From contig DVEF01000102.1 of NCBI GenBank assembly GCA_015295805.1, positions 1-34,936 on the forward strand: a stretch of DNA of 34,936 nt, written 5' to 3'. The first letter of the stretch is position 1. Each line of letters starts with the position of its first letter. The position numbers and the translations under genes are program-made. The stretch comes from Geminocystis sp. M7585_C2015_104. GTDB lineage: Bacteria; Cyanobacteriota; Cyanobacteriia; Cyanobacteriales; Cyanobacteriaceae. Positions 1-34,936 of this stretch are shown here, piece after piece. The notes beneath the pieces are model-generated. The model had not been told where the DNA came from, searched no databases, and was given only the letters and a program-made list of their open reading frames with translations.

Positions 1-410
1 AAATTAAGACTATGACCTACTATAGTACTAACCCTTATTTACCTTGGCAATGACTTCACCCCTCCCTTCTCATCTAAATCCAATTTGTCATAATCTTTAG
101 TTTAGTTGGTATCCCATTGCTTACTTCCCTCCCTCTGAGTCATCCAGGGTCGTGATGACTTAAAATGGTCTAAAAAGGGAAATTGAAGCGACCAATCGCT
201 GATTCCATTTAAATTAATGCCAATAGCTGCCTTTTCCTTTCTTTATCCCTGTTTTTCTCCCCTTTTACCCTTTGTCATCCCACTGCCTCCCTACTTCATT
301 CCCCCAACAATCCCAACAAGACTATCACCAAACCCCATTTCTAATGTTTTCCATATTTTTCCTCCTCCAACATTTCTTCTCTTCTATGGCATACAGCTAA
401 TTATATGATT
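1..410. other. Intergenic, no gene seen
   Basis: No convincing gene is visible. The stretch from about 220 to 400 is strongly pyrimidine-rich on the plus strand. Its only open frame encodes a low-complexity Pro/Phe/Leu peptide with no ribosome-binding site, as expected from composition alone. It lies downstream of the minus-strand wzy-like gene. Confidence 0.5.
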
Positions 411-417
411 AATTCCC

Positions 418-447
418 TTGACAAGGGTGCGGGGCTAATGATAAGAT
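418..447 (+). promoter_or_regulatory. Sigma70-type promoter, element A
   Basis: A -35 box TTGACA (418-423), an 18-nt spacer and a -10 box TAAGAT (442-447) predict a start near 454. The -35 is preceded by CCC. The same CCCTTGACA/18-nt/TA-rich layout recurs at 8023 and 11497. No protein gene follows on this strand: the next gene (ending at 547) is on the minus strand, so the likely product is a short RNA. Confidence 0.6.
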
Positions 448-453
448 GGCGCC

Positions 454-507
454 GTGGAAGACGGGTTGGGAGACTGTCGAAACAGTTGTGCTGTTCATTT
501 TTTATTT
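454..507 (+). ncRNA. Candidate two-hairpin small RNA (about 54 nt)
   Basis: Downstream of the element A promoter lies a hairpin at 460-478 (arms GACGG and CTGTC with one G-U pair, 9-nt loop beginning GU and ending AGA). A second hairpin follows at 481-495 (arms AACAG/CTGTT, loop UUGUG), and then a T-rich run at 497-507 that looks like an intrinsic terminator. The first hairpin has relatives at 3168-3186 and 8067-8085 with compensatory base changes. The terminator stem is short (5 bp) and AU-rich. I do not recognise a named family. A small-RNA reading is inference from promoter, structure and terminator occurring in order. Confidence 0.4.
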
Positions 508-546
508 GAGAAATTTCTATTTGAGAAATAAAATCAAGAAAGAGAA

Positions 547-1962
547 TTACTGGGAAAAGGAGTGTAGGCGTTTTTTTGTGGCCTTATAGTTAGCAATAAG
601 AAGGCGGCGAGAGGAGGAAGAAGAAGGGTAGGAGGGAGAGAGAAACAAGGCAGACAAACCACCACTAATAAGGGGGAAAATGGGATTAAACATGTTGTTA
701 ACAAGACAATCGATGGCAAAAAGGAGTAGGGAAACGGCAAGAGAGATAGTGGGGGAAATACGAGGATGCAGCCAGGTGTTGGGGGGAAAACGAAAACAGG
801 TAATCAGCAAAACGGGGAGAATTAATAAAGCCATGACACTGGCCAAACCTAGCAAACCATTGACACCAAAGACAATAATCCAAAGACTGTCAGTAACAGT
901 AACATCTACCCATTCTCCCAAATAATTCTCCTCGAAAACCCGATTACGCCCCCACCCCCCCCAGCCAAATAACCATCTCTCCCTCGCCTTGGTAGCCAGT
1001 ATCTCCTCATTGTTTATTCTAAATTCAAAAGACTGTACCCGGTCAGGCTCAATTATAGTTTGACTGTATAATAGGTCCAACAATTTCTCTTTGGGGAAAT
1101 TCCCACTAGCAGATAGAGTTAAGTACAAGACAATAATGCCAGAATAAACAAGCAAGGGTAAAGGCAAATTGAAAGAGATAAATCGGGGGAAAAAGAGGCA
1201 AATTAATCCTAACAAAAAAAGAATATAAGCCCCAGTAGACTTGCAAAGGATAAAGGTGACTAATAGAATGGCACAAACCCAGGAAATGGGAATATTCCAG
1301 ATTTTCTTCACAGACTTAGACTGCCATAACCAAATAGCAACCAGGGTAGCAGTCATCATAAATACACCCAGCATCAAGCCATGTTGCAAAAACACCTGTG
1401 GGCGCCATCCCCCTAGCCTTTTTGTCTGCAAGAAGGAGTGGGGAAAATAACCATAAACAATCCTATGTAGCTGTGGACTCATTCTAATCTCATATAAGCA
1501 TAAGGGCACATATAAAAGTCCTCCCTTGACAATACTTATGGCTAATTCCCTAAACCCCGAGGGGTTATTCAAGTATAGTCTGCCTATAAAGTAAGGTAAC
1601 CCCCATTGAAATAACTGGCTGATAGACGAATTTATCCCGTCATACAAGCCCAACCCATTAGTCAGAGAAGAGAAAATGGGGCTAAAACCATACACTAATA
1701 CCGGCAAATCCACCCAGCTGAATCGAAGGCGACGGAAAACCTTAGAATCATAAACGGCAACGGCAATCAATATCCCATAGCAAGTGGCAAAAATCTCCTT
1801 ATAGTCGGGAATCAAAGGCATCTTAAAACCAGCCTTCCTCGGCAAGAATAAAAAACCGGCAATGAAGCTGACTATAGCCGCCTTTCTTGGAGGAAACTGG
1901 TTGAAAATATAGAAAACTACGGGCAGCCATAAGATTAGTGCCAATTGCGCCTGCGGTGACAT
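547..1962 (-). CDS. Wzy-like O-antigen/exopolysaccharide polymerase or ligase
   Basis: A 471-residue polytopic membrane protein with roughly ten or more hydrophobic segments. A soluble loop between late membrane segments is rich in charged and aromatic residues (around WLFGWGGWGRNRVFEEN), as is common in O-antigen polymerase/ligase (Wzy/WaaL) families. The length is typical. It probably joins lipid-linked repeat units at the periplasmic face of the inner membrane. The start ATG lies 6 nt after the stop of the upstream GT4 gene, whose last codons carry a GGGGAG ribosome-binding site, so the two are likely translationally coupled. The C-terminus is low-complexity (poly-Ser, then basic). The codons for GWGGWG contain a run of eight G on the coding strand (955-962). 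Family assignment rests on topology, context and general resemblance. Polymerase versus ligase cannot be decided from sequence alone. Confidence 0.75.
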   Translation of the reverse strand: MSPQAQLALILWLPVVFYIFNQFPPRKAAIVSFIAGFLFLPRKAGFKMPLIPDYKEIFATCYGILIAVAVYDSKVFRRLRFSWVDLPVLVYGFSPIFSSLTNGLGLYDGINSSISQLFQWGLPYFIGRLYLNNPSGFRELAISIVKGGLLYVPLCLYEIRMSPQLHRIVYGYFPHSFLQTKRLGGWRPQVFLQHGLMLGVFMMTATLVAIWLWQSKSVKKIWNIPISWVCAILLVTFILCKSTGAYILFLLGLICLFFPRFISFNLPLPLLVYSGIIVLYLTLSASGNFPKEKLLDLLYSQTIIEPDRVQSFEFRINNEEILATKARERWLFGWGGWGRNRVFEENYLGEWVDVTVTDSLWIIVFGVNGLLGLASVMALLILPVLLITCFRFPPNTWLHPRISPTISLAVSLLLFAIDCLVNNMFNPIFPLISGGLSALFLSPSYPSSSSSRRLLIANYKATKKRLHSFSQ

Positions 1963-1968
1963 GGTAAA

Positions 1969-3069
1969 CTATATCTCCCCCTTTCTGGTACGCTCAATTG
2001 CCCTACATAACGCCTTTTCAAACAATTCTGCCGCCTCATCCCAAGTATAACTGGTAGCCGTTTTGTATGCTAGGGAGGACATTTTTTGCCACTCTTGTTG
2101 TGACATTTGTACTATTTCTTCAATAGCCCTTGCCATATCCTCAGGATTTTCCGGTTTTACTAGAATCCCCCCACCTTTGCTTAACAACTCCGGTGCTGCC
2201 CCTGCAGGAGTTCCTATTACAGGAGTACGACAAGCCATAGCTTCCAGAATAGGCAACCCGAAACCCTCCACCCTACTACCAAAAAGCCAGGCGTCACACT
2301 GGGCATATATATTTCTAATCTCATCCTGGGGTGGCAATCGATAATATACACACTTAGTAGGCAAAGGCAACCTAGGTAGAGGGGGTATAGTGCCAAACGC
2401 CACCAATCGTAGAGAAGGTATTCTCTCCGCTGCTATCCGAAAAGCCGTCAGACTAATATCACATCCCTTCCAGTATATATCAGAATACATTAGTCCTACA
2501 GTAGGAATCTCATTTTTTCCCCGTGGTGGCGCATAAAACTGCCGTAAATCCACGGCATCTGGAACTAAATCTACATTCTCATCCCCGTATTCCCTCCTCA
2601 TCACCTCCACCAACCATCTGGAAACCGTCACCTTATGTAGTGGTAAACCATAAGTTGCTGCCGCCCTTTCCTTTGGCAAGTAGTCGTGTACCTCATGATG
2701 TCTTACCATGTAAACCTTTGCTCCCTTACTCCTAGACAACCCTGCCACCCACTCTGCGGTTTCCCACCAGGTTGCCACCACCACATCCGCATCCGGTAAA
2801 TCCTCATCCCTCAAAGGCGGCAGATGGTTAACCACTATGGCTGGTATATCCACTTCTTCTACATAGGAAAATCTTGTTTGTCTTCCATTCCATCCCTTCC
2901 CCTTTAACCAATTCTTAATCCTTTGTTTCCAACCAGGACTTCGTTTCTTCGGACAATACAATTGTACCTCGTGTCCCCTTTTTTGCAGATGATACGCCAG
3001 AGTTACATTCGCACGAATTCCTCCCGCCAGATTTCCCTCCCAATTCGGCAACACAAACGTTACCCTCAT
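1969..3069 (-). CDS. GT4-family glycosyltransferase
   Basis: A GT-B fold glycosyltransferase of about 366 residues. It starts with the beta-strand MRVTFVLPN and a glycine-rich GGIRAN segment typical of the acceptor side. The nucleotide-sugar half contains the E-x7-E signature EGFGLPILE (about residues 268-276), followed by TPVIGTPAGAAPE. Such retaining enzymes transfer a sugar from a nucleotide donor to a growing lipid-linked oligosaccharide at the cytoplasmic membrane face. I prefer the ATG at 3069 over an in-frame GTG at 3084 because the intervening bases form a strong Shine-Dalgarno (GGAGGGAGGGG) just ahead of it. It sits between the flippase and polymerase genes and overlaps neither. The sugar specificity cannot be read from the sequence. 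Confidence 0.88.
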   Translation of the reverse strand: MRVTFVLPNWEGNLAGGIRANVTLAYHLQKRGHEVQLYCPKKRSPGWKQRIKNWLKGKGWNGRQTRFSYVEEVDIPAIVVNHLPPLRDEDLPDADVVVATWWETAEWVAGLSRSKGAKVYMVRHHEVHDYLPKERAAATYGLPLHKVTVSRWLVEVMRREYGDENVDLVPDAVDLRQFYAPPRGKNEIPTVGLMYSDIYWKGCDISLTAFRIAAERIPSLRLVAFGTIPPLPRLPLPTKCVYYRLPPQDEIRNIYAQCDAWLFGSRVEGFGLPILEAMACRTPVIGTPAGAAPELLSKGGGILVKPENPEDMARAIEEIVQMSQQEWQKMSSLAYKTATSYTWDEAAELFEKALCRAIERTRKGEI

Positions 3070-3150
3070 TTCCCCTCCCTCCACTGCAATATATTCCTAC
3101 ACCCCCTCATTTTATCTCAACCCCCACACCCCAATTACCCCCCCGGACCC

Positions 3151-3200
3151 TTGACAAAACCCATGGCGGCAGGTGTAGAGACTGCCGGGGTTGCGCCTGG
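3151..3200. repeat. Element B: degenerate copy of the TTGACA/hairpin element
   Basis: CCCTTGACA (3148-3156) is followed 12 nt later by a hairpin at 3168-3186 with arms GGCAG/CTGCC and a 9-nt loop GTGTAGAGA. Against the hairpin at 8067-8085, 15 of 19 positions match, and the second base pair is G-C here but A-U there, which is a compensatory change. Outer bases AACCC/GGGTT may extend the stem. The spacing between -35 and hairpin is much shorter than in the other copies, so promoter activity is doubtful. It lies between the flippase and GT4 genes. Confidence 0.4.
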
Positions 3201-3257
3201 CCTTAATTTAAATGTAAATTTTTTTCAATAATATAGATTTAAGTGTGAAAGGCAAAA

Positions 3258-4625
3258 TTAGAGAAAAAAGGGAAGAGGAAGAGAAAAGAGGAAGAAAAGG
3301 AGAAGACGAGAAAGGGCAAAAACAAAAATAAAAGAAAGTAGAACAATAGTGAGAAACAAATCTTGTCGGAAGAAAGAAAACCCCTCGCGCCAAAGGCCAA
3401 AAACACTGACAGAATAGTTGGGCATATCGTTAAAACCAATAGCAATAATACCCCAGAATAAATTGAATTTAATAATAGCAAAAGGGAAAACAGTAATCAT
3501 GTATAAAAACTTTATAAAGACGGATAGTGTATGGTATTGAGGCTTGCCAAGAGAAAGAAGAATTTGACCCGTGCTAATACTGAGAATAAGTGGCCATAAA
3601 CCCAAGGTTAAAATGGCAAACATCCAACCAGCATCCCGGTATCTCTCATCATATAGAATGTCAATTATAATGTCACTGAAACAGAAGAAAAAAGCTACCA
3701 TAAGTGCAGACAATGCTAGTAAATGTCTTCTTTTTTCAAGAAGTTTCTCCAGAAAAATATCTCTGGGTAATACCTGTAACTGGTGAGACACGAGGGGGAA
3801 AATAACTTTGTCACTTAACCTATTGACTATCTGTCTGGGAATATCAGCAAAAGTAAAAGCAATGGTATAAACCCCCAAAATTTCTAAAGGTAACAGTTTA
3901 CCTATGACAAGTCTGTCGGTTTGATTAGCCAAAAAAGTAATAGCAGTGGCAACAAAAATCCAACGTCCAAAGGAAAATAATTCCTTCAAACAATCTCTAT
4001 CCCAAAGAAAAGTATGAGGGGTGGAAGAAAGAAGATGACTCCAAAATAATTTAACTATATTAGCCACCAAAGTGCCAAGGACCAATGCCCAAATAGTGGG
4101 TTTATAAAGGGCTATGGCAATCATCACCACAACCGCTATAATCTGGGTAACTATTTCCATGACAGTGAGTTTCCCTATTTCCACCCGTCTATTTAAAACC
4201 GCTAGGGAAGTAGAATTAAATCCGGCAATAAAAGTGTTACTACCCACTACGGGAATCAACCAGGAGAGTTCGGGTATTTTATAAAAATTCGCAATAGGCA
4301 TGGCAATTACAAAGCAAATCAGCCATAGTGTAATACCTCTGATTACTTGTAAGGTCCAAGCAGTATTCAAAAATCTGGAGTCTTCCCCTCTAGGACTTCT
4401 AATTATGCTTGGATTTATACCAATGTCCGAAAATAGATTTAAACCAGTGATAAAAGTATAAACCAGTGCCATCAACCCAAATAACTCAGGCTTCAACAAA
4501 CGGGTTAGAATTATGTTGTTTACCAGTCGAATGAATTGGGAAGCACCATAGCCTGCAACCGTCCATATACTACCCCTAATGGCCAATTGTTGCAAGGATG
4601 TATTAGATTGTTTTTCTTCCCCCAT
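3258..4625 (-). CDS. Wzx-type polysaccharide flippase (MOP/PST superfamily)
   Basis: A 455-residue protein with about 12-14 hydrophobic segments. The N-terminus runs IRGSIWTVAGYGASQFIRLVNNIILTRLL and continues into a segment reading PELFGLMAL. This pattern (GSxW...G...Q......IILARLLxPExFGLMAL) is characteristic of polysaccharide-transport/Wzx-like flippases. It should move undecaprenyl-linked repeat units from the cytoplasmic to the periplasmic leaflet for the Wzy-like protein encoded downstream. The last 20 residues are a low-complexity Leu/Phe/Pro stretch coded by a pyrimidine-rich tract on the coding strand, which may be a drifted or read-through tail. There is no clear Shine-Dalgarno before the ATG. 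A 188-nt gap separates it from the GT4 gene, so a separate downstream promoter is possible. Confidence 0.88.
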   Translation of the reverse strand: MGEEKQSNTSLQQLAIRGSIWTVAGYGASQFIRLVNNIILTRLLKPELFGLMALVYTFITGLNLFSDIGINPSIIRSPRGEDSRFLNTAWTLQVIRGITLWLICFVIAMPIANFYKIPELSWLIPVVGSNTFIAGFNSTSLAVLNRRVEIGKLTVMEIVTQIIAVVVMIAIALYKPTIWALVLGTLVANIVKLFWSHLLSSTPHTFLWDRDCLKELFSFGRWIFVATAITFLANQTDRLVIGKLLPLEILGVYTIAFTFADIPRQIVNRLSDKVIFPLVSHQLQVLPRDIFLEKLLEKRRHLLALSALMVAFFFCFSDIIIDILYDERYRDAGWMFAILTLGLWPLILSISTGQILLSLGKPQYHTLSVFIKFLYMITVFPFAIIKFNLFWGIIAIGFNDMPNYSVSVFGLWREGFSFFRQDLFLTIVLLSFIFVFALSRLLLFFLFSLPLPFFL

Positions 4626-4829
4626 GGGTCAACTCAATTGTTGTCATAATCCATCATCATAAATTACCCTAACAGGAGGGCATACTCCAAAAACTATTTT
4701 TTTTTTCACAATAGGTTATAACAGACAGCATAATAACCAGAAGATAGCCCCGCAAACAACACTATACTTACCGCCAGTCATCCAAAGACAATATGCTACA
4801 ATGGGTGTCTAGACTCAACTATAGGCATA

Positions 4830-5738
4830 TCAGTAGCCCCTTAGACAACACCAAAACAGTCGCCAGTTGTCCAAATGCAAGGGATTTTCAATCAAGGCTT
4901 TTAAGGCATATTTTCTACATGTCTTAATATTGCCCCCTTGTAAACTCCACCAACCCCACTTACGGTAAATCTCCCCCCTACTCACCGGCTTTTGGGGGAT
5001 TGTGACGCCAAAATCCCCAGCAACAGTTATACCTCTTCTCCTACAAGCATCCAATACCGCCTTCCTACAACCCCCCAGTTGGATATGACGGTATTTACCG
5101 CCAATGCTGTCCACATGGAGGCGATATTTCAACAGTATCTCAGGAAGGTTTGCCAGTTTGCCAATTTCTGCCAGTCTTAAAAACAAATCCAAATCCTCGG
5201 CATGGGAGTAGTGGCGATAACCACCAACTTTTTCCAAACTCTCTCTCCTTATAACAGCCGCGGGGTGAATTATCATACTGCCTACCCCCCGCAAATTCCC
5301 CTTATCTATCTCCTCATGGGTAAAACAGTCTCCAAAAGGCTTTATGGGCAAACCCTCTGCATCAATTGCTAACACTCTACAACCCACCGCAACGTATTCA
5401 GGATTGTTTTCTAAAAACTTTAGTTGCCTTTCCAGTCTCTCTTTTATAGCAATATCATCGGCATCCATTCTGGCAATGTATTTACCACGGGCTTGTTTAA
5501 TCCCCTTATTGAGACAGTCTACTATCCCCCTATTTCTAACATTATTCAACAGTTTTATTCTAGAGTCTTTCTTGTAGAGGCTCTCTAGGATTTCCAAGGA
5601 CTTGTCAGTGGACCCGTCATTGATTATAATAAGCTCAAAATCGGGGAGACTCTGTGCGAGAATACTCTCCACTGCCTCCTCTAGATATTTTTCCCCATTG
5701 TAAACGGGCATCACTACGGAAACTAGACAGTCTCTCAT
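4830..5738 (-). CDS. GT2-family (GT-A fold) glycosyltransferase
   Basis: A 302-residue GT2 enzyme. The N-terminus SVVMPVYNGEKYL with INDGSTD (about residues 39-45) forms the nucleotide-binding fold. MDADD (91-95) is the metal-binding DxD motif, and HAEDLDLFLRL carries the catalytic-base ED region. It has no membrane segment, so it is probably a cytosolic or peripheral enzyme adding one sugar to a polysaccharide repeat unit. A GGAG Shine-Dalgarno precedes the ATG by 4 nt. It is the first gene of the minus-strand polysaccharide block, 204 nt ahead of the flippase gene. Substrate is unknown. Confidence 0.9.
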   Translation of the reverse strand: MRDCLVSVVMPVYNGEKYLEEAVESILAQSLPDFELIIINDGSTDKSLEILESLYKKDSRIKLLNNVRNRGIVDCLNKGIKQARGKYIARMDADDIAIKERLERQLKFLENNPEYVAVGCRVLAIDAEGLPIKPFGDCFTHEEIDKGNLRGVGSMIIHPAAVIRRESLEKVGGYRHYSHAEDLDLFLRLAEIGKLANLPEILLKYRLHVDSIGGKYRHIQLGGCRKAVLDACRRRGITVAGDFGVTIPQKPVSRGEIYRKWGWWSLQGGNIKTCRKYALKALIENPLHLDNWRLFWCCLRGY

Positions 5739-6232
5739 ACTCTCCGGGTGGGTATAACTCCTCTCAAGGGACTAGTATAGATTATTGTTGCCGTTTATAT
5801 TTGTCTTTTCGCATTTTACCTCGATGATAGTACAATTGTAACCATCACCCTGCCCCCCTTCTAGGTATTCCCCAGTTTCCCCTTGAAAGTTTTCCCGAAG
5901 GGGGAGGTTTCTCTCAGCAGTATTTTTATGCATCTCCAACTTCCCTTGTCTACCAAATGTTATCCGTGGTGGTGGATGATTTTTCTTGTCTAAAATGCCT
6001 TTTTAGTGTTTACTTTTTGCTCTGTTTTTGTTCCTGCTTGTATTTAAACCCCATCCTTTCAGTTAAAGTCTCAAATCCATTATTAATCATCTTATTATTA
6101 AGTATTCATGGTCTTTTGAATTCCTAGGTATACTCTCCCATACTTGCAATCTTCATGAAGCATTCTTCCTGTTATTGCTACCTTATTTCTTCTTCCTTTA
6201 ATTTCTTTCTTTCTCTCATTTTTGCTACCTTA
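5739..6232. other. Intergenic between GT2 and methyltransferase genes
   Basis: No gene is seen in about 490 nt. A minus-strand TATACT (5774-5779) could be a -10 for the GT2 gene. The part after about 5990 becomes T-rich on the plus strand. A 13-bp direct repeat TTGCTACCTTATT occurs at about 6175-6187 and 6222-6234; its second copy overlaps the methyltransferase stop codon. Confidence 0.4.
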
Positions 6233-7066
6233 TTAAAAATTTTTAATCAGTATTTCTATTTTTGATTTTTTCCTACCGCTCGCCTTACAGCTTATATACC
6301 TATTCGCTTCCAACTCTTTTATTCTGTAATTTTTATACAAGGCTTTTATAAATTCCGTGTTTGAGTTAGACAGCATTAAATAACAGCCCCTATTGTCAAG
6401 TTCCCTGAAAATTTCGGAAAGCTCTATTTGTTCCTTTTCTGAAAAATCGTATTTTGTATACTTTGTAAAAGAAGATGTCTTACTTATAGGGTGGTAGGGG
6501 GGGTCAAAATAAATAAAATCTCCTCTTCCTGCCCTATAACAAACCTCTTTGTAGTCGGTATTATAAATCTCTATATCTGCGCTGTTTAGGTATTCTGAAA
6601 TTGATTCCAAATTTTCCTTGTCTACAATTTTGGGATTTTTATAATTACCAAAAGGTACATTAAACTCCCCTTTTGAATTTTCTCTGTACAATCCATTAAA
6701 ACAGGTCTTGTTAAGATAAATAAAACGGCTCGCTCGCTTCACTTCTGATAAAAATTCTGGTCTTAACGCCCTTATTTTATAATAGTAAATGTGCTCATTT
6801 TTGTGATTTCTTAGCTCTATCAAAAGTTCTCCTAAATTTTCTTTTATAACTAAATAGGCGTTTATGAGCTCTTTGTTAATGTCATTTATTATAGCCTTTT
6901 GGGGCATAAGTTCAAACAATAAGGCCCCACCACCCACAAATGGTTCTATGTATCTATTAAAATGTTTTGGTATCTCCTTTTTTAAGGCGTTTACAAGCTG
7001 TCTTTTTCCTCCTGCCCATTTTACGAAGGGCTTTGGTTTCCTGTGTGTAGTAAATAGTGTTATCAT
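6233..7066 (-). CDS. Dam-type (D12 class) N6-adenine DNA methyltransferase
   Basis: A class alpha/D12 adenine methyltransferase of 277 residues. The SAM-binding N-terminus is FVKWAGGKRQL, followed by EPFVGGGALLF (motif I) and the catalytic FDPPY (motif IV, about residues 187-191). The family includes Dam and DpnM, which methylate GATC; the actual target here is not proven. I prefer the ATG at 7066 to the one at 7087 because GAGGG lies 7 nt upstream of it, while the earlier ATG has no ribosome-binding site. The gene is visibly AT-rich compared with its neighbours, which suggests recent acquisition. No intact restriction gene is adjacent, so it is either an orphan methyltransferase or the remnant of a restriction-modification pair. 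Confidence 0.9.
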   Translation of the reverse strand: MITLFTTHRKPKPFVKWAGGKRQLVNALKKEIPKHFNRYIEPFVGGGALLFELMPQKAIINDINKELINAYLVIKENLGELLIELRNHKNEHIYYYKIRALRPEFLSEVKRASRFIYLNKTCFNGLYRENSKGEFNVPFGNYKNPKIVDKENLESISEYLNSADIEIYNTDYKEVCYRAGRGDFIYFDPPYHPISKTSSFTKYTKYDFSEKEQIELSEIFRELDNRGCYLMLSNSNTEFIKALYKNYRIKELEANRYISCKASGRKKSKIEILIKNF

Positions 7067-7087
7067 AATTTTCCCTCTATGGCTCAT

Positions 7088-8022
7088 TGACAGGTGTGGG
7101 AATAGTTTTCTGAGACTTTGAAGTCCGCTATATTTAACTCATTTTTTTCGTTTCATACCCCCATTGTTGCTGTTGCAACAGTATATTATTTATCCATTAA
7201 TTGGGTAGTTTTTCCCAGGAGTTGGATAGTTTTTAAACATAACCTCCCTTTAGTTTTCTATGATTCTAATTTAGTCTTTATCTGTTGTTTTTCCACCTCT
7301 TCGGCTTTTCCAATTGTCCCACCCATTACGTTATATACTTTCCTGTATCATTTTAGATACCTAACACATTTTTTTTAGCTCTGCTCTTTAGCTATTATTT
7401 TCCCATACCCTCAATCTCTTCAAGTAGGTTTTCTCAGTTAACCAGCCGGCACACCTTGTCTTTTAGTCTTTTAGAAGTTCCAGACTTACCCCTAACCATA
7501 GGGGATAGTCTTTATATTATAGATTTTTTAGCTTTTTTCTGATATGCTTCTGACAGCCATCTCAAAACCTCATCTAACCACTCCGTTTATGATTCTACCT
7601 CGTAATCCTCAATTTTACAGGGGCGGAGATGGTTTATATTATACTATTATGCCTCACTTCTATATTTTACCTCCACGAATTTTATAACTTTGTGGCTTTA
7701 TTTTTTTCTGATTATATTTCTTCGATTATCCCTGTTTTATCTCTTCTTTTTTTCTTAGAAAAATCCCTTTTTCTGACTAATTTTTATATATCTATATTTA
7801 TGAAAATTGCACCTTATCTTCTATTATTAGCCGACAGCTTTCAGGGGTTTTCTTTTCGATTTTTTCCAATGCTTTTCTTCCCAACCCGTTTATTTTGGGA
7901 ATATTCCTCAACTCCCCACGGCTGTTTTTCGTCTGTCAAAGCCGGGTTTATATTATCCTGCCTAGTCTAACTCCTTTCCTTTCCTTTTCCCTTTGTCCAG
8001 AATACAACTAACCAATTCCCCC
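7088..8022. other. AT-rich spacer, possible decayed minus-strand gene
   Basis: No intact gene is seen. The plus strand is T-rich and its open frames give Phe/Leu-rich low-complexity peptides, so I do not call them. On the minus strand several stretches read like ordinary hydrophilic protein but are broken by stops and frame changes. Examples are a frame containing WLDEVLRWLSEAYQKKAK (around 7540-7590), one containing LRNIPKINGLGRKALEKIE (around 7860-7915), and one starting MGGTIGKAEEVEKQQIK (around 7270-7330). A decayed gene upstream of the methyltransferase, perhaps its former partner, would explain this, but chance coding-like reading in A-rich DNA is not excluded. Confidence 0.25.
7170..7181. 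promoter_or_regulatory. 12-bp perfect palindrome upstream of the methyltransferase gene
   Basis: CTGTTGCAACAG is a perfect palindrome about 100 nt upstream of the preferred methyltransferase start. It could be an operator. No clear promoter boxes flank it, so a role is speculative. Confidence 0.25.
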
Positions 8023-8052
8023 TTGACAAAAGGATTGGGCAAATGTTAAGGA
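8023..8052 (+). promoter_or_regulatory. Sigma70-type promoter, element C
   Basis: TTGACA (8023-8028), an 18-nt spacer and TAAGGA (8047-8052), preceded by CCCCC. A start near 8059 would give the large repeat-protein gene at 8384 a leader of about 325 nt. The sequence from the -35 through the following hairpin aligns with element A over about 73 nt at roughly two-thirds identity, counted by eye with one 2-nt gap. Confidence 0.55.
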
Positions 8053-8058
8053 GGGGAA

Positions 8059-8383
8059 GCGGGGAAGACAGGTGCAAAGACTGTCAAAACGCTTGGGGTA
8101 CAGTATTCTTTGTTGAGAATAAAAAGCAAAAGTATGGAGATTCACGAAAAGCAATATGGCGACAGAGAGGAAAAATAAGGCAGGGGGAGGGTGTAGGGGA
8201 TAATACTGAGGGTTTAGAAAAATTTAGAAAGAGAAATGAGGGAAAAATAAGTAGAAAAAACGAGGCAAAAAGAGGAACAAAGTGGAAGAATGAGACCGGG
8301 ACAAAAAAAGAGGAGAAAGAAAAACAAGAAAAGGGGAATTAAACATGAGGGAGAGATGATTACAACTAGGGGGGAAGAGTAAA
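8059..8383 (+). promoter_or_regulatory. Structured purine-rich 5' leader of the repeat-protein gene
   Basis: Hairpin 1 (8067-8085, arms GACAG/CTGTC, loop GTGCAAAGA) is followed by hairpin 2 (8104-8121, arms TATTCT/AGAATA). The second hairpin is not followed by a T-run, unlike its counterpart in element A, so transcription should continue. The rest of the leader is almost entirely A and G. An open frame through it (8043-8342) encodes a Lys/Glu/Arg/Gly-rich peptide without a convincing start and is probably compositional. The coding start at 8384 follows a GGGGGGAAGAG ribosome-binding region. Confidence 0.4.
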
Positions 8384-11300
8384 ATGAATGGGGGTGAGGG
8401 TTATACATATCCCATAAGTCAGATAATATCAACACAGTTTATACCCCTAAATGGGAATAATACCCCGGGAGAAGCAGGAGTAGGACTTGTGGCTAACCCC
8501 TATCCTGGGGGAGGGGGGGGAAATAATTATCTTCCGGAATACCCACAGGCTATTGACTTTAACCAGGCAAATATCTCCCCCTATAGTTATCAAGACGGAT
8601 GGGGTGGCATTGAGACAAGCTATGAAATTCTAGAAGAGGGAAATACCATAAAACTATCTGGAAATGCCTGGAAAAAAATCTATTACCCATACAATGTAAC
8701 TGAGGACACACTATTGAGTTTTGAATACCGCAGTCAAGGGGTAGGAGAAATACAAGGGATAGGAATAGAAACTGATGACATATACTCCCATTGGGATTTA
8801 AAATTTAGACTAGGGGGGACTGAAAGTGTCACTGGACTAGGAAACTTCAAATATGACTACACCCACCATCAGGGGAATGACTGGCAAAAATTTACTATCC
8901 CACTAGGTAATTACTATTCGGGAAACTTTAACTATCTAGTGTTATTCAATGACAATGATAATTCCGATTCCAACTCTGAGAGTTATTTTCGCAATCTGAG
9001 GATATATGAAAAGGATACCACTGCTCCTCAAGCAAGTATTGAAATACCTGTCTCTGTTTTTAGCGACGGGGAGTATCGTTTTTTTGTAACCTACACAGAC
9101 AACTTTTCCCTAAACCTAGCCACCATAGACAACTATGACATTAGAGTGAGGGGGGAAAACGGCTTTGAACAATTAGCTAAAGTAGTTGAAATAAACAGCA
9201 ACAATGGCAGCAATGTTAAAGTCACCTACTCCATCTCCGCCACAGATGGGAAATGGGATTTCAATGACAATGGCGTCTATCACTTTAGCCTAGAAAACAA
9301 TCAAATAGGCGATACCAGCGGCAATTTCCTCCAAGGCTTTACCCTAGCCAGTGTATATGTCAACAGTGTCATAGATTTCAACAAGGCTGATATCACTTCC
9401 TTTGCCACCAGGGATGTCTCCAAAATCCATCAGGTAGACGACGACGGCAAAACCATCACCCTGAGGGGGAAAACTTGGAAAGCCATTCCCCTCAATTATA
9501 CCGTTATTGACACCCCCAATCGCACCACCATCCTCGAGTTTGAATTCAACAGTAATCAAAGTGGATGGCTAAAGGGCATAGGTATTTCGACTACCGGTAA
9601 CTCCCTCACAAACAAGGATGTGATATTCAATCTCTTTGGTAACGCCACCCGCAACAATTATATACCCATAGAGTATCAGGGGGAAGGCTGGCAAAAGATT
9701 ACAATAGCTCTAGGTAAACATTACCAGGGTACCTTCAATTCCCTAGTACTCATCAATGACGATGGCAGCACCAAGGATATTAACTCATTTAGTGCCTTTC
9801 GAAATGTAAAGATTTATGACAGTTGGAACACGGCAACCCCAGTACAGCTGAACAATGTGGTAGTCAGCAATGTCAAAGCCAAGCAAAACCTGAGAAGAAT
9901 AAACTTCAATGACTTTGACATCACCGGTTATGACCCAAAAGAAGACCTGGTAGGCAGTTATACCATCATAGATGGTGGCAAAGGATTAACCCTGACCGGC
10001 AACAGCTGGAAAAAAATTGAATTACCTCGTACTATTACACCAGATACGGTACTCACCTTAGAATTCTACAGCAGCCAGGTGGGGGAAATACATGCCATAG
10101 CCTTTGACAATGACAATAGTCTCGCCAACGGGGTTGCCTTCGCCTATCAGATAGCAGGGAGTGAATACTGGCGAGAGGGCAGCCGCGGAAAACTGTATGC
10201 TAGAGGATATCAAGAGGGGTGGCGAAGCTATTATATCAGACTGGGGGACTACCTGACCGGAAATGTTCAATACCTCATCCTAATCAATGACGATGACACC
10301 AATGCCAGTGCCAACAGTTACTTTCGCAATCTGGAAATATACGAAGAAGGACAACTGGTCAACGGTGACGCCAATCATCGCTTTACCGTCAGCTATGCTT
10401 CCCCCAATGGCGTCAACCCAGCCACTTTGGACCACAATGACATCCGCGTCACTGGGCCTAACAATTTCAACCAATTAGCTAAACTCCTAGGATATAGGGT
10501 GAGAGAAGATGGCTCAGTATGGGCCACCTACCAAATAAGTCCCCCCACCTCCCTGTGGAACCCAAGCCACAACGGCCAGTATACCATAACCCTGGAACCC
10601 GGTCAAGTCTTTGCCAACAATGGCCAGAGTCTGCCCGCCAAAACCCTAGGCACTTTCCAAGTCAATGTAAGCCAGTTACCCCTAGAAGGAGTCACCCCCA
10701 TTTGGCATTCTGGATTTGAAAAAGGATATGCCATAGGCGAATGGCACTCTTATAACCAAAACTATTCTGACACAGGGGAGCCACTGCCGGGTAGAGGTTC
10801 CATGTGGACAGTCTTGTCAGCACAACAGGCTGCTGCCGAGGGGGTAGCTGTGGTGGAGGGCGATCGCATTTACAAAGGCCTGATTTATAACACCGCCCCA
10901 ACAAACCATCGTCCCTATCCGGTCATCCACGTGGACGAAGTATCTAAAAACTATGTAAATGTCCCAGTGAAGCCCATTGTCAACAGATTTTATGTGTGGG
11001 CTGATTGGAACCCGGATGTAACACGCAACGACTGGCAGCACCTGGTTACCTATGCCAATAAAGACAACTGGGGGACGGTTTTGGTTTTGGTGATTAACTC
11101 CCACAACCGAGTACAACTAAACCACCTACAAGCGCCTCTAGGCGGCTATGGAGGGGGCAATGGTTGGGAATACGTCAACCCCGCCACCATGCCCCTAAGA
11201 CAATGGGTACGTTTCACCACCTATCTAGACTATCAACAGGGGGTTCTATATGTATGGATGAATGGCCGACTCATTATCAGAGCAAGGGGGGGAAGACTGT

Positions 11301-11470
11301 TGGACGGACCCTCAGATTATCTGCTAAGGGCTCACTGGGGACTCTACGCCGGCGGCTACACTGATAATGGGGTGCAATACAACGACTCCATCCAACTCTG
11401 GACTCTAGACCAACCCCTGTCTGACCCCACCATGGAACCCCTCTCCCCCTACGATGGTCCCGGCTGGTAA
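8384..11470 (+). CDS. Large three-repeat beta-sandwich protein, probable polysaccharide-binding or lyase-like
   Basis: 1028 residues. Three copies of a domain of about 150 residues begin near residues 56, 330 and 510. They share a pattern of IDFN..DI, SW/TWKKI, T.L.FE..S...GEI.GIG and SYFRNL.IYE, with the flavour of a carbohydrate-binding beta-sandwich. Two further Ig-like domains carry NLATIDNYDIRV and NPATLDHNDIRVTGP signatures and lie before the second repeat and after the third. The C-terminal roughly 270 residues (from WHSGFEKG) look like a concanavalin-type jelly roll of the polysaccharide-lyase/LamG kind. No classical signal peptide, RTX repeats or membrane segment is visible, so the export route is unclear. 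The Gly-rich N-terminus contains an eight-G run (8513-8520). Location beside polysaccharide genes suggests that it binds or modifies the exopolymer. That function is inferred; enzymatic activity is not shown. Confidence 0.7.
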   Translation: MNGGEGYTYPISQIISTQFIPLNGNNTPGEAGVGLVANPYPGGGGGNNYLPEYPQAIDFNQANISPYSYQDGWGGIETSYEILEEGNTIKLSGNAWKKIYYPYNVTEDTLLSFEYRSQGVGEIQGIGIETDDIYSHWDLKFRLGGTESVTGLGNFKYDYTHHQGNDWQKFTIPLGNYYSGNFNYLVLFNDNDNSDSNSESYFRNLRIYEKDTTAPQASIEIPVSVFSDGEYRFFVTYTDNFSLNLATIDNYDIRVRGENGFEQLAKVVEINSNNGSNVKVTYSISATDGKWDFNDNGVYHFSLENNQIGDTSGNFLQGFTLASVYVNSVIDFNKADITSFATRDVSKIHQVDDDGKTITLRGKTWKAIPLNYTVIDTPNRTTILEFEFNSNQSGWLKGIGISTTGNSLTNKDVIFNLFGNATRNNYIPIEYQGEGWQKITIALGKHYQGTFNSLVLINDDGSTKDINSFSAFRNVKIYDSWNTATPVQLNNVVVSNVKAKQNLRRINFNDFDITGYDPKEDLVGSYTIIDGGKGLTLTGNSWKKIELPRTITPDTVLTLEFYSSQVGEIHAIAFDNDNSLANGVAFAYQIAGSEYWREGSRGKLYARGYQEGWRSYYIRLGDYLTGNVQYLILINDDDTNASANSYFRNLEIYEEGQLVNGDANHRFTVSYASPNGVNPATLDHNDIRVTGPNNFNQLAKLLGYRVREDGSVWATYQISPPTSLWNPSHNGQYTITLEPGQVFANNGQSLPAKTLGTFQVNVSQLPLEGVTPIWHSGFEKGYAIGEWHSYNQNYSDTGEPLPGRGSMWTVLSAQQAAAEGVAVVEGDRIYKGLIYNTAPTNHRPYPVIHVDEVSKNYVNVPVKPIVNRFYVWADWNPDVTRNDWQHLVTYANKDNWGTVLVLVINSHNRVQLNHLQAPLGGYGGGNGWEYVNPATMPLRQWVRFTTYLDYQQGVLYVWMNGRLIIRARGGRLLDGPSDYLLRAHWGLYAGGYTDNGVQYNDSIQLWTLDQPLSDPTMEPLSPYDGPGW

Positions 11471-11496
11471 ATCACTTCAATTCCCTGATAATCCCC

Positions 11497-11526
11497 TTGA
11501 CAGTCCTCCCACCGCCCTGCTAGGAT
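11497..11526 (+). promoter_or_regulatory. Sigma70-type promoter, element D
   Basis: TTGACA (11497-11502), an 18-nt spacer and TAGGAT (11521-11526), preceded by CCCC, 27 nt after the stop of the repeat-protein gene. A run of seven G follows the -10 directly. Downstream sequence can be aligned with element A (GGT..GGGA..TGTC.AAA), but the hairpin arms no longer pair. It points toward the 3' end of the convergent GT2 gene, so a product would be a short RNA or antisense transcript. Confidence 0.45.
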
Positions 11527-11695
11527 GGGGGGGCCGTTTACCAGGTGGGAATTTTTGTCAAAAACAATGAAGTGGAAAAAGTGTCAGCAAAGAGAAAGGG
11601 GCCGGGGATAGATGAGAATAGATATCATATGTAGTGGGAGGCAAAAGCATAACCGGCGGACTTTTCACCTAGTGCTAAGAAAAATCACCCAAAGC

Positions 11696-12607
11696 CTAAT
11701 TCTCAGCACCACCGGGAGGAGGAATAGTCTCCAAGGGTTTGCCAAGTCCTAGTCTGGCCATCTGCCAGGCGTGAAGAGACTTACGAAACTCTGGATCGTT
11801 ATAACGGGGCATTCTTTGTAACATGGCAAGAAAATAACCAACCACAATAAGAATTCCACCAATGATATAAGGCCTCTCCCACATGCGATAAAAACCAATA
11901 GCAAAGATGTAAAGGGGATGAGTACCCATGAAATACTGACCCCGGCCCCAACGTAATCTACCTGTAATAATACCCTTCTCGGAAGAACCCATCAGCCGTT
12001 GGTGAATGAATTGAAGATTGGGATCATCAATACTACGAGTGCGCCACCCCTTCATCCTAGCGCGGTGAAAGGCAATGCCATCCCAATGCACCTCCCTCAC
12101 AAAACCGCCGATGTCCTCAAAGCACTGTCGACGATAAAAGTTGATTTGTCCTGCCACCATGTCGTCAGCCATCCTCTCCTTAATTAGCTTTCCCCCCTCC
12201 AGTAAGTAAGGTTTGCCACTAGCCGCACCTAGGTGGGGATCTTTTTCAAAATAGGACAGAAGAGTAGCAAAATACTGGGGCTTGAACTCTAAATCTCCAT
12301 CCAGTTTCCCAATATAGTCGTAGTCTTTCGTTTTTAGCCTCTCATACCCGTAATAAAATGCCTCCACCACCCCCGGCCCCACTGAACGTTTCCCTCTATC
12401 CGGTTTTCTAACTACGTGAATCCACGGATATTGCGCTGCCGCCCGTGCTAAAATCTCCGGGGTGCGATCCGTAGAACCATCATCCACAATAACCCATTCT
12501 ACAGGAGTAATGGTCTGACTGACCACTGACTGGATAGTCTTCTCTAGGTACTTCTCCTCGTCACGCACAGGGGATATTAAAACAATTCTCCTACCTGGTT
12601 GAGTCAT
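11696..12607 (-). CDS. Membrane-anchored GT2-family glycosyltransferase
   Basis: 303 residues. The GT-A fold begins RIVLISPVRDEEKYL. VDDGSTDRT (about 41-49) and KLDGDLEF (101-108, metal-binding DxD) mark a GT2 enzyme. After RLRWGRGQYFMG comes one long hydrophobic segment near residue 245-265 that should anchor it at the cytoplasmic membrane. Such proteins add sugars in exopolysaccharide or glycolipid assembly. It is isolated on the minus strand, 33 nt downstream of livH, and probably belongs functionally with the polysaccharide genes to its left. The sugar donor is unknown. Confidence 0.85.
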   Translation of the reverse strand: MTQPGRRIVLISPVRDEEKYLEKTIQSVVSQTITPVEWVIVDDGSTDRTPEILARAAAQYPWIHVVRKPDRGKRSVGPGVVEAFYYGYERLKTKDYDYIGKLDGDLEFKPQYFATLLSYFEKDPHLGAASGKPYLLEGGKLIKERMADDMVAGQINFYRRQCFEDIGGFVREVHWDGIAFHRARMKGWRTRSIDDPNLQFIHQRLMGSSEKGIITGRLRWGRGQYFMGTHPLYIFAIGFYRMWERPYIIGGILIVVGYFLAMLQRMPRYNDPEFRKSLHAWQMARLGLGKPLETIPPPGGAEN

Positions 12608-12640
12608 GGCTATATCACCATTGTGATATTCAGGGGAAGA

Positions 12641-13495
12641 CTAAAAAATCCCCCTAGGACGTACCAGTAAAATCAAGATCATAATTAAAAGGGCTATTCC
12701 CAGTTTATAATCAGGCCCCACCAAAAATACACTCATCTCCTGGGCAACACCAATAATCAACCCCCCCGCAATAGCCCCATAAGGATTACCAATGCCCCCC
12801 ATTATAACAGAAGCAAAAATGGGCAACAGCAGAAACCATCCCATATTAGGACGTACGGCAGTAATTAAACCGTATAGCCCCCCCGCTAAAGCCGTCAAAA
12901 CACCCGTCACAACCCAGGTGAATAAGATTATCTGTTCCACATCAATACCTGATACCCTGGCTAAGTCTATATTGTCCGCTACTGCCCGCATCCCCTTGCC
13001 TATTTTAGTTTTTTGCAACAACAGGTGTAAACTAACAATGGCCACAATGGCCACCACAAACACTACCACCCAGTAGTAAGCAATCCTTATACCGCCTATG
13101 TCTAAAGCCTCCACCAGTGGCAGTCTATAATTTTGACTACTCCCACCCCAAATAAAGAGAATACCATTACGGACAAATAAGGCCAACCCAATAGACAAGA
13201 TGATAAGACTGGTACTTGTAGCCCTTTTTCGGCGCATCGGCCCCCACAATAACTGTTCCGCCACTAACATGAAAAAGGTAGTAGCCACCATCGCCAGTAA
13301 CAAAGACGGCCAAAAACTGATGCCCTGAGAATTTAGCCACCACGTCAAATAGGCCCCAAGGGTTAGAAAATCTCCATGGGCAAAATTGGAAAGACGTAAT
13401 ATGCCCAGGGTTAACGTCAACCCCACTGCCGCCAAGGCAATCACACTGCCCACCGCTATCCCATTGAAAAATGTCTGAACAAAGATTGCATCCAT
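12641..13495 (-). CDS. natD: Branched-chain/neutral amino acid ABC transporter permease (LivH/NatD type)
   Basis: A 284-residue membrane protein with about eight hydrophobic segments and the LivH-family start ...FFNGIAVGSVIALAAVGLTLTLGILRLSNFAHGDF. The coupling-loop region reads GKGMRAVADNIDLARVSGID. It forms, with a LivM/NatC partner, the transmembrane channel of a HAAT-family importer for neutral or branched-chain amino acids. An AAGGGG ribosome-binding site precedes the ATG. The LivM-type gene lies about 1 kb upstream on the same strand but is separated by infC on the opposite strand. No ATPase or binding-protein gene of the system is in this window. The symbol follows cyanobacterial N-I transporter usage and is less certain than the family. 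Confidence 0.85.
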   Translation of the reverse strand: MDAIFVQTFFNGIAVGSVIALAAVGLTLTLGILRLSNFAHGDFLTLGAYLTWWLNSQGISFWPSLLLAMVATTFFMLVAEQLLWGPMRRKRATSTSLIILSIGLALFVRNGILFIWGGSSQNYRLPLVEALDIGGIRIAYYWVVVFVVAIVAIVSLHLLLQKTKIGKGMRAVADNIDLARVSGIDVEQIILFTWVVTGVLTALAGGLYGLITAVRPNMGWFLLLPIFASVIMGGIGNPYGAIAGGLIIGVAQEMSVFLVGPDYKLGIALLIMILILLVRPRGIF

Positions 13496-13556
13496 GAATC
13501 CCCTTATGATGTCAACCTCTTCAACTCTATTGTATCCCTTACTAACTACAGCGGTA

Positions 13557-13577
13557 GTTGCCTCCTACAATGGCAAC
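13557..13577. promoter_or_regulatory. Inverted repeat between livH and infC
   Basis: GTTGCC (13557-13562) and GGCAAC (13572-13577) form a perfect 6-bp inverted repeat around a 9-nt centre, in the 185-nt divergent region between livH and infC. It could be an operator or an RNA hairpin. No activity can be read from sequence alone. Confidence 0.25.
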
Positions 13578-13680
13578 AAGCCATTATAATAATCATTAGA
13601 ATAAAATTAATCAACCATCTTACTACAACCGTAAAAGAATAAGTAATTTTGCCTACTGTCGGAGAAGAAAGTCAAAGCCT

Positions 13681-14220
13681 GTGACTTATAGCAACAAACG
13701 AACCAACCAAAAGGATTTGCCCAAAATAAACGAAAATATCCGCTACCCCAGAGTTCGACTAATTGACACCAATGGCGAGCAGTTGGGGATCTTTGACATT
13801 GAAGAGGCTAATCGTCTAGCGGAAGAAAGAGAATTGGACTTGGTACTGGTGAGCGAAAATGCCGATCCTCCTGTTTGTAAGATCATGGATTATGGGAAAT
13901 ACAAGTTCGAACAGGAGAAAAAGGCAAGGGCAATCCGCAAAAAACAACATACCGCCGAGATTAAAGAAGTTAAAATGAGTTACAAAATTGACGAACATGA
14001 CTATCAGGTGCGTTTAAACCAAGCAAGACGCTTTTTGGGCGCAGGAGACAAGGTCAAAGCTACCATCAACTTCCGCGGCAGGGAGGCACAACACACACAT
14101 CTGGGAGAGGAATTGTTAGAAAGGCTGGCAAAAGACTTGGCAGATGTGGCAGAGGTGCAACAAAAACCTAAAAAAGAAGGCAAAAATATCATTATGTTGT
14201 TATCTCCCAAAAAGTCCTAA
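13681..14220 (+). CDS. infC: Translation initiation factor IF-3
   Basis: 179 residues with both IF-3 domains. The N-domain contains [22 protein letters not shown], and the linker region carries [24 protein letters not shown]. The C-domain has [17 protein letters not shown] and [13 protein letters not shown]-3 binds the 30S subunit, prevents premature 50S joining and checks the initiator tRNA. The start is GTG, preceded by a purine-rich stretch. In many bacteria infC is followed by rpmI and rplT; here it stands alone on the plus strand between two minus-strand transporter genes. Confidence 0.97.
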
Positions 14221-14455
14221 AACCCCAACACAACCCTCCCCTTTTTTTTACTACCCCGCCTCCGTTTTTTCACTATCACGGGACAGTAGACAGGGTTTTG
14301 TAGTACTTTTGTTGAAATAAATAACTTAATAGGGCTAAAAAAAGGGAAAATAGATTGATTTAGAGGCTATCCCCTCTGGCCAGGTGGTAAAACACATAAA
14401 AAAATTGCCTCCCATTGAGAAGAAAATTCAAAGGGGGAGCATAGTGAGTTTAGAG
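14221..14455. other. Intergenic between infC and livM 3' ends
   Basis: This is the convergent 3' region of infC and the LivM-type gene. T-runs at about 14243-14250 and 14265-14270 could help end infC transcription, but I see no strong hairpin before them. No gene is visible. Confidence 0.35.
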
Positions 14456-15685
14456 CTAGATGTTGAGAGAAAGTTCGCCCTTTTTGCCCAGAATGCCCTG
14501 AGGACGCCAAAGCATTAGTAGTATTAGGATTAGGCCAATAACCATTACTCGGAAGGAGGCAACCTGGGCGGAGGTGAAAAAAGGTAGACTGCCGAAGAGA
14601 AAGCGGGTAAGAGAATCATAAGCCCAAAAAATAATAGCCCCTAACAAAACACCAGCATTATTACCAGCACCACCCAGTACTACAATAATCCAGGCATTAA
14701 AAGTCATCAGAGGCTCAAAGCTAGAAGGGTAAATAGTAGTCAACTGCCAACTGTAAAAAGCACCAGCAACCCCGGCAATGCCTCCCCCCAACATAAAGGC
14801 TTGGAGTTTATACCAGAAGACATTTTTGCCAAGAGATATAGCCACCTCCTCATCCTCCCTAATGGCTTTTAACACCCTACCCCACGGCGAATGTACCAGA
14901 GTTTCTAACCCCCAGTAAACCACCGCCAAGGCAATTAAGGTTAATAACATCAGGCCGGCTTTATAAGTGTAGTTATAAAGGGCAATTACTCCATTAACAT
15001 AACAAACTAAGATAAAAATAACGGCAACGGCACCCCAAAAATAAGTGCTAAAACGACTAGGAGGTTGAAAACTTTTCCCTTGAATTTCCTGTGCCAGCTT
15101 TAGGCGTAATTTGAGGTTTTTAAACAGTTGCCAAAGGGCAAAAATTGCTAAGAAAGTAAGAGTGGCAATCATCACAAGTTTCCCAAAAAAATTCGGCTGA
15201 AAATTCCCCAAAGGCAAATTGTAACCCTGCAAACCAAAAGTGCCGTTAGTCAATTGTTCCTCATTTTGTACTATTAGACGCACCAACTCCCCGGCTCCAA
15301 TGGTAACAATCGCTAAATAGTCTTCTCTTAGTTTTATACTACTAAAACCAATAATTAAACCAAACAAACAACAGGCTAAAACCGCTATCAACATGGATAT
15401 AAACATTGGTACTCCAAGACGCATCTCCAACAAGACAGTAAAATAGGCGCCAAGGGTCAAAAAAGCCACATGGCCGAAGTTTATTAGCCCTGTAAACCCC
15501 CACTGCAAATTCAAACCCAAGGCAAAAAGGGCATAAATGCTAGCAGAAATTGTCAGGAAAACTAAATATTCAACCACCTTTTTTATTCCTACAGCTAAAT
15601 AGAGCCTACCAGTAATATTAGATTTTAATGGATTAACAACCCCATTCCCCAATTGTAAATTCCCACAGACCCTAATTTCCGGCAT
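14456..15685 (-). CDS. natC: Branched-chain/neutral amino acid ABC transporter permease (LivM/NatC type)
   Basis: 409 residues, about ten hydrophobic segments. Diagnostic LivM stretches are LFALGLNLQWGFTGLINFGHVAF, KLREDYLAIVTIGAGELVRL, and the ABC-coupling loop SPWGRVLKAIREDEEVAISLGKN. FNAWIIVVLGGAGNNAGVLLG follows. It pairs with the LivH-type permease to form the importer channel. The ATG at 15685 has a strong AAGGAGG only 2 nt away, giving a 36-residue hydrophilic extension. A GTG at 15577 (AGGA upstream) would start directly before the first membrane helix and is a real alternative. The gene is divergent from sixA with 74 nt between starts. Confidence 0.87.
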   Translation of the reverse strand: MPEIRVCGNLQLGNGVVNPLKSNITGRLYLAVGIKKVVEYLVFLTISASIYALFALGLNLQWGFTGLINFGHVAFLTLGAYFTVLLEMRLGVPMFISMLIAVLACCLFGLIIGFSSIKLREDYLAIVTIGAGELVRLIVQNEEQLTNGTFGLQGYNLPLGNFQPNFFGKLVMIATLTFLAIFALWQLFKNLKLRLKLAQEIQGKSFQPPSRFSTYFWGAVAVIFILVCYVNGVIALYNYTYKAGLMLLTLIALAVVYWGLETLVHSPWGRVLKAIREDEEVAISLGKNVFWYKLQAFMLGGGIAGVAGAFYSWQLTTIYPSSFEPLMTFNAWIIVVLGGAGNNAGVLLGAIIFWAYDSLTRFLFGSLPFFTSAQVASFRVMVIGLILILLMLWRPQGILGKKGELSLNI

Positions 15686-15759
15686 CCCCTCCTTGAGATT
15701 ACTGATATGATTAGTTGTTATATTCTAGATGGGAGTAGCTAAACCATAAAACCGAGAAC

Positions 15760-16254
15760 ATGAAAATGTATCTAGTCCGTCATGGCATCGCCGAATTGAG
15801 GACTCCTGAGAAGGATGACGCAGAGAGAATCCTCACTAAAAAAGGCATTGCCAAAACTCAAGAAGTGGCGGAAAAACTCAGCCAGAAAAATGTAAAATTT
15901 GACATAATCCTCACTAGCCCCTATGTGAGGGCAAAGGAAACGGCAATTATCCTCCAAAAAGCCAAACTAAGTAAACAATTGCAGGAACACCCGGCATTGA
16001 TGCCCGACGGGAATCTTCTAGAATTACTCAACTGGCTACAAACATCACCATACCACAGTGCAGAAAGTGTAGCCCTAGTAGGACACCAACCAGATCTGAG
16101 TCAATGGGCAGAACTTCTAATTTGGGGAAGGAGCGAAGAGAAAATTATTCTCAAAAAGGCCGGTATTATTGGTTTAAATGTCCCAGACTTGAACAACCCC
16201 CTAGGAAGGGCAGAAATGTTCCTACTGGTAAGTCCTAAGTGGATAATTGATTAA
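15760..16254 (+). CDS. sixA: Phosphohistidine phosphatase SixA
   Basis: 164 residues with the histidine-phosphatase superfamily signature LVRHG at residues 5-9 (the catalytic His is in RHG). ILTSPYVRAKETA follows, then the second conserved His in LVGHQPDLSQW. The length matches the SixA family, which removes phosphate from histidine in phosphotransfer domains or the PTS-Ntr protein NPr; the cyanobacterial partner is unknown. It is 59 nt upstream of the citrate synthase start and probably monocistronic or co-transcribed with it. Confidence 0.9.
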   Translation: MKMYLVRHGIAELRTPEKDDAERILTKKGIAKTQEVAEKLSQKNVKFDIILTSPYVRAKETAIILQKAKLSKQLQEHPALMPDGNLLELLNWLQTSPYHSAESVALVGHQPDLSQWAELLIWGRSEEKIILKKAGIIGLNVPDLNNPLGRAEMFLLVSPKWIID

Positions 16255-16313
16255 GGACAGGATGGAATAGAGTCAAAAATGATGTAAACCTAGTAGTCGA
16301 GGTATTGATTGCT

Positions 16314-17459
16314 ATGACAGAGTACACCTGCGAATTTCGACCCGGTTTAGAAGGCGTCCCAGTAGCCAAATCCAGCATCAGTTATGTGGATGGCCAAAAA
16401 GGTATACTGGAATACAGGGGTATCAACATAGAAGAATTGGCGCAAAAAAGTACCTTCCTAGAGACAGCCTATCTTTTGATCTGGGGAAAACTACCCACCA
16501 GGGAAGAATTAGACCAGTTTCAGGAAGACATAAACCGTCATCGCCGGATTAAATACCAAATCCGGGACATGATGAAGTGCTTTCCTGAAACGGGACACCC
16601 CATGGACGCCCTGCAAACTGCTGCCGCTGCTTTGGGACTGTTCTACTCCCGCAAAGCCCAGCTAGAAGAAGAATACATCAGAGAGGCAGTGGTGCGTCTT
16701 TTGGCCAAAATCCCCACCATTGTGGCAGCCTTTGCCCAAATCAGAGAAGGCAATGACCCCGTCCAGCCAAAGGAAAATCTTAACTATGCCGCCAACTTCC
16801 TCTACATGCTCACGGAAAGGGAACCAGAACCCCTGGAGGCCAGGATCTTTGATGTTTGTCTCATGTTACATGCGGAGCATACAATGAACGCCTCTCCCTT
16901 CTCCGCCATGGTAACCGCCTCCACCCTCACTGATCCCTATGCAGTAGTGGCTTCCGCTGTGGGCACCCTAGCCGGCCCTCTCCATGGGGGGGCCAATGAA
17001 GAAGTGTTGTTAATGTTGGAAGAAATCGGCTCAGTAAAAAACGTCCGCCCCTACATCGAACACTGTATCGAGAACAAAAAGAAAATCATGGGCTTTGGCC
17101 ATCGGGTCTATAAGGTAAAAGACCCCCGTGCTAAAATCCTCCAACAACTGGCAGAAAGACTGTTTGAACTCACCGGCTACGACGAATACTATGAGATCGC
17201 TTTGGAAGTAGAAAGGGTCGTAGAAGAAAAACTAGGTCATAAGGGGATTCATGCCAATGTGGACTTCTACTCCGGCCTAGTGTATCGGAAACTGGGTATC
17301 AAACCCGACCTGTTCACCTCCATGTTTGCCATCGCTAGGGTTGCCGGCTGGCTTGCCCATTGGAAAGAACAAATCTCCTACAACCGCATCTTCCGCCCCA
17401 CCCAAATCTACGTCGGCGAACACAACCTCCCCTATATCCCCATTGACGAACGCTCCTAA
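16314..17459 (+). CDS. gltA: Citrate synthase
   Basis: 381 residues. It condenses acetyl-CoA and oxaloacetate to citrate, the entry step of the (branched) TCA pathway and of 2-oxoglutarate supply for nitrogen assimilation. The catalytic triad is visible: His in GPLHGGANEEV (about 224), His in MGFGHRVYK (about 263) and Asp in HANVDFYSG (about 317). I use the ATG at 16314: GAGG lies 11 nt upstream, whereas the in-frame TTG at 16305 is only 2 nt from it. The gene is closed by a strong terminator at 17468. Confidence 0.97.
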   Translation: MTEYTCEFRPGLEGVPVAKSSISYVDGQKGILEYRGINIEELAQKSTFLETAYLLIWGKLPTREELDQFQEDINRHRRIKYQIRDMMKCFPETGHPMDALQTAAAALGLFYSRKAQLEEEYIREAVVRLLAKIPTIVAAFAQIREGNDPVQPKENLNYAANFLYMLTEREPEPLEARIFDVCLMLHAEHTMNASPFSAMVTASTLTDPYAVVASAVGTLAGPLHGGANEEVLLMLEEIGSVKNVRPYIEHCIENKKKIMGFGHRVYKVKDPRAKILQQLAERLFELTGYDEYYEIALEVERVVEEKLGHKGIHANVDFYSGLVYRKLGIKPDLFTSMFAIARVAGWLAHWKEQISYNRIFRPTQIYVGEHNLPYIPIDERS

Positions 17460-17467
17460 ACTCCTGC

Positions 17468-17498
17468 GGGCGTATGACGTAATGGTACGCCCCTTTTT
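17468..17498 (+). terminator. Intrinsic terminator after gltA
   Basis: Perfect 7-bp arms GGGCGTA (17468-17474) and TACGCCC (17486-17492) with an 11-nt loop, then CTTTTT. The same arms recur at 27627-27650 between ccmN and ccmM. Confidence 0.8.
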
Positions 17499-17726
17499 CC
17501 CCACCTAGTTAACATTTTTTTACCTCTCTACTTTTGCAGGCAGACGACAATGTGATAAATTTTTGGATAGGCCGGACATATATTTATTTTTTAAAAGGCC
17601 TTTATTTTAGTTTTTTATTATAAATATTTTGTTGTTTCTTTGGAAAAGCCCTTTATTTTTAACTCAAAAAAAGGGATAAATAGGCAGGATAGAAGCAGAG
17701 GAGATATTTGCGTTTTTGCTGGGTAT

Positions 17727-18032
17727 ATGTTGCCGCCAGTAGCGAGTAAAAAAATGCAGGCATGGATTAGAAGTAGGCATCTGATTTGTAAGAATAACTT
17801 ACTGGTTTTTGAGACTTTTGATTATTCTGCCGTAGAAAAGTTTGAAGAATGTGTAAAATCTCTAGGAGGTGAACTATTATCCGTGGAAGTGTTGAGACGG
17901 GTCTGGCGAGGGAATCATCGGCAAGTATTACTATACCAGGCAAAAGCTTCTCTCTCCTCGCCAAATCATCCCATCAAACAGTACTGGTATGAAAAAGGAA
18001 GTCTTTACACCCGCTTCGATGATTCTTGTTGA
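17727..18032 (+). CDS. Conserved hypothetical protein (about 101 aa)
   Basis: A small basic soluble protein I do not recognise by name. It begins MLPPVASKKMQAWIRSRHLI, has a central acidic segment EKFEECVKSLGGELLSVEV, and ends with aromatic and basic residues. The composition looks like a real folded protein. An in-frame TTG at 17640 would add 29 residues from AT-rich DNA without a ribosome-binding site, so I prefer the ATG at 17727, although its own Shine-Dalgarno is weak. It converges with the minus-strand gene ending at 18043, 10 nt away. No function is proposed. Confidence 0.6.
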   Translation: MLPPVASKKMQAWIRSRHLICKNNLLVFETFDYSAVEKFEECVKSLGGELLSVEVLRRVWRGNHRQVLLYQAKASLSSPNHPIKQYWYEKGSLYTRFDDSC

Positions 18033-18042
18033 CGGCATAAAT

Positions 18043-18780
18043 CTACGAGGGTTGACTTTTAAGATAGTTGAGAAATTCCATTAACTCCTCGTCGGTGAGC
18101 AAATGACGGGATTTTTTACCATAGGTCTCCAGTAAGTATTTTTTACCGTCCTCTTGGGTCCAACCCAGACGTTTCATCTCCCGCGTAGTCTCCTCAATAA
18201 TCTGACTAAAGTCAATGGTTTCACTGGCCTCCTCCTCCCCTCCCCCTCCTACCGCCGGCTGTTGCCTCGAAAGAGAAGTCTCAAAACTACTAGTACCCCC
18301 CTGGTTGGACAACGAGGATTTAGAAACACCAGAGTATAACGTGGTAGTAGCCCGCTGTACGGAGGCTCCACCAGAGGGAGGAGACGCAATGGTACTATTT
18401 TCTCGCTGTGGGGAAGAAATCCCACTAGGGGGGGAGGATATAACAGGGGTTGTCACCCCAACAAGGGCCGGGGCATCATCGTAGGTAGGTCTATCAGCCG
18501 CAGAAGAAGTGGGCCGGGGCGGGGTCTTTTCCTTTTCGACCTCAGTAGAGGTTTTTGTAGTATGGTTATAATTGGGAAATCTTTCCTCAAGGTGTTGCAA
18601 TTGGAAGTAAAAGTCTATAACCCTTTGGCGGGCTCTATCTTCCGCATCCTCCACCGTGTGAGCCGCGGCAAGGGCAGTTGTGATAGTATTTTGTTGAGCA
18701 CAAAGGGACGCCCTTACGATATAATTGCCACCGGTGACAGTAATCAGCTCGGTAGTGAGGGCAAAGCGAGTTTCTGTCAT
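18043..18780 (-). CDS. Conserved hypothetical protein with disordered middle and helical C-terminal module
   Basis: 245 residues. The N-terminal roughly 70 residues look folded (TRFALTTELITV... and a helix with DAEDRARQRVIDFYFQL). A Pro/Ser/Thr/Gly-rich linker of about 100 residues follows, then a C-terminal module of about 55 residues containing MKRLGWTQEDGKKYLLETYGK and LLTDEELMEFLNYL. I have the impression of similar C-terminal modules in other cyanobacterial proteins but cannot name the family. I use the ATG at 18780: a TATAAT (-10) at 18821-18816 on this strand would place the transcript start near 18809, leaving the in-frame TTG at 18816 inside the promoter. A nucleic-acid or scaffold role is only a guess. 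Confidence 0.65.
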   Translation of the reverse strand: MTETRFALTTELITVTGGNYIVRASLCAQQNTITTALAAAHTVEDAEDRARQRVIDFYFQLQHLEERFPNYNHTTKTSTEVEKEKTPPRPTSSAADRPTYDDAPALVGVTTPVISSPPSGISSPQRENSTIASPPSGGASVQRATTTLYSGVSKSSLSNQGGTSSFETSLSRQQPAVGGGGEEEASETIDFSQIIEETTREMKRLGWTQEDGKKYLLETYGKKSRHLLTDEELMEFLNYLKSQPS

Positions 18781-18815
18781 AGAGAACAATGCATCCGGAC
18801 AAGAGTTTGAGTACA

Positions 18816-18821
18816 ATTATA
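18816..18821 (-). promoter_or_regulatory. Minus-strand -10 box TATAAT
   Basis: A perfect TATAAT about 36 nt upstream of the ATG at 18780. No good -35 lies 17 nt further upstream, so it may depend on an activator. Confidence 0.35.
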
Positions 18822-19171
18822 TTAAGCCAGTCTCCCATGTGGCGGGAAAAGAAGACAAGGAATGAGGTATAGTACTAGGGAGAGGAACAGGAGTTTTCCC
18901 CTTTCCCCTTGCGGGTGTGCCCTTATGACCCAGCTGTGGGCCGCATCATACAAGTTCCGCCCCTTCACCTCTTTCTTATGAGAATTTCCTATGAGAGTAG
19001 CCCGAGCAGGGTGTATTATGAACAATACCCGTAAGCCACCCCCGCAGGCCCCCTTTTACAGTTAAAACACCACAGGTCATAAACCCACCACTTGAGGGGA
19101 TAACTGAAAACTCGTCCTCTTCCCTTTTACCTTTCAGTACCATTATAGCTAGTAAGAAAAGGACATAGTAA
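18822..19171. other. Intergenic between hypothetical and RNase II/R-family genes
   Basis: About 350 nt of divergent promoter region. It is fairly GC-rich in its middle (18900-18965), with a near-palindrome CCCAGCTGTGGG at about 18932-18943. CTGAAA and TTTCAG arms near 19103 and 19135 flank a 20-nt centre just upstream of the exoribonuclease gene. Open frames across it on the minus strand are not convincing. I did not recognise tmRNA, SRP RNA, RNase P RNA or 6S RNA. Confidence 0.35.
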
Positions 19172-21463
19172 ATGGAGTTCTCTATCGCTACAATTCTTTC
19201 CCTTTTAAGCCCAGATAAACTAGTATCCGGAAAACAGATTGAGAAAAAATTGGGCTGTGAAGACGAAAAAGACATCGAAAAACTACAAATAGCCCTAGAC
19301 GTGTTAGAAAGAATTGGTGTGCTCACCAAAGAGTTTGGCAAGTACCGCCGGTGTATAGAAAAGGACGTGGTGGAGGCCAAACTACGCTGTTCCAGTAAGG
19401 GCTTCTGCTTCGCCATTCAGGATGACGAGGATGCCGATGACATTTACATCCGGGAAACCCATCTTAGCAATGCCTGGAATGGCGATCGGGTTCTGGTGAA
19501 AATAATAAAAGAGGGCACCCGTCGTCGCTCTCCAGAAGGAGAAGTCAAGGTCATCCTGGAAAGGGCAAACCCCTCCGTTTTAGCCCGGGTTGTTCAAGAC
19601 GAAAATGGGGATTACATGGCAGTGCCCCTAGACGACCGTCTCCTCTTTGAAATCAAGCTGAAAGAAAACGGAATCCCATTAGCGGAAACCGTTGACCATC
19701 TAGTGCATGTAGGAATATTGCGCTACCCTATAGGACAAAAACCTCCTATTGGCAAAGTGCTAAGAGTTTTAGGTAGTGACGCCGCCGCCGCCGCCGACAT
19801 CGATATTGTCTCCTCAAAGCACGACTTGCCCCATGAATTCCCAGAAAAAGTCCTCGCCCAAGCCAGTTCCCTCAGCTGTGAAATCCCCCCACAGGAGTGG
19901 GAAAAACGCATAGACTTAAGGGAGCTCCTCACTATTACCATTGAACCGGATGTGATGACAGAACAAGACCTGTTCCGGGAAACCGCCCTCTCCCTGGAAA
20001 AGGCAGAAGACAATAGGTGGATTTTAGGGGTTCATATTGCCGATGTGGCTCACTTTGTGCCGGAGGATACCCCCCTGGATAGAGAGGCCAGAAAAAGGGG
20101 CACCGCTGTCCATTTGGGCCACAAAATTATCCCCTTGTTCCCCAAACAAGTCCAAGAGTGTGCCTCTCTTATCCCCAATCAAGAGCGTCTGGCTATTTCT
20201 GTCCTAGTCACTCTGGACGACAATGGAGAGGTGCTGGGGTATCACATCAAACCTAGCATCGTCAGGGTGGACCACCAATTGACCTACAAACAAGTACAAA
20301 CCATGATCAGCACCAACAGTGCCAAACCCGGCCTGGAGTCCACTCTGGAATTATTGAATCATCTTTTGTTTGAAATTAGCCCCACAGTCAAGGCCAGACG
20401 TCTTCAAAAAGGGGGTTTTGATATTCTTCTGGACGACGTCACCTCCTATTTTAAAGACGAGGGGAGAATTGGTGCCATCGCCTCTTATCCCAGTCTCCCC
20501 ATCTTGTCTCTCCTCACCGAGTTAATGGTATTGGTGGGAAGGCTAGTAGCGGAACACTTCCAGCATTTACAAATCCCCGCCATATATTGTAGTCAGGGCA
20601 AACCAGATTGGGATGAATTGGAGGATCTACTGAAACTAGTGGCCAATCTCGGACTCAAATTCCAACTGGAATCCGAGGATGAAATCTACCCCATGGACTA
20701 CTACAGACTAACGCAGGCCTTCAGCAATTCGGAACAGGAGAAGATTTTACAACATGAGAAGATATTACACCACCTACTGCTCAACTCCCTCAAGTCCAAT
20801 AAATACACCCTACACCCGGCACCCCATTTTGGTCTAGCCCTGGATAGTTATACCCACTGCCTGTCCCCCGGACAACGGTATGTGGATTTAGTCAATCAAC
20901 GTATTCTGAAAAAGGTCTTTGAACAGGGAAGAGATCGTCGCACCACTCGTGTAAAAGAAGGGGTTGACTTGACCAGCAGTAGTTGCCATGGACAAATCCA
21001 CTGGAAGGTATTACCTCCAGAAACCGAGTCCGAACTGGAGGCCGACTTACACTCCATTATCAGTCACCTCAATGAGAGGGAGAAAATAGCAGAGGATGCA
21101 GAAAGGGATTTAGCCGGCCTTAAGAAGGCAGAAAAAATGAAGGACTGTACCGGCAAAGTATTTCGTGGTTTAATTACCGGAGTACAATCCTATGGCTTTT
21201 TCGTCCAAATAATAGAAGAGGAGTTGCATCGGGAAAAGCCCCTACTGGTAGAGGGACTAGTCCATGTTAGTTCCCTTAAGGATGATTGGTATGAGTATCT
21301 GCCAAAATACTCCTGTTTAGTGGGCAGAAGAAATCGTCTGGTTTACCGTCTCGGCGACGAGGTAGAAGTGGAGGTGAAAAGTGTAGACTACTACCGTCAA
21401 CAAATAGATCTAGTAGTTGTCCGTGGTGGAACTGTTGTCTCAGAAGACCATTTTGAAGAATAG
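19172..21463 (+). CDS. RNase II/RNase R-family protein with atypical catalytic motifs
   Basis: 763 residues with the family order of cold-shock-like N-domains, an RNB domain (about 245-590) and a C-terminal S1 domain (about 660-745, GKVFRGLITGVQSYGFFVQI). Many RNB motifs are intact: VHIADVAHFV, PLDREARKRGTAV, IIPLFPKQ, LTELMVLVGRLVAE. The acidic cluster is not. Canonical TID-x5-DxDDA is here TIEPDVMTEQDLFRETALS (256-274). The conserved SPIR(R/K)(Y/F), whose Arg is essential in E. coli RNase II, is SPGQRY (565-570). Activity is therefore doubtful or altered. An AAGGA site 8 nt before the ATG supports the start. Cyanobacteria have RNase II/R homologues, including Zam, linked to acetazolamide resistance; which of these this is, I cannot say. 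Confidence 0.85.
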   Translation: MEFSIATILSLLSPDKLVSGKQIEKKLGCEDEKDIEKLQIALDVLERIGVLTKEFGKYRRCIEKDVVEAKLRCSSKGFCFAIQDDEDADDIYIRETHLSNAWNGDRVLVKIIKEGTRRRSPEGEVKVILERANPSVLARVVQDENGDYMAVPLDDRLLFEIKLKENGIPLAETVDHLVHVGILRYPIGQKPPIGKVLRVLGSDAAAAADIDIVSSKHDLPHEFPEKVLAQASSLSCEIPPQEWEKRIDLRELLTITIEPDVMTEQDLFRETALSLEKAEDNRWILGVHIADVAHFVPEDTPLDREARKRGTAVHLGHKIIPLFPKQVQECASLIPNQERLAISVLVTLDDNGEVLGYHIKPSIVRVDHQLTYKQVQTMISTNSAKPGLESTLELLNHLLFEISPTVKARRLQKGGFDILLDDVTSYFKDEGRIGAIASYPSLPILSLLTELMVLVGRLVAEHFQHLQIPAIYCSQGKPDWDELEDLLKLVANLGLKFQLESEDEIYPMDYYRLTQAFSNSEQEKILQHEKILHHLLLNSLKSNKYTLHPAPHFGLALDSYTHCLSPGQRYVDLVNQRILKKVFEQGRDRRTTRVKEGVDLTSSSCHGQIHWKVLPPETESELEADLHSIISHLNEREKIAEDAERDLAGLKKAEKMKDCTGKVFRGLITGVQSYGFFVQIIEEELHREKPLLVEGLVHVSSLKDDWYEYLPKYSCLVGRRNRLVYRLGDEVEVEVKSVDYYRQQIDLVVVRGGTVVSEDHFEE

Positions 21464-21467
21464 TTGA

Positions 21468-21497
21468 CCCCTCTTGACACCAGTTCCCTGTCAGGGG
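21468..21497. promoter_or_regulatory. Hairpin between the exoribonuclease and DUF3153 genes
   Basis: CCCC plus TGACA on the left pair with TGTCAGGGG on the right (21489-21497), with a 3-nt bulge and a 9-nt loop. It contains TTGACA (21474-21479) but no good -10 at 17-18 nt. No T-run follows, so it is not a classical terminator; it may be a regulatory structure in the leader of the lipoprotein gene. Confidence 0.35.
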
Positions 21498-21540
21498 AAA
21501 ATTGGGGCTGAATATCCACATCAGGGGGACTGCAATCAAC

Positions 21541-22281
21541 ATGTTGAAGAGACTCTTACTGTTTTTGTCCTTGCTAATCCTTCTAAGTGGTTGTGTTCGT
21601 TATGATGTGGGTATTCGGTTTCCCCAAGCCAATGGGGGAGAAATAGTCCAACATGTGAAATTGGGGCAACAGCTAGTCAATTTCAGTGGTGAGGAAGTCA
21701 ATGAGTGGCTGAAAAGCATAGAACAAAGGGCCTCTTCATTAAACGGGAGGAGTAAACGTCTTAACGACTACGAATTGGTGGTGGCCATTCCCTTTTACAA
21801 TGGCAAGGAGCTAGTAGAAAAATTCAATGAGTTTTTTGCCTCCTCCCCCGAGCCACAAAAAATCCCTAAGAAAAACCCCGACTATTTCAACCTATCTGCC
21901 AGGATGAACCTGGAGCAAAACAACTGGCTTTTTCTAGAGAGAAACGTCTTAGAATTTGAGGCAGATTTAACACCTCTAGCTCTGGTTTCCAAAGAAGGCA
22001 ACATCATCATTTCCGGAGAAGATTTAATGGATTTGAGGTTCAAGTTGAATATCCCCCTGTTAGTAAAAATAGCAGGCGAGGGAGTCAAATGGCAAAAAAC
22101 AGGAAACCAAGAGTACGAAATAAGACTGTCTCCAGGGAAAATAAACAGGATAAAAGCAGTTTTTTGGGTGCCTAATTATGTAGGGTTGGGCACTATGGCA
22201 ATCATAATTTTCGTGAGCTTAGGGTACTATTTAAAATACAAAAAAATGCCCCTCCTAGAGGGGACAAGAGAAGGACTTTAA
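21541..22281 (+). CDS. DUF3153-type cyanobacterial lipoprotein
   Basis: 246 residues. The N-terminus [18 protein letters not shown] is a lipoprotein signal peptide with lipobox LLSGC, so the mature protein should start at a lipidated Cys18. A central beta-rich domain begins [24 protein letters not shown]. One C-terminal membrane helix (about 217-235) is followed by basic residues. This layout fits the DUF3153 family of cyanobacteria and plastids; its function is unknown. A GGGGGA stretch lies about 12 nt before the ATG. Its TAA stop overlaps the glmM stop on the other strand through a shared TTAA. Confidence 0.8.
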
Positions 22282-23681
22282 GCAAGACTTTGAGCCACCA
22301 CAGCGGCTAGATAATTGCTCCAGTACCCCGTCAACTCGGGACTTTCGGCTTCCACCATCACGCGGATAAGAGGCTCAGTACCAGAGGCGCGAATTAACAC
22401 CCTCCCCTGAGCTCCAAGGGCCGCCTCTGCATCAGCTATGGCCTTTTGGATGGCGTCACAGTTATGCCAGGAAGCGCGTTTTTTTTGATTTTCCACTCGG
22501 ACGTTTTTCAGCACTTGAGGATAACGGGAGAAACTGTTGTCTACCAACTCGGCCAGACTAACGCCAGCTTGCTTGACGATAGAAGTCAATTGTAGCGCAG
22601 TCTGCAGACCATCACCGGAATAGTGGAAATGATGGCAGATAATATGGCCGGACTGTTCTCCTCCCAACATGGCACCAGTATCCCACATGGCAGTTTGGAC
22701 ATGTTGATCGCCAACGGGAGTACGGATTAATTTACCCCCCAGTTGTCGCCATGCCATTTCAAAACCCAAATTGGCCATCACTGTAGCCACTATGAGGTTG
22801 TCTGGCAATAGCTCCTTGGATTGCAGGTGTTTTCCCCATAAGTAGAGAATATAGTCGCCGCAGACTACTCTTCCCCGGGCGTCCACCCCCATAGCCCGAT
22901 CAGCATCTCCATCAAAGGCAAAACCCAGATCAGCCTTATATTCCCTGACGGCCTGTTGTAACTTCTCCAGATGGGTAGAGCCACACTGGACGTTGATGCG
23001 CTCGCCATCTGGGGAGGAGTGGAGACAAATCACCTCCGCGCCCAGGGTTTCAAAGAGGAAAGGGGCTAATTCTACTGATGCCCCCCATGCCAAGTCCAAC
23101 ACAATACGCAGGCCGGAAAAATCCACACCCGCGGGGAGGGAATCCAAAAGAAACTTAGCATAGCGCTCGGTCAAGCAGTGTTGTTGTAGTACACTCCCAC
23201 ACTCGGAGGGATAGGGAAAAAGATGGCCATAGTAAATCTGACGGATGGCATTATCCATGGAGGTGGTAAGAAGAGAATCCAGCTTTTTGCCATCGCCACC
23301 GAAAAACTTAATGCCATTATCTGAGGGGGGATTATGACTGGCAGAAATCATGATGCCACCAACAGCCCCCGTAATATGAGCAAGATAGGCCACACAGGGA
23401 GTGGGACACAAACCCAAATGCCAAACCTCAAACCCCATGGCCGTCAAACCGGCGGTGATGGCCATGCTCAGCATATCACTAGAATTGCGAGAATCTTGGC
23501 CAATAATCACCACCCCACCAGGATAGAATTCCCGCCAAACCTTGCCCGCTGCAAGTCCCACCGCCAAAGCCAAATTGGGTGTTAACAACTCCCCCACCCT
23601 GCCTCTAATGCCATCAGTTCCAAATAGTTTCTCCGGCAACTGGCAATTCACTGAAGGGGGAGACGACCAAGACACTACCAT
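22278..23681 (-). CDS. glmM: Phosphoglucosamine mutase
   Basis: 467 residues. It converts glucosamine-6-phosphate to glucosamine-1-phosphate for UDP-GlcNAc, feeding peptidoglycan and surface polysaccharides. Visible motifs are FGTDGIRG near the N-terminus, the phosphoserine loop [15 protein letters not shown] (Ser115), metal-binding DGDADR (257-262), sugar-binding GGEQSGH, and phosphate-binding [12 protein letters not shown] near the C-terminus. AGGA 7 nt before the ATG supports the start. It is monocistronic, convergent with the DUF3153 gene and divergent from the small membrane gene at 23818. Confidence 0.96.
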
Positions 23682-23765
23682 TTTTGTTCCTCACACACAA
23701 TTTTTAACAATAAATAGCTTATAACAGTTGCGTCTCTTCTCCCTAATTCAGTTTCGACGCTAGAG

Positions 23766-23794
23766 TTGCAATAAAAGTTTACATAGTATAGGAT
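23766..23794 (+). promoter_or_regulatory. Sigma70-type promoter for the 57-aa ORF
   Basis: TTGCAA (23766-23771), a 17-nt spacer and TAGGAT (23789-23794) predict a start near 23801, about 17 nt before the ATG at 23818. No other plus-strand gene is close. Confidence 0.5.
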
Positions 23795-23817
23795 AGAGAT
23801 GTAGTAACAAAAAAAAA

Positions 23818-23991
23818 ATGGCAATTACCATTGTGGTTTTGGCAATTGTCCTGGTGGTGCTGTTGTTTTTGGGAGATGAGGACAACTGGGGAGGAGGCAA
23901 GGGGGAACCGGCCCTGGTGAGGGTTCCCGTAAAAAGTGAAAACCGGCTTCCCCCGACTGCAACTAGAAGAAGGTTTTATTTGCGGGGTTGA
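23818..23991 (+). CDS. Small single-helix membrane protein (57 aa)
   Basis: [19 protein letters not shown] forms one membrane helix at the very N-terminus, followed by an acidic/Gly-rich turn ([11 protein letters not shown]) and a basic Arg-rich tail. It is not one of the known small photosystem, cytochrome b6f or NDH subunits that I can recognise. A good promoter lies just upstream, but the 5' UTR is only about 17 nt and has an A-run instead of a Shine-Dalgarno. The last 16 nt overlap the 3' end of hpf on the opposite strand. It is either a genuine small protein gene or a transcript whose coding reading is incidental. Confidence 0.45.
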
Positions 23992-24548
23992 ATTAAGCCA
24001 TAGCCGCCGTGGTTACGCTCATAGATGACGTTGATTTCGCCGGTTTCCTTGTTGCGGAACATGTAAAAGTCATGGTCTACCAACTGCAGCTGTTCCAGGG
24101 CCTCTTCTACAGTCATCTCTGGCATAGCAAAATACTTCACCCGAACCACCTCCGGGGGTAATTGGGGCTGGCGAGAGCCTACCAGACTAGCTTCTACCAT
24201 TTTCTCCTCCACCGCATTTACAGTCTTCTCGGTGGTGTGGGTTTTCCTGGCCAAAATGCGTTCCTTGTACTTGCGGAGTTGACGGGCAATTTTATCAGAA
24301 ACTAGGTCTATACTGGCGTAGAGGTTTTCACTATTTTCCTGGGCTCGGATCACGGTGCCATTGGCATAGACTGTCACTTCTGCCTTATGTTTGTTGCTGA
24401 TGCGGGCGTTGCGTTCCACCGACAAGTGGACGTCCATTTTTGTGGCCAGATGTTGAAAGTGTTTAACCGCCTTTTCCAATTTTTTCTCTACATAATTCCG
24501 AATGGCATCGGTGACTTGGATATTATTACCCTGGATCAATAACTTCAT
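23976..24548 (-). CDS. hpf: Long-form ribosome hibernation promoting factor (LrtA)
   Basis: 190 residues. The N-terminal S30AE domain (1-100; [45 protein letters not shown]) is joined by a linker to the C-terminal dimerisation domain (about 130-190; [42 protein letters not shown]). Long HPF proteins bind the 30S subunit and dimerise 70S ribosomes into inactive 100S particles. In cyanobacteria the gene is known as lrtA, a light-repressed transcript. GGAG upstream of the ATG supports the start. A long intergenic region precedes it. Confidence 0.95.
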
Positions 24549-25008
24549 AACTTACACTCCATTTTTTCGGTTTTGACTAGCTGTTTTTGGAAAGAAAACA
24601 GAGAATTATGGAGAATTTTCTTTCCTCAAGAGGCCTTTTTTCCCCCCCTTTTTTCCTCCTCGCTTGGAGGGTTGAGGAGGACGGAGCTAGGGAAACACCA
24701 TTAATACCTGAGCCTGCCACACCAGAAAATCGCCCTGAGGACGCCGCGGTCGGACATATTTTTTGCCAGGTTTTGTTTTTTTTATTTCCCCCTTTCTTTT
24801 TCCTTTTTCTATCTTCTAGATTAACACTTTTCTCGGTGGAAAAACAGTCAACTTTAAGTTATTTTTATGTTTTCTCAACCAATGTTAAGTTTTGTAAAAA
24901 GAGAAGGGGAAGAGGGGGGCAGTCAAAATTGACGCACTTGGGCTATGATCGAGTCAAAGGGAAAAACAGTCTTTCGTAAACTAGGAAGAAGACAGAACAA
25001 AATAAGGA
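24549..25008. promoter_or_regulatory. Divergent hpf/ycf45 regulatory region, probable hpf leader
   Basis: About 460 nt. On the minus strand (toward hpf) a hairpin with perfect 7-bp arms CCTCCTC/GAGGAGG lies at 24656-24681. Cyanobacterial lrtA has a long 5' leader involved in light/dark control, so this may be its leader; no conserved motif is confirmed. Toward ycf45, an inverted repeat GTCAA-aa-TTGAC (24922-24933) sits just before TATGAT (24944-24949), an operator-like arrangement. An open frame at 24587-24979 has low-complexity composition and is not called. Confidence 0.4.
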
Positions 25009-26772
25009 ATGACATTGAAACTCCCTCCCCAGATGCAAAAGATAACTGACGATCTGGACAAACTACTAGACGTAATGCCCCCTCGAATAAGACATGCCCT
25101 AGAGAAACACCCCAAGAAGGAGTCTCTCATTGAGATTGTCCTGGATTTGGGGAGACAGCCGGAGGCGCGTTTTTCGGAAGGGTCAGAGTATCTCAGTGAC
25201 GAACTAGTCACCCGGGAGGACTTGGCCTATTGTGTGTCTAGGGTAGGTCATTTTAGCAGTGACAACAGGGCTGGCATTGAGCGGACTTTACACCGCATCT
25301 CCTGTATCCGCAACCGTCAGGGGGACATAATTGGTTTGACCTGTCGCATTGGCAGGGCGGTGTTTGGCACTATTGCCATGATTCGGGAGTTGGTGGAAAG
25401 TGGTCAGTCCATACTCCTGTTAGGCCGTCCCGGGGTAGGAAAAACCACGGCCTTGAGGGAGATTGCCCGTGTCTTGGCAGACGAACTGGGAAAAAGGGTG
25501 GTAATTATTGACACCTCCAATGAGATTGCCGGCGATGGGGATATTCCTCACCCCGCCATTGGAAGGGCGCGGCGCATGCAGGTGGCCCGTCCGGAATTGC
25601 AACATCAGGTGATGATAGAGGCGGTGGAAAACCACATGCCGGAGGTGATAATAATTGACGAAATTGGGACGGAGTTGGAGGCTTTAGCGGCACGGACTAT
25701 TGCCGAAAGGGGAGTACAGCTAGTGGGGACTGCCCATGGCAACAGCCTGGAGAACTTGATTAAAAACCCCACCCTCTCAGATCTGATTGGAGGCATTCAG
25801 TCCGTAACCCTGGGGGATGAGGAGGCAAGGCGGCGGGGCTGTCAAAAAACAGTTTTAGAGAGGAAGGCACCACCTACTTTCCAAATTGCTATAGAAATGT
25901 GGGAAAGGCAAAAATGGGTGGTGCACGAGGATGTAGCCCACACGGTGGACTGTCTTCTCCGGGGTAAACAACCCATTCCCCAATTGAGACAAATTAATGA
26001 GCATGGGGAGGTGACCATAACAAGAGATCCCTCTTTGCTGCCGGCAAGAAAATTAAACTTGTTACAGCCCGCCAGTAATAGTATCGTGAGCAACAGTTCT
26101 TTTGATTTCCGTCCTCCCACCGGCCTGAGGGCTCAGGGTAAGATGGCACCAGTCCCCCCCCCGACAACGGCAGCCCATTTTGAGTTTGAGCAGATGCTAG
26201 AAGACTCGTGGTACAAGGAGGAGAAGGAGGGGGGAAAGATACGCACTCCGGGCCCTAATGGTGAGGACTTTCCCGTTTATGTCTATCCCTATGGCATAGG
26301 CAAAAGCAACTTAGAGCAGGTAATCGAGCTGTTCAAAATGCCCATAGTCCTAACTAAGGACATAGACAGTGCGGACGTACTCCTGGCGCTGCGATCTCAG
26401 GCGAAAAACAATTCCAAACTAGTGCAATTGGCAAAAGAAAGGCAGTTAACCATCAAGACTGTTAAGTCCAATAGCATCCCCCAAATTGTCCGCGCCCTGA
26501 GAGAACTGGTGGGGGAGGAAGAGGAAAACAAGCCACAGTCCTTGAATTTGGGACAATTCTTCACGGGGGACAGTGATGACGAACTGGAGGCCTTAGAAGA
26601 GGCTCGTCTAGCCGTAGAACAGATTGTTATTCCCCGAGGACAACCCGTCGAACTGTTGCCCCGCAACGCCAGAATCAGAAAAATGCAACACGAGTTGGTG
26701 GCCCACTATCGCCTCCGCTCAGACAGTTTTGGAGAGGAGCCCAATCGTCGTTTACGGATTTATCCAGCCTAA
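25009..26772 (+). CDS. ycf45: Ycf45-type R3H-domain AAA ATPase
   Basis: 587 residues. The ATPase core resembles SpoIIIAA: Walker A GRPGVGKTT (139-147), Walker B EVIIIDEIG (212-220), then LVGTAHGNSLENLIKNPTLSDLIGGI. A disordered Pro-rich linker (about 350-400) includes a nine-C run (26154-26162). The C-terminus HELVAHYRLRSDSFGEEPNRRLRIYP fits an R3H single-strand nucleic-acid-binding domain. The protein occurs across cyanobacteria and some plastids (Ycf45); its role is not settled. AAGGA abuts the ATG at 25009. A TTG two codons later would have the more usual 6-nt spacing, so the true start may be 25015. Confidence 0.9.
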   Translation: MTLKLPPQMQKITDDLDKLLDVMPPRIRHALEKHPKKESLIEIVLDLGRQPEARFSEGSEYLSDELVTREDLAYCVSRVGHFSSDNRAGIERTLHRISCIRNRQGDIIGLTCRIGRAVFGTIAMIRELVESGQSILLLGRPGVGKTTALREIARVLADELGKRVVIIDTSNEIAGDGDIPHPAIGRARRMQVARPELQHQVMIEAVENHMPEVIIIDEIGTELEALAARTIAERGVQLVGTAHGNSLENLIKNPTLSDLIGGIQSVTLGDEEARRRGCQKTVLERKAPPTFQIAIEMWERQKWVVHEDVAHTVDCLLRGKQPIPQLRQINEHGEVTITRDPSLLPARKLNLLQPASNSIVSNSSFDFRPPTGLRAQGKMAPVPPPTTAAHFEFEQMLEDSWYKEEKEGGKIRTPGPNGEDFPVYVYPYGIGKSNLEQVIELFKMPIVLTKDIDSADVLLALRSQAKNNSKLVQLAKERQLTIKTVKSNSIPQIVRALRELVGEEEENKPQSLNLGQFFTGDSDDELEALEEARLAVEQIVIPRGQPVELLPRNARIRKMQHELVAHYRLRSDSFGEEPNRRLRIYPA

Positions 26773-26787
26773 ACGGGTGAGGTGGGG

Positions 26788-27525
26788 TTAACTATGTCTG
26801 TCAGGGAAGAGAGTAAACAGCAACTTGTTAATATAAACCTTCCCCACCACACCCCTCTTGTTGGTGGGAGGGGATGCATTCTGGTCGGAGGAGTTGTGGC
26901 CCTCTAGAGGGGCGTTACCTAGCGGGGTGGGGGTTTCATTCCCCTCCTCCTCTTGGGGGCGAGATTCCTCTTGGGGGCGAGATGGAGTTTGTTCCCCTTT
27001 CTCTTCCCAAGGGTCCTCCTGTAAGGCCTCTGTATTTTCCCCCTCATCCTTTTTTGCCACCGCCACTATTTCCTCTCTTCCCCCCGTTGTAGCCTCTGTG
27101 GCTTGTCCAGTCGCCCCTGCCACTGGGGAGGCTGAGGATGGAATACTGGGAACTAGGGAATGGGAATCGGGTTTACGGGAGGTATCCCCTATTATTGTCC
27201 CAGCAGAAATAACCGCATTGGCCGGCACGTCGGCCCGGTATACGGTCACCAAAGCCCCGAGGGACGCCTGAGCTCCTATAACACATGCTCCCACAATCAG
27301 ACTACCAGCACCGAGAATGGCATTGGACTCCACCACTACATCCCCCCCTATAGCAGTAATAATCGTCCCCATGCCCAAACAGGCCCCACTTTTGATAACA
27401 ATACGACTGCCCGGGGTTGCATTTAAGATGACACCAGGGGCAATTATTGCCGTGGGGTCTATGGTAACATCTCCTACTACCTTTGTGTTAGAAAGGCAGG
27501 GGACTTGAAGAACAGGTATAGACAT
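26788..27525 (-). CDS. ccmN: Carboxysome assembly protein CcmN
   Basis: 245 residues. The N-terminal half is a left-handed beta-helix of hexapeptide repeats (VVGDVTIDPTAIIAPGVIL and similar), related to the gamma-carbonic-anhydrase domain of CcmM, which it binds. A long Pro/Glu/Ser-rich linker leads to the C-terminal encapsulation peptide (VVGKVYINKLLFTLFPDR), an amphipathic helix that attaches the cargo to CcmK2 facets. I use the ATG at 27525 (MSIPVLQVP); an in-frame GTG at 27567 would add 14 unlikely residues. It is the last gene of the ccm operon, 149 nt after ccmM, with a hairpin in the gap. Confidence 0.92.
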   Translation of the reverse strand: MSIPVLQVPCLSNTKVVGDVTIDPTAIIAPGVILNATPGSRIVIKSGACLGMGTIITAIGGDVVVESNAILGAGSLIVGACVIGAQASLGALVTVYRADVPANAVISAGTIIGDTSRKPDSHSLVPSIPSSASPVAGATGQATEATTGGREEIVAVAKKDEGENTEALQEDPWEEKGEQTPSRPQEESRPQEEEGNETPTPLGNAPLEGHNSSDQNASPPTNKRGVVGKVYINKLLFTLFPDRHS

Positions 27526-27626
27526 CTCCCTACTGGTAAAGGAAACGGCGCAAGGGGGGTAATCCACACAGTAGCCCTAACTCTAATGTTGTATGCTAAT
27601 CAAGTAATTCAAAAGGCCAAACAGAG

Positions 27627-27650
27627 GGGCGTACAGGGATAGATACGCCC
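27627..27650. repeat. GGGCGTA/TACGCCC hairpin between ccmM and ccmN
   Basis: Perfect 7-bp arms (27627-27633 and 27644-27650) with a 10-nt loop, identical in arms to the gltA terminator at 17468. On the operon strand it is followed by CTCTGTTT rather than a clean T-run, so it may only partly terminate and lower ccmN output. It resembles short GGGGCG-type palindromes scattered in cyanobacterial genomes. Confidence 0.5.
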
Positions 27651-27674
27651 AACTCCGCAAAAAGAGAGATTAAA

Positions 27675-28973
27675 TTACGGTCTTTGGATGATGGTTTCTA
27701 GGACACGACGTTTGGCGGTGGGCTCAATGCCAATCAGACGTACATACTCCCCAGAGTGTTCTTTCAGACAGGCTTCCAGGGCTCGCAGCACCTCGGACTC
27801 ATTACGACTTTGGATAGGGGCACAGGATTGCCAAGAGTTGGTTTTAAAGCGACGAACCGTGGCATGCTCAGTCCCGATTTGATAGCCTTGAGCCAGGAGG
27901 GAACGTACTTGGGACACCACTTCTGGGGACAAACTGGTGGTGGCAACAGCCCCGTTTACACTCTTGCCATTGCCGTTCACGTTTGTAGATTTACTATTTA
28001 CAGAAGTGCTACTACCACCGGGGACACCGTCAGGGCGTTGGATAATCATCTCCAATACCCGGCGTTTAGCGGTGGGGTCAATGCCAATCAGGCGGACATA
28101 TTCCCCATCATGTTCCTTAAGGCAGGCTTCCAAAGCGGCTATGACTTCCCGCTCATTCTTGCTCTGAATAGGGGCACAGGATTGCCAGGAATTAGTCTTA
28201 AAGCGACGGACTGTGGCATGCTCGGTGCCAATTTGATAGCCTTGAGCCAGAAGGGAACGCACCTGGGCGATGGCCTCCTGGCTGAGGCGGCCGCCAGTGG
28301 TAGTAGTCACCGAGGCGCCATTGTGGGAGGAGGTGGGAGCGGTGTAGTTATTTTTGTTTATCTCTGGACTACCGGAGCCGGGGCGTTGGATGATGGTTTC
28401 AGAAACACGACGTTTGCTGGCGGGATCGACCCCCACAATTTGGACATACTCCCCTTCAAACTGACGAAGATAGCCTTCAATGGCACTAATAGCCTCTTGA
28501 ACGGACTTGGTGTTGATACTGCCCGCGGTGAGCCAGGATTTGGTCTTAAAGCGACGGGGGTTGGCGTGTTCTACCCCAATTTGATAACCCCCTTGGATTA
28601 GAGCCCGCACCTCGTCAGTCCAACTGGCATTACCGGCCCCACTGGTAGAAGCAGTATTGCTACTGTTAACAGTCACCCGAGTGGAGGGGGTGGTAGAAAC
28701 AGAGGGGCTTTCCCCGGGGCGTTGGATAATGACCTCAGCAACACGGCGTTTGCCATTGGGGTCAATGCCAATGAGGCGAACATACTCCCCGGCATATTCC
28801 CGCAGCAGGGATTCCAACTCTCTGAGAATGGCTGCTTCCCCAGTAGCCCGCAGGGGTGCAGTCAACCAGGACTTGGTTTTAAAACGACGGGGGTTGGCAT
28901 GTTCCACCCCGATTTGGTACCCCTGTCTTAAAAGGGAACGCACCTGGCCAGCAATATCTGTACTTACAGTCAT
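27675..28973 (-). CDS. ccmM: Short CcmM isoform from an internal start
   Basis: In frame within ccmM, Met226 (28973) is preceded by GGGGGAG at the ideal distance for a ribosome-binding site, just after the carbonic-anhydrase domain. The product (432 residues) would hold only the four SSUL modules. CcmM is known to be made in a full-length and a short form from one mRNA in Synechococcus, and both are needed for Rubisco condensation. The internal site here is what the sequence shows; its use in this organism is inferred. Confidence 0.75.
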
Positions 28974-29648
28974 AATCTCCCCCGAATCATTACTGAGTTG
29001 CGTGTTACTTTCGCCCAGGCGGGCACTTTCTGCCCTCACGGCATTTATACAGGCGGCATTTTCGATGCACTGATAGCCCATGGCAAGGGCCTCATTAATT
29101 TGAACCACGTGGGCGGCGAACTCCCTATCTTCTGGTTGGACATCCGGGAGGCGATCCGCCTGTTGCTGGGTGGTGATAATGGAGCCCGAGGGGACATACT
29201 TACCAGGGGGGATTTCCACATCCTGGATCAACACGTGCATCATTACGATGCAGCCATGCCCCACCCTGGCATTGAAAACAGTAGAACGGAACCCTATAAA
29301 ACAATTATCCCCCACGTAAGCGGGGCCATGGATGAGAGCTAGGTGGGTTATACAGGTATTACGACCAATCCAGACAGAATACTCCTTCCCGTCGTCCCCC
29401 TTGACTCGTCCCTTTTCCAAACCGTGGATGACAACGCCGTCTTGAATGTTGCTGTTGTCGCCGATGTAGAAGGGAGTCCCCTCATCGGCCCGAATAGAAG
29501 TGCCGGGCGCAATGAGGACATTGGCCCCCACCCTCACATCCCCTATGAGGTTGGAAAAGGAGTGCACGTAGGCGGTCTCATGGATAGTCGGTTCCGCCAG
29601 GTTTCTCGACCAAGGGGTTGGGGGAGCTGCCATTATGGGAAAGCTCAC
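27675..29648 (-). CDS. ccmM: Carboxysome scaffold protein CcmM (long form)
   Basis: 657 residues. The N-terminal gamma-carbonic-anhydrase trimer domain (about 18-200) has the zinc ligands His75 (VVIHG), His102 and His107 (THLALIHG), and the Cys194/Cys200 pair. Four SSUL modules follow at about 233-312, 343-424, 455-539 and 573-657, each with YQIG.EHA..RRFKT.SW and ending in IIQRP. They bind Rubisco and condense it into the carboxysome core. Modules 3 and 4 carry a Cys pair (491/509 and 609/627) that could form a redox-sensitive disulfide; modules 1 and 2 have none. The GTG at 29648 has GGAGG 6 nt upstream; an ATG at 29633 is the alternative. An internal start at Met226 makes the short form. 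Confidence 0.97.
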
Positions 29649-29746
29649 GGCAAACCTCCGCTATAAGTAACTGTTAACAGGCACTGGAAACTATTTTTTC
29701 TCCTTCTTTTATAACCGGTTATATGGGAGCTACCAATAGGTTATGG

Positions 29747-30052
29747 TCAATATGGTCTTTCAGCCTCTTTCTTGCTGTAAATTAGTTCACCCCCCACAGT
29801 GACAGTGTCAATAATCCCCACCACCATGGCATCTACTGGCCGCTCATCTCCTATTTCCCTGCGGGCGGAACTGCCCCTGGTCACCAACACCCACTCATTT
29901 AACCCTGCCCCCACGGTATCCCCAGCCACCTCGTACTGGGGCAGGGGTTTCCCGTTGGCGTCGAGAAACTGTACCAGGAGCAGCTTTATCCCTGTCAGGG
30001 CCTTTGACTTGTGGTTACTTACAACTGTACCACAAACTCTAGCAATTTGCAT
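29747..30052 (-). CDS. ccmL: Carboxysome vertex protein CcmL
   Basis: 101 residues of the EutN/CcmL family: MQIARVCGTVVSNHKSKALTGIKLLL, YEVAGDTVGAGLNEWVLVTRGSSAR, VDAMVVGIIDTV. CcmL forms pentamers that close the twelve vertices of the icosahedral shell. I use the ATG at 30052; the frame remains open to 30121, but the extra 23 residues are not family-like. It follows ccmK1 by 106 nt. The start has no clear Shine-Dalgarno. Confidence 0.95.
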   Translation of the reverse strand: MQIARVCGTVVSNHKSKALTGIKLLLVQFLDANGKPLPQYEVAGDTVGAGLNEWVLVTRGSSARREIGDERPVDAMVVGIIDTVTVGGELIYSKKEAERPY

Positions 30053-30158
30053 CAGTATGTTTGTGTTTAAAAGTTTACGGGATAGGCAACCCCCGCAAAT
30101 GGGGGGCTGTGCAACCCACATCCGGAAAACGTCAACCTAGGGGGGTTGATTTACCCGG

Positions 30159-30497
30159 CTAGGGGCGGCTCAGGGGGCGAGGATTAACACTTTCTCTGAA
30201 CTGTTCTACCTCTTCGGTGTAACGGATTGGCAGGACGTACTCGAGGTTTTCATGGGGACGGGCGATGATGTGGTGGGACAAAACCTGTCCTCCTTTTACC
30301 CTTTTGGCATTTTCAATGCCAGCTGCCACGGATGCTTGTACTTCGGATACATCGCCCCTGACGATTACAGTGACGCGGCCACTGCCTATTTTTTCATAAC
30401 CCACTAAGGTAACCCGGGCTGCCTTTACCATGGCGTCTGCCGCTTCTACCACCGCTGGAAAGCCCAGGGTTTCCACCATTCCAACTGCGATTGACAT
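30159..30497 (-). CDS. ccmK1: Carboxysome shell hexamer protein CcmK1
   Basis: 112 residues with one BMC domain: [32 protein letters not shown], the pore segment [11 protein letters not shown], and [16 protein letters not shown]. It forms hexagonal facet tiles. It is nearly identical to the ccmK2 product for the first 60 residues and has a longer C-terminal tail ([11 protein letters not shown]), which distinguishes CcmK1 from CcmK2. The gene lies 54 nt downstream of ccmK2. Confidence 0.95.
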
Positions 30498-30551
30498 AGG
30501 CTTTTTTCTTCCCCTTTTTAGTATTACTTTCCTATATTCTTACTTGTATAC

Positions 30552-30863
30552 TTAATAGTTACGGAACTGTTCTACCTCTTCAGTGTAACGAATTGGCAGG
30601 ACATACTCGAGGTTCTCGTGGGGGCGGGCGATTATATGAGTGGACAGCACTTCCCCGCCGGGAACTCTGTTAGCCGATTCAATCCCCGCGGCCACAGAGG
30701 CTTGTACTTCCGATACATCGCCTCTTACTATTACTGTTACACGGCCACTGCCGATTTTTTCATACCCCACCAGGGTCACACGGGCGGCTTTCACCATGGC
30801 GTCTGCTGCCTCTACCACGGCTGGAAAGCCCAGGGTTTCAATCATTCCTACTGCGATTGGCAT
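30552..30863 (-). CDS. ccmK2: Carboxysome shell hexamer protein CcmK2
   Basis: 103 residues, one BMC domain with the KIGSGRVTV pore loop. It is the major facet hexamer and the docking partner for the CcmN encapsulation peptide. It is the first gene of the ccmK2-K1-L-M-N operon. AGGAAGG precedes the ATG at a suitable distance. Confidence 0.95.
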
Positions 30864-31365
30864 TTTCGTTCCCTTCCTACAATACTATTTCTACTCTCGC
30901 TGTCCAACTAGGGGTGACAACTCCATTACTTTTTTAAGCACGGAATATCCCCCTCTCTTTGGCCAGCTTTTTCATTAAAAACCTATCTAGATCAAGCATA
31001 AACAAGCATGGAACGTTTGACAAGATGAGTGACGATGATATTTATTAATCTTTTCCTTAACTATAATTAATAGTCAATTTCTCCTATACTACCATAGTAA
31101 ACCTGGAGTATACCCCACTACCAACTTACCCTTTCCCTTGTACTTTGCAATTTTCCCGTTTCTTCCCCTCCCAGCTGTTGTTAGTGTCCTTGTTCCACCA
31201 TTGTCTCTTCCTCCGTCACACTTTTACCACTAGGCTCATAGTCTTTTCTATTTTTTTTTCTGGGGTATGTATTCGTTAAATTTGTGGTACAATGTACCCA
31301 GCAAATTTTCCTTTTTTATCCTTGGCATTATCAGCTTATAAAAATCGGCTGTGGAAACAATTTAT
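30864..31365. other. Divergent ccm operon / tldE-like regulatory region
   Basis: About 500 nt without a gene. It holds the candidate ccm promoter (30995-31023, minus strand) and an AT-rich stretch with several TTA/TAA-type half sites (31039-31080) that could bind a LysR-type regulator such as those controlling carbon uptake. No defined operator can be assigned by eye. Confidence 0.4.
30995..31023 (-). promoter_or_regulatory. Candidate ccm operon promoter
   Basis: On the minus strand, TTGTCA (31023-31018), a 17-nt spacer and TATGCT (31000-30995). Transcription would start near 30988, giving a leader of about 125 nt before ccmK2. The same position on the plus strand reads TTGACA (31017-31022) with a weak TATTTA 16 nt on, so a divergent promoter for the TldE-like gene is possible. 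Confidence 0.4.
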
Positions 31366-32703
31366 ATGTCAGAACATTTTTCCTGGGAATCCTGCTTCTA
31401 TTCCCTGGCGGATGCCATATTTTTTCAGCTTAAAAATGGGGAAATATTAACCATTAGCTTCTGGGGGGAAAGAACCCATTTTATTCGCTTTAATAACAGC
31501 AAAATTCGTCAAAATGGAGTGGTTATAGATGGCAATCTAAAGCTCAATTTAATCGCTAACAGACGTCAGGCATCTGTAACGATACCCCTCAGTGGCGATA
31601 GGGATAGGGATAAAAAAATAGCGGAGAATGGTCTGGAGTATTTAAGGACAGAAATAGAAAATGCACCGGAGGATGAATACATTGTATATCCCCGAGAAAA
31701 TCCCTCATCAAAAGAAGTATACCAAGGGAATGTATTGGGAGAAGACGATGTATTTGAAAAAATATTAAAACCAGTGGAAGATGTGGATTTTACTGGGCTG
31801 TATGCCGGGGGAAATATGGCAAGAGGATACGCCAATTCTCTAGGTCAGACCAACTGGTTTTCCACAGATTCCTTCTTTGTAGACTATTCCCTGATAGATG
31901 AAAACCAAAAAGCAATAAAAGGCACTTTTTCTGGGAGAAACTGGGTGACTGAGGAGTATGAAAAGCAGATAAACTCAAAAAGGAAACAACTGGAAAAATT
32001 AAAACTTCCCCAAAGGGAAATAAAACCAGGACGTTATCGTGTATACTTAGAACCGGCGGCGGTGGCAGAATTGTTGGAAATGTTCTCCTGGGGGGCAATA
32101 TCAGAAGCCTCTTTGCAACAGGGAGGCAGTGCTTTAGCTAGGTTGCGCCAAGGAAAAACACTTTCTCCCTTGTTCAATCTGAAGGAAAATTTTACCAGGG
32201 GAGATGTGCCCCGCTTCAATGAATTTGGTGAGATTTCTCCCCAAGAATTGCCCCTAATTATACAGGGAAGATTGGTTAACACTCTTGTTAATGGTCGCAC
32301 TGCTTTGGAGTACAATTTAGTGTCCAATGGTGCTAATAGTAGTGAAAGTTTAAGGGCTCCAGAAATCGCACCGGGGAATTTGACTGAGGAGGAAATTCTG
32401 AAAAGTTTAGACACAGGATTATATATCTCGAATCTACACTATCTTAACTGGAGTGATAGACAAGAAGGCAAAATTACCGGCATGACCCGTTATGGGTGTT
32501 TTTGGGTAGAAAAAGGAGAAATTGTAGCCACCATTAAGAATTTACGTTTTGACGAATCATTGTATTTGTTTTTCGGAGAAAATCTCATGGCACTTACCAA
32601 TTTTAGTCAGTTCATACCCAACACTAGCACCTATGAATCTCGCAGTTTGGGGGGAAAGATTGTACCCGGGGCACTGATAGAAGATTTTACATTTACTCTA
32701 TAG
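31366..32703 (+). CDS. TldE/PmbA-like metallopeptidase-family protein
   Basis: 445 residues. The C-terminal part GLYISNLHYLNWSDRQEGKITGMTRYGCFWVEKGEIVATIKNLRFDESL is typical of the TldD/PmbA family, TldE branch: that branch lacks the HExxH metal site of TldD and acts as its partner in a peptide-degrading complex. I see no HExxH. The partner tldD is not in this window. I use the ATG at 31366; a GTG five codons upstream (31351) is the alternative. Ribosome-binding site is weak. The N-terminal half is diverged, so the subfamily call is moderately sure. Confidence 0.78.
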   Translation: MSEHFSWESCFYSLADAIFFQLKNGEILTISFWGERTHFIRFNNSKIRQNGVVIDGNLKLNLIANRRQASVTIPLSGDRDRDKKIAENGLEYLRTEIENAPEDEYIVYPRENPSSKEVYQGNVLGEDDVFEKILKPVEDVDFTGLYAGGNMARGYANSLGQTNWFSTDSFFVDYSLIDENQKAIKGTFSGRNWVTEEYEKQINSKRKQLEKLKLPQREIKPGRYRVYLEPAAVAELLEMFSWGAISEASLQQGGSALARLRQGKTLSPLFNLKENFTRGDVPRFNEFGEISPQELPLIIQGRLVNTLVNGRTALEYNLVSNGANSSESLRAPEIAPGNLTEEEILKSLDTGLYISNLHYLNWSDRQEGKITGMTRYGCFWVEKGEIVATIKNLRFDESLYLFFGENLMALTNFSQFIPNTSTYESRSLGGKIVPGALIEDFTFTL

Positions 32704-32747
32704 ATAGGGGGAGTAGTAGGATGATAGGGAAATTAATTCCTCCGTAA

Positions 32748-33353
32748 CCGACGGGAGAATATGTATTTGTGGCAAATTTGAACTTGTATGCCTCCGCCCT
32801 CTGTGAGGAGTTGGCCACCCAGTTACCAAGGGGAAGACAGTTAAAAATCCTAGATATTCACCCCAATGAGAAAGTGGCAAGAGTCTGTAGGGTAGAGGGC
32901 AAATATGGAGCTTGGTTACCCCTAATGTACACCTATTAAAGCCGGCAGAAAAACCCTATCAGCCTGTTTTGATTTCTAGGGCAACCATTGAAATCCTCAT
33001 CCCCCTAGTGATAGCATTTACCTACCGTGCCATGAATACCCCCCCAAAGGGGGAGTACAGTGGCTCCCTCAATTCAGAGCGCTTTTGCTACTGTATTTGC
33101 TACTGTAGGAGTATGGCTGCCCCGTGACTTTTATCAACGGGAAGCCTTTACCCTTAAAATCACAACAGAAGAGTTACAACCAGGGGATTTAATCTTTTTC
33201 GGCATCTCCCGTGTAGCTCATGTGGCCCTGTATCTGAGGGACGACAAGTATATTCACAGTTCGGGGAAAGGGATGGGCAATGATGGTATTGCCATAAATG
33301 TGTTAAGAGGGGATGCAGATAAAGTCAGTGCTAACTACTATGGTCAACCGTAA
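32748..33353 (+). pseudogene. Broken NlpC/P60 cell-wall peptidase gene
   Basis: Three pieces in different frames give one NlpC/P60 protein. Piece 1 (32748-32939) has the N-terminal SH3-like region (VANLNLYASALCEELATQL...YGAWLPL). Piece 2 (about 32912-33060) continues with HLLKPAEKPYQPVLISRA and IPLVIAFTYRAM. Piece 3 (33060-33353) holds SIQSAFATV, VGVWLPRDFYQREAF, ELQPGDLIFFG and VAHVALYLRDDKYIHSSGK with the catalytic His. The YLWGG...YDCSG segment with the catalytic Cys is missing between pieces 2 and 3. A perfect 12-bp tandem duplication (33084-33107) duplicates FATV. A stop codon (32745) precedes piece 1 in frame and no good start is seen. Two frame breaks plus the active-site deletion make this non-functional. 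Confidence 0.85.
33084..33107 (+). repeat. 12-bp perfect tandem duplication in the pseudogene
   Basis: TTTGCTACTGTA occurs twice back to back (33084-33095, 33096-33107), adding four residues to piece 3 of the NlpC/P60 pseudogene. Confidence 0.85.
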
Positions 33354-33427
33354 AGTTACGGGCGGGTGATGGAAAGTCTTGTCTGAAAACCCCAAATAAC
33401 ACCCTACGTGGAGACAGATGGTGGTAA

Positions 33428-33433
33428 TATAAT
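33428..33433 (+). promoter_or_regulatory. psbK -10 box
   Basis: A perfect TATAAT 33 nt upstream of the psbK ATG. The hexamer 17 nt upstream (TACGTG) is not a good -35. Confidence 0.45.
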
Positions 33434-33465
33434 AGCAAGAATAAACTCTAGAGTAAAAGAAAAGT

Positions 33466-33603
33466 ATGGAACTAATGGTACTACTGGCCAAATTGCCAGA
33501 AGCGTATCAGGCTTTTAAGCCTTTGATCGACGTGTTACCTGTGATACCCGTGTTTTTCCTATTGTTGGCCTTTGTTTGGCAAGCCGCTGTAGGTTTCAGA
33601 TAA
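33466..33603 (+). CDS. psbK: Photosystem II reaction centre protein K
   Basis: 45 residues: [20 protein letters not shown], then [25 protein letters not shown]. The conserved LPEAY...[10 protein letters not shown] and the single membrane helix ending [10 protein letters not shown] are diagnostic of PsbK, a small subunit near CP43. The first 8 residues or so are a leader removed in the mature protein. It is monocistronic, flanked by its own -10 box and a terminator, between the NlpC/P60 pseudogene and yebC. Confidence 0.96.
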
Positions 33604-33637
33604 ACTACATAGACAACCTCTACCCGTCCATAGCCTT

Positions 33638-33668
33638 AACCCATGCTTCTAAGGGGGCGTGGGTTTTT
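33638..33668 (+). terminator. Intrinsic terminator after psbK
   Basis: Arms AACCCATGC (33638-33646) and GCGTGGGTT (33657-33665), with one G-U pair, then a T-run to 33668. It lies 35 nt after the psbK stop. Confidence 0.8.
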
Positions 33669-33767
33669 CCTTTTAATTTAACTTCATTTAACCTTAGCCA
33701 TTGTCAAGGGAGAATTATTTTTTTTAAACTAGTAATCCCGAATTCCTGAGCTACTAGTCTTTCATTT

Positions 33768-34511
33768 ATGGCAGGACACAGTAAATGGGCTAACATCAAA
33801 AGACAGAAGGCTAGGGTTGATGCCAAGAAGGGAAAGACTTTTACTCAACTTTCTCGTGCTATAATTGTAGCAGCTCGTAATGGAATACCAGATCCCAGTG
33901 CCAATTTTCAACTGCGCACCGCCATTGAGAGGGCAAAGGCGGCTGGGATGCCAAGTGAGAATATAGAAAGGGCAATCCAAAAAGGGGCAGGCACTTATGT
34001 AGACGAGGAAGCAGTTTTAGAGGAGATTAGATATGAGGGTTACGCGCCGGGAGGGGTGGCAGTATTAATTGAGGCACTGACAGACAACCGCAACCGCACA
34101 GCGGCTGATTTACGGGCTGCCTTTAACAAGAATGGGGGAAGAATGGGGGAGACTGGTTGTGTCAGTTGGATGTTTGAACGAAAGGGGGTTGTAACCATTG
34201 ACGGCGCCGTTGATGAGGAGCACTTATTAGAAACCTGTGTCAATGCGGATGCCCTCAGCTATGAGATAATTCAGGAAGACGACTACAGAGGGGCAGAAGT
34301 GTTTACCACGGTGGAGGGATTGGAGAGAGTGAGTGAGGCTTTGAAAAGTGCAGGCTTTGCGGTAAAGGATGCTGAATTGCGCTGGATTCCCAAAAGTTAT
34401 GTAGAAGTAAGCGATCCAGAGCAAATTAAGTTAATATTAAGGCTAATGGAAACATTAGAATCCCTGGATGACGTGCAGAATGTTACTGCCAACTTTGATC
34501 TTGTCACCTAG
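33768..34511 (+). CDS. yebC: YebC/PmpR-family protein
   Basis: 247 residues. The hallmark N-terminus is MAGHSKWANIKRQKARVDAKKGK, followed by AIERAKAAGMPSENIERAI, YEGYAPGGVAVLIEALTDNRNRTA and the GGRMGETGCVSWMFERKG stretch. The family was described as transcriptional regulators; later work links members (YebC, YebC2, TACO1) to translation of difficult proline-rich sequences. It stands alone on the plus strand, convergent with the bL25 gene. Confidence 0.95.
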   Translation: MAGHSKWANIKRQKARVDAKKGKTFTQLSRAIIVAARNGIPDPSANFQLRTAIERAKAAGMPSENIERAIQKGAGTYVDEEAVLEEIRYEGYAPGGVAVLIEALTDNRNRTAADLRAAFNKNGGRMGETGCVSWMFERKGVVTIDGAVDEEHLLETCVNADALSYEIIQEDDYRGAEVFTTVEGLERVSEALKSAGFAVKDAELRWIPKSYVEVSDPEQIKLILRLMETLESLDDVQNVTANFDLVT

Positions 34512-34608
34512 ACTTTGTCAGCTAGAGGGAGAAAGTAGGTTGGGTATGTTTTTTCCTCCCTACACTCCCCTTCTCCCCAAACACCCCTCCCTCAGCCAGG
34601 TGGGGAAA

Positions 34609-34936
34609 TTATAATTTGCGGGGTGGTACAATTGTCAGAATGGTCTTCTGGGGTTCATCCAACACAGTAACGCCCTCAGGAGGCGTTAAATTGCCCACAC
34701 AGAAGTTTTTACCAATATCTACACCACTGATATCGGCTTCTATGAAGTCTGGAATCCTTTCAGGCAGACAACGGACTTTAACCTCTGTAAGCATTTGTTC
34801 CAGGATGCCGCCTTTTGTAAGCCCGACAGCCTGACCAACTATTTTCAGGGGTACTACTACCTCTACAGGTTTTTGACCAGAGGGGCAGAAGAAACTAATA
34901 TGGTATAACTCCCTCTTCCAGGGGTGGGTTTGTACC
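34609..34936 (-). CDS. rplY: 50S ribosomal protein bL25 (Ctc form), 5' end beyond the window
   Basis: The visible 108 residues (frame open to the window edge) cover the end of the 5S-rRNA-binding domain (HPWKRELYHISFF, PVEVVVPLKIVG) and the C-terminal beta-barrel domain of the long TL5/CTC type (KGGILEQMLTEVKVRCLPERIPDFIEADISGVDIG). bL25 binds 5S rRNA in the large subunit. The start and N-terminus lie outside. It converges with yebC, 97 nt away. Confidence 0.93.
   Translation of the reverse strand, partial: VQTHPWKRELYHISFFCPSGQKPVEVVVPLKIVGQAVGLTKGGILEQMLTEVKVRCLPERIPDFIEADISGVDIGKNFCVGNLTPPEGVTVLDEPQKTILTIVPPRKL

Follow-up and report, generated by a model that had tools for sequence, protein, structure and literature searches.

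A cyanobacterial Zam ortholog in Geminocystis with a degraded RNase R-type active site, probably maintained for its OB domains

We analyzed a 34,936-nucleotide stretch of DNA from Geminocystis sp. M7585_C2015_104 (positions 1 to 34,936 of contig DVEF01000102.1), which we call the window. It contains a gene that a sequence-only reading had described as an RNase II/R homologue with a degraded active site. Pfam domains of the encoded protein (the window protein) fall in the order CSD1-CSD2-RNB-S1, as in Zam of cyanobacteria. The features of the locus are collected in Table 1, together with another RNB gene of the same genome.

Table 1. Features of the zam locus, with window coordinates unless a locus is named
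Feature	Coordinates	Strand	Remarks
slr1353-family neighbour	18043..18816	-	divergent, upstream of zam
zam coding sequence	19172..21463	+	ATG start, 763 aa plus stop; intact frame
CSD1 / OB_RNB domain, aa 70-126	19379..19549	+	PF08206, E 5.8e-20
Cys73 codon, redox cysteine of Zam	19388..19390	+	position as published for PCC 7002
Cys79 codon, redox cysteine of Zam	19406..19408	+	position as published for PCC 7002
CSD2, aa 151-224	19622..19843	+	PF17876, E 1.4e-20
RNB domain, aa 246-583	19907..20920	+	PF00773, E 2.8e-84; profile covered at positions 1-324 of 326
Degraded acidic cluster TIEPDVMTEQDLFRETA, aa 256-272	19937..19987	+	sites E258, F268, E270, T271
SPGQRY, aa 565-570	20864..20881	+	Q568 where catalytic Arg expected
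S1 domain, aa 660-747	21149..21412	+	PF00575, E 1e-07
DUF3153 neighbour	21502..22281	+	begins 38 bases downstream of zam
Third RNB protein, 750 aa	L035:1813-4065		contig C101 of the genome; intact site TIDDSNTMDRDDG, TSPLRRF

Genes like the two neighbors recur near zam. In fetched flanks of differing lengths, a slr1353-like gene was found in at least 53 of 80 relatives and at least 21 of 29 further loci, and a DUF3153-like gene in at least 34 of the 80 and at least 13 of the 29. These neighbors add nothing to the Zam case. Farther along, positions 26788 to 30863 hold what we take to be carboxysome-type genes (two closely similar CcmK-like open reading frames plus CcmL-, CcmM-, and CcmN-like ones). 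They lie about 5 to 9 kb from zam, and zam mutants resist a carbonic anhydrase inhibitor. Elsewhere in the window, positions 8384 to 11470 encode a 1028-aa protein that, by eye, apparently consists in part of three copies of a module of about 150 residues.

The window gene is an ortholog of cyanobacterial Zam. Its product was 58.1% identical over 756 columns (851 bits) to Zam of Picosynechococcus sp. PCC 7117, which we take to be a relative of PCC 7002, and 58.7% identical over 766 columns (883 bits) to Zam of the Epithemia turgida endosymbiont. Both queries chose the window protein as their top match in its genome. The paralogs in that genome scored only 91 and 79 bits against the PCC 7117 protein and no more than 92 bits against either query. 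When the search was reversed, the best place of the window protein in genomes G058 and G147 was the same zam gene, so that these are reciprocal best hits. A full-length ortholog, 88% identical, was present in a second genome of the genus Geminocystis. We kept 80 of 564 relatives; 79 of them carry titles that we take to be cyanobacterial, in some cases by the genus name, and the other is a metagenome-assembled genome (MAG) titled Candidatus Gracilibacteria (L180).

Among E. coli enzymes the window protein is nearer to RNase R (260 bits) than to RNase II (73.6 bits). Published work likewise groups Zam with RNase R (PMC9145284). It scored 469.3 bits on the NCBIfam RNase R model TIGR02063, which does not reach the curated cut-off of 597.85. 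The CSD1 cysteines are at positions 73 and 79 in both the window protein and the PCC 7117 Zam, the numbering published for PCC 7002 Zam (PMC9145284).

Structure prediction had been suggested by the sequence-only reading as a check, and it returned an RNase R fold. The AlphaFold2 model of the window protein (36 sequences) had a pLDDT of 89.4 and a pTM of 0.85, and its top PDB matches were RNase R structures, 8cdu, 5xgu, and 7did among them, with Z scores of 40 to 44 (Foldseek, VIA-align). Yeast Ssd1, solved as a pseudonuclease, reached a Z score of 36.0 over 617 residues, and active Dis3-type enzymes fell between RNase R and Ssd1. The overall fold is therefore predicted to be RNase R-like, although fold alone tells nothing about activity either way. 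The window protein has the fold and domain order of E. coli RNase R (Rnr), and RNase R provides the closest solved structures. However, the four Asp residues and the Arg of that enzyme are not retained.

The letters of the acidic cluster and of SPGQRY are exactly as the sequence-only reading had quoted them. The acidic stretch is TIEPDVMTEQDLFRETALSLE (aa 256 to 276). We aligned 138 Zam sequences, including the window protein, with E. coli RNase R and RNase II. In the best register, the canonical D-x-D-D-A aligns to F268-R269-E270-T271-A272, and the four metal sites are E258, F268, E270, and T271, with no Asp and two Glu. Relatives read IENAF or IETAF at this anchor, or IDDAL where Asp is retained. 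The earlier reading had instead taken EQDL as the D-x-D-D equivalent, which would place the sites at E258, E264, D266, and L267. We rejected that register because the Asp-keeping relatives read IDDAL at E270-T271-A272. E270-T271 was also paired with Asp-Asp in a phmmer alignment to the 8cdu RNase R chain, which has two 2-residue insertions in the acidic cluster. The main claim, that the metal site is degraded, holds in any case, since the alignment gave no intact four-carboxylate site in the window protein under either register. The other claim, that the conserved Arg of SPIR(R/K) is replaced, was borne out by Q568 at the position of RNase II Arg500. Both hallmarks of RNase R, the four metal-binding Asp residues and the catalytic Arg, are thus absent. 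Elsewhere in the site, His314 occupies the position of RNase II Y253, whereas the equivalents of Y313 and E542 are retained (Y372 and E644). The positions of F358 and E390 also differ, but both vary among the active enzymes that we aligned. Loss of catalysis is well supported as a prediction from these residues.

The genome has three RNB genes: zam, an RNase II-type paralog (L036, contig C3), and L035 (contig C101). The RNase II paralog shares the RNB domain and the genome with Zam, but it has different N-terminal domains (PF23163, PF25255, and PF23161) and an intact D-E-D-D/R site. That site was intact in 30/30 loci (this genome and 29 relatives). Therefore, the loss is specific to Zam. Because all seven sampled genomes of the window's family read E.E(N/T)/Q, and because the paralog is uniformly intact, the degraded site is not a chance event or an artefact. 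The Zam identity rests on the agreement of the reciprocal best hits, the C73/C79 positions, the RNase R fold, and the intact RNase II paralog.

The third RNB protein, L035, has two dsRNA-binding stretches (PF00035), and at E 0.01 Pfam reported neither a cold-shock nor an S1 domain in it. Relatives of near full length, 48 to 86% identical, occurred in all 8 other genomes sampled from the window's family. The matches listed for the remaining 139 genomes of 148 were weaker, and none exceeded 36% identity. By its sequence, it appears to be an RNB-dsRBD protein of narrow spread.

We surveyed the Zam site in 255 genomes (138, then 58 further, then 59 further). The first set used 138 of the 147 genomes with a match; G217, whose place was not listed, and 8 genomes outside the class were dropped. 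Loci L390 to L396 are second loci of genomes already counted. None of the 255 genomes had a four-acid Zam site; one of them, L384, is a fragment that ends ahead of the site and is counted among the rows without acids. Acids occupied three of the four positions in 62 genomes, two in 82, one in 65, and none in 46. The position of RNase R D278 (RNase II D207) was never Asp in the 255 genomes (L384 ends before it). It was Glu in 7 rows, all from f24 and f27, two families with a changed motif length and an unsure register. Four acids were likewise found in none of the 80 kept relatives. Our survey left out four genomes of the class, from a batch of 23 (G533 and G539, f71; G514, f70; and G486, f57; loci L386 to L389), in which no Zam was found and the only match was an RNase II with its DEDD/R intact. 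One of these assemblies, G533, consists of one contig at 99% completeness. Some cyanobacteria may therefore be without Zam, if these assemblies are complete.

Several families had a fixed site form, written here as the four metal positions followed by the Arg position. D.DD/R occurred in 61 genomes of three families (f18, 30/30; f19, 1/1; and f26, 30/31, the other being H.DD/R), and K.DD/R, with Lys at the first metal Asp, in 27 of the 28 genomes of f22 (L341 to L365, L106, and L107; the other was E.DD/R), but the rows of f18, f26, and f22 were mostly best matches to three-Asp queries, so that their uniformity is partly chosen. The window's family read E.EN/Q or E.ET/Q in 7/7 genomes. Family f6, presumably the Nostoc group, read x.EN/R in 31/31, and a named Nostoc Zam among the 80 kept relatives reads AVEN/R. 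Most or all rows of f25 had Leu at the third position, and f23 and f28 had site deletions. The remaining families were less uniform, as was the window's order taken as a whole, in which ten different residues occupied the D272 position in 83 genomes. Among the 80 kept relatives, the three-Asp form was found in Oculatella, Kaiparowitsia, and one MAG, and KSDD in Pantanalinema, a Lyngbya, and a Leptolyngbya.

In a set of 60 Zam loci, D272, D280, D281, and the Arg were all invariant, as were 82 of the 338 RNB columns overall. Four given columns would all be invariant by chance with a probability of about 0.0035, in a sample whose rows are related and whose columns are not independent. A quick LG tree nested the DD lineages (SH-aLRT 88), whereas a more careful mixture tree had them adjoining the outgroup (88/91), whose branch is very long. 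The two trees disagree on rooting, and the ancestral status of the three-Asp form varies with the choice of tree. Earlier work had reported that most Zam proteins lack four acids and that a canonical site is present in none (PMC9145284). We found no mention of lineage-fixed forms, or of D278 as a common lesion, in our literature searches or in the portions of that paper's text available here, its figure alignment aside. The lineage-fixed series and the D278 position that is never Asp are a detail added beyond those portions.

Conservation was uneven along the protein. Among the 138 Zam sequences, the mean fraction of the commonest residue was 0.82 in CSD1, 0.72 in S1, and 0.48 in RNB, which makes CSD1 the most conserved domain and RNB the least. 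The view of the sequence-only reading that RNB is otherwise well preserved applies to its fold. We also measured selection as the pooled, Jukes-Cantor-corrected nonsynonymous/synonymous ratio over 20 ortholog pairs, some of which share a sequence. The ratio was 0.022 for CSD1 (aa 67 to 130), 0.033 for S1 (aa 656 to 750), 0.053 for CSD2, 0.079 for the N terminus, 0.088 for RNB without the site, and 0.176 for the site (aa 250 to 280), with 0.078 for the whole gene. Individual pairs scatter, and in some the site is no faster than the remaining RNB domain. The gene is kept above all for its OB domains, an emphasis also seen in the published Zam work (PMC9145284). Strong selection on CSD1 and S1, with the least constraint at the former site, argues for a maintained pseudo-nuclease and not a decaying gene.

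The cysteine pair of CSD1 was nearly universal. Both C73 and C79 were present in 250/255 genomes. L129 and L375 (f23) lack both, reading RFSRGSFW and RYSRGSYW, and are also missing the acidic cluster. In L085 and L377 residue 79 is Gly, and the frame used for L130 begins past CSD1, so that its cysteines were not covered. Zam of PCC 7002 shows redox-dependent gel mobility, its C73 and C79 are redox active and required in vivo, and either C73S or C79S reproduces the phenotype of a zam deletion (PMC9145284). In both PCC 6803 and PCC 7002, that deletion causes acetazolamide resistance and altered pigmentation, and redox-controlled binding of RNase E by Zam was proposed (PMC9145284). Our literature search for work from 2022 onward linking Zam to RNase E and redox gave only that paper. 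The genomes without the pair limit the redox model.

These results match what is known of Zam. A 2022 study described the site as degenerate, and it is presumably dead; the purified protein showed no nuclease activity and no binding of RNA, a result qualified by its aggregation (PMC9145284). Zam of Synechocystis PCC 6803 (sll1910) and of Synechococcus PCC 7002 (A1543) is orthologous to the window protein, with the same domains and CSD1 cysteines; its RNB site is degraded in a like manner, and it is a published non-nuclease (PMC9145284). Apart from its lineage's site form, E.ET/Q, there is nothing notable to set the window protein apart from known Zam. It is an ordinary member; the sequence-only finding holds, and published work on Zam already accounts for it.

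We consider it very probable that the window protein is a Zam that lacks useful exonuclease activity and is retained for its OB domains. A pseudo-exoribonuclease, as suggested by the sequence-only reading, which had itself named Zam proteins for comparison, is the reading best supported by the loss of the site and the selection pattern. Zam would be an RNase R-like protein whose RNB domain is retained as a scaffold and could no longer hold metals or position the scissile phosphate. The selected function would reside in the OB domains, with CSD1 and its C73/C79 pair as a redox switch. We infer from knowledge of the family that CSD1 and S1 may bind RNA; they would bind RNA and/or RNase E, and Zam would thereby tune RNA turnover, and with it pigment and photosystem levels, to the photosynthetic redox state. 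For the redox and RNase E step, where control of RNase E is a proposal of others that we adopt, the chances seem about even. The published trial in which Zam did not bind RNA, with its aggregation, counts against this explanation (PMC9145284), as does a cysteine pair that is not universal.

A report of activity also counts against it. According to a review, Anabaena Alr1240 degrades unstructured RNA and enhances RNase E (PMC10989914), and the Anabaena protein of the study cited for Alr1240 was identified as Zam (PMC9145284). This conflicts with a non-nuclease Zam; contamination of the preparation and real residual activity are both possible. The window protein might still be an active exoribonuclease with an altered metal geometry, using E258, E264/D266, and E270. 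Acidic residues persist in its loop, two Glu remain at acidic positions, Y372 and E644 are kept, and the RNase II paralogs normally carry Glu at the second of the four sites (30/30). However, F268, T271, and Q568 eliminate further catalytic positions, the Y253 position is His, four acids are kept in no register, and of the parts of the gene that we measured, the site is under the least constraint. E/F/E/T with Gln for Arg makes a different geometry unlikely, and we regard continued catalysis as improbable. Our literature search found no useful reports on RNase II Asn mutants beyond PMC3293843, and, being aimed at Asn mutants only, it found no Asp-to-Glu tests at the site.

It is equally improbable, in our judgment, that the RNB domain serves as a non-cutting holder of RNA 3' ends, threading RNA and shielding the ends from RNase II and PNPase. 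RNase II with Asp209 changed to Asn loses activity and retains RNA binding (PMC3293843), and the window protein retains the RNB fold, S1, and the Y313 equivalent. However, RNB is the least conserved domain, Y253, which sets the end product of RNase II (PMC3293843), is replaced by His, and in yeast Ssd1 the channel is blocked and RNA binding has shifted to the surface (PMC8934651). That zam is a decaying gene or an assembly artefact is contradicted by the present data and can practically be dismissed: the site is lost and its length varies between lineages, but the 763-codon frame is intact, the second Geminocystis genome has its full-length ortholog, and the overall ratio is low.

A maintained pseudo-exoribonuclease has a parallel in fungi. 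Yeast Ssd1 and the fungal RNase II pseudonucleases belong to the RNase II family and, like Zam, have lost the site and conserved their cold-shock domains (PMC8934651 and PMC8097288). The site was lost at least four times among them. Unlike Zam, they descend from Dis3L2 and are known RNA binders, and the abstracts of these papers mention no redox cysteine pair (PMC8934651 and PMC8097288). More tentatively, and at rather long chances, Zam proteins might range by degrees from impaired nucleases to pure adaptors. Such a series would parallel Ssd1 in bacteria, and in it the site was not simply abandoned. The lesion at the D278 position would then be common to all Zam, with later losses fixed by lineage. 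The three-Asp group might still bind a metal or RNA 3' ends, perhaps with slow cleavage, and the Lys group would have a positive charge in place of a metal.

If true, such a series might account for the conflicting activity reports on different Zam proteins. The lineage-fixed forms, if real, would provide naturally occurring site variants with which to test the importance of each carboxylate, and they point to the subgroup in which residual activity should be sought. Relatives without the cysteine pair (L129 and L375; also L085 and L377) are a natural test of the redox model. A "ribonuclease R" label on Zam would mislead about its activity. Across this wide sample, cyanobacteria of many families carry a maintained pseudo-RNase, in which the best-conserved domain is a putative RNA-binding one that holds a redox cysteine pair.
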